A stretch of DNA of 64,000 bases, taken from positions 1 to 64,000 of the forward strand of contig CALQAH020000005.1 of NCBI GenBank assembly GCA_943328505.2, written 5' to 3'. Origin of the DNA: Rhizobium sp. Q54. GTDB taxonomy: Bacteria; Bacteroidota; Bacteroidia; Flavobacteriales; Flavobacteriaceae. The position numbers and the translations under genes are program-made. Below the pieces are notes generated by a model. The model searched no databases and was not told where the DNA came from. It saw only the letters and a list, made by a program, of their open reading frames with translations. This document shows, piece by piece, positions 1 through 64,000 of the stretch; positions within the stretch are counted from its first letter, which is position 1; every line of letters begins with the position of its first letter.

Positions 1-85
1 GAGCTGTGAGACGTGAAACTGAATGACCATTTGTTCTTTGAAAATCCATCAAACAAATATAACATTTTTAGAAGCTGAAAGCAAA

Positions 86-101
86 ATGCACTAAAGTGCA
101 T
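86..101. repeat. Short perfect palindrome
   Basis: Seven-base arms ATGCACT and AGTGCAT are separated by AA. No gene is visible at 1-413, so this lies in intergenic DNA or in the 3' untranslated region of a gene outside the window. It could be an operator or a small hairpin. There is no T-run after it, so it is not a terminator by itself. Confidence 0.4.
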
Positions 102-142
102 AGTTTTAACTATTTTTGAGACCAATAAATAGTATTAAGTTA

Positions 143-169
143 AAGCTACACTTTGTTGTAGCTTTTTTT
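143..169 (+). terminator. Rho-independent terminator of an upstream gene outside the window
   Basis: Arms AAGCTACA (143-150) and TGTAGCTT (157-164) enclose a six-base loop and run into a T-tract. It probably ends a plus-strand transcript entering from the left of the window. No coding sequence for that transcript is visible here. Confidence 0.65.
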
Positions 170-206
170 ATGTGTTAAAGTTAAGTTCTAATTACTAAGT
201 TTTTAA

Positions 207-407
207 TAACTTTATACCGTTGGGTGTAATTATTTTTTATGGCTAATTTATACTAAATTGTCACATTGAGCTTGTCGAAATGTATCCTTTTTAATGTCTT
301 CGACAAGCTCAGACCGACATTTTTGTTCTAATTGAATATAAATTTCCAGCAAAAAAATCTATTATTAAAAGATTTTGATTAATTACACCCAATGGGTTAA
401 CTTTATA
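207..407. mobile_element. MITE-like element with terminal inverted repeats and target duplication
   Basis: The left end (217-232, CCGTTGGGTGTAATTA) is matched in reverse complement by the right end (380-396), with 13 perfect inner bases and one mismatch near the tip. The 10-bp direct repeat TAACTTTATA flanks it at 207-216 and 398-407, as expected for a target-site duplication. Inside sits a perfect 13-bp inverted repeat, TGAGCTTGTCGAA (267-279) and its complement (299-311), with a 19-base loop. No open reading frame is present, so it would be non-autonomous. The right flank directly precedes the gene at 423 and may carry its promoter. Confidence 0.6.
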
Positions 408-422
408 TAAAATTTGAAAACA

Positions 423-854
423 ATGAAAAATGTAGTTTTTTTTGGTTTACTCCTACTTTCTCTTTGGGCATGTAGCAATTCGAAGTCTATCGTTAAAAAA
501 TCAACTGGAGTTTCCCAAACTAAAACATCTGACACAATCAGAATTGCAAACAATGAGCTTCAATATGAAATCATTATTATTGATCCGGGATTTAACAATT
601 GGTTTGCCACAAATGCAAGACCTAGAGATTTTTACACACAAACTTTTTTAGAAGGAAAAAATAGCATTTATGTTAGTGAATGGAATAGACGTTTTTTACA
701 ACCCAATAACAACCAAAATATCTACGATATGAAAATAGATTATAATTTCACAACCGATTATGGTTTTGAAGTTAATTACCTACTCTATAATTATTTTATC
801 TATTTTCAAATTAAAAACAAACAACAATTTTCAGGCTTTGCCCCAAGACCATAA
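423..854 (+). CDS. DUF6146 family lipoprotein
   Basis: This is a 143-aa predicted lipoprotein. The N-terminus is a short hydrophobic signal ending in LWAC, a good lipobox with the lipidated cysteine near residue 17. The ATG at 423 is chosen because it gives a proper signal peptide; an in-frame TTG lies three codons upstream. The mature part is rich in Asn, Tyr and Phe and shows no catalytic motif. I recognise it as the DUF6146 family, seen in Flavobacteriaceae; its function is unknown. It is followed after 28 bases by a small membrane protein gene on the same strand, so the two are probably cotranscribed. Confidence 0.75.
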   Translation: MKNVVFFGLLLLSLWACSNSKSIVKKSTGVSQTKTSDTIRIANNELQYEIIIIDPGFNNWFATNARPRDFYTQTFLEGKNSIYVSEWNRRFLQPNNNQNIYDMKIDYNFTTDYGFEVNYLLYNYFIYFQIKNKQQFSGFAPRP

Positions 855-882
855 AAATGTATCTTTGTGCTGAATTAAAACT

Positions 883-1215
883 ATGGGGAATTTTAAACAA
901 CGCTGGAACATTAAATCAAATTGGCAATTGGTCGTTATAGTTATTGTTTTTGCTCTAACAGGAACGACTTCTTCCATTTTATCTAAACCAATATTAACAT
1001 TTATTGGCATTGCAAAAGAAGATGTTTCTGTATGGGTTTATTATCCATCATATATCTTATTAATTTTACCCGTTTATCAAATTCTATTAGTTTCCTTTGG
1101 ATTTGTTTTTGGTCAATTTACATTCTTTTGGGAATTTGAAAAAAAAATGTTGCGAAGTTTAAAACTTGGTTTTATTGCCAATTGGTTAGATAAAAACAGA
1201 AAAAGGAACTCCTAA
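883..1215 (+). CDS. DUF6787 family small membrane protein
   Basis: The product is a 110-aa protein with two predicted membrane helices (about residues 17-37 and 52-77) and a basic C-terminal tail. The N-terminal FKQRW and SNWQL segments resemble the DUF6787 family of Flavobacteriaceae, recognised from memory. No function is known. It follows the DUF6146 lipoprotein closely, suggesting a two-gene unit. A hairpin at 1203-1224 overlaps its stop codon. Confidence 0.75.
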   Translation: MGNFKQRWNIKSNWQLVVIVIVFALTGTTSSILSKPILTFIGIAKEDVSVWVYYPSYILLILPVYQILLVSFGFVFGQFTFFWEFEKKMLRSLKLGFIANWLDKNRKRNS

Positions 1216-1224
1216 AAGTTCCTT
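1203..1224 (+). terminator. Hairpin overlapping a stop codon, possible terminator
   Basis: Arms AAGGAACT and AGTTCCTT enclose a six-base loop that contains the TAA stop of the preceding gene. The following tract is only TTCTTCC, so termination would be weak. Confidence 0.35.
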
Positions 1225-1264
1225 CTTCCATCAAAAATCAATCTATAGACTAATTAAATTACTA

Positions 1265-1939
1265 TTATTTTTTTTCTTGTTTAATCAAATTAAAAAAATC
1301 ATTTCTATTTTCTTTTTCGTTAAATATGCCGCCATATTGAATGGTGGATGTAAAACTGCTTTCATCCTGAATTCCTCTACTTGAAACACACAAATGTTTC
1401 GCTTCCATCACTACCATAACACTATCCGTTTCTAAAACCGTTTTCAATTCGTTAAAGATTTGCATAATCAATCGTTCCTGTACCTGTGGTCGACGGGAAT
1501 AGTAATCCAAAATGCGATTCAATTTGGATAACCCGATAACTTTACCGCTAGAAACATAACCAATATGAGCATGACCAATGATTGGCAAAAAATGATGCTC
1601 ACAAGTAGAATTAAAACTGATACTGGCTTCAACCAACATTTTATCATAATGATAGGCATTTTCAAAAACTGACATCTTGGGTTTGTTTTTTGGGTCTAAT
1701 CCAGAAAAAATTTCCTGAATAAACATTTTAGCAACACGATGTGGAGTACCATTTAAACTGTCGTCCGTTAAATCCAAACCTAAATCTTCCATTATTAAAC
1801 GAAAATGGTTTTCAATAGAAACCATTTTTTGAGCATCCGATTTAATAAAAGCATCTGGCCTAAGTGGCGTTTCAGCAGAAGTCATTTGATGATTGTCACC
1901 AATTTGATCAAATATTTCTTTTTCAATTGTAGTGTTCAT
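1265..1939 (-). CDS. folE: GTP cyclohydrolase I, type FolE1
   Basis: FolE converts GTP to 7,8-dihydroneopterin triphosphate, the first step of tetrahydrofolate synthesis, in the cytosol. The 224-aa length fits the family. The zinc ligands are visible as Cys113 and His116 in TCEHHF and Cys184 in CVSSRG. The substrate-binding GLSKLNR and RRPQVQERL stretches are intact. The start at 1939 is an ATG preceded by TTTGTATTTTTG on the same strand. It is a monocistronic gene, divergent from the ABC ATPase gene. No folate-pathway partner lies in the window. Confidence 0.97.
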   Translation of the reverse strand: MNTTIEKEIFDQIGDNHQMTSAETPLRPDAFIKSDAQKMVSIENHFRLIMEDLGLDLTDDSLNGTPHRVAKMFIQEIFSGLDPKNKPKMSVFENAYHYDKMLVEASISFNSTCEHHFLPIIGHAHIGYVSSGKVIGLSKLNRILDYYSRRPQVQERLIMQIFNELKTVLETDSVMVVMEAKHLCVSSRGIQDESSFTSTIQYGGIFNEKENRNDFFNLIKQEKK

Positions 1940-1961
1940 AAGAATATATTATTTTGTTTAA

Positions 1962-1973
1962 CAAAAATACAAA
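1962..1973 (-). promoter_or_regulatory. Putative folE promoter, composite -7 motif
   Basis: On the minus strand the sequence is TTTG followed by TATTTTTG, matching the Bacteroidota -7 consensus TAnnTTTG, 22 bases before the folE start. I see no clear -33 element. Confidence 0.45.
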
Positions 1974-2055
1974 ATAATTAAACAAAAAATCGTGGAATAG
2001 AATTTTAATTTGATAACGCTATAAAAAAAATTGATATCAATTCGAAATAGCAAAA

Positions 2056-2071
2056 TACTTTGTTACTTTGT
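2056..2071 (+). promoter_or_regulatory. Putative promoter of the ABC ATPase gene, 8-bp direct repeat
   Basis: Two perfect copies of TACTTTGT stand side by side, so TTTG recurs at an 8-bp period and ends 14 bases before the ATG at 2085. The second copy resembles TAnnTTTG with one mismatch. Confidence 0.4.
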
Positions 2072-2084
2072 AAAAAATACACTC

Positions 2085-2747
2085 ATGATTATTGCAAAAA
2101 ATATTCAGAAGAATTATGATAAACTCAAAGTTTTAAAAGGCGTTGATATTCATATAAACAAAGGCGAAATTGTTTCGATTGTCGGCGCTTCTGGAGCCGG
2201 AAAAACAACACTACTTCAAATTTTAGGAACTTTAGATACTCCATCAAAAGACGCTTTAACCACTTTGGAAATTAATGGTGAGAATCTTTTAAAAATGAAA
2301 GACAAAGAAATGTCTCGATTTAGAAATTTGCATTTGGGATTTATTTTTCAATTTCATCAATTACTCCCTGAATTTACAGCCTTGGAAAATGTTTGTATTC
2401 CTGCATATATTGCTGGTAAAGAAAAATCAGCAACCGAAGTTGAAGCAAAACGATTATTGGATTATTTGGGTTTAACTGAACGAATTCATCATAAACCTAA
2501 TGAACTTTCGGGTGGGGAACAACAACGAGTAGCAGTAGCCCGTGCTTTAATCAACAAACCTTCCGTCATTTTTGCAGATGAACCTTCTGGAAATTTAGAT
2601 ACTGTTTCAGCTGAAAATTTACATCAATTGTTTTTTAAGTTGCGTGATGAATTTGGACAAACATTTGTTATTGTTACCCACAACGAAGACTTAGCCAACA
2701 TGGCTGATAGAAAATTGGTAATGATGGATGGCAAAATTTGCAACTAA
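2085..2747 (+). CDS. ABC transporter ATP-binding protein, LolD/MacB type
   Basis: This 220-aa ABC ATPase has Walker A GASGAGKT at residues 34-41, the signature LSGGEQQ, and Walker B ending in DEPSGNLD. The EPSGNLD sequence and overall size place it in the LolD/MacB/FtsE group that powers lipoprotein release or export permeases. The ATG at 2085 is preferred over a longer reading because the family starts directly before the first beta strand. No permease is adjacent: the next gene, three bases downstream, is a TIGR02757 protein. The permease must be elsewhere if this is LolD. The substrate is unproven. Confidence 0.85.
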
Positions 2748-2749
2748 AA

Positions 2750-3514
2750 ATGACAAATTCTGAACTCAAAGAATTTCTTGACGAAAAAGTAACCTTGTAC
2801 AATAACCCAAAATTTATTGAAAGTGATCCAATTCAAATCCCAAAGCAATTTTCATTAAAAGAAGATATTGAAATTGCTGGTTTTCTGACCGCAACAATTG
2901 CGTGGGGAAATCGAAAAATGATTATAAGTAATGCCAATAAATTAATGAATTTCATGGGAAATTCTCCCTATGATTTTGTTATGGATCATGAATCTCATCA
3001 TTTGGAAAAACTATCTCCTTTTGTACATCGTACATTTAATGGAGATGATTGCAAAACATTTATACAAGCATTGCAAAACATTTACAAAAATTACAATGGA
3101 TTAGAAGATGTTTTTACAATGCATCAAAACGAAAATTCAATGCAAAATAGTATTTCTGAGTTTAAAAAAATATTCTTTGAAACACAACATCTTCAACGAA
3201 CAACGAAACATATTTCGGATCCTAATAATGGTTCCGCGGCAAAAAGAATCAACATGTATTTGCGTTGGATGATACGTAATGACAATAAAGGTGTTGACTT
3301 TGGAATTTGGAAAAGCATTTCACCGAGTAAACTTTCTTGCCCATTAGATGTTCATTCAGGGAATGTAGCTCGAAAATTAGGATTGCTTTCTAGAAAACAA
3401 AATGATGGTAAAGCGCTTCTAGAATTGGATACCAACCTCAGAAAAATGGATGCCACCGATCCTGTAAAATATGATTTTGCATTGTTTGGTTTGGGTGTTT
3501 TTGAAGGGTTTTAG
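2750..3514 (+). CDS. TIGR02757 family protein
   Basis: This 254-aa soluble protein belongs to the TIGR02757 family, widespread in Bacteroidota. The FLTATIAWGNRK and DVHSGNVARKLG segments are recognisable. The C-terminal half, with a DxHxG-containing region, is reminiscent of helix-hairpin-helix DNA glycosylase folds, but I cannot establish an activity from sequence. ATG 2750 is used; it lies two bases after the stop of the ABC ATPase gene, so the pair is likely cotranscribed. Confidence 0.75.
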   Translation: MTNSELKEFLDEKVTLYNNPKFIESDPIQIPKQFSLKEDIEIAGFLTATIAWGNRKMIISNANKLMNFMGNSPYDFVMDHESHHLEKLSPFVHRTFNGDDCKTFIQALQNIYKNYNGLEDVFTMHQNENSMQNSISEFKKIFFETQHLQRTTKHISDPNNGSAAKRINMYLRWMIRNDNKGVDFGIWKSISPSKLSCPLDVHSGNVARKLGLLSRKQNDGKALLELDTNLRKMDATDPVKYDFALFGLGVFEGF

Positions 3515-3554
3515 CAACCGTATTACTTCATACATTCCTTAGTTTGAAATTTCG

Positions 3555-3562
3555 TACCTTTG
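3555..3562 (+). promoter_or_regulatory. Putative -7 promoter element of the helicase gene
   Basis: TACCTTTG matches TAnnTTTG and ends 17 bases before the ATG at 3580. Another TTTG lies 16 bases upstream (3543-3546). Confidence 0.45.
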
Positions 3563-3579
3563 CCCAAATTACAAGTAAA

Positions 3580-4923
3580 ATGAGCACTTTCGAACAGTTT
3601 AATCTACCTATATCGCTACAAAAAGCAGTGGATGCAATTGGGTTAACAACCCCAACTCCTATCCAAGAAAAATCATTTTCAGTGATTATGTCAGGTAGAG
3701 ATATGATGGGGATTGCACAAACTGGAACTGGAAAAACTTTTGCCTATTTATTACCATTACTTAAACAATGGAAATTTGTTGCCACTGATACACCAAGAGT
3801 AATGATTTTAGTACCAACGAGAGAATTGGTAGTTCAAGTTGCTGGTGAAGTTGAAAAATTAACCGAATTCATGTCCGTTAGAACCCTTGGAGTTTATGGA
3901 GGCGTAAACATCAATACACAAAAAACATCTGTTTATCAAGGTGTTGATATACTTGTTGGAACGCCAGGACGAATTATGGATTTGGCGTTAGACAATGTGA
4001 TTCGGTTTGATAGTTTGCAAAAATTAGTCATTGATGAATTTGACGAAATGTTGAATTTAGGATTTCGTTCACAAGTTACTTCCATTTTATCCATGTTGAA
4101 GAACAAGCGTCAAAACATACTTTTCTCGGCAACAATGACAGAAGAAGTAGATGAAATGTTAGAAGATTATTTTGAAATGCCTGAAGAAGTTTCTTTGGCA
4201 AAATCAGGAACTCCATTAGAAAAAATAGAGCAATTTGGGTATTTAACCCCTAATTTTTTGACAAAAATAAATTTGATTATTGAATTGTTGAAAGACGATA
4301 AACTAGAACGCGTTTTGGTTTTCATCAACAACAAAAAAACTGCCGATTTAGTAGCAGAAAAATTGGATGAAGTTTACCCTGATCAATTTGGAGTAATCCA
4401 TTCCAACAAATCGCAAAACTATCGATTAAATACAATGGCAGCATTTCAAAATGGCGAGATTAGAGGAATTGTAACTACTGATGTGATGGCTAGAGGTTTG
4501 GATATTTCAGACATATCGCATGTTATCAATATGGAATTTCCTGAAATTTCGGAGCAATATGTTCACAGAATTGGTAGAACAGGTCGTGCCGATAAATCTG
4601 GAATTGCAATTAGTTTTATCAGTCCAAAAGAACAAGAAATTCAAATTGAAGCTGAACTTCTAATGGAAAAAGAAATTGAATTTTTACCACTGCCTGAAGA
4701 AGTTGAAATTTCAGAAAAATTACTTCCTTTTGAAAAAGATAAAAAGGAAATTAAATATTCTATAAAAAGACCCAAACTTGAAGGAGGAGAAGCTTTTCAT
4801 GAAAAATCGAAAAAGAATAAAAAAGTAAATCTAGGTGGTCCATCGAAAACTAAGAAAAAAGTATCGAGTTCTGTCAATAGAAATATTTTAAAAACAAGAG
4901 ACGCCAAAAGAAAAAAGAAATAA
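3580..4923 (+). CDS. DEAD-box-type ATP-dependent RNA helicase
   Basis: This 447-aa helicase unwinds RNA duplexes, probably in ribosome assembly or RNA turnover. The order of motifs is standard: Q-motif near residues 24-30 (TPTPIQ), Walker A AQTGTGKT (46-53), PTREL, TPGR, motif II near residue 152, SAT, and C-terminal RGLDI and HRIGRTGR. Motif II reads DEFD rather than DEAD. After the helicase core there is a Lys-rich tail of about 60 residues, a likely RNA-binding extension. ATG 3580 is used because the conserved MSTFEQF start follows a good -7 box; an upstream in-frame start would add an unrelated 12 residues. Confidence 0.92.
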   Translation: MSTFEQFNLPISLQKAVDAIGLTTPTPIQEKSFSVIMSGRDMMGIAQTGTGKTFAYLLPLLKQWKFVATDTPRVMILVPTRELVVQVAGEVEKLTEFMSVRTLGVYGGVNINTQKTSVYQGVDILVGTPGRIMDLALDNVIRFDSLQKLVIDEFDEMLNLGFRSQVTSILSMLKNKRQNILFSATMTEEVDEMLEDYFEMPEEVSLAKSGTPLEKIEQFGYLTPNFLTKINLIIELLKDDKLERVLVFINNKKTADLVAEKLDEVYPDQFGVIHSNKSQNYRLNTMAAFQNGEIRGIVTTDVMARGLDISDISHVINMEFPEISEQYVHRIGRTGRADKSGIAISFISPKEQEIQIEAELLMEKEIEFLPLPEEVEISEKLLPFEKDKKEIKYSIKRPKLEGGEAFHEKSKKNKKVNLGGPSKTKKKVSSSVNRNILKTRDAKRKKK

Positions 4924-4955
4924 TTGGTAATTGGTACTTGATAATTGGCAATTGA
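4921..4955. repeat. Degenerate 7-bp tandem repeat
   Basis: Five units follow TAATTGG: two exact copies, TACTTGA, TAATTGG, CAATTGA. The first unit begins in the TAA stop codon of the helicase gene. No gene lies between here and 5027. Confidence 0.5.
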
Positions 4956-5026
4956 TTGTTATTTTTGAACATTAAAACAACGGAACTCCACCGAATATAA
5001 AAACTTGTGAAGTAAACTTTAAATAA

Positions 5027-6955
5027 ATGCAATTCAAACACCCAGAAATCCTTTATTTTCTTTTCTTACTGATTATCCCAATTCTGGTACATTTGTTTCA
5101 ATTACGACGTTTTAAAAAGGAATATTTTACCAATGTTCAATTCCTAAAAGAACTTTCCATACAAACCAGAAAAAGCTCAAAACTTAAAAAATGGTTGTTA
5201 CTTTGCACTCGATTATTACTTTTAACTTTCTTGATTTTAGCGTTTGCACAACCCTTTTTTACAGCAAAAGAAAGTAAAAAAGCAACTAATGAAATGTACA
5301 TCATTTTGGACAATTCATTCAGTATGCAAGCCAAAGGAAAAAAAGGCGAGTTACTTAAAAGAGCCGTTCAAGACTTGTTAGAACACACTCCTGAAACTCA
5401 AAATTTTTCATTGATAACCAATTCTGATAATTATTGGAATACCGATATTAAAACAATTCAAAAAGAGTTACAAAACTTAAAATACAGTGCCAATTCATTT
5501 CAATTAGATAACCTTTTAGCGAAAGTAAATGCACGAAAATCAGCCTTTAATAAAGATATTATTGTCATTACCGATGCTGTTGGTTTAGAAGAAAAGCAAC
5601 TCAAAAATTTCCATAAAGACGACAATGTATATTTCATCACTCCAAAAGCGGAGCAAAAAAATAACGTTTCCATCGATAGTGTTTACATTAACCAAACCAT
5701 GGATAATTTCTATGAAATTGGCGTAAAATTATCGGCGAATGGCGAAGATTTTAATGCAGTACCTATTGCATTGTACAACAACAATAAACTTACAGCCAAG
5801 ACATTAGTGAGTTTTGAGCAACAAAATAAAATCGTAAATTTCACAATACCAAAAGCTGATTTTCACGGTTATGTTTCCATCGTTGATAAAGGATTATCTT
5901 ATGACAACATCTATTACTTTAGTATTTCAAAACCTGAGAAAGTAAATGTAATAAGTATTGGAGCAAACGAAAAAAGTAATTTCCTTTCCCGAATTTATTC
6001 ACTTGAAGAATTCAATTTTAACAATTTTGAATTAACAAGTTTAGATTATAATCTACTCGAAAAACAAGATGCTATTGTTTTAAATGAAATTAAAGACATT
6101 CCGCAAGCATTACAAACTACTTTAAAAAGTTTTGTAGCAAAAGGCGGCAATTTAATTGTCATTCCATCTCTAGAAAGTAATGTTGCCAATGTGAATTCAT
6201 TCCTAAGCAATTATGGAACCATTCAATTGAAGACACTTGTAAACAAAGATAAAAAAGTAACCAAAATCAATTTTAATCATCCATTATTCAATACTGTTTT
6301 TGAGAAAAAAATTGATAATTTTCAATATCCAATCAATAAAAACTCGTTTATTTTAACTAGCAATTTGCCATCCATTTTAACGTATGATGATCAAAGTTCG
6401 TTTTTGACTTCAATACAAAATGGAATTTCATCCGTTTATGTTTTTGCTGCACCTATTAATAAAGAAAATAGTAATTTTCAGAACTCACCTTTAATTGTTC
6501 CTACGTTTTACAATATGGCGCAAAGTAGTCAAAGAACTGGTGTGAATGCTATAATTATTGGCGAAAACCAACCCTATATCGTGGATGCCTTAGTAACAAA
6601 AGACGAAATTGTAACCGTAAAAAACACTACCGAAAAATTCATTCCTGTTCAACAAATACTGAATACCAAAGTTAAAATGACTTTTAACGAAAACCCGGTT
6701 GAAGCTGGAAATTTCGGAATATTCAATTCAGATCGATTGGTTCAAAACATCAGTTTTAATTATAATAGAACCGAAAGTAATTTGACTTTAATCAATGAAA
6801 GTGTTCTTTCGGATTATACTATTAGTAACGATATTGAAACCGTTTTTAATACCATACAAACTGATAGAACCGATACGCAAATCTGGAAATGGTTTGTTAT
6901 CTTTACATTACTTTTTATAGCATTGGAATTACTCATTCAAAAATTTGTAAAATGA
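5027..6955 (+). CDS. BatA/vWA domain membrane protein
   Basis: This 642-aa protein has the N-terminal BatA domain (two membrane segments, about residues 8-25 and 56-76), then a von Willebrand A fold with a MIDAS-like DxSxS motif at residues 95-99 (DNSFS), and a C-terminal membrane helix near 620-637. Most of the chain would be periplasmic. Proteins of this type are common in Bacteroidota and often resemble Bat aerotolerance components, but the other bat genes are absent here. Its TGA stop overlaps the ATG of the next gene (ATGA), so the two are translationally coupled. Confidence 0.82.
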   Translation: MQFKHPEILYFLFLLIIPILVHLFQLRRFKKEYFTNVQFLKELSIQTRKSSKLKKWLLLCTRLLLLTFLILAFAQPFFTAKESKKATNEMYIILDNSFSMQAKGKKGELLKRAVQDLLEHTPETQNFSLITNSDNYWNTDIKTIQKELQNLKYSANSFQLDNLLAKVNARKSAFNKDIIVITDAVGLEEKQLKNFHKDDNVYFITPKAEQKNNVSIDSVYINQTMDNFYEIGVKLSANGEDFNAVPIALYNNNKLTAKTLVSFEQQNKIVNFTIPKADFHGYVSIVDKGLSYDNIYYFSISKPEKVNVISIGANEKSNFLSRIYSLEEFNFNNFELTSLDYNLLEKQDAIVLNEIKDIPQALQTTLKSFVAKGGNLIVIPSLESNVANVNSFLSNYGTIQLKTLVNKDKKVTKINFNHPLFNTVFEKKIDNFQYPINKNSFILTSNLPSILTYDDQSSFLTSIQNGISSVYVFAAPINKENSNFQNSPLIVPTFYNMAQSSQRTGVNAIIIGENQPYIVDALVTKDEIVTVKNTTEKFIPVQQILNTKVKMTFNENPVEAGNFGIFNSDRLVQNISFNYNRTESNLTLINESVLSDYTISNDIETVFNTIQTDRTDTQIWKWFVIFTLLFIALELLIQKFVK

Positions 6956-8205
6956 ACCTAATTATCCGAACTGCAAGAATTATTGACTCAAAAAGTCCTT
7001 TTCATAATCAAATTGTGGATGTAAAAATTACCAATGGAACTATTGAAAAAATTGGTAACCAACTTCAAAATTCTGATAACTATCAAGAAATAAAAATTGA
7101 CAACTTACACCTCTCACAAGGTTGGTTTGACACAAGTGTTTCTTTAGGAGAACCTGGATTTGAAGATCGTGAAACCATACAAAACGGTTTGGATGTTGCA
7201 GCCAAAAGTGGGTTTACAGGTATTGCATTACAACCCAACTCCTATCCTATTATTGACAATCAATCACAGGTACATTTTGTAAAACAAAAAGCGATTAAAT
7301 CAGCAACCGATTTATATCCCATTGGAGCTTTAACCAAAGGTAGTGAAGGCAAAGATATGGCGGAACTTTTTGATATGAAAAATGCTGGGGCAATAGCTTT
7401 TGGGGATTATAATAAAAATATTTCGAATGCAAATTTGATGAAAATTGGTCTTCAATATGTTCAAGATTTTGACGGCTTGGTGATTGCCTTTTGCCAAGAC
7501 GAAACCATAAAGGGAAGCGGTGTTGCCAATGAAGGAGTTGTTTCCACACGATTGGGATTGAAAGGAATTCCGAATTTAGCTGAAGAAATTATATTGGCGA
7601 GAAACTTATTTTTATTAGAATATACTGGTGGGAAATTGCATATTCCAACCCTTTCTACAGCAAAATCGGTGAGTTTAATTAAAGAAGCTAAGGCAAAAGG
7701 ATTACAAGTGACTTGTAGCGTTGCGGTGCATCATTTGGTTTTGACCGATGAAACATTAGAAGGATTTGACACGCGCTATAAAGTTACGCCACCATTACGA
7801 ACGGAAGCAGACAGAAAAGCTTTGTTAGCTGGAATTTTAGACAACACAATTGATTGTATCACTTCAGATCATAATCCGTTGGATGTTGAAAACAAAAAAA
7901 TGGAATTTGACTTGGCTAAAAATGGAACCATTGGTCTAGAAAGTGCTTTTGGCTCCTTACAAACTGTCTTACCTTTGGAAAAAATAATTGATAAATTAAC
8001 TTTTGGAAAAACCATTTTCGGATTAGAAAATCAGAATATTCAAGAAGGAAATTCAGCCAATATTACTCTGTTTTTAACCGAAGACAAATGGAATTTTAGC
8101 AAAGAAGCTATTCTTTCTAAATCAAAAAACTCTGCTTTTTTGGGTCATGAAATGAAAGGAAAAGCGGTTGGGATTTACAATAAAGGAAAATTAATTTTAG
8201 CATAA
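6952..8205 (+). CDS. Dihydroorotase-like protein lacking metal ligands
   Basis: This 417-aa protein has the full amidohydrolase fold of class I dihydroorotases (PyrC), the enzyme of pyrimidine synthesis. The signature expected to read HxH-L-R-E-P-G is here S62-V-S64-L-G-E-P-G, so both zinc histidines and the substrate-binding arginine are replaced. The later ligand in the usual H-x-x-H-V-S-T stretch is Thr233 (HIPTLST). Asp306 in SDHNP is kept. It is therefore probably catalytically inactive, comparable to the pseudo-dihydroorotases that scaffold aspartate transcarbamoylase in some bacteria. ATG 6952 overlaps the stop of the vWA gene. Automated annotation would probably call it dihydroorotase. 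Confidence 0.85.
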   Translation: MNLIIRTARIIDSKSPFHNQIVDVKITNGTIEKIGNQLQNSDNYQEIKIDNLHLSQGWFDTSVSLGEPGFEDRETIQNGLDVAAKSGFTGIALQPNSYPIIDNQSQVHFVKQKAIKSATDLYPIGALTKGSEGKDMAELFDMKNAGAIAFGDYNKNISNANLMKIGLQYVQDFDGLVIAFCQDETIKGSGVANEGVVSTRLGLKGIPNLAEEIILARNLFLLEYTGGKLHIPTLSTAKSVSLIKEAKAKGLQVTCSVAVHHLVLTDETLEGFDTRYKVTPPLRTEADRKALLAGILDNTIDCITSDHNPLDVENKKMEFDLAKNGTIGLESAFGSLQTVLPLEKIIDKLTFGKTIFGLENQNIQEGNSANITLFLTEDKWNFSKEAILSKSKNSAFLGHEMKGKAVGIYNKGKLILA

Positions 8206-8207
8206 AT

Positions 8208-8534
8208 ATGAACAATACAATTGAAGAAGGAAAAGCCACAGCAATAACGAGTTATATTTTAATTGTTGGTGTATTAATTGCGATTTCAATGAACAGTGAA
8301 AATAAAAATTCTTTCGCTTCATTTCATATTCGTCAAGGATTAGGTTTATCAATTACTTTCATTTCACTTGGATTAATTATTAGCAATTTTAACAGCATTA
8401 TGATTGCTGCACCAATGTGGGTTTTTATAACAGTTTTAATGTTTTACGGAATTTTTAGTGCATCAAAAGGAAGTACAAAACCTTTACCATTGGTTGGAAG
8501 TTTTTACCAAAAATGGTTTAAAAATATTTCTTAA
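8208..8534 (+). CDS. Small DUF4870-like membrane protein
   Basis: This is a 108-aa protein with three predicted membrane helices (about residues 13-28, 43-62 and 66-85). The FHIRQGLGL segment after the first helix is typical of DUF4870/Tic20-like small membrane proteins. The role is unknown. It starts two bases after the dihydroorotase-like gene and ends one base before the next start, so it sits in the middle of a tight operon running from 5027 to 9180. Confidence 0.7.
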   Translation: MNNTIEEGKATAITSYILIVGVLIAISMNSENKNSFASFHIRQGLGLSITFISLGLIISNFNSIMIAAPMWVFITVLMFYGIFSASKGSTKPLPLVGSFYQKWFKNIS

Positions 8535-8535
8535 A

Positions 8536-9180
8536 ATGAGCTATTCTTTATTTTACTTAGTTCGCGAACCAAAAATTATATTAGCTAAAAATCCCTTGTT
8601 ATTGTTACTTCACGGTTATGGAAGTAATGAAGAAGATTTATTCTCTTTTGCTAAAGAACTTCCTGATGACTATTTTGTGGTTTCAGCGCGTGCTCCTTAT
8701 GATATGATGTATGGAAGTTATGCTTGGTACGCCATTAATTTTGATGCCGATGAAAACAAATTTTCAGATATTGGACAAGCCAAATTATCTCGAGATTTGA
8801 TAGTTAAATTTATAGATGAATTGATTGAAAATTATCCAATTAACGGAAAAAAAATTACTTTAATTGGCTTTAGTCAAGGAAGTATTTTGAGTTATGCAGT
8901 AGCTTTATCGTATCCTGAAAAAGTGCAACGATTAGTTGCTATGAGTGGTTATCTTAATACTGAAATTGCTATAGATGGTTTTGAAACTAACGATTTTTCA
9001 GATTTGAAAATTTATGCCTCACATGGGACAGTGGATCAAGTTATTCCTGTAGATTGGGCAAGAAAAACTCCAGCTATTTTAGATAACTTAGGTCTTTCTT
9101 GTGTGTATAAAGAATACCCAATTGGTCATGGTGTTTCACCACAAAATTTTTATGATTTTAAAAGTTGGCTACAACAATAA
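8536..9180 (+). CDS. Alpha/beta hydrolase, phospholipase/carboxylesterase family
   Basis: This 214-aa cytosolic hydrolase resembles the carboxylesterase/phospholipase family (YpfH/Est type). The oxyanion HGYGSNE stretch, the nucleophile GFSQGS (Ser near residue 116), the aspartate in GTVDQVIP and the histidine in GHGVSP complete a Ser-Asp-His triad. The physiological substrate is not evident. ATG 8536 fits the family start and follows the previous stop directly. It ends one base before the convergent lipoprotein gene. Confidence 0.88.
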   Translation: MSYSLFYLVREPKIILAKNPLLLLLHGYGSNEEDLFSFAKELPDDYFVVSARAPYDMMYGSYAWYAINFDADENKFSDIGQAKLSRDLIVKFIDELIENYPINGKKITLIGFSQGSILSYAVALSYPEKVQRLVAMSGYLNTEIAIDGFETNDFSDLKIYASHGTVDQVIPVDWARKTPAILDNLGLSCVYKEYPIGHGVSPQNFYDFKSWLQQ

Positions 9181-9181
9181 A

Positions 9182-9667
9182 CTATTGTTCTGTATCGCTT
9201 CCAGTTACTTTTTTACCTATTTCGCCATCACCGGAAAAAATGATTCTATCTGCTTGTTTTAGGCTATAACCATTTCCTTTAATCAATTGCCAACCATCAT
9301 ATTCCCATGATTTCCCTTTAGATTGTTGCTCTAAAACAATGGATGAAGTTTCGTTCGGTAAATACAATTCCGCTTGATCTCCATCTTCATTAAAAAGTAT
9401 ATAAGCACTCAATGTTTCATCTTCATTTTCAAGATTTGCAATAGGATTTAATTGAATTCCTGTAAAAACTTTGATACATTCTTTATTCACTTTTGACCAT
9501 ATATAGCCAGCCGAAGCCAAGCAACCATTCTCGTCTTTATCATTTACAACTACTGCTGAAGTACTGTCTTCAACTTTTGTAACCTTTTCATCTTTAGTGG
9601 ATTTATCAGTCCATTTACAAGATTGTAATCCAAAAATTAAAATTAGTAGTAGAATGCTTTTTTTCAT
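9182..9667 (-). CDS. Hypothetical lipoprotein
   Basis: This 161-aa protein has a lipoprotein signal (MKKSILLLILIFGLQSC, lipidated Cys17) followed by a Lys/Asp/Ser-rich linker. Two further cysteines, in GCLASAGYIWS and KECIKVF about 15 residues apart, could form a disulphide. The rest may be a beta-rich domain that senses or binds something in the periplasm. I do not recognise a named family. It lies 18 bases downstream of the next unknown gene and probably shares its transcript. Confidence 0.7.
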   Translation of the reverse strand: MKKSILLLILIFGLQSCKWTDKSTKDEKVTKVEDSTSAVVVNDKDENGCLASAGYIWSKVNKECIKVFTGIQLNPIANLENEDETLSAYILFNEDGDQAELYLPNETSSIVLEQQSKGKSWEYDGWQLIKGNGYSLKQADRIIFSGDGEIGKKVTGSDTEQ

Positions 9668-9685
9668 TGTTTTATTATAAAATTA

Positions 9686-10177
9686 CTAATTTAAAGAAGC
9701 AGGATACAAATAACTTTCAATTACTTCAAAAGAGATAGTTTCATCTTCATTTACAAAGTATTTTAACAACACTTCTCCCCAAAGTGTCCCATTACTATAA
9801 TCAGCTATGATCCAACGGTGATTAATTACTTTTATTTTATTAATGATGAACTTTTGCTCACTTAATTTTAATTGACCCGTATATTGATTTCCTTCTTTAT
9901 TATCATTAAAAGCTAATAAGGCATCATTTACTTTTTTGATGATATCTTTTGCTTCATATTTTTCTAGATAATTCAAGGCTCTATCATTATGTTCAATTGA
10001 AAAATAATTGGCTTCATACATTTTATCAGCAATGGAAGTTATACTGTCTTTCATTTTTTTATTACTGGTTGTCAGTATTTTAATATCGTCAGAACCCTTA
10101 GATGAAAAATATTTATAGGTAAATATATTCATTAAAACGGCAACAATAAATAGATAAAGAAACAGAGACTTTTTCAT
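9686..10177 (-). CDS. Hypothetical membrane-anchored protein
   Basis: This 163-aa protein has one N-terminal hydrophobic segment (about residues 5-21), then a predicted helical stretch and a beta-rich C-terminal half (from about residue 95). It is probably anchored in the inner membrane with the domain outside. No family is recognised. It lies between the PhnP-like hydrolase gene (12 bases upstream) and the lipoprotein gene, all on the minus strand. Confidence 0.65.
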   Translation of the reverse strand: MKKSLFLYLFIVAVLMNIFTYKYFSSKGSDDIKILTTSNKKMKDSITSIADKMYEANYFSIEHNDRALNYLEKYEAKDIIKKVNDALLAFNDNKEGNQYTGQLKLSEQKFIINKIKVINHRWIIADYSNGTLWGEVLLKYFVNEDETISFEVIESYLYPASLN

Positions 10178-10189
10178 GCTTAAATATAA

Positions 10190-10957
10190 TTAAATAGTTA
10201 TTTGTAAATCGTCATATGCTAAAAAAACATTTTTAGGCAACTTCGATTGCACTTCATCATGAAATCCCATCAGATGACTTATATGAGTCAAATAGGCTTT
10301 TTCAGGTTGAACCAAAGTTATAAAATCTAAAGCATCTTGCAAACTAAAATGCGAATGATGTGGTTCTTCACGCAATGCATTCACAACCAATACTTTTAGT
10401 CCTTTAAGTTTTTCAATTTCAGTTAATTCAATCGTTTTCACATCCGTTAAATAGGCAAAATCTTGAATTCGATAGCCAAAAACTTGCAAGGAACCATGTT
10501 TTACTTCAATTGGAATTATTATCGATTGATAAATTTTAAAAAATTGATTATTAATAACTTCAAAAGTTTGAACACTAGGTGCTCCTGGATATTTATTTTC
10601 TGTTTCAAAAATATAATCAAAACGTTTATATAAATTTTCTAAAACACGTTCATGAGCATAAATTGGAATATCTTTTTTTTGTTTGAAAAAGAATGGTCGT
10701 ATATCATCTAATCCAGCAGTGTGGTCTGAATGTTCATGTGTAAAAAGTATAGCGTCAATTTTTGAGCATTCAGAAATGAGCATTTGTTGTCTAAAATCTG
10801 GTCCGCAATCTATAACGACAGAATTATCATCCCAAGTAATCCAAACAGAAACTCGTAACCGTTTGTCTTTTTTATTGGAACTTTTACATACAGAATGGCT
10901 ACTTCCAATAACTGGAATACCTTGTGAAGTACCTGTTCCAAGAAAATAAATTGTCAT
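10190..10957 (-). CDS. Metallo-beta-lactamase-fold hydrolase, PhnP-like
   Basis: This 255-aa MBL-fold enzyme has the metal-binding motif His74-x-His76-x-Asp78-His79 in THEHSDHTAGLDD, with later aspartate (YLTD) and histidine (LTHISH) ligands. The N-terminal FLGTGTSQGIP and the layout resemble PhnP cyclic phosphodiesterases and related RNase Z-like hydrolases. The first cysteine-containing segment (SVCKSS) corresponds to the PhnP zinc-binding region, but I see no full second set of ligands there. No phosphonate genes are nearby, so the substrate is likely another phosphodiester. Confidence 0.85.
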   Translation of the reverse strand: MTIYFLGTGTSQGIPVIGSSHSVCKSSNKKDKRLRVSVWITWDDNSVVIDCGPDFRQQMLISECSKIDAILFTHEHSDHTAGLDDIRPFFFKQKKDIPIYAHERVLENLYKRFDYIFETENKYPGAPSVQTFEVINNQFFKIYQSIIIPIEVKHGSLQVFGYRIQDFAYLTDVKTIELTEIEKLKGLKVLVVNALREEPHHSHFSLQDALDFITLVQPEKAYLTHISHLMGFHDEVQSKLPKNVFLAYDDLQITI

Positions 10958-11064
10958 AATTACTCGATTTTTGATATTCTTTTTTTTGCTTTAGGTTACT
11001 ACTTAAAAATTAACCTCATTTTTTTACAAAAATAGGATTATTTCTCTTTCATTAAAGCACCTAT

Positions 11065-11077
11065 TTTGTTAACTTTG
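11065..11077 (+). promoter_or_regulatory. Putative promoter of the 489-aa unknown gene
   Basis: TAACTTTG (11070-11077) matches TAnnTTTG and ends 17 bases before the ATG at 11095. A further TTTG stands nine bases upstream. Confidence 0.5.
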
Positions 11078-11094
11078 TAAAGAATAAATTGATT

Positions 11095-12564
11095 ATGAGA
11101 AATTATAGCTCGGATATTAAATTAAAAGGAGATAAAGTAATTGAACAAATTCCTTCAATGAGGGATAAAACGTTACGTATAAATCTGAATGAAAATATCT
11201 ATGGAACTTTTGCTGAAATTGGGGCAGGTCAAGAAACTGTTAGACATTTTTTTAGATCAGGTGGAGGTTCAGGAACTATAGCAAAAGCAATGTCTGCTTA
11301 CGATAAAGACTTTAGTGATGCCATTTATGGTATTGAAGAAGATGGCCGTTATGTAACTGAAAGCCGTTTAAAAAAAATGCTGTCTCATGAAGTTGAGCTA
11401 ATTGAACAACGTTTAAAAAGAGACAAACATCCCAATAAATTATTTTTTAGTTATGCCAATACTGTAGCTACTATTGATTTTGCAAAACAATTTAAAGGTC
11501 ATGGTTGGGTTGGTATTAAATTCCAAGTTGAGCCTGATGAAGAATATAACGAAATTACTTTACACATTCGCTTTAAAGAAACGGATGCTCGTTTACAGCA
11601 AGAAACATTAGGGACTTTAGGTGTAAACTTAATTTATGGTGCTTTTTATAAATACAACGACCCAAAAAAATTGCTTCGTTATTTATATGATCATTTAGAT
11701 AAAGACCAATTAGAAATTGATACTATCAACTTTTCTGGACCTCAATTTACAAATGTAGACAATCGATTGATGAGTTTGCAATTGGTAAAAAACGGCATGA
11801 CCGATGCGGTAATGTTTGGACCTGATGGTAAAAATATTTTACCTGCTGCTATACTTTACAAAAAAAACATACTAGCATTAAGAGGAAGTTTCCGTCCAGT
11901 TACTCAAGTAAATATGGACATGTATGAGAAATCATTAAAAATGTTTTTAGAAGAAAGTAAAGTTGAAGAAGAAAACACCTTAGTAATTTTTGAAATCACA
12001 CTTTCAAATCTTCGTTCAGAAGGCGAAATTGATGAAAGAGATTTTATGGACAGAGCAGAATTGTTATGTTCATTAGGTCAAACTGTAATGATATCCAATT
12101 TTCAAGAATATTATAAAGTAGTTGAATATTTTGCAAATTACACCAAGGCTCGAATGGGATTGGCAATGGGTGTCAACAATTTAGTCGATATTTTTGATGA
12201 AAAATACTATCGCCATTTAAGTGGTGGAATTCTTGAAGCTTTTGGAAAGTTATTCTACCGTGATTTAAAAGTTTTCTTATATCCAATGGAGGATGAAAAC
12301 GGAGAAATTATAACTTCACAAAACTTGAAAGTTCATCCACGAATGAAAGAATTATATAAATTTTTCGCCTATAATGGAAAAGTTGTTGACATCACCGATT
12401 TTGATAAAGGCCACCTCAAAATTTTCTCAAGAGAAGTTTTGAAAATGATTAATGATGGTGATCCAGGTTGGGAAAATTTGTTACCTCAAGGTATTGGAGA
12501 AATTATAAAAGAACACCAACTTTTTGGATATGATCCTGATAAAGTTTTAATAAAATCAACCTAA
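11095..12564 (+). CDS. Conserved 489-aa protein of unknown function
   Basis: I recognise this protein as conserved in Flavobacteriaceae and related Bacteroidota, but it has no trustworthy functional name; labels such as TonB-dependent receptor or nucleotide adenylyltransferase do not fit. It has no signal peptide and no membrane helix, so it should be cytosolic. A Gly-rich stretch (RSGGGSGTIAKA, about residues 60-71) follows a conserved N-terminus. Acidic and basic clusters alternate in the rest, and Trp is rare. The ATG at 11095 is preferred to an in-frame TTG two codons upstream. It is a single-gene unit with its own promoter and a strong terminator. Confidence 0.8.
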   Translation: MRNYSSDIKLKGDKVIEQIPSMRDKTLRINLNENIYGTFAEIGAGQETVRHFFRSGGGSGTIAKAMSAYDKDFSDAIYGIEEDGRYVTESRLKKMLSHEVELIEQRLKRDKHPNKLFFSYANTVATIDFAKQFKGHGWVGIKFQVEPDEEYNEITLHIRFKETDARLQQETLGTLGVNLIYGAFYKYNDPKKLLRYLYDHLDKDQLEIDTINFSGPQFTNVDNRLMSLQLVKNGMTDAVMFGPDGKNILPAAILYKKNILALRGSFRPVTQVNMDMYEKSLKMFLEESKVEEENTLVIFEITLSNLRSEGEIDERDFMDRAELLCSLGQTVMISNFQEYYKVVEYFANYTKARMGLAMGVNNLVDIFDEKYYRHLSGGILEAFGKLFYRDLKVFLYPMEDENGEIITSQNLKVHPRMKELYKFFAYNGKVVDITDFDKGHLKIFSREVLKMINDGDPGWENLLPQGIGEIIKEHQLFGYDPDKVLIKST

Positions 12565-12578
12565 TTTAAAATTCAATT

Positions 12579-12617
12579 CAACAAAAACGCCAAGAATACA
12601 TCTTGGCGTTTTTGTTG
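12579..12617. terminator. Strong bidirectional terminator
   Basis: Perfect 17-base arms (12579-12595 and 12601-12617) enclose the loop ATACA. The stem core is CGCCAAGA with T-runs on either strand. It lies between convergent genes and can end both the 489-aa unknown gene and bcp. Confidence 0.9.
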
Positions 12618-12628
12618 TTAAATATTTA

Positions 12629-13081
12629 TTATTTTAAAATTTGTGAAGTATGTTCTTTGGTTTTCACTTCAGAAATTATATCAACAATAATTCCTGATTC
12701 ATCAATGATAAAAGTTGTTCTATGAATCCCATCATATTCCTTACCCATGAATTTTTTTGGACCCCAAACTCCAAAATCTTGAATTACCGATTTGTCTTCA
12801 TCTGCCAATAGCGGGAATGGAAAACTAAATTTGTTTTTGAAATTAGATTGTGCTTTAGCATTATCAGCGCTTACTCCAAGAAGAGCATAATTACTAGCTT
12901 GGAATCGTTCAAAATTATCTCTTAAATCGCAAGCTTCTGCTGTACAACCAGGCGTATTTGCTTTTGGATAAAAGAATACGACCAGCTTTTTCCCTTTGTA
13001 ATTTTCCAATGTATGCAGGTTTCCATCTTGATCATTGGCCGAAAAATTAGGAGCTTTGTCTCCTATTTTTAATGTTGTCAT
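12629..13081 (-). CDS. bcp: Thioredoxin-dependent peroxiredoxin, Bcp/PrxQ type
   Basis: The enzyme reduces hydrogen peroxide and organic peroxides with electrons from thioredoxin. At 150 aa it has the usual Bcp length. The peroxidatic Cys46 lies in NTPGCT and the resolving Cys51 five residues later in TAEAC, the PrxQ arrangement. The FFYPKANTPG and PLLADEDKSV segments are characteristic. The next gene upstream on the strand is a DUF6495 gene 28 bases away, so they may share a transcript. Confidence 0.96.
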   Translation of the reverse strand: MTTLKIGDKAPNFSANDQDGNLHTLENYKGKKLVVFFYPKANTPGCTAEACDLRDNFERFQASNYALLGVSADNAKAQSNFKNKFSFPFPLLADEDKSVIQDFGVWGPKKFMGKEYDGIHRTTFIIDESGIIVDIISEVKTKEHTSQILK

Positions 13082-13109
13082 TTTTATTTTTATTTTGAAT
13101 TAATAGTAT

Positions 13110-13583
13110 CTAAGATTGAATTATCCCGTTGATTTGCAAGTATAATTGACCATCGCTTAAAATAGCGCCTTGTGTTATCAGATCAAAAATAGCTTTATTT
13201 CTTTCTTCATCATATTCTTTTTTACCGATATGCATTTCTACAGTATCCGTAAATAAATTATCGCTCAACCACAGTAAACCATCCTTATTCATAAAATCAA
13301 CTTCTGAATCCAATGATTTTAAAACAATAGATTGAATTAAAAGCTCTTGACAATGAAAAAGAAAAATATGATTTTTTGAAAAATGTTCTAAATAATTAGC
13401 ACTTTTTAATACTCCTTCCCAAATTAAATCTGAGAAAACATCTAATTCTTGTTCGGCAACTTCTGGTTTTTCAAGTTTGATTTTGTCCCATTCCGCTTTG
13501 TCAATAGATTGCGTAGCAAGAAAAGTAATAAACTCTTGATATAAAGCTTCGAATTGTTCTTTAGTAAGTCTTTTGTATTTCAT
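13110..13583 (-). CDS. DUF6495 family protein
   Basis: This 157-aa acidic soluble protein starts MKYKRLTKEQFE, typical of the DUF6495 family in Flavobacteriaceae, recognised from memory. It is predicted to be largely helical and has no known motif or export signal. ATG at 13583 is chosen because family members begin with MKY; a longer in-frame reading would add eleven unrelated residues. Its position between the L9 terminator and bcp suggests an independent promoter. Confidence 0.72.
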   Translation of the reverse strand: MKYKRLTKEQFEALYQEFITFLATQSIDKAEWDKIKLEKPEVAEQELDVFSDLIWEGVLKSANYLEHFSKNHIFLFHCQELLIQSIVLKSLDSEVDFMNKDGLLWLSDNLFTDTVEMHIGKKEYDEERNKAIFDLITQGAILSDGQLYLQINGIIQS

Positions 13584-13655
13584 AACTGTTAAAGAACAAA
13601 GTAAACTGTTCTCCAATTAAATTTGTAAATAGAAACTGAAATAACTTCAAATTAA

Positions 13656-13694
13656 AAAAATCCCGAATCGTTTTAGGAACGAGCCGGGATTTTA
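13656..13694 (-). terminator. Terminator of the S6-S18-L9 operon
   Basis: The stem TCCCG/CGGGA, with an inner TCG/CGA pair, lies 16 bases after the rplI stop. On the minus strand it runs into a T-tract. Confidence 0.85.
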
Positions 13695-13710
13695 AAATAA
13701 AATTTTAGAA

Positions 13711-14154
13711 CTATGCTTGATCAGCAACTATTTCATAAGGTAATTCAACTATCACATCTCTGTGAAGTCTCACAGTTGCAGAGTATTTACCTAAACGTTT
13801 TACAACACCACTTGTGATAAATTTTCTTTCAATTACCTGACCACCTTTTTCTAATGCCGCAGCAATATCAATATTAGTGATTGAACCGAATAATTTTTCT
13901 CCACCAGCTTTCGCTATAATTCTAATTTCGATAGCTTTTAAAGCTTCAGCCAATGCTTTTGCATCGTTTACAACTTTAGCTTCTTTATGTGCTCTTTGTT
14001 TTAAATTTTCGGCTAATACTTTTTTTGCAGAAGGCGTCGCTAATTGAGCATGGCCTTGAGGAATTAAAAAGTTACGACCATAACCGTTTTTCACAGTTAC
14101 TACATCATCTTTAAAGCCTAAATTTTGAACGTCTTGTTTTAAGATCAATTCCAT
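13711..14154 (-). CDS. rplI: 50S ribosomal protein L9
   Basis: L9 binds 23S rRNA at the base of the L1 stalk. The 147-aa product starts MELILKQDVQNLG with the conserved VTVKNGYGRNFLIPQG RNA-binding segment around residues 18-33, then the long connecting helix and the C-terminal domain. The start at 14154 fits the family; a longer reading into the upstream spacer is rejected. It is the third gene of the S6-S18-L9 operon. Confidence 0.97.
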   Translation of the reverse strand: MELILKQDVQNLGFKDDVVTVKNGYGRNFLIPQGHAQLATPSAKKVLAENLKQRAHKEAKVVNDAKALAEALKAIEIRIIAKAGGEKLFGSITNIDIAAALEKGGQVIERKFITSGVVKRLGKYSATVRLHRDVIVELPYEIVADQA

Positions 14155-14218
14155 GTTGTTGTCCTTTATTAGAGAAGTTAGGTTCCGTTTGACGAAAACC
14201 AACAACTGAGTTTATATA

Positions 14219-14515
14219 TTATTTTAGTAAATCGGCCACATATGGCATTAAAGCTAAATGTCTAGCTCGTTTCACAGCTACTGACACTTTTCTTTGAAAT
14301 TTTAATGAAGTACCTGTTAAACGACGAGGTAAAATTTTACCCTGTTCATTAACGAATTTCAATAAGAAGTCTGCATCTTTATAATCAATATACTTGATTC
14401 CAGATTTTTTGAAACGACAATACTTTTTAGTTTTGTTGATTTCAATGTTCAAAGGCGTAAGATATCTAATATCTCCGTCTTTTTTTCCTGAAGCGGATTG
14501 TTGTAAGTTTGCCAT
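14219..14515 (-). CDS. rpsR: 30S ribosomal protein S18
   Basis: S18 is a small-subunit protein that pairs with S6 on the platform. The 98-aa product carries [25 protein letters not shown] and [11 protein letters not shown], all typical of S18. The N-terminal ~20 residues are variable. Its ATG is at 14515, five bases after the S6 stop. Confidence 0.97.
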
Positions 14516-14520
14516 GATAA

Positions 14521-14862
14521 TTACGCTTTTGATTCTTTTAATTTAGTTCTTCTTCTTTCAGCCCATGAAATTGCATGTTTATCTAAACTTACAGTTAAGA
14601 AACGCATAACTCTTTCATCACGTCTAAATTCAGTTTCAAATGCAACAAGTACTTCTGGAGCTACTTTGAATTCGTACAAGTGGTAAAAGCCACTTTTTTT
14701 GTTTTGGATTTCGTAAGCTAATTTTTTTAAGCCCCAATCCTCTTTGGATATCATCTCAGCACCTCTACTCGTAAGAAAATCTTCGAACTTGCTTGCTGTT
14801 TCCTTTACCTGAACTTCAGATAAAACGGGATTTAAGATGAAAACAGTCTCATAATGATTCAT
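14521..14862 (-). CDS. rpsF: 30S ribosomal protein S6
   Basis: The 113-aa product begins [16 protein letters not shown] and has the conserved KKLAYEIQ and [15 protein letters not shown] segments of S6. It is the first gene of an operon with S18 and L9; no ssb or priB gene is inserted, unlike in many Proteobacteria and Firmicutes. A canonical promoter precedes it. Confidence 0.97.
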
Positions 14863-14890
14863 AAATATTTGAATTTATTGTTAATTTTTG

Positions 14891-14921
14891 CAAAAGTAAT
14901 TATTTAATTTTAATAACCAAA
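14891..14921 (-). promoter_or_regulatory. Canonical Bacteroidota promoter of the S6 operon
   Basis: On the minus strand TTTG (14918-14921) is followed after exactly 19 bases by TACTTTTG (14891-14898), an excellent match to TTG-N17-23-TAnnTTTG. The -7 box ends 28 bases before the rpsF ATG. This is the clearest promoter in the window. Confidence 0.8.
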
Positions 14922-15027
14922 CAAAAATCGTATTTATTCGCCAAAGTGCAAAAAAAACCGATAAACATTAGGTTTGTTGGAAAATACATTTTACATTTAC
15001 CTCACCAAATCTATAATAAATAACATT

Positions 15028-15723
15028 ATGAAACTAAATTGTGTAGTTGTAGATGATAGCTCGATACAGAGGATGATCATCGCAAAGTTAGTAAATAATC
15101 ACCCAAATCTACATTTAGTCGGTGATTTTTCTAATGCAATTGAAGCAAAAAATTGCATGTCGGTCCATACTGTTGACCTAATTTTTCTAGATATAGAAAT
15201 GCCAGTCATCAGTGGGTTTGATTTTCTTGACGGTTTAAAAGTTAAACCACAAATTGTTTTTATCACGTCAAAGGCTGAATACGCTATGAAAGCGTTCGAT
15301 TATGATGCAACGGACTACCTACAAAAACCGATTGCTCTTGACCGATTCAACTCTTCCGTTAAACGCGCTATGGATTTCCATATGCTCAAAAAAGAAAATC
15401 AAGAAGAAGAAGGAGAACACATCTTTATTAAGAGTAATCTTAAAAAATTAAAAGTGTACACCAACAAAATTAAATGGATTGAAGCGTATGGTGACTATGT
15501 AAAAGTAGTCACAGAAGAAGATAGCAACTTAGTGCTGTCAACCATGAAATCTTTTGAAGCTGATTTATCAAAAGAGAAATTCATTCGAGTCCACAAGTCA
15601 TTTATTATCAATATTGATAAAGTGGAACGTTTCAACAGTAAGTTTGCGGAAATTGGTGTCACTAAAATTCCGTTAAGCCGAAACAAAAAAGAAGATTTAA
15701 TTAAAGCATTAGCTATTGCTTAA
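15028..15723 (+). CDS. LytTR family response regulator
   Basis: This 231-aa regulator has a receiver domain (residues 1-120) with acidic pair Asp9-Asp10, phospho-acceptor Asp55 in FLDIEMP, and the conserved Lys in YLQKP. It is followed by a LytTR DNA-binding domain (about 135-231) with typical WIEAYGDYVKV and FIRVHKSFIIN segments. ATG 15028 starts the receiver cleanly. No LytS-type histidine kinase is adjacent, so its partner lies elsewhere. The gene overlaps the convergent priA by four bases at the 3' end. Confidence 0.93.
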   Translation: MKLNCVVVDDSSIQRMIIAKLVNNHPNLHLVGDFSNAIEAKNCMSVHTVDLIFLDIEMPVISGFDFLDGLKVKPQIVFITSKAEYAMKAFDYDATDYLQKPIALDRFNSSVKRAMDFHMLKKENQEEEGEHIFIKSNLKKLKVYTNKIKWIEAYGDYVKVVTEEDSNLVLSTMKSFEADLSKEKFIRVHKSFIINIDKVERFNSKFAEIGVTKIPLSRNKKEDLIKALAIA

Positions 15724-18173
15724 TAGAAATCCACATTTACAGTAACTTTAATCGGTCTGTAATGCGCAACCAAATCAAAACTATTCAGAACTTTCTGAAT
15801 AGTTTTTTTTGTAGATTGTAGTGGCTGATTACTTGGAATTTTTATCATTATAGTTCGGATATACTCATTTCGAATCCTATTAATAGCCGGTTCTTCTGGT
15901 CCGAGAATTGGGATATCAAAATTTTGTTTCAAAACTTGATACAACCATAATGTTCCTTCTTTTAGTTTTTCAAAATCACGATGCTTTAATGTCAATTTTA
16001 CTAATCTAAAAAAGGGTGGATAATGGTAAATTTGCCTTTCATACAATTGCTCTTTGTACATTTCTTCATAATCGTTATTGGTGACTTGTTGAATCACATT
16101 ATGAATTGGATTATAGGTCTGAATAATTACTTTACCTGTCTTTTCAGATCTTCCAGCACGTCCAGAAACTTGAGTCATCATTTGAAAACTTCTTTCAAAA
16201 GCTCTAAAATCTGGATGGTACAACATATTATCAGCATTCATAATTCCCACTAAAGAAACATTATCAAAATCCAATCCTTTGGCAAGCATTTGTGTACCAA
16301 CCAAAACATCGATTTCTCTATTTTTAAAACTATCGATCAATTTTTCAAAACTGTATTTGCCACGAGTAGTATCTTGATCCATACGTTTGATATTCTTGGT
16401 AGGAAACAATTCGGCTAGTTCCAATTCGATTTGTTCGGTTCCAAAACCTTTTGTAGTTAAATGAACACTAGAACAACTATGACAATTAGTAGGTTTTGCC
16501 ATCGCATAACCACAATAATGACATCGCAACTGATTTTTAAATTTATGATATGTTAAGCTTACATCACACTGTTGACATTGAGGAACATTTCCACAAGTCA
16601 TGCATTCTAAAACAGGTGAAAATCCTCTTCTATTTTGAAATAATATTACTTGTTCTCCCAATGAAAAAGCTTCGGAAATGGCATCAATTAAAGTTGTACT
16701 AAAGTGCCCTTTCATCTGTTTTCTGAAATAACTATCTTTCAAATCTACCAATTCCATGTTAGGCATTTGTACTTTTCCAAACCGTTCTGAAAGGGTTACC
16801 AATCCATATTTTTGAGATTGTGCATTGTAATATGTTTCTATACTTGGCGTAGCCGAACCTAATAAAACTTTTGATTGGTGGGCATTTGCTAAGACAATAG
16901 CTGCATCTCGAGCATGATATCTTGGAGCTGGATCTTGTTGTTTAAAGGTTTGTTCATGTTCCTCGTCAACAATAATTAATCCCAAATTGGAAAACGGCAA
17001 AAACAAGGCAGACCTTGCTCCTATTACAATTTGTGCTTTATCTGAGTTGTTCAAAACTTGATTCCAAACCTCAACACGTTCGTTGTTACTGTATTTTGAA
17101 TGAAAAACTGCGACTTGATTGCCAAAGTGTTTTGTCAATCGTGATACCAATTGAGTGGTTAATGCGATTTCCGGCAATAAATACAAAACTTGTTTTCCAT
17201 CCGAAATGTATTGTTCGATGAGTTTGGTGTAAATTTCCGTTTTACCACTAGAAGTAACTCCATGCAACAAGGTAACTTCTTTTTCTATAAATGACGTCTT
17301 AATTTCATTAAAAGCAACTTGCTGTGCTTCACTTAAATGAAATTCGCTTTCGGTTTTGTTTTTATCAAAATTTACTCGGTCTTCTTGAACGAAATACTCT
17401 TCAAAAACTTGTTTTTCAATCAATGCTTTTACAATAGCGACTGATGAATTTGCCTCTTCTGTAAGTTGTTTTACTGGAATTGGCTTTTTATATTGCGCTT
17501 GTAATTGAAAAAAACAAAGCACAACTTCTTTTTGTTTGTTGGCACTTTTCAAATTTTCTAACAATACCTTTAATCCGTTTTCAGATTGATATTGCTCGCT
17601 CAATCGAATATATCGTATGAGTTTAGGTTTGTATTCTTCTATCATTTCTTCATGAAGTAAAAGAATACTTTTGTTGATGAGTTCTTGAATTACTGGGAAG
17701 ATATTTTTCTTGTTTAAGATTGAAATAATATCTTGAACTTTTAAAGAATTTTGCTGCTGTAAGGCTTGATAGACTAAAAATTCATCATCAGTTAATGTTG
17801 TTTCATCAACAAATGTGTCGGTTTTTAAAGCAATGGAAGTTTCGCTTTCCAACAATAACGCCGATGGTAATGCACCACGATATACATCGCCAATGGCACA
17901 CATATAGTAATTCGAAATCCATTGCCAATGGTTAATTTGTAACTCGTTGACGATAGGTTTTAGGTCTAAAATTTCATGAATTTCTTTGGCTTCATATAAA
18001 ACAGGTGCTTTTTGATGCAATTGCGTTACTAATGCGGTATATATTTTACTTTTACCAAAGGGAACAGCCACTCGCATTCCAATTTGAATGTAGTTGTATT
18101 CTGCTTCCGAAACACTATAAGTAAAGGTTTTGGGAAGTGAAAGCGGTAAAATTACTTCGATGAAGTATTGCAT
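15720..18173 (-). CDS. priA: Primosomal protein N', replication restart helicase
   Basis: PriA reloads the replicative helicase at stalled forks. The 817-aa product has Walker A GVTSSGKT around residue 300, a DEEH motif II near 398, GSATPS, and the zinc-binding cysteine cluster about residues 520-566 (CMTCG, CQQC, CHYCG, CHSC). The N-terminal 3'-end-binding domain and C-terminal domain complete the family architecture. The start ATG is at 18173; a hexamer repeat array lies directly upstream. Confidence 0.97.
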   Translation of the reverse strand: MQYFIEVILPLSLPKTFTYSVSEAEYNYIQIGMRVAVPFGKSKIYTALVTQLHQKAPVLYEAKEIHEILDLKPIVNELQINHWQWISNYYMCAIGDVYRGALPSALLLESETSIALKTDTFVDETTLTDDEFLVYQALQQQNSLKVQDIISILNKKNIFPVIQELINKSILLLHEEMIEEYKPKLIRYIRLSEQYQSENGLKVLLENLKSANKQKEVVLCFFQLQAQYKKPIPVKQLTEEANSSVAIVKALIEKQVFEEYFVQEDRVNFDKNKTESEFHLSEAQQVAFNEIKTSFIEKEVTLLHGVTSSGKTEIYTKLIEQYISDGKQVLYLLPEIALTTQLVSRLTKHFGNQVAVFHSKYSNNERVEVWNQVLNNSDKAQIVIGARSALFLPFSNLGLIIVDEEHEQTFKQQDPAPRYHARDAAIVLANAHQSKVLLGSATPSIETYYNAQSQKYGLVTLSERFGKVQMPNMELVDLKDSYFRKQMKGHFSTTLIDAISEAFSLGEQVILFQNRRGFSPVLECMTCGNVPQCQQCDVSLTYHKFKNQLRCHYCGYAMAKPTNCHSCSSVHLTTKGFGTEQIELELAELFPTKNIKRMDQDTTRGKYSFEKLIDSFKNREIDVLVGTQMLAKGLDFDNVSLVGIMNADNMLYHPDFRAFERSFQMMTQVSGRAGRSEKTGKVIIQTYNPIHNVIQQVTNNDYEEMYKEQLYERQIYHYPPFFRLVKLTLKHRDFEKLKEGTLWLYQVLKQNFDIPILGPEEPAINRIRNEYIRTIMIKIPSNQPLQSTKKTIQKVLNSFDLVAHYRPIKVTVNVDFY

Positions 18174-18182
18174 TTATGTTAT

Positions 18183-18218
18183 ATTGATGTTGAAATTGAT
18201 ATTGTCATTGAAATTGCA
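18183..18218. repeat. Degenerate 6-bp tandem repeat
   Basis: Six hexamers in phase follow ATTGAW: ATTGAT, GTTGAA, ATTGAT, ATTGTC, ATTGAA, ATTGCA. They fill the spacer between the DUF2147 gene and priA, both on the minus strand, just upstream of the priA start. Confidence 0.5.
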
Positions 18219-18647
18219 TTATTTTACACGATACCAATATTGTGTTCTCCCAAAAAGTGAAATTCCAATAAAACCTCTGACCTTAAGTTTATCTTTTTCA
18301 TCAAGCATGATAGTACAATTATATAAATTTCCTGATTTGGGGTCTAGAATTTTTCCGCCTTTGTACTCATTACCCTTTTTATTCAAACCTTTTATAACTA
18401 TCAATCCTTGTATGGGTTTGTTTTTATCCTCGCCATCACAATATATACATACCTTTTTTTTATCTTTTTCTTCCAGTATTTCATGAACTTTACCGTAAAT
18501 TTTCCCTCCCTTTTCAAAAATTTCAATTATAGAAAGTGCTTTCCCTGTTTCATCATCAACAGATTTCCATTTTCCAATAATTTTGTGCGTTTGAGCAAAA
18601 AATACGGTTGAAATCAATAGGAATAAGATACAAATTTTGTTTTTCAT
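18219..18647 (-). CDS. DUF2147 family secreted protein
   Basis: This 142-aa protein has a signal peptide (hydrophobic to about residue 18, ending VFFAQ) and the DUF2147 features: IGKWKSVDDETG near the N-terminus, a CIYCDGEDKNKP segment with two cysteines, and GKILDPKSGNLYNC. DUF2147 members are periplasmic beta-barrel-like proteins of unclear role. The gene lies upstream of priA on the same strand, 45 bases away. Confidence 0.85.
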   Translation of the reverse strand: MKNKICILFLLISTVFFAQTHKIIGKWKSVDDETGKALSIIEIFEKGGKIYGKVHEILEEKDKKKVCIYCDGEDKNKPIQGLIVIKGLNKKGNEYKGGKILDPKSGNLYNCTIMLDEKDKLKVRGFIGISLFGRTQYWYRVK

Positions 18648-18660
18648 ATACTTAGTATTT

Positions 18661-18729
18661 TAGCCCTGATGGCAGCGGCATCCCACGCTTTTTTTTGCGT
18701 GGATATAGCAAACAGCAGGAAATAGCTCC
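18661..18729. repeat. Imperfect hairpin element, Flavobacterium-type intergenic repeat
   Basis: The element starts TAGCCCTGATGGCAGCGG and ends CAGGAAATAGCTCC. Between lies a hairpin with arms CCACGC (18683-18688) and GCGTGG (18697-18702) around an eight-T loop. The ends can pair only weakly (CCTG with CAGG). From memory, similar sequences with the same ends but different hairpins recur between genes of many Flavobacterium genomes; I cannot check this here. Only one copy is in this window. It lies between the BrkB-family gene and the DUF2147 gene. Confidence 0.6.
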
Positions 18730-18744
18730 AAAAACATCACGGCA

Positions 18745-19668
18745 TTAAATTTTTTCATGATTTTTTAATTTTTGAATCGTGGCATTTAAATCGAAACCTA
18801 AAAGCAAAATCATACAATTAATCCAAATATAAAACATGATTACGAGCAACGTTCCGATGGAACCATAAAGTTCGTTATATTTTGAAAATTTAACAACCCA
18901 AATTCCAAAAAAATAGGACGATATGATGATTAGAATAGTTGTAAATACGGAACCTATTGAAATAAAAGACCGCTTGGAATCTCTTTTAATTCCATATTTA
19001 AAGAGTAACGAAGTAGTAATTAAAATCATTAAAATTACAAAAATGGTTCTTCCCATTTCTATGAGTGGAATATTTTCGGAGAGCACGTCTTGAATTTTGG
19101 TTTTTTGAATGATCACCTCAAAGATTACGATAGAAGCTACAGTAATTATTAGGACTAATGACAATAGTATTGAAAGTACTAAGGAGACAAAATACTGCCT
19201 AAAAAATTTTCTTTTAAGTGTGATATGATGTGAGTTTTCGAACCCGCCCAGAATAGCATTTACACCGTTGGTCATTAATAATATAGCCATTAAAAACCCA
19301 GTTGAGATTAAACCACTATGACTATTGTGCAAAATATCGTTAATGATTTTTGAAATAGCATCGAAGGTAGTTGGCGGCACGCTTTGTTGCACAAATCCCA
19401 AAAAATCCTCTTGAAAACCTTCAATGGGTATGTAGGGTATGAGATTTAAAATGAATAAGGCAAATGGAAACAACGCCATAAAGAAACTAAAAGCAATGGC
19501 GGCAGCTCTGTAGGAAATAGCTCCTTCTACGATTCCAATCAAGTAAAGCTCGATTAAATCATAGAATGAAAGTCCGTGTAACCATGGTAGTTTTATGTTT
19601 TTTAATAAAAAAACTACTTGTTTTACGATTGGAATTCTTTCGAGTTTTTGTTCAATTTCTATTGACAT
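18745..19668 (-). CDS. YihY/BrkB family inner membrane protein
   Basis: This 307-aa protein has about six predicted membrane helices and the family's characteristic region AISYRAAAIAFSFFMALFPF (about residues 55-74), followed by the TNGVNAILGGFE segment. YihY/BrkB proteins were once called RNase BN or serum-resistance factors; their real function is not settled. The gene follows nadC by four bases on the same strand. Confidence 0.88.
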   Translation of the reverse strand: MSIEIEQKLERIPIVKQVVFLLKNIKLPWLHGLSFYDLIELYLIGIVEGAISYRAAAIAFSFFMALFPFALFILNLIPYIPIEGFQEDFLGFVQQSVPPTTFDAISKIINDILHNSHSGLISTGFLMAILLMTNGVNAILGGFENSHHITLKRKFFRQYFVSLVLSILLSLVLIITVASIVIFEVIIQKTKIQDVLSENIPLIEMGRTIFVILMILITTSLLFKYGIKRDSKRSFISIGSVFTTILIIISSYFFGIWVVKFSKYNELYGSIGTLLVIMFYIWINCMILLLGFDLNATIQKLKNHEKI

Positions 19669-19672
19669 AGTT

Positions 19673-20530
19673 TTAAATGGCTTTTAAACTTAAATCCATA
19701 TTGTAAACAGAATGGGTTAATGCACCTGATGAGATATAGTTAACGCCACATTCGGCATAGTGTCTGATGGTTTTTTCGCTGATATTTCCTGAAGATTCTG
19801 TGAGACATTGGCTTCCTATTATAGCTACTGCTTTTTTGGTGTCTTCAAAATTAAAATTATCAATTAGAATTCGGTAAACACCTTCACTTTGAAGAATTTC
19901 TTTGATTTCATCAAGGTTTCTTGCCTCTACAATTATTTTTAAATCTAAATGATGAAGCTTTAAGTATTCTTTGGTTTTATGGATAGCATTTGTAATTCCG
20001 CCTGCAAAATCGTTGTGATTGTCTTTGAGCATAATCATATCATACAAAGCAAAGCGATGGTTTTCGCCACCACCAATTGTAACAGCCCATTTTTCACAGG
20101 CACGAAAACCTGGAGTGGTTTTCCGAGTGTCTAAAATTTTGGTGTTGGTTCCTTGGAGTAATTGTACATATTTTTTTGTTTTCGTAGCAATTGCTGACAT
20201 GCGTTGCATGGAATTGAGTACCAAGCGTTCGGCTTTAAGAATAGATTGTGAACTTCCTTCCACATGAAAAACCACATCGCCATATTTTACGAACTCGCCA
20301 TCATTTATAAAAGTAGTAAGTTTTAAAGTTGGATCTACATTTTCGAATATCATTTTGGCAAATGCAACGCCGGCAATAATTCCGGTGTCTTTTACTAGGA
20401 GTTTAGCTTTACCAGTTGCTGATTCTGGAATGCAAGCTAGCGAACTATAATCGCCAGGTCCAATGTCTTCACGAATACCATTTTGAATAATGATATCAAG
20501 CTCATTTTGGAATTGTTTCTCTGAAATCAT
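19673..20530 (-). CDS. nadC: Nicotinate-nucleotide pyrophosphorylase (carboxylating)
   Basis: NadC turns quinolinate and PRPP into nicotinate mononucleotide in NAD synthesis. The 285-aa length is standard. Typical substrate-binding segments are present: DTRKTTPGFR, GGGENHR, KDNH, EARNLDE and the C-terminal SSGALTHS. The gene heads a two-gene unit with the BrkB-family gene. Other NAD pathway genes (nadA, nadB) are not in the window. Confidence 0.96.
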   Translation of the reverse strand: MISEKQFQNELDIIIQNGIREDIGPGDYSSLACIPESATGKAKLLVKDTGIIAGVAFAKMIFENVDPTLKLTTFINDGEFVKYGDVVFHVEGSSQSILKAERLVLNSMQRMSAIATKTKKYVQLLQGTNTKILDTRKTTPGFRACEKWAVTIGGGENHRFALYDMIMLKDNHNDFAGGITNAIHKTKEYLKLHHLDLKIIVEARNLDEIKEILQSEGVYRILIDNFNFEDTKKAVAIIGSQCLTESSGNISEKTIRHYAECGVNYISSGALTHSVYNMDLSLKAI

Positions 20531-20713
20531 GACAGCTAGAATTGAAATGCTAAAATAAGGTTTAATTTGAGGTTTTGAAAATTTAATTCTTTAAAATGTT
20601 AACTAATCTATCTTGAAATTTAAGTTCTATGCACATTGAACATTTAAAAATTTCTTTTTGATTTATAGAAATTAGTATATTTACTTTTTAATAAAATTTT
20701 GAATATCAATCCT

Positions 20714-21409
20714 ATGACACATGTAGAAAACCACCTAAAAAGCTCCGATTTCTTAACCGATATGGTTATTGGAATGAGCGATGGCTTAACAGTTCCTTTT
20801 GCATTAGCAGCAGGATTAAGCGGTGCGGTGCATAGTAATGATGTTGTTATAACTGCAGGAATTGCCGAAATAGTTGCCGGTTGCATTGCAATGGGGTTAG
20901 GTGGCTATTTAGCAGGAAAAACAGAATTAGAACATTACCAAAGTGAACTCAAACGAGAATACGAAGAAGTAGAAAATGTACCCGAAAAAGAACTAGAAGA
21001 AGTCAAAGAAGTTTTTGCTGAATACGGTATTGATGAAGCTGGACAAACCCTTTTGGCGAATCAATTAGCGAAGGACAAAACCAAATGGGTCCACTTTATG
21101 ATGAAATTTGAATTAGGTCTTGAAGAACCGCATCCTAAAAGAGCTCAAAATTCTGCATTAACTATAGGAATTGCCTATTTTGTTGGAGGTTTACTTCCAT
21201 TAACGGCTTATTTTTTTACTGCAACACCAAAAGAAGGCTTGGTGATTTCAGCGATTATTACCACCATTTGCTTATTTGTTTTTGGTTATTTTAAAAGTAA
21301 AATTACAGGACAACCACCAATTAAAGGAGGTTTAAAAGTTACAGCCATTGGACTTATTGCAGCAGCCGCAGCTTACTTTGTAGCGGTTGGCTTTGATCGA
21401 TTTTTGTAA
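20714..21409 (+). CDS. VIT1/CCC1 family iron/manganese transporter
   Basis: This 231-aa membrane protein belongs to the VIT1/CCC1 family, which moves Fe2+ or Mn2+. The first helix carries the conserved GMSDGLTVPFALAAGLSGA, and the second GIAEIVAGCIAMGLGGYLAG. A charged Glu-rich cytosolic stretch (about residues 77-140), the metal-binding region of the family, is followed by three more helices. ATG 20714 is used; a TTG five codons upstream is possible. It converges with glmM across a terminator. Confidence 0.9.
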   Translation: MTHVENHLKSSDFLTDMVIGMSDGLTVPFALAAGLSGAVHSNDVVITAGIAEIVAGCIAMGLGGYLAGKTELEHYQSELKREYEEVENVPEKELEEVKEVFAEYGIDEAGQTLLANQLAKDKTKWVHFMMKFELGLEEPHPKRAQNSALTIGIAYFVGGLLPLTAYFFTATPKEGLVISAIITTICLFVFGYFKSKITGQPPIKGGLKVTAIGLIAAAAAYFVAVGFDRFL

Positions 21410-21442
21410 CTATCTTATATAATACTCATTTCTATAAAAACT

Positions 21443-21470
21443 AAACCCTTTCAATTTCTTGAAAGGGTTT
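21443..21470. terminator. Bidirectional terminator
   Basis: Perfect 12-base arms AAACCCTTTCAA and TTGAAAGGGTTT surround the loop TTTC. It serves the convergent VIT1/CCC1 gene and glmM. Confidence 0.88.
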
Positions 21471-21500
21471 ACTATTATTAAAAACTGATTTGATTTCAAT

Positions 21501-22889
21501 CTATAAACCTGCTACAGCTTTTATCTCATCAATAATTCTAAAAGCTAAATCATCTGCTTGTTCTTGAGTGGGTGCTTCGGTATAAATACGAATAATAGGT
21601 TCGGTGTTGGATTTTCTTAAATGTACCCAATCTGTTGCAAAATCTATTTTTACTCCGTCAATAGTCGTGATATTTTCGTTTTTATATTTATCTGTCATGG
21701 CAACCAAAATAGCATCTACATCAATTTGGGGTGTTAATTCAATTTTGTTTTTACTCATATAATATTGTGGATAGGAAGCACGTAATTCGGCCACCGTTTT
21801 GTCTTGGTTGGCCAAATAGGTTAAGAACAAGGCCACGCCAACCAAACTATCTCTTCCATAATGTAACTCAGGATATATGATTCCGCCATTGCCTTCTCCT
21901 CCAATAATCGCGTTGGTTTTTTTCATCAATTCCACTACATTCACCTCACCTACTGCACTTGCTTGGTAACTTCCGTTGTGTTTGTTAGTAATATCACGCA
22001 ATGCGCGTGAGGATGACATATTGGAAACCGTATTTCCTGGAGTTTTGCTTAATACATAATCCGCACAAGCCACTAAAGTATATTCTTCTCCAAACATTTC
22101 ACCATCGTTAGAAATAAATGCTAGTCTGTCCACATCAGGATCTACTACAATACCAAAATCGGCTTTCTCCTCTAAAACCAACTTACAAATATCGCCTAAA
22201 TGTTCCTTTAAAGGTTCTGGATTATGGGGAAAATGACCATTAGGTTCGCAATACAATTTCACGACTTCCACGCCCATTTGCTCCAACAAGTTTGGAATAA
22301 TAATCCCCCCAGAAGAGTTCACACCGTCAACAACAACTTTAAATTTTCGTTTGGCAACGGCTTCGGCATCAACCAAAGGTAAATCTAAAACCTCGTCTAT
22401 GTGGATGTCCATATAGGAATCGTTTGTAGTAATTTCTCCTAAATCGTCCACTTCTGAAAAATCAAAAGCTTCGGCTTCAGCAATTTCTAAAATTTTTTCT
22501 CCATTGGCGCCACTCAAAAATTCTCCTTTTTCGTTTAATAATTTAAGGGCATTCCATTGTTTTGGATTGTGGGAAGCTGTTAAAATAATCCCACCATCTG
22601 CATTTTCCATTGGTACTGCAATTTCTACAGTAGGCGTAGTAGACAAACCTAAATCAATCACATCAATTCCTAATCCTACTAAAGTATGCATCACTAAATT
22701 GTGAATCATGGGTCCAGAAATTCGAGCATCACGACCAATAACTACTTTCAATTTTGTTTTGGTAGAATTTTGTTTTAAAAAAGTACCGTATGCCGAAGCA
22801 AATTTCACAGCATCTACTGGCGTTAGATTATCACCCACTTTGCCACCAATGGTCCCACGAATTCCCGAAATTGATTTTATTAAAGTCAT
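21501..22889 (-). CDS. glmM: Phosphoglucosamine mutase
   Basis: The enzyme interconverts glucosamine-6-phosphate and glucosamine-1-phosphate for peptidoglycan precursors. The 462-aa protein has the phosphoserine loop TASHNP, the Mg-binding DPDVDR, the sugar-binding GEGNGG and the phosphate-binding RKSNTEP. The substrate (glucosamine versus mannose or glucose) rests on family resemblance to Bacteroidota GlmM. The start at 22889 is an ATG; a promoter-like repeat array precedes it. Confidence 0.88.
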   Translation of the reverse strand: MTLIKSISGIRGTIGGKVGDNLTPVDAVKFASAYGTFLKQNSTKTKLKVVIGRDARISGPMIHNLVMHTLVGLGIDVIDLGLSTTPTVEIAVPMENADGGIILTASHNPKQWNALKLLNEKGEFLSGANGEKILEIAEAEAFDFSEVDDLGEITTNDSYMDIHIDEVLDLPLVDAEAVAKRKFKVVVDGVNSSGGIIIPNLLEQMGVEVVKLYCEPNGHFPHNPEPLKEHLGDICKLVLEEKADFGIVVDPDVDRLAFISNDGEMFGEEYTLVACADYVLSKTPGNTVSNMSSSRALRDITNKHNGSYQASAVGEVNVVELMKKTNAIIGGEGNGGIIYPELHYGRDSLVGVALFLTYLANQDKTVAELRASYPQYYMSKNKIELTPQIDVDAILVAMTDKYKNENITTIDGVKIDFATDWVHLRKSNTEPIIRIYTEAPTQEQADDLAFRIIDEIKAVAGL

Positions 22890-22924
22890 TATATTTATTT
22901 TTAATATTGAATTTTAAAAGACTA

Positions 22925-22969
22925 CAAATATAAAAAGTTACAAAGTAGCAAAGTAGCAAAGTGGTAAAG
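22925..22969 (-). promoter_or_regulatory. glmM promoter region with an 8-bp-period TTTG array
   Basis: Plus-strand units TTACAAAG, TAGCAAAG (twice) and TGGTAAAG occupy 22938-22969. Read on the minus strand they place CTTTG every eight bases, leading into TATATTTG (22925-22932), a perfect TAnnTTTG box 35 bases before the glmM start. Confidence 0.5.
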
Positions 22970-23030
22970 TTTTTTTTAGTGTGAGTTTTTACTTTGACAC
23001 GAGCCATTCTGGCGAATTGATGAAATAAAC

Positions 23031-23042
23031 TTTGTATCTTTG
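23031..23042 (+). promoter_or_regulatory. Putative promoter of the ACP phosphodiesterase gene
   Basis: TTTG is followed directly by TATCTTTG, ending 20 bases before the ATG at 23063. A TTG at 23017-23019 could act as an off-spaced -33 element (15 bases). Confidence 0.5.
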
Positions 23043-23062
23043 AGAATCTGCAACTAAAAAAA

Positions 23063-23647
23063 ATGAATTTTCTAGCACACATCTATCTTTCCGGCGACAA
23101 CGATTTAATAAAAATCGGTAATTTTATGGCGGATGGCATTCGAGGTCATGATTATTTAAAATTTCCAGATGAAGTAATTAAGGGTGTTTTGTTGCATCGA
23201 GCTATTGACACATTTACGGATGCACACCCTATTTTTCGTCAAAGTAAACATCGGTTACATGAAAACTATGGTCACTATTCAGGTGTGATAATAGATATTT
23301 TTTATGACCATTTCTTGGCAAAAAACTGGACACACTATTCTCAAGAGCCTTTAGAAGATTTTGCGTCCAATTTTTATAAAAGTTTAGCAACACATTACGA
23401 CATTACTACCGAAAGAACCAGAGGAATGTTGCCATATATGACGGAAAGAAACTGGTTGGTTTCCTATGCAACAATTACCGGAATTGGCATGATATTATTT
23501 CAAATGGATCATCGTACCAAAAACAAAGGCAACATGAAAAATGCAATCAAAGAGTTGCAACAATATTATTACCAATTTGAAGAAGAATTCACTTTGTTTT
23601 TTGAAGAATTGAGGACACATAGTAAGGAAAAATTAGCAGCTCTATGA
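23063..23647 (+). CDS. Acyl carrier protein phosphodiesterase, AcpH-like
   Basis: This 194-aa protein matches the DUF479/AcpH family, which removes the 4'-phosphopantetheine arm from acyl carrier protein. The N-terminal MNFLAHIYLSG, GNFMADGIRG and the helical HRAIDTFTDAHP with its conserved His and Asp residues are typical, as is YDHFLAKNW. AcpH is related to HD-type phosphohydrolases. It is a single gene with its own promoter; no acpP or acpS gene is nearby. Confidence 0.88.
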   Translation: MNFLAHIYLSGDNDLIKIGNFMADGIRGHDYLKFPDEVIKGVLLHRAIDTFTDAHPIFRQSKHRLHENYGHYSGVIIDIFYDHFLAKNWTHYSQEPLEDFASNFYKSLATHYDITTERTRGMLPYMTERNWLVSYATITGIGMILFQMDHRTKNKGNMKNAIKELQQYYYQFEEEFTLFFEELRTHSKEKLAAL

Positions 23648-23667
23648 AAAAAAATTAGTTGTACTTC

Positions 23668-24089
23668 TTGGATTTTCGTGAAAAGGCACCAATAGCTGCA
23701 TCAAAAAACATGTATTGAGATAAAAAAGGTCATGTAATTCCTAAGTTCAGAAAGATGCAAAATTATTAATGGTATTAGGTTCACCAGGCGGATCATGAAT
23801 AATTATATCAGTATTACAAACTATTTTAAACATCACCGAATTTAAAATGAGTATGCAAGAAGCTGATAATACTTCTCGTTTTCATCATCAATGGTTGCCT
23901 GACGATGTCCTTTTTGAACCCAATTCTTTTTCTAATGCCACTTTAGAAAATTTGAAATCTAAAGGAAATAAAATCAACGAAAAAGAACCTGCCATTTTAG
24001 GAAAAATGGATGCGGTGTTGGTATTGCCTGATGGAAATTTGGAAGGTGGAGTTGATTATCGTGGTGATGATAAAGTAGTGGGTTTTTAA
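23668..24089 (+). pseudogene. Decayed gamma-glutamyltransferase remnant
   Basis: Two pieces of a gamma-glutamyltranspeptidase remain. 23668-23736 reads LDFREKAPIAASKNMY, a TGA stop, then DKKGHVIP, matching the early large-subunit region. 23769-24089, in another frame, reads MVLGSPGGS, a TGA at 23796-23798, then IIISVLQTILNITEF and the family C-terminus with RFHHQWLPDD and DYRGDDK. The middle of the gene, including the catalytic threonine, is deleted. The last open stretch (23847-24089, 80 codons) could be mistaken for a gene but is only the small-subunit C-terminus. It fills most of the 501-base gap between the flanking genes; nothing else is visible there. Confidence 0.9.
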
Positions 24090-24148
24090 AATATAAATAT
24101 GTAATTTAGCCCTATTCAAAAAGCAACGTCTTTTTATTTTTCAATCTT

Positions 24149-25969
24149 ATGCCTACTACTAAAGCTTCCTATTTTAAAATAGCATTTAGAAACATTTTCC
24201 GACGAATTGAAAATTTAATTTTCCTTTTGAAGGACAAACTAAGTGAAAGAAACTTTATCTATTTTGCATGTGTAATGGTAGCTGTTTCCTGCGCCTTTGC
24301 CGTAATTATTTTAAAAAGTTTTGCACACAGTGTATATCTTTTTGCCAACTACATCAATCATTATTTGAAATTACCTTTCATCAATAGTATCTTGCCGATT
24401 ATTGGAATTCTACTAACGATTTTTGTGATTCGGAATTTTTTAGATGGCAAACTGGATAAAGGAAGTTCCAAAATTTTATATGCTGTAGCTAAAAAAGGAG
24501 GTATTGTTCCCAAAAAACAAATGTATGCGCAAATTGTTACTAGTTCGCTAACCGTTGGACTTGGCGGTTCTGCTGGATTGGAAAGTCCAATTGTGATCAC
24601 TGGTGCTGCTTTTGGTTCTAACTTTGCCCAAAAGTATCATTTATCACAAAAAGACAGGATTTTACTCTTAGCCTGTGGTGTGGCAGCTGGAATTGGTGCT
24701 GCTTTTAATGCTCCTATTGCTGGAGTTCTCTTTGCTATTGAAGTAGTATTAACCGATGTTTCCATCTCGGCATTTATTCCAATAATAATCTCCGCAGCCA
24801 CTGGCGCTTTAGTCTCAACAGTAGCTTTAAGTCGTGATGTATTATTAAATTTTCAGCAAATTCAAACTTTTGATTACAGGAATGTGCCTTTTTACATATT
24901 ATTGGGGATTTTGGCTGGTTTTGCTTCCATTTATCACGCCCGAAATTTTCAAAAAGTGGAGAGGTTTTTCGGAAAATTCAAAAATTCGGGATACCGAAAA
25001 GCACTATTTGGTGCTTTTATTTTAGCAATAATGATTTTCTTTTTTCCAACACTTTTTGGGGAAGGATATGAAAGTATTAAAACATTATCCTCTTCAGATC
25101 CAAATGTATTATTGGAGAATACTTTTCTTGAAAGTTTTAAGAATAACGAATGGGTCTTTCTGGCTTTTATAGGTTTGACCATGCTTTTAAAAGCTTTTGC
25201 TACGGGATTAACATTAGGCAGCGGAGGAAACGGAGGTAATTTTGCTCCTTCTCTATTTGTAGGTTCCTATTTAGGTTTTTTTGTTGCCAAAACTGTAAAT
25301 TTAATTGGTTTTACACACCAACTTCCAGTGGGAAATTTTGTAGTAGTTGGCATGGCAGGAATTTTGAGTGGTTTGTTTCATGCGCCATTAACTGCAATAT
25401 TTTTGATAGGTGAAATTACAGGCGGTTATGATTTGATGGTTCCTTTAATGATTGTATCCTCTATTAGTTTTGCTGTTTCAAAACAATTTGAAAAACATTC
25501 CATGGATGTGAAGGCTTTAGCAGATAAAGGGGATGTATTTACAAGCGATAAAGACAAAAATATTCTTCAAAGTATTGATTTGCTAAAATTAGTACAATAT
25601 GATAGTAAGACCATTACATTCGAAAAAACTTTGGAACAAGTCATTGAAATATATTCAACAACCAATCAAAAGATAATTCCTGTTTTGGACGAAAAAAATA
25701 GGGTTGTTGGCATCATAGATTATGAAAGTATAAAACCCCTTTTATTCAATCAATTCCGCGTGAAATTTACAAGTATTCCAGAAGTTATTTCGCCTTCAAA
25801 AGCAATTATAAATTATAATGATGGGCTGGAAAAAACAATGAGATTGTTTGAGAATTCAAAAATGGATACCCTTCCTGTAGTTAAAAACGGTAAATATCTA
25901 GGGTTGATTACCAAACTTGATATCCTTGAAAATTACCGCGATAAATTAAAAGAAATGATAATTGAGTGA
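24149..25969 (+). CDS. ClC family chloride channel/antiporter with CBS domains
   Basis: This 606-aa membrane protein is a ClC-family anion transporter. The ClC filter segments are present: GLGGSAGLESP (gating glutamate within GLESP) around residues 135-150 and GSGGNGGNFAPSLF around residues 357-370, which carries GxFxP. About ten or more helices are followed from residue ~470 by two CBS domains, which usually bind nucleotides and regulate transport. Whether it is a channel or a Cl-/H+ exchanger cannot be told from sequence alone. Confidence 0.93.
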   Translation: MPTTKASYFKIAFRNIFRRIENLIFLLKDKLSERNFIYFACVMVAVSCAFAVIILKSFAHSVYLFANYINHYLKLPFINSILPIIGILLTIFVIRNFLDGKLDKGSSKILYAVAKKGGIVPKKQMYAQIVTSSLTVGLGGSAGLESPIVITGAAFGSNFAQKYHLSQKDRILLLACGVAAGIGAAFNAPIAGVLFAIEVVLTDVSISAFIPIIISAATGALVSTVALSRDVLLNFQQIQTFDYRNVPFYILLGILAGFASIYHARNFQKVERFFGKFKNSGYRKALFGAFILAIMIFFFPTLFGEGYESIKTLSSSDPNVLLENTFLESFKNNEWVFLAFIGLTMLLKAFATGLTLGSGGNGGNFAPSLFVGSYLGFFVAKTVNLIGFTHQLPVGNFVVVGMAGILSGLFHAPLTAIFLIGEITGGYDLMVPLMIVSSISFAVSKQFEKHSMDVKALADKGDVFTSDKDKNILQSIDLLKLVQYDSKTITFEKTLEQVIEIYSTTNQKIIPVLDEKNRVVGIIDYESIKPLLFNQFRVKFTSIPEVISPSKAIINYNDGLEKTMRLFENSKMDTLPVVKNGKYLGLITKLDILENYRDKLKEMIIE

Positions 25970-26020
25970 TTAATTTTTAAAAATATCTTCTTAACTCACT
26001 ACTGCAAAATCACATTCAAA

Positions 26021-26032
26021 ATTGTACCTTTG
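26021..26032 (+). promoter_or_regulatory. Putative uvrA promoter
   Basis: ATTG is followed directly by TACCTTTG (26025-26032), a perfect TAnnTTTG, 15 bases before the uvrA ATG. Confidence 0.55.
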
Positions 26033-26047
26033 CGTTTTGCTTAAATT

Positions 26048-28879
26048 ATGCTAGAAACGGATAATACTATTGAAGTTATTGGTGCCAGAGTGCACAATCT
26101 TAAAAATATTGACATCTCTATTCCAAGAGATCAATTAGTAGTGATTACCGGACTTTCAGGTTCCGGAAAATCCTCTTTGGCATTCGATACAATTTATGCC
26201 GAAGGACAACGCCGTTATATCGAAACTTTTTCAGCTTATGCCCGTCAGTTTCTTGGTGGATTAGAACGTCCTGATGTAGATAAAATTGACGGACTTTCTC
26301 CTGTAATTGCTATCGAACAAAAAACCACCAGCAAAAGTCCACGTTCTACCGTTGGAACTATAACTGAAATATACGATTTCCTTCGATTGCTTTTTGCTAG
26401 AGCAGGAGAAGCGTACAGTTATGTTACCGGCGAAAAAATGGTCAGTTATGATGACGAACAAATCAAAAACTTAATTATTCAAAATTTTAAAGGCAAACGC
26501 ATCAATATTCTAGCTCCAATTATACGAGCTAGAAAAGGTCATTATGCTGAATTGTTCCAACAAATCGCCAAACAAGGATTTCTTAAAGTTCGTGTAAATG
26601 GTGAAGTTAAAGATTTGGTAACAGGCATGAAACTAGACCGTTATAAAACCCATGATATTGAAATTGTTGTCGATAGAATAGTGATTGAAGACAATCCGGA
26701 AAATGAAAAACGTTTATCCGAAAGTATCAATACCGCCATGCATCATGGTGAAAATGTATTAATGATTTTAGATCAAGATAGCAATGAAGTGCGCTATTTT
26801 AGTAGAAATTTAATGTGCCCCACTTCTGGAATATCCTATCAAAATCCAGAACCTAATTTGTTTTCGTTTAATTCCCCAAAAGGTGCTTGTGAACACTGCA
26901 ACGGATTAGGAACTGTCCATGAAATCAACCTAAAAAAAATCATACCTAACCCTAAATTGTCTATTAAAAATGGAGGTTTTGCACCCTTAGGAGAGTACAA
27001 AAGTTCGTGGATTTTTAAACAATTGGAAACTATAGGTGAAAAATTTGGGTTTACACTTTCCGATGCTGTTGAAACCATTTCTGAAGAAGCCATGCAAATG
27101 ATTTTGGAAGGTGGGAAAGAAAAATTTTCAGTGGCTTCCAAAACATTAGGAATCACAAAAGAATACAAAATAGAGTTTGAAGGCATATCCAATTTTATAA
27201 AAAATCAATATGATGAAAGTAACTCAACTTCATTAAAACGTTGGGCAAAAGAGTTTATGGACGAAATCCCATGTCCCGTTTGTGAAGGTTCCCGATTGAA
27301 AAAGGAATCCATGTATTTTAAAATCAACAATAAAAATATTGGTGATTTATCTCAAATGGATATTTCAGATTTAAGTGTTTGGTTTGAAGAATTAGAGCAA
27401 CATTTATCGGATAAACAAAAAATAATTGCCACAGAAGTTGTCAAAGAAATAAAAGACAGATTGCGCTTTTTAGTTAATGTAGGTTTGAATTATTTATCGA
27501 TAAGTCGTAGTTCCAAATCACTTTCAGGCGGAGAAGCACAACGTATTCGTTTAGCAACACAAATCGGTTCGCAATTGGTTGGCGTATTGTATATTTTGGA
27601 TGAACCAAGTATTGGATTACATCAAAGAGACAACGAAAAACTAATACATTCCCTTGAACAATTACGTGATATTGGAAACTCAATAATTGTAGTTGAACAT
27701 GATAAAGACATGATTGAACGCGCCGATTATGTAATTGATATTGGCCCAAAAGCAGGAAAATTTGGTGGAGAAATTATTAGCAAAGGAACTCCAAAAGAAT
27801 TATTGAAAGCTCATACATTAACCGCTTCTTATTTGAATGGTGAATTAAAAATTGATGTCCCAAAAAAGCGTCGAGAAGGCAATGGCAAGTTTTTAAAACT
27901 AAGTGGAGCAACCGGAAATAACCTAAAAAATGTTTCCATTGAATTACCTTTAGGAAAATTAATTTGTGTGACTGGAGTTTCTGGAAGTGGAAAATCAACA
28001 TTAATCAACGAAACACTATATCCAATTTTAAATGCCTATTATTTTAATGGCGTTAAAAAACCTCAACCCTACAAAAAGATTGAAGGTTTGGAACATTTGG
28101 ATAAAGTAATTGATATTGACCAAAGCCCAATTGGACGTACACCAAGAAGCAATCCTGCTACGTATACCGATGTATTCTCGGAAGTTAGAAGCTTGTTTAC
28201 CCTAACACCAGAAGCCATGATTCGTGGGTACAAAGCGGGAAGATTTAGTTTCAATGTAAAAGGTGGAAGATGTGAAACTTGCGAAGGCTCTGGAGTTCGA
28301 ACTATTGAAATGAGTTTTTTGCCTGATGTGTATGTGGAATGTGAAACCTGTCTTGGCAAACGCTTTAACAGAGAAACATTGGAAATTCGATACAAAGGAA
28401 AATCCATTTCCGATGTGTTGAACATGACTGTTGATGAAGCCGTTAATTTTTTTGAAAATATTCCAAAAATATATAGAAAAGTAAAGACCATACAGGATGT
28501 CGGTTTGGGTTACATCACTTTAGGACAACAAAGTACTACACTTTCTGGTGGCGAAGCGCAACGCATTAAACTGTCCACAGAATTATCAAAAAAAGATACA
28601 GGAAATACGATTTACATTATGGATGAACCCACAACTGGCTTGCATTTTGAAGACATTCGGGTTTTGATGGATGTGATTAATAAATTGGTGGACAAAGGCA
28701 ATACCATTTTAATTATTGAACACAATATGGATGTGATTAAACTCGCTGACTATATTATTGATATTGGTCCCGAAGGTGGAAAAGCGGGTGGAGATGTTGT
28801 AGCCAAAGGCACTCCCGAAGAAATAATTAAAAACAAAAAGAGCTACACTGCACAGTTTTTGAAAAAAGAATTACTTTAG
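26048..28879 (+). CDS. uvrA: Excinuclease ABC subunit A
   Basis: UvrA recognises DNA damage in nucleotide excision repair. The 943-aa protein has two ABC ATPase halves with Walker A GLSGSGKS (residues 35-42) and GVSGSGKS (about 645), two LSGGEAQR signatures, and the intact second zinc module (CETC...CETC). The first zinc module has CPTSG in place of CPxCG, so it keeps three of four cysteines; I recall this variant as common in Bacteroidota. No uvrB or uvrC gene lies in the window. Confidence 0.98.
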   Translation: MLETDNTIEVIGARVHNLKNIDISIPRDQLVVITGLSGSGKSSLAFDTIYAEGQRRYIETFSAYARQFLGGLERPDVDKIDGLSPVIAIEQKTTSKSPRSTVGTITEIYDFLRLLFARAGEAYSYVTGEKMVSYDDEQIKNLIIQNFKGKRINILAPIIRARKGHYAELFQQIAKQGFLKVRVNGEVKDLVTGMKLDRYKTHDIEIVVDRIVIEDNPENEKRLSESINTAMHHGENVLMILDQDSNEVRYFSRNLMCPTSGISYQNPEPNLFSFNSPKGACEHCNGLGTVHEINLKKIIPNPKLSIKNGGFAPLGEYKSSWIFKQLETIGEKFGFTLSDAVETISEEAMQMILEGGKEKFSVASKTLGITKEYKIEFEGISNFIKNQYDESNSTSLKRWAKEFMDEIPCPVCEGSRLKKESMYFKINNKNIGDLSQMDISDLSVWFEELEQHLSDKQKIIATEVVKEIKDRLRFLVNVGLNYLSISRSSKSLSGGEAQRIRLATQIGSQLVGVLYILDEPSIGLHQRDNEKLIHSLEQLRDIGNSIIVVEHDKDMIERADYVIDIGPKAGKFGGEIISKGTPKELLKAHTLTASYLNGELKIDVPKKRREGNGKFLKLSGATGNNLKNVSIELPLGKLICVTGVSGSGKSTLINETLYPILNAYYFNGVKKPQPYKKIEGLEHLDKVIDIDQSPIGRTPRSNPATYTDVFSEVRSLFTLTPEAMIRGYKAGRFSFNVKGGRCETCEGSGVRTIEMSFLPDVYVECETCLGKRFNRETLEIRYKGKSISDVLNMTVDEAVNFFENIPKIYRKVKTIQDVGLGYITLGQQSTTLSGGEAQRIKLSTELSKKDTGNTIYIMDEPTTGLHFEDIRVLMDVINKLVDKGNTILIIEHNMDVIKLADYIIDIGPEGGKAGGDVVAKGTPEEIIKNKKSYTAQFLKKELL

Positions 28880-28918
28880 CACGATTGACTTAAAATAAAA
28901 AAGCATAATTATAAAAAA

Positions 28919-29644
28919 ATGAGAGCAGCAGATTTCGAAAATGAAGATGATAAAATCCAAGATAAATTAAAACAAAAAACTTGGAATGAAATAAGAACTA
29001 ACGACTCTTGGGCGATTTTTAAAATCATGTCTGAGTTTGTAAACGGTTACGAAAGTATGGCTAGAATTGGACCTTGTGTATCCATTTTTGGTTCAGCAAG
29101 AACAAAACCTGAAGACAAATATTATTTATTAGCCGAAAAAATTGCTTATAAAATTAGTAAAGCGGGCTATGGTGTTATCACTGGTGGCGGACCAGGAATT
29201 ATGGAAGCAGGAAATAAAGGCGCTCATAATGGCGGAGGAACATCGGTTGGTTTAAATATAGAATTACCTTTTGAACAACATTACAATCCCTACATCGATA
29301 AAGATAAAAACCTGAACTTTGACTATTTCTTTGTTAGAAAAGTAATGTTTGTAAAATATTCACAAGGTTTTGTCGTTATGCCCGGAGGATTTGGAACTTT
29401 AGACGAATTGTTTGAGGCCATCACCTTAATACAAACTAAGAAAATTGGAAAATTTCCAATAATTCTTGTAGGCCGCGATTTTTGGTCGGGTCTTATTGAT
29501 TGGATAAATACCGTATTAATTGAAAAAGAAAAAACAGTAAGTAGTACGGATATGAACTTAATAAAAATTGTAGATACAGAAGACGAAGTTGTAGAAGCTT
29601 TAGATAGTTTTTACAAAAAATTCAATCTAAGTCCTAATTTTTAA
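28919..29644 (+). CDS. LOG family protein, TIGR00730
   Basis: This 241-aa Rossmann-fold protein has the LOG family motifs GGGPGIMEAGNKGA and PGGFGTLDELFE, which in cytokinin-activating phosphoribohydrolases hold the nucleotide and the catalytic Arg/Glu pair. It may cleave ribose-5-phosphate from AMP or a related nucleotide. It follows uvrA by 39 bases and may be cotranscribed. Members of this subgroup are often mislabelled lysine decarboxylase. Confidence 0.9.
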   Translation: MRAADFENEDDKIQDKLKQKTWNEIRTNDSWAIFKIMSEFVNGYESMARIGPCVSIFGSARTKPEDKYYLLAEKIAYKISKAGYGVITGGGPGIMEAGNKGAHNGGGTSVGLNIELPFEQHYNPYIDKDKNLNFDYFFVRKVMFVKYSQGFVVMPGGFGTLDELFEAITLIQTKKIGKFPIILVGRDFWSGLIDWINTVLIEKEKTVSSTDMNLIKIVDTEDEVVEALDSFYKKFNLSPNF

Positions 29645-29691
29645 AGTACCTATAGAATAACTTTACTGTAATAATTCCCAAATTATAAAAA

Positions 29692-32520
29692 TTGAAACCT
29701 TGTATTAAAGCTTTATTTTTACTAGCTGTTTTATTCTTACCCTTAAAACAAATGGCACAACATCATTCCAAAATGGTGGTGGAAGTCAGCACGGAAAAGA
29801 AAATTTTAACTGTAATTCAAGAACTAACTTTTTTCAATCAATCCAACGATACACTTTCAAATATTGTCTTAAATGATTGGACAAATGGCTACACCAATAA
29901 AGATACACCTTTAGCCAAACACTTTTCAGACGAATTTGAAAGAGGTTTCCACTTGGCAGGAGAAAATGATCGAGGAAGAACTGAAAACATTACTATAATT
30001 GATGAGACCAAATCATTTTTAACTTGGGAAAGAGATAAAAATAATCCTGATGTTGTTCAAGTTCGACTTCGAAATAAACTAGCACCGCAACAAAAAATAA
30101 CTCTTTCTCTAACCTATCATGTTAAAATTCCTAGTGATCGTTTTACAAAATTCGGCTATGGAAAAGACGGAAAAATGAACCTTAAAAACTGGTTTTTAAC
30201 ACCAAGTCGATACGAAAATAGTGCTTTTGTAAAAAATAGCAATGTCAATTTAGAAGACAATGCCAATGCGGTTTCAAATTTTGATTTGGAAATAAAAATC
30301 CCAAGCCAATTGGATTTAAGTACAGATTTGAATGAAATCAGCAAAATAAAAAACAGCGATTTTACTATTTATAAATTAAACGGTAAAAACAGAATTGATT
30401 TCGGATTATTTCTTGATCATCAAACAGAATTCTCAAGTTATAAAAATAGTGATATTGAAGTGGTATCCAATATGAAAGACGACCGATTGAATGATATTCA
30501 AAGAGCTATTGTTGTTGACAAAGTAGTAAATTATGTTAAAGATAATATCGGTAATTATCCTTTTGAAAAAATCACGGTTTCTCAAACAGATTATGAGCGA
30601 AATCCATTTTATGGTTTGAATCAATTACCCAATTTTGTTAGCCCTTTTCCAGATGAATTTATGTTTGAAATCAAGTTTCTAAAAACCTATTTGAATAATT
30701 ATCTGAAGAACACTTTACAACTTGACCCAAGAAATGAAAGTTGGATTTTTGACGGTATTCAAGTATATGCCATGATGAAATACATCGACGAATTTCATCC
30801 GGATATTAAAATGATGGGGAATGTAGCCAAATTAAAAATATTGAGAGGCTATAACTTAGTTAGTTTAGATTTCAATGGACAATATAGTTATTTTTATATG
30901 CTAATGGCTCGAAAAAATCTAGACCAACCTTTAGGCGATCCAAAGAATACATTAATAAAGTTTAATGAAAAAATTGCTTCAAAATATCGAGCTGGCTTGA
31001 GTTTAAAATATTTAGATAGCTATTTAGAAAAGGATATTGTTCAAAATAGCATCCAACAATTTTTTAAATTAAATACTTCAAAACAAACCTCTCGAAAAGA
31101 TTTTGAAAACATTTTGACAACTAATTCCAACAAAAAAATTGAATGGTTTTTTGATAAAATTATCTACTCTAGAGACATTATTGATTACAAGTTTTCTACT
31201 GTAAGCAGAACAAAAGATAGTATTTCCTTTAGCATCAAAAATAAAACAGCAACCAATGTTCCCATACCTATTTATGGTTTAAAAGATAAAAATATAGTTT
31301 TCAAATATTGGTATGAAAATTTAAAAAAAGACAGTGTATACACAATTCCAAGAAATAGTGCCGAGAAAATTGTTATCAATTATAAAAATGAAGTTCCTGA
31401 ATTTAATTTGAGAAATAACTGGAAATCACTAAGAGGAATTCATTTTAACAACCGACCTATAAAATTCATTTTCTTTAAAGATTTAGAAGATCCTTATTAT
31501 AATCAAATCGTATATATTCCAACATTAGAATATAACTTATACGATGGATTTTTGCCTGGTATGCGATTCCATAATAAAACCATTTTAAACAAACCGTTTA
31601 ATTTTGATGTCAATCCAACCTTGTCAACAAAAACGAATAATCTTTCTGGTAAAGCCAATTTTTATGTTAATCAATTCAATAGAGATAGTAACTTATACTA
31701 CATTCGTTATCAATTGAATGGCCACTATTTACATTATGCACCAGATGCCTATTATACAAAATTAACACCCTCAGTCATTCTATATTTTAGACCTGATGAT
31801 TACAGAGATAATAGAAAAGAGACTTTTGTTTTTAAAGAAGTATTTGTGAATAAAGAAAAAACAGTATTTACCACTAATGAAAATACCGAAAACTATGCCG
31901 TTTTTAACGCAAAGTACATTAATACAAAAACCGAAGTTACTAATCACTTTAACTTTTTACTTGACTTTCAAGCAGAAAAAACATTTGGAAAATTAGCTGC
32001 TGAAATCCAATACCGTAAACTATTTAATACCAACCGACAAATTAATATTCGGCTTTTTGCAGGAACCTTTTTATACAATAGTACAAAGTCAAGTTACTTT
32101 GATTTTGGTTTAGACCGACCTTCCGATTACCTTTTTGAAAGCGATTATTTAGGGCGTTCAGAAACAAAAGGGCTTTTCAGTCAACAATCCATTGTTTCTG
32201 ATGGCTTTTTTAAATCAAAATTAGAAACTCGTACTGCAAATAGATGGATGATCACCACAAATGCTAGTTTTAATATTTGGAATTGGGTAGAAATTTATGG
32301 TGATTTTGGATTTATTAAAAACAAAAACACTAAAGAATTATTTGTATATGATAATGGTGTTCGATTGAATTTAGTGACCGATTATTTTGAATTGTATTTT
32401 CCTATTTACTCAAATAATGGATGGGAAATTTCTCAACCAAATTATGGAGAGAAAATTAGATTTATTATCACTTTTAATCCCGAAACATTAATTAATCTTT
32501 TCACAAGAAAATGGTTTTAA
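29692..32520 (+). CDS. M1 aminopeptidase-like secreted protein lacking the zinc site
   Basis: This 942-aa protein starts with a signal peptide (MKPCIKALFLLAVLFLPLKQMAQ) that is only complete if the TTG at 29692 is the start codon. The N-terminal half resembles M1-family metallopeptidase domains (beta-sheet domain, then a helical peptidase core). Where the family has HExxH and a downstream Glu, this protein has FEIKFLKTY and WIFDG (about residues 323-363), so zinc cannot be held in the usual way. The C-terminal third, rich in alternating aromatic and polar residues and ending in KWF, looks like outer-membrane beta strands. It is probably an inactive relative; its function is unknown. Confidence 0.7.
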   Translation: MKPCIKALFLLAVLFLPLKQMAQHHSKMVVEVSTEKKILTVIQELTFFNQSNDTLSNIVLNDWTNGYTNKDTPLAKHFSDEFERGFHLAGENDRGRTENITIIDETKSFLTWERDKNNPDVVQVRLRNKLAPQQKITLSLTYHVKIPSDRFTKFGYGKDGKMNLKNWFLTPSRYENSAFVKNSNVNLEDNANAVSNFDLEIKIPSQLDLSTDLNEISKIKNSDFTIYKLNGKNRIDFGLFLDHQTEFSSYKNSDIEVVSNMKDDRLNDIQRAIVVDKVVNYVKDNIGNYPFEKITVSQTDYERNPFYGLNQLPNFVSPFPDEFMFEIKFLKTYLNNYLKNTLQLDPRNESWIFDGIQVYAMMKYIDEFHPDIKMMGNVAKLKILRGYNLVSLDFNGQYSYFYMLMARKNLDQPLGDPKNTLIKFNEKIASKYRAGLSLKYLDSYLEKDIVQNSIQQFFKLNTSKQTSRKDFENILTTNSNKKIEWFFDKIIYSRDIIDYKFSTVSRTKDSISFSIKNKTATNVPIPIYGLKDKNIVFKYWYENLKKDSVYTIPRNSAEKIVINYKNEVPEFNLRNNWKSLRGIHFNNRPIKFIFFKDLEDPYYNQIVYIPTLEYNLYDGFLPGMRFHNKTILNKPFNFDVNPTLSTKTNNLSGKANFYVNQFNRDSNLYYIRYQLNGHYLHYAPDAYYTKLTPSVILYFRPDDYRDNRKETFVFKEVFVNKEKTVFTTNENTENYAVFNAKYINTKTEVTNHFNFLLDFQAEKTFGKLAAEIQYRKLFNTNRQINIRLFAGTFLYNSTKSSYFDFGLDRPSDYLFESDYLGRSETKGLFSQQSIVSDGFFKSKLETRTANRWMITTNASFNIWNWVEIYGDFGFIKNKNTKELFVYDNGVRLNLVTDYFELYFPIYSNNGWEISQPNYGEKIRFIITFNPETLINLFTRKWF

Positions 32521-32703
32521 TAAGTAATTAAAAACTACTATTTAAATATTTCTTAACAATATACAACTATAGTTATTGATTCCTTATTCAACACTAATAT
32601 AAAGGCAGCAATTATAATAATTCTTAATTCTTATTTTTAACTAAGAACAGTAAAAATTACATCTTTTTAATTAAATTTGTTACCTCATACAAGCTTCCTA
32701 ATT

Positions 32704-35109
32704 ATGATCGAAACACAAAATAAAACCGAAATTACCTTTGCAGATTTTAAATCAGAAGTACTTGAAGATTATAAAATTGCCGTTATAAGCAGAGAATGTA
32801 GCCTTCTTGGAAGACGCGAAGTACTTACTGGGAAAGCAAAATTCGGTATATTTGGTGATGGTAAAGAAGTACCGCAATTAGCCTTAGCAAAAGCTTTTAA
32901 AAACGGTGATTTCCGTTCAGGTTATTATCGCGATCAAACTTTTATGATGGCTATTGGTGAAATGTCAATTCGTCAATTTTTTGCAGGTTTGTATGGTCAT
33001 ACTGACTTAGCATTTGATCCCATGAGTGCTGGTCGTCAAATGGGTGGCCACTTTACAACTCATTCGCTCGACGAAAATGGAAAATGGAAGAACTTAACAC
33101 AACAAAAAAACTCAAGTGCTGATATTTCTCCAACTGCTGGTCAAATGCCACGGCTTTTAGGTTTAGCGCAAGCTTCAAAAGTATATAGAAATGTTCCTGG
33201 TCTGGAAAGCAATATGAATTTTTCCAATAGTGGCAATGAAGTAGCTTGGGGAACCATTGGCAATGCTTCCACTTCAGAAGGTTTGTTTTTTGAAACAATC
33301 AATGCTGCGGGTGTTTTGCAGGTTCCAATGGTAATGAGTGTTTGGGATGATGAGTACGGGATTTCTGTACATGCAAAACATCAAACAACCAAAGAAAATA
33401 TTTCAGAAATTTTAAAGGGTTTCCAACGCGATGACACTACTAATGGTTATGAAATTCTTCGTGTTAAGGGATGGGATTATCCATCATTAGTAGCCACTTA
33501 TGAAAAAGCAGGTACAATTGCCAGACAAGAGCACGTTCCGGTTTTAATACATGTAAGTGAATTAACGCAACCTCAAGGACATTCAACATCAGGAAGTCAC
33601 GAACGTTATAAAAATGAAGATCGTTTAGCTTGGGAAGCTGAATTTGATTGTTTGGCTCAAATGAGAATTTGGTTACTAGACAATAATTTGGCAACTGCTG
33701 AAGAATTAGAAACCATTGAAAACGAATCTAAAAAAAATGTTTTAGAAGGTAAAAAAGCAGCTTGGAGCGCTTTTGTTTCGCCAATGAAAGAAGAGCAACA
33801 AGAATTAATTGCATTATTAAATGCCATTTCAAGTTCGAGCTCAAATAAAAATTTTATCGAAAAATTATCCAATGATTTAGCTGCAATTAAAGAACCTATT
33901 CGAAAAGAAATAATTACAACAGCTCGTAAAGCCTTGCGATTAATCATTTCTGAAGAGAGCCGAAACGAGTTATCGATATGGATTACCAGTTATATAAATA
34001 AAATTCAACCAAAATTCAGCTCACATCTGTTTTCACAATCAGCTGAAAATATTTTTAATACTAAAGAAGTTATCCCAACTTACGATGAGAATGCGGAAGA
34101 GGTTGATGCTCGTTTGGTTTTAAGAGACAATTTTGATGCTATTTTTACAAAATATCCTGAATCGCTTGTTTTTGGAGAAGATGCGGGACACATTGGCGAT
34201 GTAAACCAAGGATTGGAAAGCATGCAAGAAAAATATGGAGAACTTCGTGTTGCCGATGTCGGAATTCGTGAAGCTACCATTTTAGGACAAGGAATTGGAA
34301 TGGCAATGCGTGGATTACGACCAATTGCTGAAATTCAATATTTAGATTATTTGTTGTACGCCATTCAAATTATGAGTGACGATCTAGCAACATTACAATA
34401 CAGAACATATGGCCGTCAAAAAGCACCCTTAATTATTCGTACTCGTGGACATCGTTTAGAAGGTATTTGGCACTCTGGTTCACCAATGGGAATGATTATC
34501 AATGCCATTAGAGGAATTCATGTTTTAGTACCTAGAAACATGACTAAAGCAGCTGGTTTTTATAATACTTTATTAGAGACAGATGAACCCGCATTAGTAA
34601 TTGAGTGTTTGAACGGTTATAGATTGAAAGAAAAAATGCCGAACAATTTAGGAAGTTTTAAAACGCCTATTGGTGTTGTGGAAACAATTAAAGCGGGTAA
34701 CGACTTAACTATTGTTTCCTATGGTTCAACCCTAAGAATTGTGGAACAAGCTGCTAAAGAATTATGGGAAATTGGTATTGATGTAGAAATTATTGATGCA
34801 CAATCACTACTTCCATTTGATGTGAATCATGATGTTTTGAAAAGCATCACTAAAACCAACCGATTACTTATTATTGACGAAGATGTTCCAGGTGGCGCCT
34901 CTGCATATTTATTACAACAAATTATAGACGAACAAAATGGCTATAATTATTTAGATAGTAAACCCCAAACATTGACAGCTAAAGCACATCGACCATCGTA
35001 TGGTACAGATGGAGATTATTTTTCAAAACCTTCAGTCGAAGATGTATTTGAGAAAGTTTACGCCATGATGCACGAGGCAAAACCATCACAATTCCCAAGT
35101 TTGTATTAA
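32704..35109 (+). CDS. 2-oxo acid dehydrogenase E1, alpha and beta subunits fused
   Basis: This 801-aa protein carries the E1 alpha domain (about residues 1-370, thiamine diphosphate fold, with FSNSGNEVAW and GNASTSEG) joined to the E1 beta domain (from about residue 465, with VFGEDAGHIGDVNQG, IREATILGQGIGMAM and a C-terminal transketolase-like part). Such fused E1s decarboxylate branched-chain or related 2-oxo acids and pass the acyl group to an E2. The E2 and E3 genes are not in the window. The ATG at 32704 is preferred over the longer TTG-initiated reading. The 183-base gap upstream is AT-rich, with no other feature I can support. Confidence 0.88.
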   Translation: MIETQNKTEITFADFKSEVLEDYKIAVISRECSLLGRREVLTGKAKFGIFGDGKEVPQLALAKAFKNGDFRSGYYRDQTFMMAIGEMSIRQFFAGLYGHTDLAFDPMSAGRQMGGHFTTHSLDENGKWKNLTQQKNSSADISPTAGQMPRLLGLAQASKVYRNVPGLESNMNFSNSGNEVAWGTIGNASTSEGLFFETINAAGVLQVPMVMSVWDDEYGISVHAKHQTTKENISEILKGFQRDDTTNGYEILRVKGWDYPSLVATYEKAGTIARQEHVPVLIHVSELTQPQGHSTSGSHERYKNEDRLAWEAEFDCLAQMRIWLLDNNLATAEELETIENESKKNVLEGKKAAWSAFVSPMKEEQQELIALLNAISSSSSNKNFIEKLSNDLAAIKEPIRKEIITTARKALRLIISEESRNELSIWITSYINKIQPKFSSHLFSQSAENIFNTKEVIPTYDENAEEVDARLVLRDNFDAIFTKYPESLVFGEDAGHIGDVNQGLESMQEKYGELRVADVGIREATILGQGIGMAMRGLRPIAEIQYLDYLLYAIQIMSDDLATLQYRTYGRQKAPLIIRTRGHRLEGIWHSGSPMGMIINAIRGIHVLVPRNMTKAAGFYNTLLETDEPALVIECLNGYRLKEKMPNNLGSFKTPIGVVETIKAGNDLTIVSYGSTLRIVEQAAKELWEIGIDVEIIDAQSLLPFDVNHDVLKSITKTNRLLIIDEDVPGGASAYLLQQIIDEQNGYNYLDSKPQTLTAKAHRPSYGTDGDYFSKPSVEDVFEKVYAMMHEAKPSQFPSLY

Positions 35110-35112
35110 ACA

Positions 35113-35409
35113 ATGAAAAACTCAAATTCCATTTCGAAAATAAACAATAAAGGAAGTATAGTTGTTTTTATTTTGAGTATTTGGTTTGTTTTTTATTGGT
35201 TTTTTGGACATTTTATAAACATATACGATTACAAATTTGTTGGAATCATTTATGAAATTCTATGGCTTCCAATGTTATTAATGGGCATTGCATTGCCTGT
35301 AGTATCTTTGTTTTTTTGGTATCAAAATAAGTTCAATTTCAAAACCTTAAGCTTCTATGCTTTTCTATTGGTTGTAGTAACAATTTTAGTATTAATACTT
35401 TCAAAATAA
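35113..35409 (+). CDS. Small hypothetical membrane protein
   Basis: This 98-aa protein has three predicted membrane helices (about residues 13-33, 48-68 and 77-96) and short polar ends. I do not recognise a family. It follows the E1 gene by three bases, so is probably translated from the same transcript, and its stop codon abuts the convergent menC stop with no spacer. Confidence 0.62.
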   Translation: MKNSNSISKINNKGSIVVFILSIWFVFYWFFGHFINIYDYKFVGIIYEILWLPMLLMGIALPVVSLFFWYQNKFNFKTLSFYAFLLVVVTILVLILSK

Positions 35410-36456
35410 TTAAATAAAATCATCAAAATTAAAGTCCCATTTTTTTTCATTCTGATACCAAAGTTGTCCGTTTAAAACTTCCAAAGGACAATCAAAATTA
35501 TTGGTATAAAGACTTCCTGTACCCAACCCTTGAGGCATCGTATTATTTTGTAAAAAAGTAAATTGTGCAATGGCATTTAATCCCACATTACTTTCCAATG
35601 CAGAAGTAATCCACCAACCAATATTGAGTTGTTCAGCGATGTTTATCCATTCTAAAGTTCCACGAAAACCACCCACAAAACTTGGCTTTAAAATGATGTA
35701 CTGTGGCCTAATTTTTTGAAGTAAAAGTTGCTTATCTTCTTTAGAAAAAACTCCAATTAGCTCTTCGTCTAAACTTATAGGAATTGGAGTACTTTTACAC
35801 AATACTGACATCATGTCAGTATTATTTTTTTGAATAGGTTGCTCTATACTATGTAATTTAAAACCAGCTAATTGATTTAATTTAATTAAAGCTTCATTTA
35901 TACTAAAAGCGCCGTTTGCATCTACTCTAATTTCGATGGTCTCCTCATCAAAATTGGCTCGAATAAACCTCAATAATTCCAATTCTTGATCAAAATTGAT
36001 GGCTCCTATTTTCAATTTTATGCATCGAAAACCTTGAGCAATTTTGTCTTCAATTTGCTCTTTCATATCAGCTTCATTACCCATCCAAACCAATCCGTTT
36101 ATAGTAATTGATTGATCTCGTGAAGTAAATTTTGATGGAAATAAAAGGAATGGATTTTGACTTTCTAACGATTTGAATGCCATTTCAACTCCGAATTGTA
36201 TTGAAGGAAAATATACTAATTCTTCCCAAAGTTGGTCTATTCCTAAATGAATATGATCGCAAGTCCATTGTAATTTTTCTTCATAATCAGGTCGGTCATC
36301 ACAACTCAATCCGCGAAGTAAACCACACTCTCCTATTCCTTTTTTACCTTTATCATAAAGCACAATAAACCAAGTTTCTTTATGGGTTAAAATACCTCGA
36401 GAAGTACCGCTTGGCTTTTTAAAATTAAGATTGTATTGATGATAAGTAGCTTTCAC
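35410..36456 (-). CDS. menC: o-Succinylbenzoate synthase
   Basis: MenC dehydrates SHCHC to o-succinylbenzoate in menaquinone synthesis. The 348-aa protein is an enolase-superfamily member: the catalytic pair lies in CIKLKIG, the metal ligands in RVDANGA, IEQP and LDEE, and the second lysine in ILKPS. The start codon at 36456 is GTG. It is the last gene of a minus-strand run containing menB, menA and an MBL hydrolase. A chloromuconate-cycloisomerase-like dipeptide epimerase is possible by sequence, but the context favours MenC. Confidence 0.92.
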   Translation of the reverse strand: MKATYHQYNLNFKKPSGTSRGILTHKETWFIVLYDKGKKGIGECGLLRGLSCDDRPDYEEKLQWTCDHIHLGIDQLWEELVYFPSIQFGVEMAFKSLESQNPFLLFPSKFTSRDQSITINGLVWMGNEADMKEQIEDKIAQGFRCIKLKIGAINFDQELELLRFIRANFDEETIEIRVDANGAFSINEALIKLNQLAGFKLHSIEQPIQKNNTDMMSVLCKSTPIPISLDEELIGVFSKEDKQLLLQKIRPQYIILKPSFVGGFRGTLEWINIAEQLNIGWWITSALESNVGLNAIAQFTFLQNNTMPQGLGTGSLYTNNFDCPLEVLNGQLWYQNEKKWDFNFDDFI

Positions 36457-36461
36457 AAGAG

Positions 36462-37139
36462 TTATAATTCGATACTTTCCCCGATTTCAAGTAACATCAA
36501 ATCTTTCCCTGCATCAAAGAACTTCTTTTTTGCTTCATCATGATTAATAACTATGAATCCAAAAGTATCAAAGTGACAACCTAATATTTTATCGCATTCC
36601 ACAAAATCAGCAGCCATAATTGCATCGTCAACATCCATAGTAAAGTTATTACCTATTGGAAAAATAGCTACATCTAATTTGGTTCTCATTGGAATCAATT
36701 TCATATCCATCGTTAATCCAGTATCGCCAGAGATATAGATATTTTTATGCTCTCCTTCAATCACAAAACCACCCGGGTTTCCACCATATGTGCCGTCCTG
36801 AAAAGAACTAGAATGTACTGCTTGTACAAACCTTACTTTTCCAAAATCAAATTGCCATCCACCACCGTAATTCATAGGATGATGCTGATACCCTTTGTTG
36901 CCAAAATACATTGCAATTTCCCAATTGGATACAATAACTGCATTCGTGTTTTTTGCTACAGTTTCAACATCTTGAACATGATCAAAATGAGCATGAGTAA
37001 TTAATATATAATCTGCTTTTAAAGTTAAAATATCAATATGTGCCGCTTTATCATTTCCTGTTATAAAAGGATCCACAAGTAAATGCTTTCCTCCAACCTC
37101 AATCCCAATACATGAATGACCATAAAAAGTTATTTTCAT
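36462..37139 (-). CDS. UPF0173-type metal-dependent hydrolase
   Basis: This 225-aa MBL-fold protein is a UPF0173 member. The N-terminal MKITFYGHSCIGIE and the metal motif THAHFDH (about residues 48-54) are typical, with later GDTG and HFDTF segments supplying ligands. The substrate is unknown. It sits five bases from the menC start, between menA and menC, which suggests cotranscription but not necessarily a menaquinone role. Confidence 0.88.
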   Translation of the reverse strand: MKITFYGHSCIGIEVGGKHLLVDPFITGNDKAAHIDILTLKADYILITHAHFDHVQDVETVAKNTNAVIVSNWEIAMYFGNKGYQHHPMNYGGGWQFDFGKVRFVQAVHSSSFQDGTYGGNPGGFVIEGEHKNIYISGDTGLTMDMKLIPMRTKLDVAIFPIGNNFTMDVDDAIMAADFVECDKILGCHFDTFGFIVINHDEAKKKFFDAGKDLMLLEIGESIEL

Positions 37140-37157
37140 TATAATAAAAGTAAAATG

Positions 37158-38081
37158 TTAAACATAATTGACAATCATATCGGATATAAAATAGATCAAA
37201 GCCAAAGCCAAAAGTACTGAAAGCAAGAAAGTTGAAATGGCTAATTTCTTCAACTCCGGATCAAGATTTTTAGGTTCTTTGTTTCTGTAAACCGTTAATA
37301 AATGACCTACAAGCGGAAAATAGGCTACTACAAAAATATATTGATCAAAATGAAATTCATTTAAAAAAGCAAAAATCAAAATCAACAGCATCGCTGAAAT
37401 CACTAAGAAAAAATGGTATTTTTTAGCATTTGCGCTACCAATTTTAACCACAACGGTATTCTTCCCTACTTTTCTATCAGACTCTTCGTCTCGCATATTA
37501 TTTAAGTTCAACACACCTACGCTAAGAAATCCAATAGCGGTAGCTGGCAATAATAGTAACCAATCTATTTCTTTTGAAAACATAAAATACACTCCAAATG
37601 TACTTACCAATCCAAAAAATATAAAAACAAAAATATCGCCGTATCCTTTATAACCATAGGCTTGATTACCAACCGTATATCGAATTGCGGAAGCAATTGC
37701 AAGAATTCCTAAGACCAAGAAAAAAAGCGAATACCATAAATAACTTTCTTTAAATGAAAAATAAATAAGTAGCAATGCAAAAATCAACGTAATTAGAGAA
37801 GTGATTTTTATGGCCGTTTTCATTTGCTGAGGCGAAATTGTTCCACTTTGTAGTGCGCGTTTTGGACCTACCCTATCCTCATTATCGGTTCCTTTTACGC
37901 CGTCTCCATAATCATTAGCAAAATTGGATAGAATTTGCAATCCCAGAGTAGTTAACAATGAAAAAATAACAATTTTCCAATTAAACATCGCTTGGGACAT
38001 TGCATAAAAACTTCCAACAATTATACCTGATACCGAAAGTGGTAAGGTGCGAACTCGAGCTGCTTCAATCCAGTGTTTCAT
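37158..38081 (-). CDS. menA: 1,4-Dihydroxy-2-naphthoate polyprenyltransferase
   Basis: MenA attaches the polyprenyl chain to dihydroxynaphthoate in the inner membrane. The 307-aa protein has about eight helices and both Asp-rich motifs of UbiA enzymes: NDYGDGVKGTDNED near residue 56 and NNMRDEESDR near residue 193. The DNA between it and the MBL gene is only 18 bases. It is part of the men cluster. Confidence 0.94.
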   Translation of the reverse strand: MKHWIEAARVRTLPLSVSGIIVGSFYAMSQAMFNWKIVIFSLLTTLGLQILSNFANDYGDGVKGTDNEDRVGPKRALQSGTISPQQMKTAIKITSLITLIFALLLIYFSFKESYLWYSLFFLVLGILAIASAIRYTVGNQAYGYKGYGDIFVFIFFGLVSTFGVYFMFSKEIDWLLLLPATAIGFLSVGVLNLNNMRDEESDRKVGKNTVVVKIGSANAKKYHFFLVISAMLLILIFAFLNEFHFDQYIFVVAYFPLVGHLLTVYRNKEPKNLDPELKKLAISTFLLSVLLALALIYFISDMIVNYV

Positions 38082-38115
38082 AATTTAGATTTCTTAGAAT
38101 TATAGAGTTATAGAC

Positions 38116-39618
38116 TTACATCCAATTGCTATTAGACGTTTCAATTTCATACAGCCAGAGGTTTACATACTCATTTATTTTATCAAACTTTCCTAAATGA
38201 AAAGTAATGTTTCCGCCAGCAGTATGCATCGTCAGCGAACCTATATTCAACCTTTTATGCCAAAACAATTGCGAGGTTGTGATGGCTTGTATTTTTTCTA
38301 TCGTAATAATTTCATCACTAATATCCCAAGCACCACTTTGTTTAATAATAAAATCGTTGTTGATAAACAGTCTGTAATTCCTGTAACCAAAGCAAAGAAT
38401 CAAGCCCGCAAAAACCACAAAATATGGCGTTATATATGCAAATTCCATTAACTCAGGCACATTGCTAGCAATGCTAAAAAATCCCACTAAAGGTACTACA
38501 ATTATTAGAAAAACAGAAAAGCCAATTTTCCTGAAATTGGGTCTCATCACATATCCTTTTTGAGGAATTTTGTGAAATAGCAACTTAAGAATTTCGTCTT
38601 TTTCTAACTGATTACAACCTGGAATGTCAATAGCTGCGTTGTGTTTAGTTTTTTCACCGCTGGTAGCTTGTTTGATTTTCATTTCCAAAATATTCATTTT
38701 CTTTTGAAAATAATTTCTTGAAATGGTTGTAATTTGGACTTTCTCGGGTTTTAGAATAGTACTTTTGGTGTTTATTAATCCGAAAGAAAGCAATAACGAC
38801 CCTTTTTGTTTGGTTATTTTATAATCGAAATAGCGAACTACAATTCGGAAAAGATTAATAACTAATACTATTCCGAACAAAAACAACATAAAAATTAAAA
38901 GTGAAGAAATGATTGTTGATTTTGAAACATAATTCTCAATGTCTCCGTCATTAAAAACATCATGACCTGTAAATTTGTTAATATAATCTGAAGCGGTGAA
39001 GAAAAAAAGTAATAGCAACGAAAAACTCTTCAGATAATTAGATGTAATTCCAACCTTTAATAAGCTTATAAAGCTAATACTAATAAACGGTTTATTCGTT
39101 ATAACTGTTCCATTTTCTGTTGGATTTTCAGAAACAATTGCAACTTTAATTTTCTTTTCATTTTCTAGCAAACGTAATTTTAAAGACAATGCCAAAGCGT
39201 GAGAAACAGCTTTAATTTTTCCTTCTTTATTAGCACCTCCAGCGGTATCAACTTCTAATTCATAAACATTAATTATCCTTTGAAGCAATGATTGATTGAT
39301 GTTGACTTGCTGAATCTTATCGAGTTGAATGGTGGTAATTGTTTTATTAAAAATCCCTTCACTTATAATAAATTCTTCATTTTCATCATGTATATAAAAC
39401 GTGAAATTTTTGTATTTTAAAAACGCTATAACTCCAACAACTAAAACAACAGCAATAGTTCCTAATACTAAATACAATTTGTTAATTTTATCAAAATTGA
39501 CTAGCCAAATAACCGCAAGAGGGAAAAATGCTTTGATATATTGCCTCAAAGTATCAAAGAACATAACAACAATTCCAATAGATGATTGTCGTTGTGGAGT
39601 ATTGAAATTAATTTCCAT
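38116..39618 (-). CDS. PH-domain membrane protein, YdbT-like
   Basis: This 500-aa protein resembles Bacillus YdbT, with alternating pairs of membrane helices and bacterial PH (bPH2/DUF304) domains. Recurring IQAITTSQLFWHKRLNIGSL- and VNINQSLLQRII-like segments, followed by TAGG, mark the repeated domains. In Bacillus the YdbS-YdbT pair confers resistance to certain bacteriocins; the role in Flavobacterium is unknown. Its start at 39618 overlaps the last base of the smaller PH-domain gene upstream. Confidence 0.82.
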   Translation of the reverse strand: MEINFNTPQRQSSIGIVVMFFDTLRQYIKAFFPLAVIWLVNFDKINKLYLVLGTIAVVLVVGVIAFLKYKNFTFYIHDENEEFIISEGIFNKTITTIQLDKIQQVNINQSLLQRIINVYELEVDTAGGANKEGKIKAVSHALALSLKLRLLENEKKIKVAIVSENPTENGTVITNKPFISISFISLLKVGITSNYLKSFSLLLLFFFTASDYINKFTGHDVFNDGDIENYVSKSTIISSLLIFMLFLFGIVLVINLFRIVVRYFDYKITKQKGSLLLSFGLINTKSTILKPEKVQITTISRNYFQKKMNILEMKIKQATSGEKTKHNAAIDIPGCNQLEKDEILKLLFHKIPQKGYVMRPNFRKIGFSVFLIIVVPLVGFFSIASNVPELMEFAYITPYFVVFAGLILCFGYRNYRLFINNDFIIKQSGAWDISDEIITIEKIQAITTSQLFWHKRLNIGSLTMHTAGGNITFHLGKFDKINEYVNLWLYEIETSNSNWM

Positions 39619-40139
39619 TACAGCTGTTTTTGAATCTTACCCATCAATAATTGTTTGATGTCTTCGGCTTGTAATTTTTCTATTCCCGGAATTTCAATAT
39701 CGCTTGAATTTCCGCCAGCGGTAAATATTTCGATTTTAGCTAATCCAAAATATCTAGAAACTAATCCTTCATGTAAAGCAACGTGTTGTATTCTATTATA
39801 AGGAATTACCATCGTACTTGTTGCTATAATACCGCTTCTAAACAACACATCGTGGTTTCTAAAGGCAAAACCTTTTTTTCTATAACTCAAGAGTGAGAAA
39901 AAGAAAATTAATACTATTGCAAGAGCTAATAAACTACCTAAAGCTATTAGATTATTTTGTGTAAACTCATTATTTTTAAAAAATGTGACACTTCCAAAAC
40001 CTAAAAAAAGAATACTACTTAATAAACTAACATTTAATAATACAACCTTTTTGTAATTAGGATGTAAAGAAGTAAAAGCTACTTCCTCGTATTTTGGAAG
40101 ATTTGCTGTATCTATGGTTTCGTTGGTAAAATTTTCCAT
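39618..40139 (-). CDS. PH-domain membrane protein, YdbS-like
   Basis: This 173-aa protein has two predicted membrane helices (about residues 31-48 and 61-82) followed by one bacterial PH domain with VPYNRIQHVALHEGLVSR-like and TAGGNSSDIEIPG sequences. It is the usual small partner of the larger YdbT-like protein, encoded directly downstream with a one-base overlap. The pair lies between menB and menA. Confidence 0.84.
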   Translation of the reverse strand: MENFTNETIDTANLPKYEEVAFTSLHPNYKKVVLLNVSLLSSILFLGFGSVTFFKNNEFTQNNLIALGSLLALAIVLIFFFSLLSYRKKGFAFRNHDVLFRSGIIATSTMVIPYNRIQHVALHEGLVSRYFGLAKIEIFTAGGNSSDIEIPGIEKLQAEDIKQLLMGKIQKQL

Positions 40140-40188
40140 ATTTATTTAGGGTTTGATTTAAACTGAAAACAAATTACTTAACACTAAT

Positions 40189-41028
40189 TTAAGGCAACCA
40201 TTTTTTTTCAAAATTAGGTTTTCGTTTTTCCAAGAAAGCATCTCTACCTTCATTGGCTTCTTCAGTCATATAGGCCAAACGCGTTGCTTCGCCAGCAAAA
40301 ACTTGTTGTCCTACCATGCCATCATCGGTTAAATTCATGGCGAATTTTAGCATTTTTATGGATGTTGGCGATTTCTGTAATATTTCCTGTGCCCATTCAA
40401 AGGCAGTATCTTCCAAATCGGCGTGGGGAATAACGGCATTAACCATTCCCATATCCATAGCGTCTTGTGCCGAATAGTTTCTTCCTAAGAAGAAAATTTC
40501 TCGTGCTTTCTTTTGACCAACCATTTTGGCTAAATAAGCCGAACCATAACCTCCATCAAAACTCGTTACATCAGCATCAGTTTGTTTAAAAATGGCATGC
40601 TCTTTACTTGCCAATGTTAAATCACAAACGACATGCAAACTATGCCCACCACCAACTGCCCATCCAGGAACTACAGCAATAACAACTTTAGGCATAAACC
40701 GAATGAGTCGTTGTACTTCAAGAATATTCAATCGATGTTGCCCATCATCACCAACATAACCTTGAAGACCACGTGCATTTTGATCGCCACCGCTACAAAA
40801 AGAATAAATACCATCTTTACTTGATGGACCTTCGGCCGAAAGCAAAACAACTCCAATAGAGGTGTCTTCTTGAGCATCATAAAAAGCTTGGTGTAATTCG
40901 CTCGTAGTTTTTGGTCGGAATGCATTGCGAACATCGGGACGATTGAACGCTATTCGAGCAACGCCATTGCATTTTTTATAGGTAATATCTTCAAACTCTT
41001 TGACTGTTTTCCAATTGATTGTACTCAT
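40189..41028 (-). CDS. menB: 1,4-Dihydroxy-2-naphthoyl-CoA synthase
   Basis: MenB closes the second ring in menaquinone synthesis. The 279-aa crotonase-fold protein has AFNRPDVRNAFRP, GGDQNARG, AVGGGHSLHVVCDL and DVTSFDGGYGSAYLA, the last typical of MenB. The start at 41028 is an ATG (MSTINWKTV); the longer reading starts with TTG and adds two residues. It is the first gene of the minus-strand cluster ending with menC. menD, menE, menF and menH are not in the window. Confidence 0.95.
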   Translation of the reverse strand: MSTINWKTVKEFEDITYKKCNGVARIAFNRPDVRNAFRPKTTSELHQAFYDAQEDTSIGVVLLSAEGPSSKDGIYSFCSGGDQNARGLQGYVGDDGQHRLNILEVQRLIRFMPKVVIAVVPGWAVGGGHSLHVVCDLTLASKEHAIFKQTDADVTSFDGGYGSAYLAKMVGQKKAREIFFLGRNYSAQDAMDMGMVNAVIPHADLEDTAFEWAQEILQKSPTSIKMLKFAMNLTDDGMVGQQVFAGEATRLAYMTEEANEGRDAFLEKRKPNFEKKWLP

Positions 41029-41158
41029 AAACAAATTGTTACTATTTTGTGTATTATTTTTTAGTTAAAATAATTTCTTGGTATGCTATTTCTGCTATTT
41101 TAGCGTAAAAATAAACCAATTTTTAGAATATAAATGTCTTTTGCCCGAATTCATTACT

Positions 41159-42367
41159 ATGAAAATCACATTTGTTACCATATTACTTTCAATACTATTA
41201 TTAATTTCTGGACCAAGGAGCATTATCGCAACTGGCTTTACATCGGAAAATAAAAATAGTAAAGACAGTTCTATTATAACTATCCCATTTCCATTAAAAC
41301 TAGGCAATGTTTCCGAAGAATATAAAACTCAGAAACACAACCTTATACAGCAGTTTTACAACAAATATATTGGTTCACCGTGGTTCAGTGGTAGTTTTAT
41401 TGTGGCTAAAAATGGGCACATCTTGTTTGAAAACTATCAAGGACTTTCTAATATTAAAAATAATACCGAAATGAGTGCTATAACAGCTATTCATTTGGCA
41501 TCTGTTAGTAAAGTATTAACGGCAACGGCAATATTAAAATTAGTAGATGGAGACAATATTCAATTGGACCAATTGGTAACAGATTGGCTTCCGAAATTTC
41601 CCTATAAAAGTACCACCATTAGAATGCTACTCAATCATCGCAGTGGGATTCAGCATTATTCACGCTTTCCCAATTTATTAAAAAAATCATGGAATCGAAA
41701 AAAAATATTGACCAATCAGGATATTTTAGACATCATGGTTGACCGAAAAGTAAAAATGATATATAAATTGGATGCGAAATTTGATTATTGCAATACCAAT
41801 TATGTTATTTTGGCATTAATCATTGAAAAAGCGACAGGTTTAGACTATCGTAAAGCCATGCAAGAATTAATTTTCAAACCTTTAGGCATGAAAAATACCT
41901 TTGTTTTTAATTATACGACGGATAGAGATACTGTTTCCATGTCCTATAAAGGAAAAAATATTCCTTTCTATTGGGATCAATTTGATCAATTGTATGGTGA
42001 TAAAAATATTTATTCTACCCCAAGAGATTTGGTAAAATTCGACTTAGCAACGTATTCTCCCGATTTTATTAATCCTGAAATTCTAAAAGAAGCCTATATG
42101 GGATATAGCCCACAACCCAAAACTATGAAAAACTATGGATTGGGAATGCGAATGAAAGAATGGCCAACGGGTCAACGGTTAACGTATCACAACGGTTGGT
42201 GGCATGGCAATAATACGTCGTATACTACTTTGAAAAAAGATACCGTCACTATTATTTGCTTATCCAATAAATATTCGGCAAAACCTTATCAATCCATGAA
42301 ACTTTCCAGTGTTTTTGGAGATTATCCCTTTGAAAAATTAGAACTTGATACCTTAAGTACCGAGTAA
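41159..42367 (+). CDS. Serine hydrolase, beta-lactamase/class C type
   Basis: This 402-aa protein has an N-terminal signal (hydrophobic about residues 4-17) and the penicillin-binding fold: the SxxK motif is SVSK, the YxN motif is YCN, and a GWWHG segment replaces the third box. Such proteins act outside the cytoplasm as esterases, peptidases or class C-like hydrolases; the substrate is not known. ATG 41159 gives the cleanest signal peptide. Its last 15 bases overlap the convergent S1 RNA-binding gene. Confidence 0.85.
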   Translation: MKITFVTILLSILLLISGPRSIIATGFTSENKNSKDSSIITIPFPLKLGNVSEEYKTQKHNLIQQFYNKYIGSPWFSGSFIVAKNGHILFENYQGLSNIKNNTEMSAITAIHLASVSKVLTATAILKLVDGDNIQLDQLVTDWLPKFPYKSTTIRMLLNHRSGIQHYSRFPNLLKKSWNRKKILTNQDILDIMVDRKVKMIYKLDAKFDYCNTNYVILALIIEKATGLDYRKAMQELIFKPLGMKNTFVFNYTTDRDTVSMSYKGKNIPFYWDQFDQLYGDKNIYSTPRDLVKFDLATYSPDFINPEILKEAYMGYSPQPKTMKNYGLGMRMKEWPTGQRLTYHNGWWHGNNTSYTTLKKDTVTIICLSNKYSAKPYQSMKLSSVFGDYPFEKLELDTLSTE

Positions 42368-43183
42368 ATAAATCCCATCCTCCTTTATTTCAATGAGCTT
42401 ATCTTTGTACAAAGCACCTATAGCTTTTTTAAAAGTTTTCTTGCTCATTTTCAACACTGTTTTAATGTCTTCGGGATGACTGTTATCATTAAGACGAAGA
42501 AATCCTCTACTGGCACGAAGCTCTGATAGTATTTTCTCAGCATTGGGCTCAATAGCCAGATAGCCTTGGATTTGAAGTGCTACGTCAATCTTATTATCGG
42601 GACGAATGTTTTTAATAAAGCCTCGAAGTCGGTCTCCCGTTCGAATATCATCATAGACTTGATCTTTATAGAGTAAACCTTTGTGTTTTTCATTGATAAT
42701 AACATTAATGCCTACTTCGGTAATATGAGAAACTATCAATTCAACTTCTTCTCCGTTTTCAACAGCAAGTTCATCATTACTTAAAAACTGATTGGTTTTA
42801 CTGGATGCAACAAGTCTATTTGTTTTTTCATCCATGTACAAATACACCAAATAGCGTTTTCCTTTTTCCATTGGACGTGCTTGTTCTTTGAATGGAACTA
42901 AAATATCTTTTTCCATTCCCCAATCCATAAAAGCGCCTACTTGATTGACATAATTCACACGTAACAATGCAAATTCATTTAATAAAATATACGGTTCTAA
43001 AGTAGTAGCTACTGGTCGTTGTTCGTGATCTAAATAAACAAAAACAATAATCTCTTCTCCTATTTCAAAAACTTTAGGAACGTATTTATTAGGTAAAAGC
43101 ACGTCGTCCTTACCATCTGTAAGAAACAAACCTACTTGAGTATCTCTGTCAATTTTAAGTGTATTGTATTGTCCAATCTTCAT
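42353..43183 (-). CDS. CvfB-like S1 RNA-binding protein
   Basis: This 276-aa protein matches CvfB: several S1-like OB folds followed by a winged-helix C-terminus. The FALLRVNYVNQVGAFMDWGMEKDILVP region and the VSHITEVGINV segment are typical S1 repeats. In Staphylococcus aureus CvfB influences virulence gene expression; here it probably binds RNA in translation. A TATCTTTG box lies 22 bases before the start. Confidence 0.85.
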   Translation of the reverse strand: MKIGQYNTLKIDRDTQVGLFLTDGKDDVLLPNKYVPKVFEIGEEIIVFVYLDHEQRPVATTLEPYILLNEFALLRVNYVNQVGAFMDWGMEKDILVPFKEQARPMEKGKRYLVYLYMDEKTNRLVASSKTNQFLSNDELAVENGEEVELIVSHITEVGINVIINEKHKGLLYKDQVYDDIRTGDRLRGFIKNIRPDNKIDVALQIQGYLAIEPNAEKILSELRASRGFLRLNDNSHPEDIKTVLKMSKKTFKKAIGALYKDKLIEIKEDGIYLLGT

Positions 43184-43205
43184 TGTAGTAATTGTATTTG
43201 AGGTG

Positions 43206-43213
43206 CAAAGATA
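43206..43213 (-). promoter_or_regulatory. Putative -7 element of the CvfB-like gene
   Basis: On the minus strand TATCTTTG matches TAnnTTTG, 22 bases before the ATG at 43183. There is no good -33 box. Confidence 0.5.
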
Positions 43214-43329
43214 AAGAATTATGAATTGGGAATACTGATACGATAATTAATGAAAATTTTATAGTTGTATCTAATTACACCTCATTTAAAATTAATATGT
43301 TTGTTACTATAAACAACAATTCCACTATT

Positions 43330-44583
43330 ATGAAAAATATAACTCTATCGCTTCTCCTAATTCTATTCACTATTTCAGTTTTTGGTCAAGACATTATAGG
43401 AAAATGGGAAGGAAATATAAACGCTCAAGGAATGCAAATTAAGGTTGCTTTTCATATTAAAAAAACAAACGAAACGTATAGTTCAATAATGGATGTTCCT
43501 GGACAAGGCGGTTTTGGTATACCTGTAACTACGACAACTTATAGTAACTCAATGGTTAAGTGGGTTCTTTCAGATTTACAAATTGAATGCGAAGGCACTG
43601 TAAATGCTACTGAAATTGTTGGGTTTTGGAAACAATCTGGTCAATCTTTTCCTTTTAATTTATCCTTTGTTAAAGAAGAGATAGAAACCGCAGTTCCTGA
43701 AAAAGACATCAAGTATATTGAAACACCAATAGAATTGGAAACCGTTAGTGGAAAAATATTTGGAACTCTTACGACACCTAAAGAATTTAAAAATTGTCCT
43801 ATTGCATTAATCATTGCTGGTTCTGGTCCCACAAACCGAGATGGCAATAATCCAACCATGCGAAATGATTCCTATAAAATTATAGCTCATAGTTTGGCTG
43901 ATAATAAGATTGCTTCCATTCGTTATGACAAAAGAGGTATTGCAGAAAGTAGAACTGCAGGTAAAAAAGAAATTGATCTTCGTTTTGATGATTTAATTGA
44001 TGATGCAAAAGGCTGGGTAAATTTGATAAAACAAGACAAACGCTTTACTAAAATTACTATAATTGGTCACAGTGAAGGTTCTTTAATTGGGATAAAAGCA
44101 GCTATTAATGCCGATAAATTTATTTCAATTGCTGGACCAGGAAGACCGGCAGCGGAAGTTTTAAAAGAACAATTAAGTGTCCAAACAGAAGATTATAAAT
44201 CTACTGCTTTTTTTGTTTTAGATGAATTGTTAAAAGGAAAAACTGTTGATAATTTAGACCCTAAATACAATGATTTATTTCGACAAAGCATTCAACCCTA
44301 CCTTATCTCTTGGTTTCAGTACAATCCACAAACTGTAATTGAAAAACTCAAAATTCCAACACTGATCATCCAAGGAAGCAACGATATTCAAGTTACTGTT
44401 TCAGATGCAGAACTATTGGCAAAAGGAAATAAAAAATCGGAGTTAAAAATAATCAACAACATGAATCATGTGTTAAGAACTGTTAGCGGTGATAGAAGTG
44501 CCAATTTAGAAACCTACAATAATCATAAACTTCCACTTTCAGATGGTTTTGTGGAAGCGATTACAACATTTATTTTGAAGTAA
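43330..44583 (+). CDS. Secreted alpha/beta hydrolase
   Basis: This 417-aa protein has a signal peptide (to about residue 20, ending SVFGQ), a beta-rich N-terminal domain (IIGKWEGNI), and an alpha/beta hydrolase domain from about residue 120. The oxyanion-hole region is AGSGPTNRDGN, the nucleophile motif is GHSEGS, and the C-terminal QGSNDIQV and MNHVL supply the acid and histidine. Relatives are called alpha/beta hydrolase family esterases; the substrate is unknown. ATG 43330 starts the signal peptide. It converges on the rRNA methyltransferase gene with a five-base gap. Confidence 0.85.
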   Translation: MKNITLSLLLILFTISVFGQDIIGKWEGNINAQGMQIKVAFHIKKTNETYSSIMDVPGQGGFGIPVTTTTYSNSMVKWVLSDLQIECEGTVNATEIVGFWKQSGQSFPFNLSFVKEEIETAVPEKDIKYIETPIELETVSGKIFGTLTTPKEFKNCPIALIIAGSGPTNRDGNNPTMRNDSYKIIAHSLADNKIASIRYDKRGIAESRTAGKKEIDLRFDDLIDDAKGWVNLIKQDKRFTKITIIGHSEGSLIGIKAAINADKFISIAGPGRPAAEVLKEQLSVQTEDYKSTAFFVLDELLKGKTVDNLDPKYNDLFRQSIQPYLISWFQYNPQTVIEKLKIPTLIIQGSNDIQVTVSDAELLAKGNKKSELKIINNMNHVLRTVSGDRSANLETYNNHKLPLSDGFVEAITTFILK

Positions 44584-44588
44584 AATTA

Positions 44589-45761
44589 CTAGTCTTCTCT
44601 ATTTTCAAGATGCTGAAATTTAGTTCGTTTGCTACCTTCATACATTTCGTATTTAACCAAGCGCGCTTCCAAACTACCGTTATAGAGTTTAATTTTTCGA
44701 GATGGTTTTAATCCCACAAATTTTAAGGCTTCTAGGTTGGCAGTAATAAACCAAGCATGAGTTCCAGGATAATTCTGCTTCATGGTATCACCAATTTCTC
44801 TGTAAAAACGCTCCATTTCAATATCTAATCTTTCTCCATAAGGTGGATTGAAAACCATTTGCAATGGACCATTTGTTTCCTTTTGAGTGTCAAAAAAATT
44901 CTTCTCCTCAATTACAATATAATCATCAAGATTGGCATTTTTAATATTGGCTTTGGCTTTCAAAACAGCACTTGGAGCTTTGTCATAACCTTTAATGGTA
45001 TAATGAAACTCACGCACTTTTTTCAACAGACTGTCTGTGATTTGGTCGAATAATTCATTGTCCCAATCGTTCCATTTTTCAAAAGCAAATTCTTTACGAT
45101 TGATGTTTGCTGGTATGTTGCAGGCAATCATCGCGGCTTCGGCAAGTAGTGTTCCTGAACCACACATGGGGTCTAAAAAATCACTTTTACCTTCCCAACC
45201 TGAGAGCAATAACATTCCAGCGGCTAAAACTTCATTGATAGGTGCAATATTTGTTGCAGTTCTATAACCGCGTTGGTGCAATGAATTTCCAGAAGTATCT
45301 AATGCAACCGAAACTTGGTCTCTATCGATATGAATATTAATTCGTAAATCGGGAAAATCTTTTTCTACACTTGGTCGTTGTCCTGTTTTATCTCTAAATT
45401 GATCCACAATTGCATCCTTACATTTTTGAGAAACAAACTGCGAATGTTTGAAATAATCCGAATGTACTGTTGTATCAATCACAAAAGTTTGGTTGGCATT
45501 GAGGTATTTTGACCAATCCAAACCTTGCATGTTTTTGTACAAGTTTATATCCGTTGTAGCTCTGAAATAATAAATTGGTTTTAGAATTTTCAAGGCGGTG
45601 CGTAATGATAAATTGGCTTTGTACATAAACCCTTTATCGCCTTTAAAGCTAACCATTCTTGTACCTTGTTCCACTTCTTGAGCACCAAGAAGTAATAATT
45701 CTTTGGCTAATATTTCTTCAAACCCAAAAAAGGTTTTGGCAATCATTTTATAATTTTCCAT
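44589..45761 (-). CDS. THUMP-domain class I RNA methyltransferase, RlmL type
   Basis: This 390-aa enzyme has an N-terminal ferredoxin-like/THUMP part (about residues 1-165) and an N6/N2-type methyltransferase domain with FLDPMCGSGT and the catalytic NPPYGER. Homologues methylate 23S rRNA guanosine 2445 (the RlmL N-terminal activity). It lacks the extra RlmK domain found in the E. coli fusion. ATG 45761 gives the family start MENYKMIAKT; a longer reading would enter the repeat region. Confidence 0.88.
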   Translation of the reverse strand: MENYKMIAKTFFGFEEILAKELLLLGAQEVEQGTRMVSFKGDKGFMYKANLSLRTALKILKPIYYFRATTDINLYKNMQGLDWSKYLNANQTFVIDTTVHSDYFKHSQFVSQKCKDAIVDQFRDKTGQRPSVEKDFPDLRINIHIDRDQVSVALDTSGNSLHQRGYRTATNIAPINEVLAAGMLLLSGWEGKSDFLDPMCGSGTLLAEAAMIACNIPANINRKEFAFEKWNDWDNELFDQITDSLLKKVREFHYTIKGYDKAPSAVLKAKANIKNANLDDYIVIEEKNFFDTQKETNGPLQMVFNPPYGERLDIEMERFYREIGDTMKQNYPGTHAWFITANLEALKFVGLKPSRKIKLYNGSLEARLVKYEMYEGSKRTKFQHLENRED

Positions 45762-45769
45762 GTTCCGAT

Positions 45770-45793
45770 GCAATGTCAATTTCAATTTCAATA
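45770..45793. repeat. Degenerate 6-bp tandem repeat
   Basis: The four units are GCAATG, TCAATT, TCAATT, TCAATA, in phase. They are the reverse complement of the hexamer type seen upstream of priA. They lie between two divergent methyltransferase genes. Confidence 0.4.
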
Positions 45794-45794
45794 C

Positions 45795-45819
45795 CCATCG
45801 CAATTATGAATTGCAATGG
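45795..45819. promoter_or_regulatory. 25-bp imperfect palindrome in a divergent intergenic region
   Basis: Arms CCATCGCAATT and AATTGCAATGG (10 of 11 complementary) surround ATG. It could be an operator shared by the divergent genes or a hairpin in a leader; neither is proven. Confidence 0.4.
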
Positions 45820-45885
45820 CTGTGAATTTCAAATTTCAAATGTTAGTATTGAAACTTTTAATTCATTCGGCAAAAATACACTAAA

Positions 45886-45897
45886 TTTGTACGTTTA
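45886..45897 (+). promoter_or_regulatory. Putative promoter of the SAM-methyltransferase gene
   Basis: TTTG is followed by TACGTTTA, one mismatch from TAnnTTTG, ending 20 bases before the ATG at 45918. Confidence 0.4.
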
Positions 45898-45917
45898 GAA
45901 ATCATTACATCGTATAA

Positions 45918-46682
45918 ATGTCAGATACTTCCAATTCGAAATCCGAAATCGTAAGTCAAAAATCAAAAAAGTGGTATGCCTCTTGGTTTGATTCACCTTA
46001 TTATCACATTCTATACAAAGATCGAAATTACCGTGAAGCTCAGGTTTTCATGGATACTATTACTCATTATTTAAACTTACCGGCCAAATCAAAAGTTTTG
46101 GATTTGGCTTGTGGAAAAGGTCGTCATGCTATTTATTTAAACCAATTGGGTTTTAATGTAGTAGGTGCTGATTTATCCGAAAACAGTATAAAAGAAGCTT
46201 CCAAAAACACCAACGATACTTTACATTTTTGTATTCATGACATGCGAGTTTCCTATGATGAAAAATTTGATGCTATCTTTAATTTGTTTACCAGTTTTGG
46301 TTATTTCGAAAAAGAAGAAGACAATTTAAAAACCTTAATTGCAATTAAAGAAAGCCTTTCAGAATATGGATTTGCTGTAATTGATTTTATGAATGTGCAT
46401 CAAGTTATTGAAAATTTGGTTGCAGAAGAAACCAAAACAGTTGATGGGATTGATTTTAAAATCAAGCGTTATGTTTTAGATCATTTTATTATTAAAGAAA
46501 TTGATTTTGAAGATAATGGAGAAGTATTTCATTTTACAGAAAAAGTAAGCGCCTTTTCATTAGAAGATTTTCAAAAAATGATGGAAGAAGCAGGAATCTA
46601 TTTATTAGACATTTTTGGTGATTACAAATTAAAGAAATTTCATAAAAACACTAGTGAACGTTTAATCATGATATTTAAATAA
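45918..46682 (+). CDS. Class I SAM-dependent methyltransferase
   Basis: This 254-aa methyltransferase has motif I VLDLACGKGRHA (about residues 61-72), followed by VVGADLSENSI and the NLFTSFGYF segment typical of this group. The small-molecule, lipid or protein substrate cannot be told from sequence. The N-terminal ~20 residues are polar and probably disordered. Its stop codon overlaps the next start (TAATG), so the ZIP transporter gene is coupled to it. Confidence 0.85.
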   Translation: MSDTSNSKSEIVSQKSKKWYASWFDSPYYHILYKDRNYREAQVFMDTITHYLNLPAKSKVLDLACGKGRHAIYLNQLGFNVVGADLSENSIKEASKNTNDTLHFCIHDMRVSYDEKFDAIFNLFTSFGYFEKEEDNLKTLIAIKESLSEYGFAVIDFMNVHQVIENLVAEETKTVDGIDFKIKRYVLDHFIIKEIDFEDNGEVFHFTEKVSAFSLEDFQKMMEEAGIYLLDIFGDYKLKKFHKNTSERLIMIFK

Positions 46683-47350
46683 TGAATTATTTATTACCAT
46701 TATTATCAGTCTTATTGGGTTATATCATTGCTCTTGCGCTTAAACCTAAAGGGAAAAATAACTTAAAATTGCTATTGGCTTTTAGTGGTTCCTTTTTATT
46801 ATCGTTAACCGTAATGCATTTGCTACCCGAAGTATATAAAAGTAATAATCCAGCTGTAGGTGTGTGTATTATGCTTGGAATTTTATTTCAAATTATTTTA
46901 GAATTTTTCTCAAAAGGTGCGGAACATGGTCATGTTCATGGTCATGATAAAATGTTGCAAATGCCATGGTTACTATTTATTAGTTTGTGTATCCATGCTT
47001 TTTTAGAAGGTTTTCCGGTTGGACATCATCACAATTTGGCTTATGGAATTGCCATTCACCACTTACCTATCGCAATTATTTTAACAACATTTTTTTTAAA
47101 TGCTGAATTGAATAAAAACGCATTGTTATTTTTTATGATAACCTTTGCTATGATGACGCCATTAGGGATATTAGTATCAGATAGTTTACCGTATTTAAAT
47201 CAATATTATACCGAAATCACAGCTGTGGTTATTGGAATATTATTTCATATTTCGTCTACTATTATCTTTGAAAGTAGTGAAGGTCATAAGTTTAATATTG
47301 CTAAAGTATCGATGATTATATTAGGTATTTTATTAGCGTATTTTTTATAG
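46682..47350 (+). CDS. ZIP family metal transporter
   Basis: This 222-aa membrane protein moves divalent metals such as Zn2+ into the cytosol. It has about eight helices, a His-rich loop GAEHGHVHGHDK between helices 3 and 4, and the metal-path histidines in GHHHNLAYG and AIHHLPIA. Its start overlaps the stop of the methyltransferase gene. A promoter-like repeat for the next gene begins right after its stop. Confidence 0.9.
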   Translation: MNYLLPLLSVLLGYIIALALKPKGKNNLKLLLAFSGSFLLSLTVMHLLPEVYKSNNPAVGVCIMLGILFQIILEFFSKGAEHGHVHGHDKMLQMPWLLFISLCIHAFLEGFPVGHHHNLAYGIAIHHLPIAIILTTFFLNAELNKNALLFFMITFAMMTPLGILVSDSLPYLNQYYTEITAVVIGILFHISSTIIFESSEGHKFNIAKVSMIILGILLAYFL

Positions 47351-47382
47351 AACTTTGTAACTTTGAAACATTGAAACTCGAA
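47351..47382 (+). promoter_or_regulatory. murQ promoter region with 8-bp repeats
   Basis: Units AACTTTGT, AACTTTGA, AACATTGA and AACTCGAA form a decaying 8-bp tandem array. TAACTTTG at 47358-47365 matches TAnnTTTG exactly, 19 bases before the murQ ATG, and TTTG precedes it directly. Confidence 0.5.
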
Positions 47383-47384
47383 AA

Positions 47385-48197
47385 ATGAACTTTACCAAAA
47401 CTACCGAACAATCCTCCAAATACGAACACTTAGAAAAAATGTCGGTTTCAGATTTGTTATTTAATATCAACCAAGAAGACAAAACCGTTCCTATAGCTGT
47501 AGAAAAAGCGTTACCACAAATAACGAATTTAGTTCAACAAATAGTTGCCAAAATGAAACTTGGAGGTCGCCTATTTTATATAGGGGCAGGAACTTCAGGT
47601 CGCTTGGGAATTGTAGATGCTTCGGAATGTCCTCCGACTTTTGGAGTTCCTTTTGACATGGTTAATGGAATTATTGCCGGTGGTGATAAAGCTATTCGTC
47701 GTGCTGTTGAAAATGCCGAAGACAATACAGCGCAAGCATGGATCGATTTACAAGAAAATAAAATTACAGAAAACGATGTTGTAATTGGTATTGCTGCATC
47801 GGGAACAACACCATACGTTATAGCTGGGCTTGAAAAATGCAATGAACATACTATTATTACGGGTTGTATTACTTGTAACGAAAATAGTCCTTTAGCTTTA
47901 ACTGCAAAATTTCCAATTGTAGTCGTTGTAGGTCCTGAATTTGTTACCGGAAGTTCAAGAATGAAAGCAGGAACAGCTCAAAAGTTAGTTTTAAATATGA
48001 TTTCCACAGCTACCATGATCCAACTTGGTAAAGTAAAGGGAAATAAAATGGTAGATATGCAGTTAAGCAACGACAAACTTGTTGATCGTGGTGTAAAAAT
48101 GATAATGGATGAAATTCTAGTAACGTACGAAGTAGCATCAAAGTTGTTAATGAAGCATGGAAGCGTTAGAAATGCAGTCAATAATTTCAAAAAATAA
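47385..48197 (+). CDS. murQ: N-acetylmuramic acid 6-phosphate etherase
   Basis: MurQ cleaves the lactyl ether of MurNAc-6-phosphate in cell-wall recycling. The 270-aa SIS-domain protein has GAGTSGRLGIVDASECPPTFG with the catalytic Glu in ASECPP, and GIAASGTTPYV. It is slightly shorter than E. coli MurQ (about 298 aa). Partner genes such as anmK, a MurNAc transporter or nagK are not in the window, so the substrate source is elsewhere. Confidence 0.95.
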   Translation: MNFTKTTEQSSKYEHLEKMSVSDLLFNINQEDKTVPIAVEKALPQITNLVQQIVAKMKLGGRLFYIGAGTSGRLGIVDASECPPTFGVPFDMVNGIIAGGDKAIRRAVENAEDNTAQAWIDLQENKITENDVVIGIAASGTTPYVIAGLEKCNEHTIITGCITCNENSPLALTAKFPIVVVVGPEFVTGSSRMKAGTAQKLVLNMISTATMIQLGKVKGNKMVDMQLSNDKLVDRGVKMIMDEILVTYEVASKLLMKHGSVRNAVNNFKK

Positions 48198-48209
48198 TAA
48201 ATAAAAACC

Positions 48210-48671
48210 ATGAAAAAAAGTATTGTAGTCCTTTGTATTTTATTTTCTTTATTATCATTCTCGCAACAAATAACTTTAAAGAAGGGTAAATTTTATGTGA
48301 AAGACAATCAAATTACAAGTTTTGAAGTTAAAAAATTATTTTCTACAAATCTTAAATCTCAGTCACTCTTCAAAGAAGCTAAATCGAAAGAATCGTTAGG
48401 TGGATTTCTTTTAGGAATTGGAATTGCTGCAACCATTACAGATTTGGGTATTGGATTATTTTCAGATAAAAATTATCCGTCAGCTTTAACTTATGCTGGT
48501 GTAGGTGCTATAGCAATATCCATTCCTATACTTTCTGGAAGAAGAAAGAAAATAGAAGAAGCTGTTGAAATATATAATAGTGAAAAAAGTTCTTTAGGCA
48601 CAACTCATTCAACATTTGAATTTAATGCACTTTCCAATCAAAATGGATTAGGATTTCAATTAAAATTTTAA
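48210..48671 (+). CDS. Hypothetical exported protein
   Basis: This 153-aa protein has a signal peptide ending near SFSQ (residue 19), then a beta-rich stretch. Two hydrophobic segments (about residues 67-83 and 91-109) suggest membrane contact, and a charged RRKKIEEAV follows. It ends in the polar, Asn-rich FEFNALSNQNGLG. No family is recognised. It starts 12 bases after murQ and is two bases from the next gene, so it is probably in the same operon. Confidence 0.62.
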   Translation: MKKSIVVLCILFSLLSFSQQITLKKGKFYVKDNQITSFEVKKLFSTNLKSQSLFKEAKSKESLGGFLLGIGIAATITDLGIGLFSDKNYPSALTYAGVGAIAISIPILSGRRKKIEEAVEIYNSEKSSLGTTHSTFEFNALSNQNGLGFQLKF

Positions 48672-48672
48672 A

Positions 48673-48900
48673 ATGGCTACTAACAAGGAATTATTAAACA
48701 AAGGACTCACTTATTTGGTTTATTCTTTACCGCTGATTTTTATTGGCCCAGGAGTGATTTATAATGCATTTATCAACAAACAAAATAATTGGCATTATTT
48801 GGTTTTAGCTTTAGGCTGTTTGATGTGTTTAGGAGGCATGTTTTTAATTTTTAAAGGAATTCATATCATGACTAAAGGACTTTTTAATGATGCCAAATAA
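48673..48900 (+). CDS. DUF6095 family membrane protein
   Basis: This 75-aa protein has two membrane helices (about residues 13-30 and 41-62). The LLNKGLTYLVYSLPLIFIGP and HIMTKGLFNDAK segments match the DUF6095 family of Flavobacteriaceae, recognised from memory. Function is unknown. It overlaps the start of the next gene by 14 bases. Confidence 0.75.
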   Translation: MATNKELLNKGLTYLVYSLPLIFIGPGVIYNAFINKQNNWHYLVLALGCLMCLGGMFLIFKGIHIMTKGLFNDAK

Positions 48901-49462
48901 TACCTATCTTGAAAGTGTAAAAAAACAAATGTTATATTATAAAACCATAGCAGAAAAAGCTATGGATCAACTCGAAGAAGAACAACTTTTTCTAGCTCTT
49001 AATGAAAATACAAACGCTATAAGTACCATAATTCAGCACATCTCGGGAAATATGCTTTCTCGTTGGACTAATTTTTTAACTACCGATGGTGAAAAAGAAT
49101 GGCGTAATCGCGATGCAGAATTTCAAGTAGTAATCAAGACCAAAGAGGACCTTTTGTCCCAATGGAACAAAGGTTGGGATTGTTATTTTAATGCTGTTAA
49201 TGGATTAAGCTTAGAACAACTTTCTACCATTATATATATTAGAAATGAAGGTCAAACGGCAATGGATTCGATTAATAGACAATTAGCTCATTATTCCTAT
49301 CATATTGGACAAATTGTTTTTTATGCTAAAATGTTAAAGCAAACTGAATGGACTAGTTTATCCATTCCAAAAAACAATTCAGATAGTTATAATGCAGATA
49401 AGTTTTCAAAAGAAAAAAGCATTAAGAATTTTACAGATGATGAAATGGATAAATTGAGATAA
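48887..49462 (+). CDS. DUF1572 family protein, DinB-like fold
   Basis: This 191-aa soluble protein resembles DUF1572, a helical DinB-like bundle. Candidate metal-binding histidines occur in IIQHISGNM and in QLAHYSYHIGQI. Relatives include damage-inducible and thiol-dependent proteins, but no activity is known for this one. The ATG at 48887 (or the next codon, 48890) overlaps the DUF6095 gene, so translation is coupled. Confidence 0.8.
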   Translation: MMPNNTYLESVKKQMLYYKTIAEKAMDQLEEEQLFLALNENTNAISTIIQHISGNMLSRWTNFLTTDGEKEWRNRDAEFQVVIKTKEDLLSQWNKGWDCYFNAVNGLSLEQLSTIIYIRNEGQTAMDSINRQLAHYSYHIGQIVFYAKMLKQTEWTSLSIPKNNSDSYNADKFSKEKSIKNFTDDEMDKLR

Positions 49463-49471
49463 CTGCAAATT

Positions 49472-49843
49472 ATGAAAAAAATATTATTCCTACTCTTACT
49501 AACATTGGTTTCGTGCTACCAAGTAGAACACAATTGTAAAGATTTCAAAACAGGAAAGTTTGAATTCTCACAAGAAATTAATGGTAAAAAAGTAACCTCA
49601 ACATTTGAACGAACTGATCATCTTCAAATTGAAACCTTCAATGGTAAAACTGATACGGCCAATATTCGTTGGGTAAACGATTGTGAATTTGTTTTACAGA
49701 AATTACATCCAAAAAATAGGCTTGAAAAAAAAGCAATCAGCATGAAAATAATTAGCACCAAAGATAAAACGTATATCTTTGAATATGCTTTTGTTGGCGA
49801 TAACAAAAAACAACGAGGCGCTGTCAAAAAGATTTCTGATTGA
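49472..49843 (+). CDS. Hypothetical lipoprotein
   Basis: This 123-aa protein has a lipoprotein signal (MKKILFLLLLTLVSC, Cys15) and a small beta-rich domain containing two further cysteines (Cys21 and Cys71). Similar proteins in Flavobacterium are sometimes mislabelled DNA topoisomerase IV; nothing in the sequence supports that. It follows the DUF1572 gene by nine bases. Confidence 0.72.
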   Translation: MKKILFLLLLTLVSCYQVEHNCKDFKTGKFEFSQEINGKKVTSTFERTDHLQIETFNGKTDTANIRWVNDCEFVLQKLHPKNRLEKKAISMKIISTKDKTYIFEYAFVGDNKKQRGAVKKISD

Positions 49844-49905
49844 TGATTGAAGAATTTAGATTTTTGAACCTTAAATTTATTAAACATAATACATAACTTT
49901 TAAAA

Positions 49906-50763
49906 ATGGAAGTACTTTTAACCGCAAATGGACTTATTGCACTATTAACATTAACCTTCTTAGAAATCATTTTAGGAATAGACAATATTGTTTTTCTTTC
50001 GATTGTATCGGGTAAATTAAAAGAAGAAGACCAACCAAAAGCCAGACGAATTGGATTATTATTGGCCATGGCTTTTAGAATCGTATTACTTTTTGGAATC
50101 ACATGGGTATTGAGTTTACAAGAAACACTGTTTTCTATTGATTTTAATTTTTTCTCAGCTCATATAACGGGTCAAAGTATTATTATTTTTGCTGGTGGTT
50201 TGTTTTTATTATACAAATCCGTCAATGAAATTCACCATAAATTAGAAGGTGAAGAAGAAAGTGAAAAAGGTAAAGCAGGAAATACTCTTACAGCGGCTAT
50301 TGTACAAATTGCTGTTTTAAATTTAGTTTTTTCTTTTGACAGTATTTTAACTGCGGTTGGTTTAGTGAGTATGAAATCGCCAGCTGAAGGTGGATTTGGT
50401 TATGCTGGTGCTTTAGAAATAATGATTTTAGCCATAATCATTTCAATTATAATTATGATGATTTTTGCCGGACCAGTTTCTAAATTTGTAAATGAACACC
50501 CAACCATACAAATTCTTGGGTTATCCTTTTTGATATTAATTGGAGTAATGCTTTTAGCAGAAGGTTCTCATTTAGCACATTTCCGTTTTGGTAATGATGT
50601 TGAAGTGTCTAGTATTCCTAAAGGCTATTTGTACTTCTCCATTTTCTTCTCCTTGTTTGTAGAGTTCTTAAATTTAAGAATGAAGAAAACCAAAAATGCA
50701 GTCAAGTTACACAATAATAAAATTGTAGATAAAAAATTAAAAGATACCGATTTATTAGATTAA
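49906..50763 (+). CDS. TerC family membrane protein
   Basis: This 285-aa protein has about seven helices and the TerC signature: LTFLEIILGIDNIVFLS in the first helix and VLNLVFSFDSILTAVG later, whose acidic residues bind metal. TerC proteins handle Mn2+ or other metals, some helping load exported proteins, some giving tellurite resistance. The 62-base upstream gap is too short for a manganese riboswitch. A strong terminator follows. Confidence 0.92.
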   Translation: MEVLLTANGLIALLTLTFLEIILGIDNIVFLSIVSGKLKEEDQPKARRIGLLLAMAFRIVLLFGITWVLSLQETLFSIDFNFFSAHITGQSIIIFAGGLFLLYKSVNEIHHKLEGEEESEKGKAGNTLTAAIVQIAVLNLVFSFDSILTAVGLVSMKSPAEGGFGYAGALEIMILAIIISIIIMMIFAGPVSKFVNEHPTIQILGLSFLILIGVMLLAEGSHLAHFRFGNDVEVSSIPKGYLYFSIFFSLFVEFLNLRMKKTKNAVKLHNNKIVDKKLKDTDLLD

Positions 50764-50765
50764 AC

Positions 50766-50797
50766 AAAAAAGGCTTCAATTACTTGAAGCCTTTTTT
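50766..50797. terminator. Bidirectional terminator
   Basis: Perfect 14-base arms AAAAAAGGCTTCAA and TTGAAGCCTTTTTT enclose the loop TTAC. It lies between convergent terC and the response-regulator gene. Confidence 0.92.
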
Positions 50798-50800
50798 TAT

Positions 50801-51520
50801 TTATACTGCTTTTGCAGCGTTTTTGTTTACCAATCTAAATCCTTCACCATGTATGTTTAATATTTCTACTGTATCATCTTCTCGAAGATATTTTCTTAAT
50901 TTGGCGATATAAACATCCATACTTCTTGAAGTAAAGTAGTTATCATCTCTCCATATTTTTGTTAAGGCCAATTCCCTTGGCATTAAATCATTCTCATAAA
51001 TAGCCATCATTTTTAACAATTCGCTTTCTTTAGGGGATAATTTTATTGGCTCATTATTTTTAAATGTTAGGAAACGCAATTTAGAATTCAAATGAAAATT
51101 ACCAATTTGGAATTCAAATTTGGCAGGTTCATTTTTACTTTCAGTAGCTTTTCTTTGAATTATTGCTTTTATTTTCATCAATAAAACATCAGAGTCAAAC
51201 GGCTTATTTAAATAATCATCAGCTCCAACTTTGTATCCTTTTAAGACATCCTCTTTCATCGATTTTGCGGTAAGGAAAATAATTGGCACTTCTTTATTTT
51301 TTTCTCTAATTTCTTTGGCAAGAGTATAACCATCTTTGTAAGGCATCATGACATCCAAAATACACAAATCGAAATTGTCTTTTTTGAATTTTTCAAAGCC
51401 TTCCATACCATTTTTGGCAAGGGTTATATCAAAATCGTTTAATGTTAAGAAATCCTTTAGAATCGCTCCAAAATTTTGGTCATCTTCAACCAACAGGATT
51501 TTTTTGTTTTCTGCTTCCAT
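50801..51520 (-). CDS. OmpR-family response regulator
   Basis: This 239-aa regulator has a receiver domain with Asp13-Asp14 and phospho-acceptor Asp56 in LDVMMP, the conserved Lys in NKPFD, and a C-terminal winged helix (about 135-232) with LTFKNNEPIKLSPKESELL. It is downstream of the sensor kinase gene by 11 bases. The pair resembles Bacteroides RprY-RprX. Confidence 0.93.
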   Translation of the reverse strand: MEAENKKILLVEDDQNFGAILKDFLTLNDFDITLAKNGMEGFEKFKKDNFDLCILDVMMPYKDGYTLAKEIREKNKEVPIIFLTAKSMKEDVLKGYKVGADDYLNKPFDSDVLLMKIKAIIQRKATESKNEPAKFEFQIGNFHLNSKLRFLTFKNNEPIKLSPKESELLKMMAIYENDLMPRELALTKIWRDDNYFTSRSMDVYIAKLRKYLREDDTVEILNIHGEGFRLVNKNAAKAV

Positions 51521-51531
51521 AGTATTTTTTT

Positions 51532-53109
51532 TTAATTTATGAGTGGTACTTTAATTATAAATGTACTCCCTTTTCCCTTTTCACTTTCGACAAAAACTTG
51601 TCCGTCATGATCTTCAACAATTCTTTTAACGTAGGCCAAACCTAAACCATGACCTTTAACATTGTGCAAATCACCAGTGTGTTCACGGTAAAATTTTTCA
51701 AATATTCTTTTTTGAGCTGCTTTGCTCATTCCTGATCCAAGATCTTTAATTTTTATAATAACAAAGTCTTTAATATTCTCGGTGTATATATCAATAACGG
51801 GTTTATCAGGAGAATATTTTATAGCATTATCTATAATATTAACAATTACGTTTGTAAAATGAACATAATTAAGTAAAACCGTATTTCGTTTTGCCTCAAA
51901 ATGAGTGGTTATACTTCCATCTCTATCTTCAATTATTAAATTAACGTGTTCAATCGCGTCTTCAATAATGTCTTGAATATTATTGGATTCTTTAACAATT
52001 TCAAGTTCTTTCTTTTCAAGTTTTGAAATTCGTAAAACATTTTCAACTTGGGCATGCATTCTTTTATTTTCATCTCGTATCATTTGAAGATAACGAAACA
52101 CTTTTTCTTTATCATCAATTACTTTTGGATTTTTAATAGCATCTAAGGCTAAATTAATTGTAGCAATTGGTGTTTTAAACTCGTGAGTCATGTTATTTAT
52201 AAAATCTGTTTTGATTTCAGAAATTTGACGTTGCTTTATTAATTGATTTAATGCACTAGTATAAGCAATAATGATAATAAGCGTAAAAATTATTGACAAA
52301 AGTGTAATTCCTACCAATTCTGAAAATAAAAATTTCTTTTTCTGCGGAAAAGTTAATAATAGTTGATACTTATTATTGCCATCATTATCTATAAAGATTG
52401 GAATAGAATACGTAGCGTCTTTATCGTACTTGAATCGTTCCGATTTAATTTTTGTTGCTAATCCGTTACTATATAAATTAAATTGAAATGGGGTTTTAAC
52501 TTCGTATTCTTTTAATTCATTACTTAGTAAACTTTGCAAATATGAAGAAGAAATTCTTTCTTCAATAGGTTTTATTGCAGCAATGTCTTTATAAAAAATT
52601 TCAAATTGTGCATTATCTAATACTTCTAGCCTACCCGAATTTTCAATTTTAACATCAGGTGTTAAATTTCGATTAGTAGTATTATCAATATTGCTATTGT
52701 AAATTTCAGTTTTTCGTTTGGCGGAAAAACTTTTGAGTTTTATACTGTCAAGTTTTTTATCAAAGAACGTTGAAGAATTACTAAAATCTTCAGATATTAT
52801 ACTATTAGAATATATAATAGTTTCATTAGTCCTAGAATCTCGTTGATAGTAACCAAATTCTAAAAAGTCACTCTTTTGAGGATCTTTTCCAGTACTATCT
52901 CTTAGCTGATTATACTTCTCGTAAAAAGTGTACTCTTCTTGTTTTTGCAATTTAGTAGCAACATTGCCTAAAACTTGCTTTACATGGAATCTAAATTGTT
53001 CCTCATTGTTTTCAAAAGATGTATCAAACCAATAAACCTGAACAAGTATTATGCCAATTAGGGATAAACTCATTAAAACAACAAGTATTCGGAAAAACAA
53101 TTTATTCAT
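51532..53109 (-). CDS. Sensor histidine kinase
   Basis: This 525-aa membrane kinase has helices near residues 7-26 and 265-287 enclosing a periplasmic domain of about 240 residues. The H-box NMTHEFKTP (His near residue 312) and the ATPase boxes NIIDNAIKYS, DLGSGM, and GHGLGLAYV follow. No HAMP domain is obvious. The signal it senses is not evident. ATG 53109 is chosen; a GTG lies directly upstream. Its cognate regulator follows in the same operon. Confidence 0.93.
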   Translation of the reverse strand: MNKLFFRILVVLMSLSLIGIILVQVYWFDTSFENNEEQFRFHVKQVLGNVATKLQKQEEYTFYEKYNQLRDSTGKDPQKSDFLEFGYYQRDSRTNETIIYSNSIISEDFSNSSTFFDKKLDSIKLKSFSAKRKTEIYNSNIDNTTNRNLTPDVKIENSGRLEVLDNAQFEIFYKDIAAIKPIEERISSSYLQSLLSNELKEYEVKTPFQFNLYSNGLATKIKSERFKYDKDATYSIPIFIDNDGNNKYQLLLTFPQKKKFLFSELVGITLLSIIFTLIIIIAYTSALNQLIKQRQISEIKTDFINNMTHEFKTPIATINLALDAIKNPKVIDDKEKVFRYLQMIRDENKRMHAQVENVLRISKLEKKELEIVKESNNIQDIIEDAIEHVNLIIEDRDGSITTHFEAKRNTVLLNYVHFTNVIVNIIDNAIKYSPDKPVIDIYTENIKDFVIIKIKDLGSGMSKAAQKRIFEKFYREHTGDLHNVKGHGLGLAYVKRIVEDHDGQVFVESEKGKGSTFIIKVPLIN

Positions 53110-53183
53110 CACAACAAAATTAGCATTTTAACATTTAAACTATAAATACATTAACCAAACATTAACATCTACTAAAGACATTA

Positions 53184-53765
53184 TTAATTTGACAATAAAT
53201 TTACAATTTTACACACTTGATTTTTAGCATCATCGAAGGAAATATTAGTAATCACAAAGTCACTTTTGGAAGTTTTCTGTTCATCTGTCCACTGACTATT
53301 AATTCTGTTAAGAACGTTTTCTCGAGAGGTTTGATCACGTTCCATTACTCTTTTAATCCGAGTTTCAATTGGAGCAATAACAGTGATGATTTTATCACAA
53401 TATTGAAAACTCCCACTTTCAAATAATATAGCTGCTTCCTTTATAACAAAAGGAAAATCTTTATGTTTTAAAACCCAATTATCAAAATGCTTTTTAACAG
53501 CTGGATGCACAATTTTATTGAGTTGCTTTAGTTGTTCGGGATTATTGAAAACTAATTTGGCAAGTTTAGAGGTATTAATTAAATCGTTTTCAAAAACATT
53601 TTCGCCAAACTCAAGTTTAATTTGAGTTACTATTTCAGGCAATTGCATCACTTTTTTAGCCTCATCATCAGCAATGTAAACTGGAATTCCTAACGATTTC
53701 AAATAGTTAGCAATAGTTGTTTTTCCACTTCCTATTCCACCTGTTAACCCGATTATTTTTGTCAT
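53184..53765 (-). CDS. coaE: Dephospho-CoA kinase
   Basis: CoaE phosphorylates dephospho-CoA, the last step of coenzyme A synthesis. The 193-aa P-loop kinase has Walker A GGIGSGKTT (residues 9-17), the IVHPAVKKHF segment and the lid-region RDQTSRE. Its ATG overlaps the glycosyltransferase stop (ATGA), so translation is coupled although the functions appear unrelated. Confidence 0.96.
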   Translation of the reverse strand: MTKIIGLTGGIGSGKTTIANYLKSLGIPVYIADDEAKKVMQLPEIVTQIKLEFGENVFENDLINTSKLAKLVFNNPEQLKQLNKIVHPAVKKHFDNWVLKHKDFPFVIKEAAILFESGSFQYCDKIITVIAPIETRIKRVMERDQTSRENVLNRINSQWTDEQKTSKSDFVITNISFDDAKNQVCKIVNLLSN

Positions 53766-54766
53766 AATTTAGATTTAAAAAATAATTCTGGAAATACAAC
53801 TTCTGGCTTTTTCTTAAGTAGTTTTATTTTAATATAGGATTCCAAAAATCCTACTCCATAAGCAAAAAACTGTTTGCTAACTGCAATTATAGAAAGGAAA
53901 CCAATTTTGAAACTCTTGTTTTGAATACTTGAAACAATCAGTATTAAAAAAAAGTAAAAGACATATCCAAATAGTGGAATAAAAAATCCAAATAAAGCAA
54001 GTAGTAATGCTATCGAAAAACCTATGATAAAAACTGTTGGGAAGAAAAAAGTAAGTTTACTATATTTTGGATACCATGAATTTAAAATAGGTCTTGCCTT
54101 TCCAAATTTATAAACTTGTATTGAGAATTTATCCCAATCAATTCTTCTTTTATGATAAACATATGCACTTGGGAATAACCTCGTTTCAAAACCTAAATTC
54201 CAAAGTCTAATAGACAAATCGGGATCTTCTCCAGGATGAATGTTTCCAAAACCTTTAGAGATTTCAAAAGCTCTTTTTGAAATACCCATATTAAAGCTTC
54301 TGGGTTGAAATTTTGTTACTTTTTCTGAGCCTCCACGAATTCCTCCAGTAGTTAAAAAAGAAGTCATGGTAAAATTAATGGCTTTTTGAATATCCGTAAA
54401 TGAATCTAATGCTTTATCCGGTCCGCCAAAACAATCGACATATTTATAATTTAATTCTTTTTCAACTTCTAACAAATACTGACTTGGAATAATACAATCG
54501 GAATCATAAATAATGAAATAATCTCCTTTAGCTACTTTCATTCCAAAGTTTCTTGAATCTCCCGGCCCAGAGTTTTCTTTGAAATAATAGGCTATTTTTA
54601 AGCTATTTGAAAAACTATTTACAACTTCTTTACACGTAATTTTTGAGCCATCTTCAATAATGACAATTTCAAAATCCTTTTTATATTCAGATAATACAAG
54701 ACTTTCCAGAAGTTCTTTAATTTCCTCTGGTCTATTATAAATTGGAATAATAATCGAAAAATACAT
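53762..54766 (-). CDS. Family 2 glycosyltransferase
   Basis: This 334-aa enzyme has a GT-A domain: MYFSIIIPIYNRPEEI start, VIIEDGS and the metal-binding IIYDSDCI, followed by two C-terminal hydrophobic helices (about 243-285). It probably transfers a sugar from a nucleotide sugar to a lipid or polysaccharide acceptor at the inner membrane; the acceptor is unknown. ATG 54766 is used rather than a longer TTG reading. No other polysaccharide genes are adjacent. Confidence 0.88.
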   Translation of the reverse strand: MYFSIIIPIYNRPEEIKELLESLVLSEYKKDFEIVIIEDGSKITCKEVVNSFSNSLKIAYYFKENSGPGDSRNFGMKVAKGDYFIIYDSDCIIPSQYLLEVEKELNYKYVDCFGGPDKALDSFTDIQKAINFTMTSFLTTGGIRGGSEKVTKFQPRSFNMGISKRAFEISKGFGNIHPGEDPDLSIRLWNLGFETRLFPSAYVYHKRRIDWDKFSIQVYKFGKARPILNSWYPKYSKLTFFFPTVFIIGFSIALLLALFGFFIPLFGYVFYFFLILIVSSIQNKSFKIGFLSIIAVSKQFFAYGVGFLESYIKIKLLKKKPEVVFPELFFKSKL

Positions 54767-54804
54767 TGGCGAAAATTTTAACAAAGATAAGTTATCTACA
54801 AAAG

Positions 54805-54831
54805 AAAAGCCACGCTTTTAGCGTGGCTTTT
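54805..54831 (-). terminator. Terminator of the T9SS protein gene
   Basis: Perfect 11-base arms AAAAGCCACGC and GCGTGGCTTTT surround the loop TTTTA. It follows the T9SS gene on the minus strand and precedes the glycosyltransferase gene. Confidence 0.88.
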
Positions 54832-54851
54832 ACAATATAAAAGAAAAATAT

Positions 54852-57491
54852 TTATTCTTTAATAACCTTGATAGTCTTCGTTTGATTATCTGCAGTTACT
54901 TTAACAAAATAAGCACCGCTTGTCATGTTTGACATATCAATCGTACCTTGAGTAGCATTTATTGATTTTGTTAGCATTTCTTGACCTAATAAATTAAATA
55001 TAGAAACGCTTGTAATATCTTGTGTATAAGATAAATTCAATACATTTTTAACAGGGTTTGGATAATACGTAAAATTAGCATTGTCAAAAGAATTGGTAGC
55101 TAATGAACCATCATAAGCTGAAATTCCAAAAGTTCCTGCATTGTTATTACCATATTCATATACTCTTAAATACAAAGTGGAGCCAGCTGTCAGACCAGTT
55201 AAAGCTTGCAATGAATAAGCACCTGTTGCAGCTGAATCATCATCACACTCAATTTGCGTCAAACTACCACAATCAGTACCCGTATACATAGTAACCACTG
55301 TATCAACACCTGTTCCACCTGTTGTAGAATTCCCTGTTTCAATTGTAATATTTCCGCTAGCTGGAACTTGAACACTAAACCAAACATCACCACCGGCATA
55401 TCCATTAGCAAAAGTATCACAAGCTGCTGGATCTGCTTGTGAAGAAGCAGTAGCACCTAAGTTTGTTCCATTAGTGATATAATCACCATAAACACCACCT
55501 GCAGTTAAAGCAACAGCTCCTGTACATTCATCATTTGCAGGAGCAACTGGAGGGTTTACTGTAATGATACCACTTGGATTAGTAGTTGCATTCCAAAAAC
55601 CATTATTTAAACCACCATACACAAAAGGTCCATCATTTAAAGTAAATCTTGTAGCATAGAAGTAATCTCCAGGAGTCAAATTAGCTCCAATTACAGCTTG
55701 ATATTCATCATCATTACCAATTTCAACGTTAAAAGTTGCTGGAATCCAGTTGGTCCATGTAGCTGGATCAGTATTAGAAGCTATTGGACTAATTCCAACC
55801 CAAGCCAAAATTCCAGGTGCTTGACCTGATGTAGAATCAGTTAATCCTGCTTCATAAACTTTACCATATACTGTTCCACTTCCTCCTTGAGTAATTAAAA
55901 TTGAAGGAGGAAATTGTAAATTTACAAAATCAGGTGTATCGGTAGGTTGCGCACTTGTTGTAAATGACCATACTGTACAACCTACAGCTTCTCCAGCTGC
56001 ATTAATTGCAATTATTTGCCAGTACAGTGTAAAACCATATTGATCTATTTGAACATCTGGTATAAAAGTATCCGTTTGATTTAATTCAAAAGCTAGTGTC
56101 GTTAATGAATCTCCTGAATACACATCATAAGATACTGCAGGAAGACCTGTTGTTGCAGGTTCCCAAGAAACTGTAAATGGTGTAAACGCTGGAACTGTAG
56201 CACCATCGGCTGGAGTAGGGTTTATTACACAATCAGGAACCGTTGCTGAAGATGTGCAAACAATTCTTCTTTCTCTATTTGTAAATTCAATACCACAAGT
56301 ATTATCAGTATGAAAATATACTCTTACCACTCCATCAGCATCGGGAGTGAATACAACACTTTCTGTCCCTGCCGTTAAGGCAACTGTTCCGGATTCATTA
56401 GCAACAGTAATATAATCCGTAGCTATTGAACTAGAGAAAGTATATGTATTTGAAGAAAATACATTTATGTTTGAGTACTCACCTGCATACGAATCTATAG
56501 CTACTACATTTACAGTAGTTCCATCACAAGTATCTGGTGTATACGTTGCAGCAGGATATAAAGTACCATTTAAGCAAACTACTCCACAAGTTACACTAGT
56601 GACTCTTTCAACTGCCTCAACACCACAAGTAATGTTAGTATTGATATGCACATTTATTGTTCCAGTTACCGTTGCAACCCAAGTTAATGGTTGAGTCCCA
56701 GAAGCAGCTGATGTTACATCATTATCAGTACTAATTGTAAAGAAGTCAGTAGCAACAGAGCTATTAAATCTATAGGTTTGACCAGAAGTAACCGCTACAT
56801 TAAAGTAATCTCCAGCATAAGAATCTGAAGCTATTTGTGTAGCTTCAATACCATTACAATTTGAAACTGTAAGCACCCCAGGAGGGTAATTAGTACCTGT
56901 TAAACAAGGAGTTGGTACGGATATAATAGTTGGAGAATTAAAACAAAATCCATAATTCCAATCCACTCCAGCCAAGCTATCGTTATAATAGATTCTATAT
57001 TTAAATCCTGATAATTGAGTTGGTGTAAAAGCCGAGATATCTAAATCGGAAGAAGTAAATAATGTTTTAGGGATAGTACAAAAAAGATCAAAAACAGTAG
57101 TGCTATTTCCAGGTAAGTTTCCACTCCAAACTACCCAAGCAGCAGTATCGGCGTTCCAATATTCAAAACGTAAAACATCGTCAGCTAAATAGTAATAACC
57201 GTATAAAGCACTTACTCTAACTTTTTGTTCGCCGGCTGTAAAGGCAGCCGTTAAATCAATTGCTGGAGATTCGGCAGCAATATTGTCTTCATGTCCAACT
57301 AAAGCATCATCATCATCAAATGCAAAATTTGCAGTTGTAGTAGGATTAGATTCAAAAGCAGTAGCTGTTGTTGCATAAGAACCTGTAATAGTCCATGCAG
57401 CATTTGGCCAGCCCGCATTTTGGTTTAATACCTGAGAATTAATTTGCCCAATCGAAAGAAAAGCAAATAATAAAAAGTAAATTTTTTTCAT
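54852..57491 (-). CDS. Multi-domain secreted protein with T9SS type A sorting domain
   Basis: This 879-aa protein has a signal peptide (to about residue 20). After an N-terminal region (about 20-190) come two related ~105-residue repeats starting near 195 and 305 (C-L-x-G-T-x-Y-P), each holding SYAGDY/EYSN and a cysteine-closed end. A fibronectin III-like region follows (about 415-515), then a further beta-rich region, and a PPC-like domain starting NDECTGAVAL (about 655-800). The last ~75 residues are the T9SS sorting domain (YPNPVKN to IKVIKE). It is probably exported to the surface; its ligand is unknown. The DNA is less AT-rich than its neighbours because of many Thr, Ala and Gly codons. 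Confidence 0.88.
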   Translation of the reverse strand: MKKIYFLLFAFLSIGQINSQVLNQNAGWPNAAWTITGSYATTATAFESNPTTTANFAFDDDDALVGHEDNIAAESPAIDLTAAFTAGEQKVRVSALYGYYYLADDVLRFEYWNADTAAWVVWSGNLPGNSTTVFDLFCTIPKTLFTSSDLDISAFTPTQLSGFKYRIYYNDSLAGVDWNYGFCFNSPTIISVPTPCLTGTNYPPGVLTVSNCNGIEATQIASDSYAGDYFNVAVTSGQTYRFNSSVATDFFTISTDNDVTSAASGTQPLTWVATVTGTINVHINTNITCGVEAVERVTSVTCGVVCLNGTLYPAATYTPDTCDGTTVNVVAIDSYAGEYSNINVFSSNTYTFSSSIATDYITVANESGTVALTAGTESVVFTPDADGVVRVYFHTDNTCGIEFTNRERRIVCTSSATVPDCVINPTPADGATVPAFTPFTVSWEPATTGLPAVSYDVYSGDSLTTLAFELNQTDTFIPDVQIDQYGFTLYWQIIAINAAGEAVGCTVWSFTTSAQPTDTPDFVNLQFPPSILITQGGSGTVYGKVYEAGLTDSTSGQAPGILAWVGISPIASNTDPATWTNWIPATFNVEIGNDDEYQAVIGANLTPGDYFYATRFTLNDGPFVYGGLNNGFWNATTNPSGIITVNPPVAPANDECTGAVALTAGGVYGDYITNGTNLGATASSQADPAACDTFANGYAGGDVWFSVQVPASGNITIETGNSTTGGTGVDTVVTMYTGTDCGSLTQIECDDDSAATGAYSLQALTGLTAGSTLYLRVYEYGNNNAGTFGISAYDGSLATNSFDNANFTYYPNPVKNVLNLSYTQDITSVSIFNLLGQEMLTKSINATQGTIDMSNMTSGAYFVKVTADNQTKTIKVIKE

Positions 57492-57537
57492 GTAAAATGT
57501 GTTTTTTTGTTAATTGAGGTTAAAGGTAATGGTTATA

Positions 57538-57570
57538 AAAAAAACTCACAAATTAATCGTGAGTTTTTTT
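57538..57570 (-). terminator. Terminator of purC
   Basis: Arms AAAAAAACTCAC and GTGAGTTTTTTT enclose a nine-base loop, 17 bases after the purC stop on the minus strand. Confidence 0.88.
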
Positions 57571-57586
57571 TATAAAAGCGATGTTT

Positions 57587-58534
57587 TTAACGTTTAAAAT
57601 AATCATTCAAATTCTTTTCAATTCTTTCGTGAATATTAACAATATCGGCTTTTATAAATTTTTCACCTAAAATATTTTCGTACAATTCAATGTATCTTTC
57701 AGAAACGTTTTCAATATATTCGTCTGTCATATTTGGTATTTGTTGGCCTTCTTTGCCTTGAAAGCCATTTTCAATCAGCCATCGTCTGACAAACTCTTTT
57801 GACAATTGCTTTTGTTCCTCGTTTTTATCTTGTCTTTCTTGATAGCCTTCGAGGTAAAAATATCTTGAAGAATCTGGTGTATGAATTTCATCAATTAGCA
57901 CTATTTTTCCTTCTTTGGTTTTACCAAATTCATATTTGGTATCTACTAAAATTAATCCACGAGATGCCGCTATTTCTGTTCCGCGTTGGTATAAATCACG
58001 GGTATATTTTTCCAATACAAGATACTCTTCCTCAGTTACAATTCCATTTGATAAAATAGTTTCTCTTGCTATATCCTCATCATGGGAACCGTTGTCGGCT
58101 TTAGTTGTTGGTGTTATAATTGGTGATGGAAATTTATCATTTTCTTTTAATCCATCTGGCATTGAAACACCACAAATAATTCTTTTACCCATTGCATATT
58201 CTCGTGCAGCATGACCCGAAAGATAGCCTCGAATAACCATTTCTACTTTAAAAGGCTCACATAAATATCCAATTGCCACATTGGGATCGGGAGTGGCAAG
58301 TAACCAATTGGGTACAATATCACTAGTAAGTTCCATGAATTTAGTTGCAATTTGATTTAGAATTTGACCTTTATATGGGATTCCTTTTGGCAAAACCACA
58401 TCAAAAGCGGAAAGTCTGTCGGTGGCAATCATGACTAATAGTTCATCATTGATGCTATAAACCTCACGAACTTTACCCCTGTAAACCGATTTTTGATTGG
58501 GAAAATTAAAATTAGTGGTTGTGATTGTATTCAC
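57587..58534 (-). CDS. purC: Phosphoribosylaminoimidazole-succinocarboxamide synthase
   Basis: PurC joins CAIR and aspartate in purine synthesis. The 315-aa protein is of the longer class: [11 protein letters not shown], the [13 protein letters not shown] motif, [13 protein letters not shown] and [11 protein letters not shown] are all present. The start codon at 58534 is GTG; no in-frame ATG is nearby and upstream stops limit the reading. Other pur genes are not in the window. Confidence 0.96.
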
Positions 58535-58562
58535 GATTTTTTGTAGTTAGTTGTTTGTTATG

Positions 58563-58570
58563 CAAAAATA
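58563..58570 (-). promoter_or_regulatory. Putative -7 element of purC
   Basis: On the minus strand TATTTTTG matches TAnnTTTG, 28 bases before the GTG start. A TTG lies 24 bases further upstream, slightly long for a -33 box. Confidence 0.45.
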
Positions 58571-58615
58571 GGAATTTGAAACTACTTTTTTAGTCAACAT
58601 TTGAAAATAAAAAAT

Positions 58616-58647
58616 AAACCCTATCAATTTAAATTTTGACAGGGTTT
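58616..58647 (-). terminator. Terminator of the PhoH family gene
   Basis: Arms AAACCCTATCAA and TTGACAGGGTTT (one G-T pair) surround an eight-base loop, 21 bases after the stop of the PhoH-family gene. Confidence 0.85.
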
Positions 58648-58668
58648 TTACTTTAAAAAAAATATTCA

Positions 58669-59619
58669 CTAATCGTGATTCTCTATACTTTTATAGGCGT
58701 CGATTACTTTTTTCACCAATCGGTGCCGCACAATATCTTTGTCATCTAGATAAATAATACCTATTCCTTCAACATCTTTTAAAATTAGAATGGCCTCTTT
58801 TAATCCTGAAATGGTTCTTCTTGGCAAATCCACTTGTCCTGGATCTCCAGTAATAATAAACTTTGCATTTTTACCCATACGTGTCAAGAACATTTTCATT
58901 TGAGAATGAGTAGTATTCTGGGCTTCATCTAAAATTACAAAAGCATTATCCAAAGTTCGACCACGCATAAAGGCTAATGGTGCTATTTGAATTATACCTT
59001 TTAGAATATAGTCTTCCAAAGTTTGAGGCGGAAGCATGTCACGTAACGCATCATATAATGGTTGCATGTACGGATCAAGTTTTTCTTTCATGTCTCCAGG
59101 TAAAAACCCCAGATTTTCTCCTGCTTCAACTGCTGGACGCGTCAATACAATTCTCTTGACTTGTTTTTCCTTTAATGCTTTAACAGCCAAAGCTACTCCA
59201 GTATATGTTTTTCCTGTTCCAGCTGGTCCAACCGCAAAAAGCATGTCGTTTTTCTGAATGGAATCCACCATTTTTTGTTGGTTAGGTGTCATTGCTTTTA
59301 TAAGCTTTCCTCCTATTCCATGTACTAAAATCTTATCGCTATCAGGCATTCTTTGCTCTTCTTGCGAATTACTTTGAATCACTCTATCAATAACATTAGT
59401 ATCAATATTATTGTATCGAGTAAAATGTAACATCAAGCGATTGAAGCGATTTTCAAACTCATCAAGCTCTTCTTTTTCGCCAAAAGCTTTGAGTGTGGTG
59501 CCACGCGCTACAATTTTAAGTTTTGGATAGTACTTTTTGATAGTTTCAAGATGAGCATCTTGTGCGCCCCAAAAATCTTTTGGAGCAATGTCGTGTAGTT
59601 CGATTATACGTTCGTTCAA
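58669..59619 (-). CDS. PhoH family ATPase
   Basis: This 316-aa P-loop ATPase belongs to the PhoH/YbeZ family, thought to act with YbeY in rRNA processing. It has GPAGTGKT (about residues 133-140), DEAQNT and the TGDPGQVDLP sensor segment. The start codon at 59619 is TTG; the conserved N-terminal MNERIIEL would otherwise be lost. ybeY is not in the window. It is divergent from the SAM hydrolase gene across a 202-base spacer in which only TAGCTTTG (59739-59746) stands out. Confidence 0.9.
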   Translation of the reverse strand: MNERIIELHDIAPKDFWGAQDAHLETIKKYYPKLKIVARGTTLKAFGEKEELDEFENRFNRLMLHFTRYNNIDTNVIDRVIQSNSQEEQRMPDSDKILVHGIGGKLIKAMTPNQQKMVDSIQKNDMLFAVGPAGTGKTYTGVALAVKALKEKQVKRIVLTRPAVEAGENLGFLPGDMKEKLDPYMQPLYDALRDMLPPQTLEDYILKGIIQIAPLAFMRGRTLDNAFVILDEAQNTTHSQMKMFLTRMGKNAKFIITGDPGQVDLPRRTISGLKEAILILKDVEGIGIIYLDDKDIVRHRLVKKVIDAYKSIENHD

Positions 59620-59821
59620 AAGCAGAAGATTTAAATTGTTTTTTTTATGAGCATCGCATTCCTTTTATTATTTGACAAAATCTTGTCTTTCTTTTTATTT
59701 TGCCAAGGCAATAGTTTTTTATAAAGCCAAAAATAAATTAGCTTTGCATTCAAATTTAATCTATTTAAATAATAGGTTTCACAATTTTTAATTTAGGTTT
59801 TTATCAAGTTATAAACAATTT

Positions 59822-60646
59822 ATGTCAATAATTACCCTTACAACTGATTACGGATTAAAAGACCACTTTGTGGGTTCATTGAAGGGAAAATTGTTATCTG
59901 AATATAACGAAGCAACCATTATTGATATTTCTCATCATATTGACCCCTTTAATATTGCCGAGACAAGTTATATCATTGGAGCGGCTTATAGTAGTTTTCC
60001 AAAAGGAAGTGTTCATTTAATTGGTGTTGATATTGAACAAAGTATCGATAACAGTCACATTGCCATGCAGTGGAACGATCATTATTTTATAGCTGCTGAT
60101 AATGGCATTTTAAGTATGCTCATCCAAAAAATTGTTCCCCAAAAATTAGTTGAAATCAACATTCACGATCGTTTACCAAATGATGCAACCGATTTAGATG
60201 TATTTGTCAAAGTAGCCTGCCATCTTGTAAAAGGAGGTTTGTTAAACGTGATTGGAAAGGAGATAACAACCATTAAAGAAGTAACCGAATTACAAGCAGT
60301 TGTTCAAGAGAATCAAATAAAAGGTTATGTAATTTATAGTGATCATTTGGGAAATATAGTTACCAATATTTCGAAAAAAATGTTTTTGGAAATGGGTAAA
60401 GGCAGACCGTACGAAATTAAGTTTAAAAATAAAGTTATTAAAACAATCTTACCCAAATATTCCGATATTGGCATTTCTGAAAAGTATCCCTTAAAGTATT
60501 ATGAAGGGGAAAAATTAGCGATTTTTAATGAAGCTGGATTTCTTGAAATTGCCATTTTTAGAAGCAACCCAGATACGGTAGGCTCTGCTGCTTCTCTTCT
60601 TGGATTGAGTTATCGGGATTTAATTACTATAGATTTTAAAAATTAA
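59822..60646 (+). CDS. S-adenosyl-L-methionine hydroxide adenosyltransferase family (DUF62)
   Basis: This 274-aa protein is a DUF62 family member, which hydrolyses S-adenosylmethionine to adenosine and methionine. The N-terminal ITLTTDYGLKDHFVGS holds the conserved Asp residues, with AADNGILS and SDHLGNIVTNIS in the later domain. Chlorinase and fluorinase are specialised members; nothing here suggests halogenation. It is the first of a plus-strand set running to dnaN. Confidence 0.9.
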   Translation: MSIITLTTDYGLKDHFVGSLKGKLLSEYNEATIIDISHHIDPFNIAETSYIIGAAYSSFPKGSVHLIGVDIEQSIDNSHIAMQWNDHYFIAADNGILSMLIQKIVPQKLVEINIHDRLPNDATDLDVFVKVACHLVKGGLLNVIGKEITTIKEVTELQAVVQENQIKGYVIYSDHLGNIVTNISKKMFLEMGKGRPYEIKFKNKVIKTILPKYSDIGISEKYPLKYYEGEKLAIFNEAGFLEIAIFRSNPDTVGSAASLLGLSYRDLITIDFKN

Positions 60647-60649
60647 ACT

Positions 60650-60946
60650 ATGTTTATACGCATTGTAAAAATGAGTTTTCACCCAGAAAATATTACAGCA
60701 TTCCTAGAAAATTTCGAAATAATGAAAGATAAAATACGAAATGCGCCAGGAAACCGTTTTCTAGAGCTGTATCAGGATAAAAATAATCCTTGCCTTTTTT
60801 TTACCTATAGTTATTGGGAAACTGAAGGAGATTTGGAAAATTACCGAAATTCAGCTTTGTTTGATGGCGTTTGGACCTTTACCAAAAAGCTATTCAACGA
60901 TAAGCCCGAAGCTTGGAGCGTAAATAAAGTGGTCAGTTTGCCGTAA
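60650..60946 (+). CDS. Antibiotic biosynthesis monooxygenase fold protein
   Basis: This 98-aa protein has the ferredoxin-like ABM fold: FIRIVKMSFHPENITAF start and the CLFFTYSYWETEGDLENYRNS region. Such proteins are quinol monooxygenases or have no known activity. It follows the SAM hydrolase gene by three bases, so they are probably cotranscribed. Confidence 0.82.
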   Translation: MFIRIVKMSFHPENITAFLENFEIMKDKIRNAPGNRFLELYQDKNNPCLFFTYSYWETEGDLENYRNSALFDGVWTFTKKLFNDKPEAWSVNKVVSLP

Positions 60947-60993
60947 TTAGTGCTCAGTACGAAACAACAAACTATAAACAACATAAAGTATAA

Positions 60994-61719
60994 ATGAAAT
61001 CAATAGTATTACGAGAAATAAAATCCTTTTTTGGTTCGCCTGTTGGCTATTTAGTAATTGCCATTTTTCTTTTACTCAACGGATTGTTTCTTTGGGTTTT
61101 TGATGGAGAATTCAATATTTTAAAAAGTGGCTTCGCCGATTTGAGTCCTTTTTTCACCCTGTCACCATGGATTTTGATTTTCTTAATTCCTGCAGTTACT
61201 ATGCGTAGTTTTTCGGATGAAAAAAAACAAGGAACCATTGAATTATTATTTACCAAACCTTTATCGATTTGGCAAATTGTAAATGGTAAATTTTTAGGCG
61301 CATTTTTACTAATTGTAATTGCAATACTTCCTACTTTGGTTTATGTATATGTCCTTTCCAGTTTAGGTTTACCAGAAGGCAACATTGATATGGGAAGCAC
61401 TTTAGGTTCCTATTTTGGGTTGCTTTTTTTGGTTGCTGCCTATACAGCCATTGGAATATTCACTTCGACACTTTCCGAAAATCAAATTGTAGCCTTTTTG
61501 ATTGCTGTTTTTTTATGTTTTATTTTCTTTTATGGCTTTAAAGAATTAGCAACCTATGCATCGGTTTTTGAAGATGGAATTGAGCAATTTGGTGTTGAAT
61601 ATCATTTTAAAAGTATGAGTCGTGGTGTTATCGATACAAGAGATATTTTGTATTTTGTGAGCATTACTATTTTGTTTTTATCACTTACTGTTTTTAAATT
61701 AAAATCTCTGAAATCGTAA
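60994..61719 (+). CDS. gldF: Gliding motility ABC transporter permease GldF
   Basis: GldF is a permease subunit of the GldA-GldF-GldG ABC transporter, needed for gliding in some Flavobacterium species. The 241-aa protein has about six helices and the ABC-2 permease segment MRSFSDEKKQGTIELLFTKP near residues 69-88. Its stop overlaps the gldG start (TAATG). gldA, the ATPase, is not in the window, as in other Flavobacterium genomes where it is separate. Confidence 0.93.
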   Translation: MKSIVLREIKSFFGSPVGYLVIAIFLLLNGLFLWVFDGEFNILKSGFADLSPFFTLSPWILIFLIPAVTMRSFSDEKKQGTIELLFTKPLSIWQIVNGKFLGAFLLIVIAILPTLVYVYVLSSLGLPEGNIDMGSTLGSYFGLLFLVAAYTAIGIFTSTLSENQIVAFLIAVFLCFIFFYGFKELATYASVFEDGIEQFGVEYHFKSMSRGVIDTRDILYFVSITILFLSLTVFKLKSLKS

Positions 61720-63407
61720 TGAAAAAAAACACAAACAACTTCAAAAAAATCATGGTATTAATCCTAGTATTAATTACTGTGAACTTCGCTGGACACTATG
61801 CTTTCAAACGTTTTGATTTAACCGCAGACAATCGTTATACGCTTTCAGAAACTTCGTTACAAATTATTAGCGAGATCAAAGAACCACTTTATATTGATGT
61901 TTTCTTGGAAGGACAATTTCCGGGCGAATTCATAAAACTACAAACCGAAACCCAACAATTATTAGAAGAATTTAAAGCCGAGAATTCTAACATTATTTTT
62001 CAATTTGTTAATCCTATAGAAAACGAAGATGAACGCGAACAAATAATGCAATCTTTTGCTGAAAGAGGTTTATTGCCTATTAATGTTACCCTAAATGATA
62101 AAGGGCAACAAACCCAAGAAGTGGTTTTCCCATGGGCAATCGCAACCTACGGTGATAGAAGTGTAAAAGTGCCTTTGTTAAAAAATATGATGGGTGCATC
62201 AACTGCAGAAAAAGTGGTCAGTTCAGTACAGCATTTGGAATATGCTTTTGCCAATGCTTTCAATACTATTTCAAAAAATAAAGAAAAAAAAGTAGCCGTA
62301 ATCAAAGGTAATGGAGAATCACATGATATTTTAATAGCCGATTTTATTAAATCAGTTCGTGATAATTACAGAATAGGAACTTTTACATTAGATTCGGTTG
62401 CCAAAAACCCTAACGAAAGTCTGAAATATTTAAAAAAATATGACCTTGCCATTATTGCAAAACCCACAGAAGCCTTTACAGATGAAGAGAAACAAGTATT
62501 GGATCAGTTTATTATTAATGGTGGAAAAACACTTTGGTTGGTTGACCCCGTAAATATTGAAATGGATAGTTTGTACAATGAGTCGGGTTCCAATTTAGCA
62601 TTCCCGAGGGATTTGAATTTGAATGACCTGTTTTTCAAATATGGTATTAGAATGCGTCCCGATTTGGTGAAAGACATTATGGCAACACCCATTTCTTTAG
62701 CTTCTGGAGAACAAGGAAGCGCTACTCAATATACGCAATATCCATGGTTATTTTCTCCTATGATTTATCCATCAATGGGAACAAAACACCCAATTGTTAG
62801 TAATCTTGACGGTATTAAATTTGAATTCGCAAGTCCAATTGAAATTTTAAAAAACGATATAAAAAAAACAGTTTTATTACAATCATCACCCTATTCAAAA
62901 GCAGTTGGAACACCATTCCCAGTCAGTTTAAACATGGTTTCAGAACGTCCTGAACAGAAGGATTTTCAAAATACCGGAAATATCCCAGTGGCCGTTTTGC
63001 TCGAAGGTAAATTCCATTCAGTATATGAAAACAGAGTATTGCCTTTTAAAGACAAAACCTTTAATCCAATTGGAGAAGATAATAAAATGATTGTTATTTC
63101 GGATGGTAATGTCATCCAAAATCAATTAGATAAAAAGAATCAACCTTTGGAATTGGGTTATGACAAATGGACAAATAACCTTTATGCCAATAAAGAATTC
63201 TTAATGAATAGTGTCAATTATTTATTGGATGACAATGGACTTATTAACATAAGAAGTAAAGAAGTTGATTTACCGATTTTGAACAATGAAAAAGTCTATG
63301 CCAACTACACCTTTTCTCAAGTCATAACTGTCGGGGTTCCAATTGTAATTCTTTTACTATTTGGTGTTGTATTTACTTTCTTAAGAAAGCGCAAGTACAG
63401 CAAGTAA
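61719..63407 (+). CDS. gldG: Gliding motility ABC transporter substrate-binding subunit GldG
   Basis: This 562-aa protein has an N-terminal membrane helix (about residues 10-27), a large periplasmic part starting with RFDLTADNRYTLSE, and a C-terminal helix (about 533-555) followed by a basic tail. This layout matches GldG, the partner of GldF in the gliding-associated ABC transporter. A 94-base gap with a promoter for dnaN follows. Confidence 0.93.
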   Translation: MKKNTNNFKKIMVLILVLITVNFAGHYAFKRFDLTADNRYTLSETSLQIISEIKEPLYIDVFLEGQFPGEFIKLQTETQQLLEEFKAENSNIIFQFVNPIENEDEREQIMQSFAERGLLPINVTLNDKGQQTQEVVFPWAIATYGDRSVKVPLLKNMMGASTAEKVVSSVQHLEYAFANAFNTISKNKEKKVAVIKGNGESHDILIADFIKSVRDNYRIGTFTLDSVAKNPNESLKYLKKYDLAIIAKPTEAFTDEEKQVLDQFIINGGKTLWLVDPVNIEMDSLYNESGSNLAFPRDLNLNDLFFKYGIRMRPDLVKDIMATPISLASGEQGSATQYTQYPWLFSPMIYPSMGTKHPIVSNLDGIKFEFASPIEILKNDIKKTVLLQSSPYSKAVGTPFPVSLNMVSERPEQKDFQNTGNIPVAVLLEGKFHSVYENRVLPFKDKTFNPIGEDNKMIVISDGNVIQNQLDKKNQPLELGYDKWTNNLYANKEFLMNSVNYLLDDNGLINIRSKEVDLPILNNEKVYANYTFSQVITVGVPIVILLLFGVVFTFLRKRKYSK

Positions 63408-63445
63408 TGTTAATAAAATTCTTTTTAAAATCTATTTCTTTAAGA

Positions 63446-63453
63446 TATATTTG
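63446..63453 (+). promoter_or_regulatory. Putative -7 element of dnaN
   Basis: TATATTTG matches TAnnTTTG, 48 bases before the dnaN ATG. No clear -33 box is present. Confidence 0.5.
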
Positions 63454-63501
63454 TAAAAAATAAACTGTTTTGAATAGCAGTTCTACTTTAAAAAAACCGA
63501 A

Positions 63502-64000
63502 ATGAAATTTATAGTATCGAGTTCTTATTTATTAAAACAACTACAAGTCTTAGGTAGTGTCATTAACAGTAGCAATACTTTACCTATTTTAGATAATTTT
63601 CTTTTTGAATTAGACCATAAAACGTTAACCGTTTCTGCTTCTGATTTAGAAACAACTATGTCGGCTACTCTAGAAATAGATTCGACAAGTAAAGGTAGTG
63701 TTGCTGTTCCTGCAAAATTGTTATTAGATATTCTAAAAACATTCCCTGAACAACCGTTAACCTTTACCGTTGAAGAAAATAGCACCATAGAAATTAGCTC
63801 TAACTCAGGTAAATATGCAATTGCATACGCTCCAGGAGATGAATTTCCAAAATCAGTAAGTCTAGATAATCCATCTTCAACACTTGTTCCTGCTGATGTT
63901 TTAGCGACTGCCGTGAGCAAAACAATATTCGCAGCTGGAAATGATGATTTACGTCCGGTTATGAGTGGTGTTTTCTTTCAGTTTTCGCCAGAAGGCTTAA
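63502..64000 (+). CDS. dnaN: DNA polymerase III beta subunit (partial, cut by window end)
   Basis: The first 166 codons of the sliding clamp are present. The product starts MKFIVSSSYLLKQLQVLG and continues with SNTLPILDNFLFEL, SASDLETTM, VPAKLLLDILKTFP and the second-domain NDDLRPVMSGVFF, all typical of DnaN. The frame is open at the end of the window. The position after gldG is a familiar arrangement in Flavobacterium. Confidence 0.96.
   Translation, partial: MKFIVSSSYLLKQLQVLGSVINSSNTLPILDNFLFELDHKTLTVSASDLETTMSATLEIDSTSKGSVAVPAKLLLDILKTFPEQPLTFTVEENSTIEISSNSGKYAIAYAPGDEFPKSVSLDNPSSTLVPADVLATAVSKTIFAAGNDDLRPVMSGVFFQFSPEGL

Follow-up and report, generated by a model that had tools for sequence, protein, structure and literature searches.

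The gene at positions 6952-8205 of the window, the 64,000-nucleotide stretch of DNA that we analysed, encodes a homologue of type-I dihydroorotase (DHO) from which the histidines of both metal sites are gone. We consider it probable, at roughly 70%, that this pseudo-dihydroorotase (pDHO) serves aspartate transcarbamoylase (ATCase, encoded by pyrB) as a subunit without catalytic activity, as in the class A2 enzyme of Pseudomonas. The features discussed here, with the basis of each in brackets, are:

5027..6955, + strand: gene for a 642-aa membrane protein with a BatA N-terminal and a vWA domain, the conserved upstream partner (Pfam, NCBIfam)
6952..6955, + strand: ATGA overlap of the vWA stop and the pDHO start (sequence)
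6952..8205, + strand: pDHO, 417 aa, type-I DHO fold without the metal histidines (homology, phmmer, Foldseek)
7135..7149, + strand: codons for Ser62-Val63-Ser64-Leu65-Gly66, replacing His-x-His-x-Arg (alignment to solved DHOs)
7405..7407, + strand: Asp152, equivalent to Aquifex Asp153, retained (alignment)
7489..7491, + strand: Phe180, replacing His180 (alignment)
7648..7650, + strand: Thr233, replacing His232 (alignment)
7867..7869, + strand: Asp306, equivalent to Aquifex Asp305, retained (alignment)

Loss of the metal site in Bacteroidia

The pDHO reading frame is uninterrupted, and its product aligns over almost its entire length with solved type-I DHOs (phmmer E-values of 4e-66 for 3mpg and 4.6e-65 for Aquifex 3d6n); the best sequence matches are 3mpg/4yiw, Aquifex 4bjh/3d6n and 3gri. 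The top Foldseek match of its structure model, which is of moderate quality (pLDDT 71.8), is 3d6n_A, the Aquifex DHO from the complex with ATCase. Relative to the Aquifex enzyme, His61 is replaced by Ser62, His63 by Ser64, His180 by Phe180, His232 by Thr233, and Arg65, which we take to be a substrate-binding residue, by Gly66. The metal ligands in Aquifex DHO are His61, His63, Asp153 and Asp305, with His180 and His232 at the second site (excerpt of PMC3880350), so that only the two aspartates remain of the residue set of the active enzymes. The first-pass annotation had recognised the retained fold and the two serines, Gly66 and Thr233, all of which the alignment bears out, and had missed Phe180. 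Among 53 aligned Flavobacterium-type sequences, Ser62, Gly66 and Thr233 are invariant and Ser64 is conserved in at least 90%, so the replacements are not sequencing errors. Against seven relatives the gene has dN/dS values of 0.05-0.13, but dS is at least 1.1 in six of them; the seventh comparison (locus L004, dS 0.81) gives 0.075. The AlphaFold model rose from a pLDDT of 59.6 with a 15-row alignment to its present value with 53 rows, and stays below 50 at residues 126-205 and 308-326, stretches that include or adjoin part of the former active site, so alternative ligands cannot be judged from it. With all four metal histidines and the substrate arginine replaced, we infer strongly that the protein is inactive as a DHO, as that annotation had expected. 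It nevertheless scores 285.1 bits with TIGR00857 (pyrC_multi), above the curated cut-off of 279.05, and automatic annotation may call it a dihydroorotase, probably wrongly; pipelines may label many such pDHOs as active enzymes.

We searched 139 genomes drawn across Bacteroidia with a profile built from 15 Flavobacterium-type sequences. It matched 123 of them, five solely through the other DHO family described below, leaving 118 with a type-I-like homologue; 116 of these loci were fetched with their flanks, all but the window itself and that of genome G294, where the gene is split in two pieces. Alignment of the ligand columns, which had been proposed as a check, shows all six ligands retained in just one of the 116 homologues (L290 of genome G072). 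Another, L181, retains the first site, Asp305 and Arg65. The His-x-His pair persists in 6 of 116 and both second-site histidines in 8, while 53 lack a histidine at all four places. His61 is most often replaced by Gln or Arg and His63 by Asn, and each of these two columns shows 12 or more residue types across the class. In 30 homologues from other classes, the best-scoring of a phylum-wide search that listed 150 matches and thus a set biased to canonical enzymes, all ligands are intact, and for 28 of the 30 genes the immediate upstream neighbour, on the same strand, is pyrB; in Bacteroidia, pyrB was found within the fetched flanks at 2 of 116 loci, one of them the intact G072 locus. On a quick tree with the ligand columns blanked, the minimum number of changes suffices to separate the window's pDHO, the pDHOs from the rest of Bacteroidia, the intact set and G072. 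The loss of the metal site is old, and the Bacteroidia pDHOs form one group on this tree. A homologue is present in 338 of 396 Bacteroidia genomes, and several of the absences look like contig breaks, as in G438, G446 and G487, where the contig ends with the vWA gene.

The genome of the window (97% complete) has a second DHO. TIGR00857 matches at two places, the pDHO gene and a gene for a 446-aa DHO at C4:45084-46328, so that pDHO is not the only DHO of its genome, the case that the first-pass annotation had named as speaking against an inactive protein. The second pyrC that it suggested looking for is therefore there, but is not intact in the strict sense: it has Gln-x-His-x-Arg where canonical type-I DHOs have His-x-His-x-Arg, together with Lys, two more His and Asp at the expected ligand or substrate places. 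These seven residues are invariant in all 31 members of its family that were read. Its nearest solved structure, 2gwn from Porphyromonas gingivalis (3e-157), belongs to the same family, carries the same Gln and is listed with two zincs (in the excerpt of PMC12524618), from which we judge the second DHO to be metal-competent by sequence. The family (NF006688, PRK09236) occurs in 130 of the 139 genomes at an E-value of 1e-70; the nine without it at this threshold include three pDHO carriers (G265, G266, G319) and G072, whose type-I DHO is the only fully intact one. We considered the intact DHO of G072 as a remnant and dropped the idea: the two same-genus genomes drawn, G166 and G519, lack both the homologue and ATCase, and the G072 PyrB sits on a long branch (1.75), so gene transfer is likelier.

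Association with one ATCase lineage

A single ATCase gene was found in the genome of the window, a 307-aa pyrB on contig C52, just downstream of a gene that we named pyrR-like by eye; it is not adjacent to the pDHO gene, which is on C5. No match to PyrI (TIGR00240) was found in this genome at an E-value of 1e-6. Among solved structures, this PyrB has the ATCase chain from the Aquifex complex as its second-best match (200 bits), and chains that we take to be the class C ATCase of B. subtilis are close (188 bits).

ATCase is present in 385 of 396 Bacteroidia genomes, and pDHO is absent from 8 of the 11 genomes without it, an association with a Fisher value of 1.6e-5 when kinship is ignored. Five of these eight were listed outright as lacking the homologue, and G166, G519 and G590 were counted because they do not appear among the listed carriers. 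The three ATCase-less pDHO carriers (G368, G409 and G552) are 91-95% complete, and same-genus genomes have pyrB. PyrI was searched for in 219 Bacteroidia genomes (139 plus 80) and was found in none of the 164 pDHO carriers versus 21 of the 55 non-carriers, the latter from eight family codes (Fisher 8e-15, kinship ignored). The PyrI ATCases all fall on one side of a branch, related genomes recur in the sets, and kinship inflates both tests; the phyletic evidence may rest on few events, and the switch to PyrI may be a single one. The six genomes of genus g145 have ATCase without pDHO and without PyrI.

PyrB could be read from 144 of 146 loci and was scored against the PyrB of the window's genome. 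The 89 carrier loci score at least 426 bits, as compared with 276-390 for 28 loci from other classes, 194-391 for 10 non-carrier loci without PyrI, 122-152 for the PyrI loci (11 genomes), 120 for G323 and 273 for G072. In a tree drawn with 45 of the 89 carrier rows, the carriers and the PyrB of the window's genome are together in a 52-row group with short branches (support 87), beside the ATCases of other classes. Of the non-carriers, six lie inside this group, namely both f67 rows (genus g145) and four from f78, whose branch is 2.23 long. The rest lie outside it: f85 on a branch of 2.29, f2 on one of 3.34, and G323 together with the PyrI type, set off by one of 2.97. In all, 20 of the 22 non-carrier ATCases are foreign or on very long branches, whose placement is unsure, and the two from g145 look native. 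The carrier ATCases are mostly one lineage and not a clean clade, and it is to this lineage that pDHO is phyletically coupled. Eleven PyrB columns are specific to the lineages with a DHO partner; at one of them, Arg240, both f67 rows without pDHO have Tyr, and this arginine is a candidate contact. Median distances are 1.98 for pDHO versus 0.57 for PyrB, and 1.34 for the intact DHOs of other classes versus 0.71 for their PyrB (the two comparisons cover different genome sets). The faster change of pDHO relative to PyrB agrees with a lost catalytic constraint.

These data suggest the following history. The ancestor would have had a type-I DHO encoded beside pyrB, probably as an ATCase partner as in Aquifex. 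Catalysis would then have been handed over to the second DHO (PRK09236/2gwn family), presumably active, and the metal site lost early in Bacteroidia. The dead DHO may have persisted as a scaffold in contact with PyrB, three pDHO dimers joining two ATCase trimers, that would stabilise or regulate an ATCase that may need it, possibly including its response to nucleotides. Lineages that acquired a PyrI-type ATCase would then have lost pDHO. The ATCase chain of P. aeruginosa on its own is an inactive monomer; its activity depends on assembly into a dodecamer by a DHO homologue that is itself inactive (excerpt of PMC7053772). The Bacteroidia protein fits this mechanism by analogy, having the same fold, a lost catalytic site, no accompanying PyrI and, for the most part, one ATCase lineage.

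The vWA partner and other explanations

The upstream protein matches Pfam BatA (1.4e-20) and NCBIfam two_anch, and VWA_2 with 26.6 bits, just below the 27-bit cut-off. The first-pass annotation had noted the ATGA coupling of the two genes and proposed that conservation of the pair be checked, and both points held up: the four-base overlap is also present in 38 of 80 close relatives, and the vWA gene lies upstream of the homologue on the same strand at 93 of 116 Bacteroidia loci, with stop-to-stop distances of at most 526 bases. Queries with single window proteins, which count presence in the fetched stretch and not position, found the vWA protein at 79 of 80 Flavobacterium and 93 of 116 Bacteroidia loci. 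With the same queries, the downstream membrane protein was found at 80 of 80 and only 2 of 116, the esterase at 79 of 80 and only 3 of 116, and the upstream helicase at 68 of 80 and only 3 of 116, which makes the pairing of vWA and pDHO exceptional. Bat aerotolerance operons have the BatA-domain protein inside a MoxR/BatB-E gene cluster; here the BatA N-terminal domain is present, and no obvious Bat partner was seen by eye among the open reading frames of the window.

The pairing could mean that pDHO was recruited as a partner, say a cytosolic adaptor or sensor, of the vWA/BatA membrane protein and that its ATCase ancestry no longer matters. Besides the conserved gene order and overlap, this would agree with co-occurrence in the 139 genomes (both genes in 113, neither in 12, vWA only in 9, pDHO only in 5; Fisher 2e-8, kinship ignored) and with pDHO distances that, in 71 genomes, follow vWA (partial r 0.48) more than PyrB (0.25). 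We regard it as unlikely, for the vWA gene stays where pDHO is lost: in six of the eight genomes without ATCase and pDHO (G262, G278, G310, G336, G166 and G519), in all six of genus g145, and in 4 of the 21 PyrI genomes (G359, G381, G437 and G466). Conversely, 5 of 118 carriers keep pDHO with no vWA gene, and by a topology read by eye the vWA protein is mostly extracytoplasmic and pDHO cytoplasmic. The pair is real, class-wide and unexplained; where the two part, the loss of pDHO follows the pyrimidine genes more than vWA. The first-pass annotation took the odd partner to suggest a role other than holding ATCase together, and here the distribution points the other way: the absence of PyrI from all carriers tested, the loss of pDHO in most ATCase-less genomes while most of these keep vWA, and descent from a type-I DHO lineage encoded next to pyrB in other classes together favour an ATCase role. 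A further role through the vWA protein may exist beside it. An ATCase-pDHO complex that is also tied to this protein, physically or by coupled synthesis, and so anchors or regulates pyrimidine synthesis at the cell envelope is a tentative extension that we think has only a small chance of being right; if true, it would account for the survival of this pair alone while the other neighbours tested scatter.

Two further explanations concern the protein itself. It could still be an enzyme, either a DHO or a different cyclic amidohydrolase, working with altered ligands or with no metal at all. Asp152 and Asp306 are retained, L181 keeps the first site with Arg65 and Asp305, and there are precedents: Aquifex DHO stays active after loss of both second-site histidines (excerpt of PMC3880350), 2gwn binds two zincs in a family that lacks one His-x-His histidine (excerpt of PMC12524618), and a Pseudomonas PyrC paralogue said to be without the zinc residues was reported to be active (PMC2770081 in part, citing Brichta 2004). 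We nevertheless hold continued catalysis to be improbable, as the window's protein lacks both His-x-His histidines, the substrate arginine and both second-site histidines at once, and the ligand columns vary freely in Bacteroidia, nearly half of the homologues having no metal histidine left. The fast divergence relative to PyrB might instead reflect a decaying, functionless gene held in place by its overlap with the vWA gene. This we consider very improbable in view of the low dN/dS, the wide presence of the homologue, frames free of internal stops in 118 genomes except G289 and G356 (and the split G294), and 38 columns whose conservation reaches 90% or more in pDHO and intact DHO alike, alongside pDHO-specific sites such as Glu138 (97%).

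Several observations were counted against the scaffold reading: the unlinked pyrB, genus g145, the three ATCase-less carriers, the three carriers without a 2gwn-family DHO, the six non-carriers in the PyrB group, the stronger distance correlation with vWA, and the absence of vWA, too, from 17 of the 21 PyrI genomes.

Relation to known ATCase complexes

Among the matches listed from the open-licence literature, we found neither a Bacteroidota pDHO nor the DHO-vWA pair mentioned. If the scaffold reading is true, most Bacteroidia would make pyrimidines with a dead-enzyme scaffold. The phylum offers a natural series, from an intact DHO beside ATCase, through lost catalysis where the second DHO family is present, to PyrBI replacement in some families, so that the contribution of a pseudoenzyme partner to ATCase can be tested in Flavobacterium. 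A lead in its own right is the class-wide pairing with vWA, a possible connection between a metabolic complex and an uncharacterised protein of the envelope.

The PyrI chain of the E. coli class B enzyme belongs to a family unrelated to DHO, and among the 219 Bacteroidia genomes it occurs only in those without pDHO. The class B architecture is similar to the one proposed here, with two catalytic trimers joined by non-catalytic dimers (excerpt of PMC7053772). The fungal CAD-like pseudo-DHO (5nnl) is likewise a DHO fold without metal in an ATCase-containing protein, but is a domain of a fused multidomain eukaryotic protein (excerpt of PMC12524618). The class A1 complex of Aquifex aeolicus (active DHO and ATCase, 3d6n) is the closest to pDHO by Foldseek and near-closest by sequence, and the other-class relatives of pDHO resemble it in their intact ligands and pyrB-pyrC order; pDHO differs in having lost the catalytic histidines and arginine. 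The class A2 ATCase of Pseudomonas, a dodecamer of PyrB and PyrC' (pDHO), also contains an inactive DHO homologue, with a separate DHO in the genome and no PyrI, as in the genome of the window. The Bacteroidia pDHO, in contrast, spans most of a bacterial class, and its complex is a proposed one; in the window its gene is coupled to the vWA gene and not placed beside pyrB, which the Pseudomonas pDHO gene adjoins. This adjacency is a feature of the Pseudomonas case and not of the complex, and the other-class relatives of pDHO have it as well.

Gene neighbourhood of the pseudo-dihydroorotase

The pairing of the pseudo-dihydroorotase (pDHO) gene with that of a vWA protein is conserved across the class Bacteroidia, being present in 93 of the 116 class loci.

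Window 5027-6955: BatA/vWA membrane protein (~640-700 aa), gene-pair partner of pDHO

Intact and partly intact dihydroorotases

Bacteroidia also carry a second dihydroorotase (DHO) family, of the type represented by the solved structure 2gwn.

Fetched locus L001, 1453-2790 (-), and loci L298-L327: second DHO family

An invariant Gln-x-His occupies the place of the expected His-x-His motif in this family (31/31 sequences read), despite which two zincs are given for 2gwn (PMC12524618). Within the pDHO clade itself, the homologue at L181 (genome G284) retains HxH, Arg65, Asp153 and Asp305 (Aquifex numbering) and is missing the second-site histidines; it possibly represents retained activity or a reversal. 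In another genome, G072, an intact type-I DHO gene lies directly downstream of pyrB (L290), and a profile search (E 1e-70) found no match there to the usual 2gwn-type family. Since two genomes of the same genus have neither aspartate transcarbamoylase (ATCase) nor type-I DHO, acquisition of this pyrB-pyrC pair by transfer is suggested.

A candidate contact residue in PyrB

Position 240 (numbering of the source genome's PyrB) is Arg in 100% of ATCases from pDHO-carrying genomes and 96% of other-class ATCases, and Tyr in both ATCases of family f67 whose genomes lost pDHO. Arg240 is thus a candidate contact residue.

Other features of the window

A gene pair at 60994-63407 presumably encodes components resembling GldF and GldG of the gliding-motility ABC system. 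A Flavo-1 RNA (RF01705) was detected at 18658-18726; its score of 55.2 bits exceeds the cut-off, which is 42.
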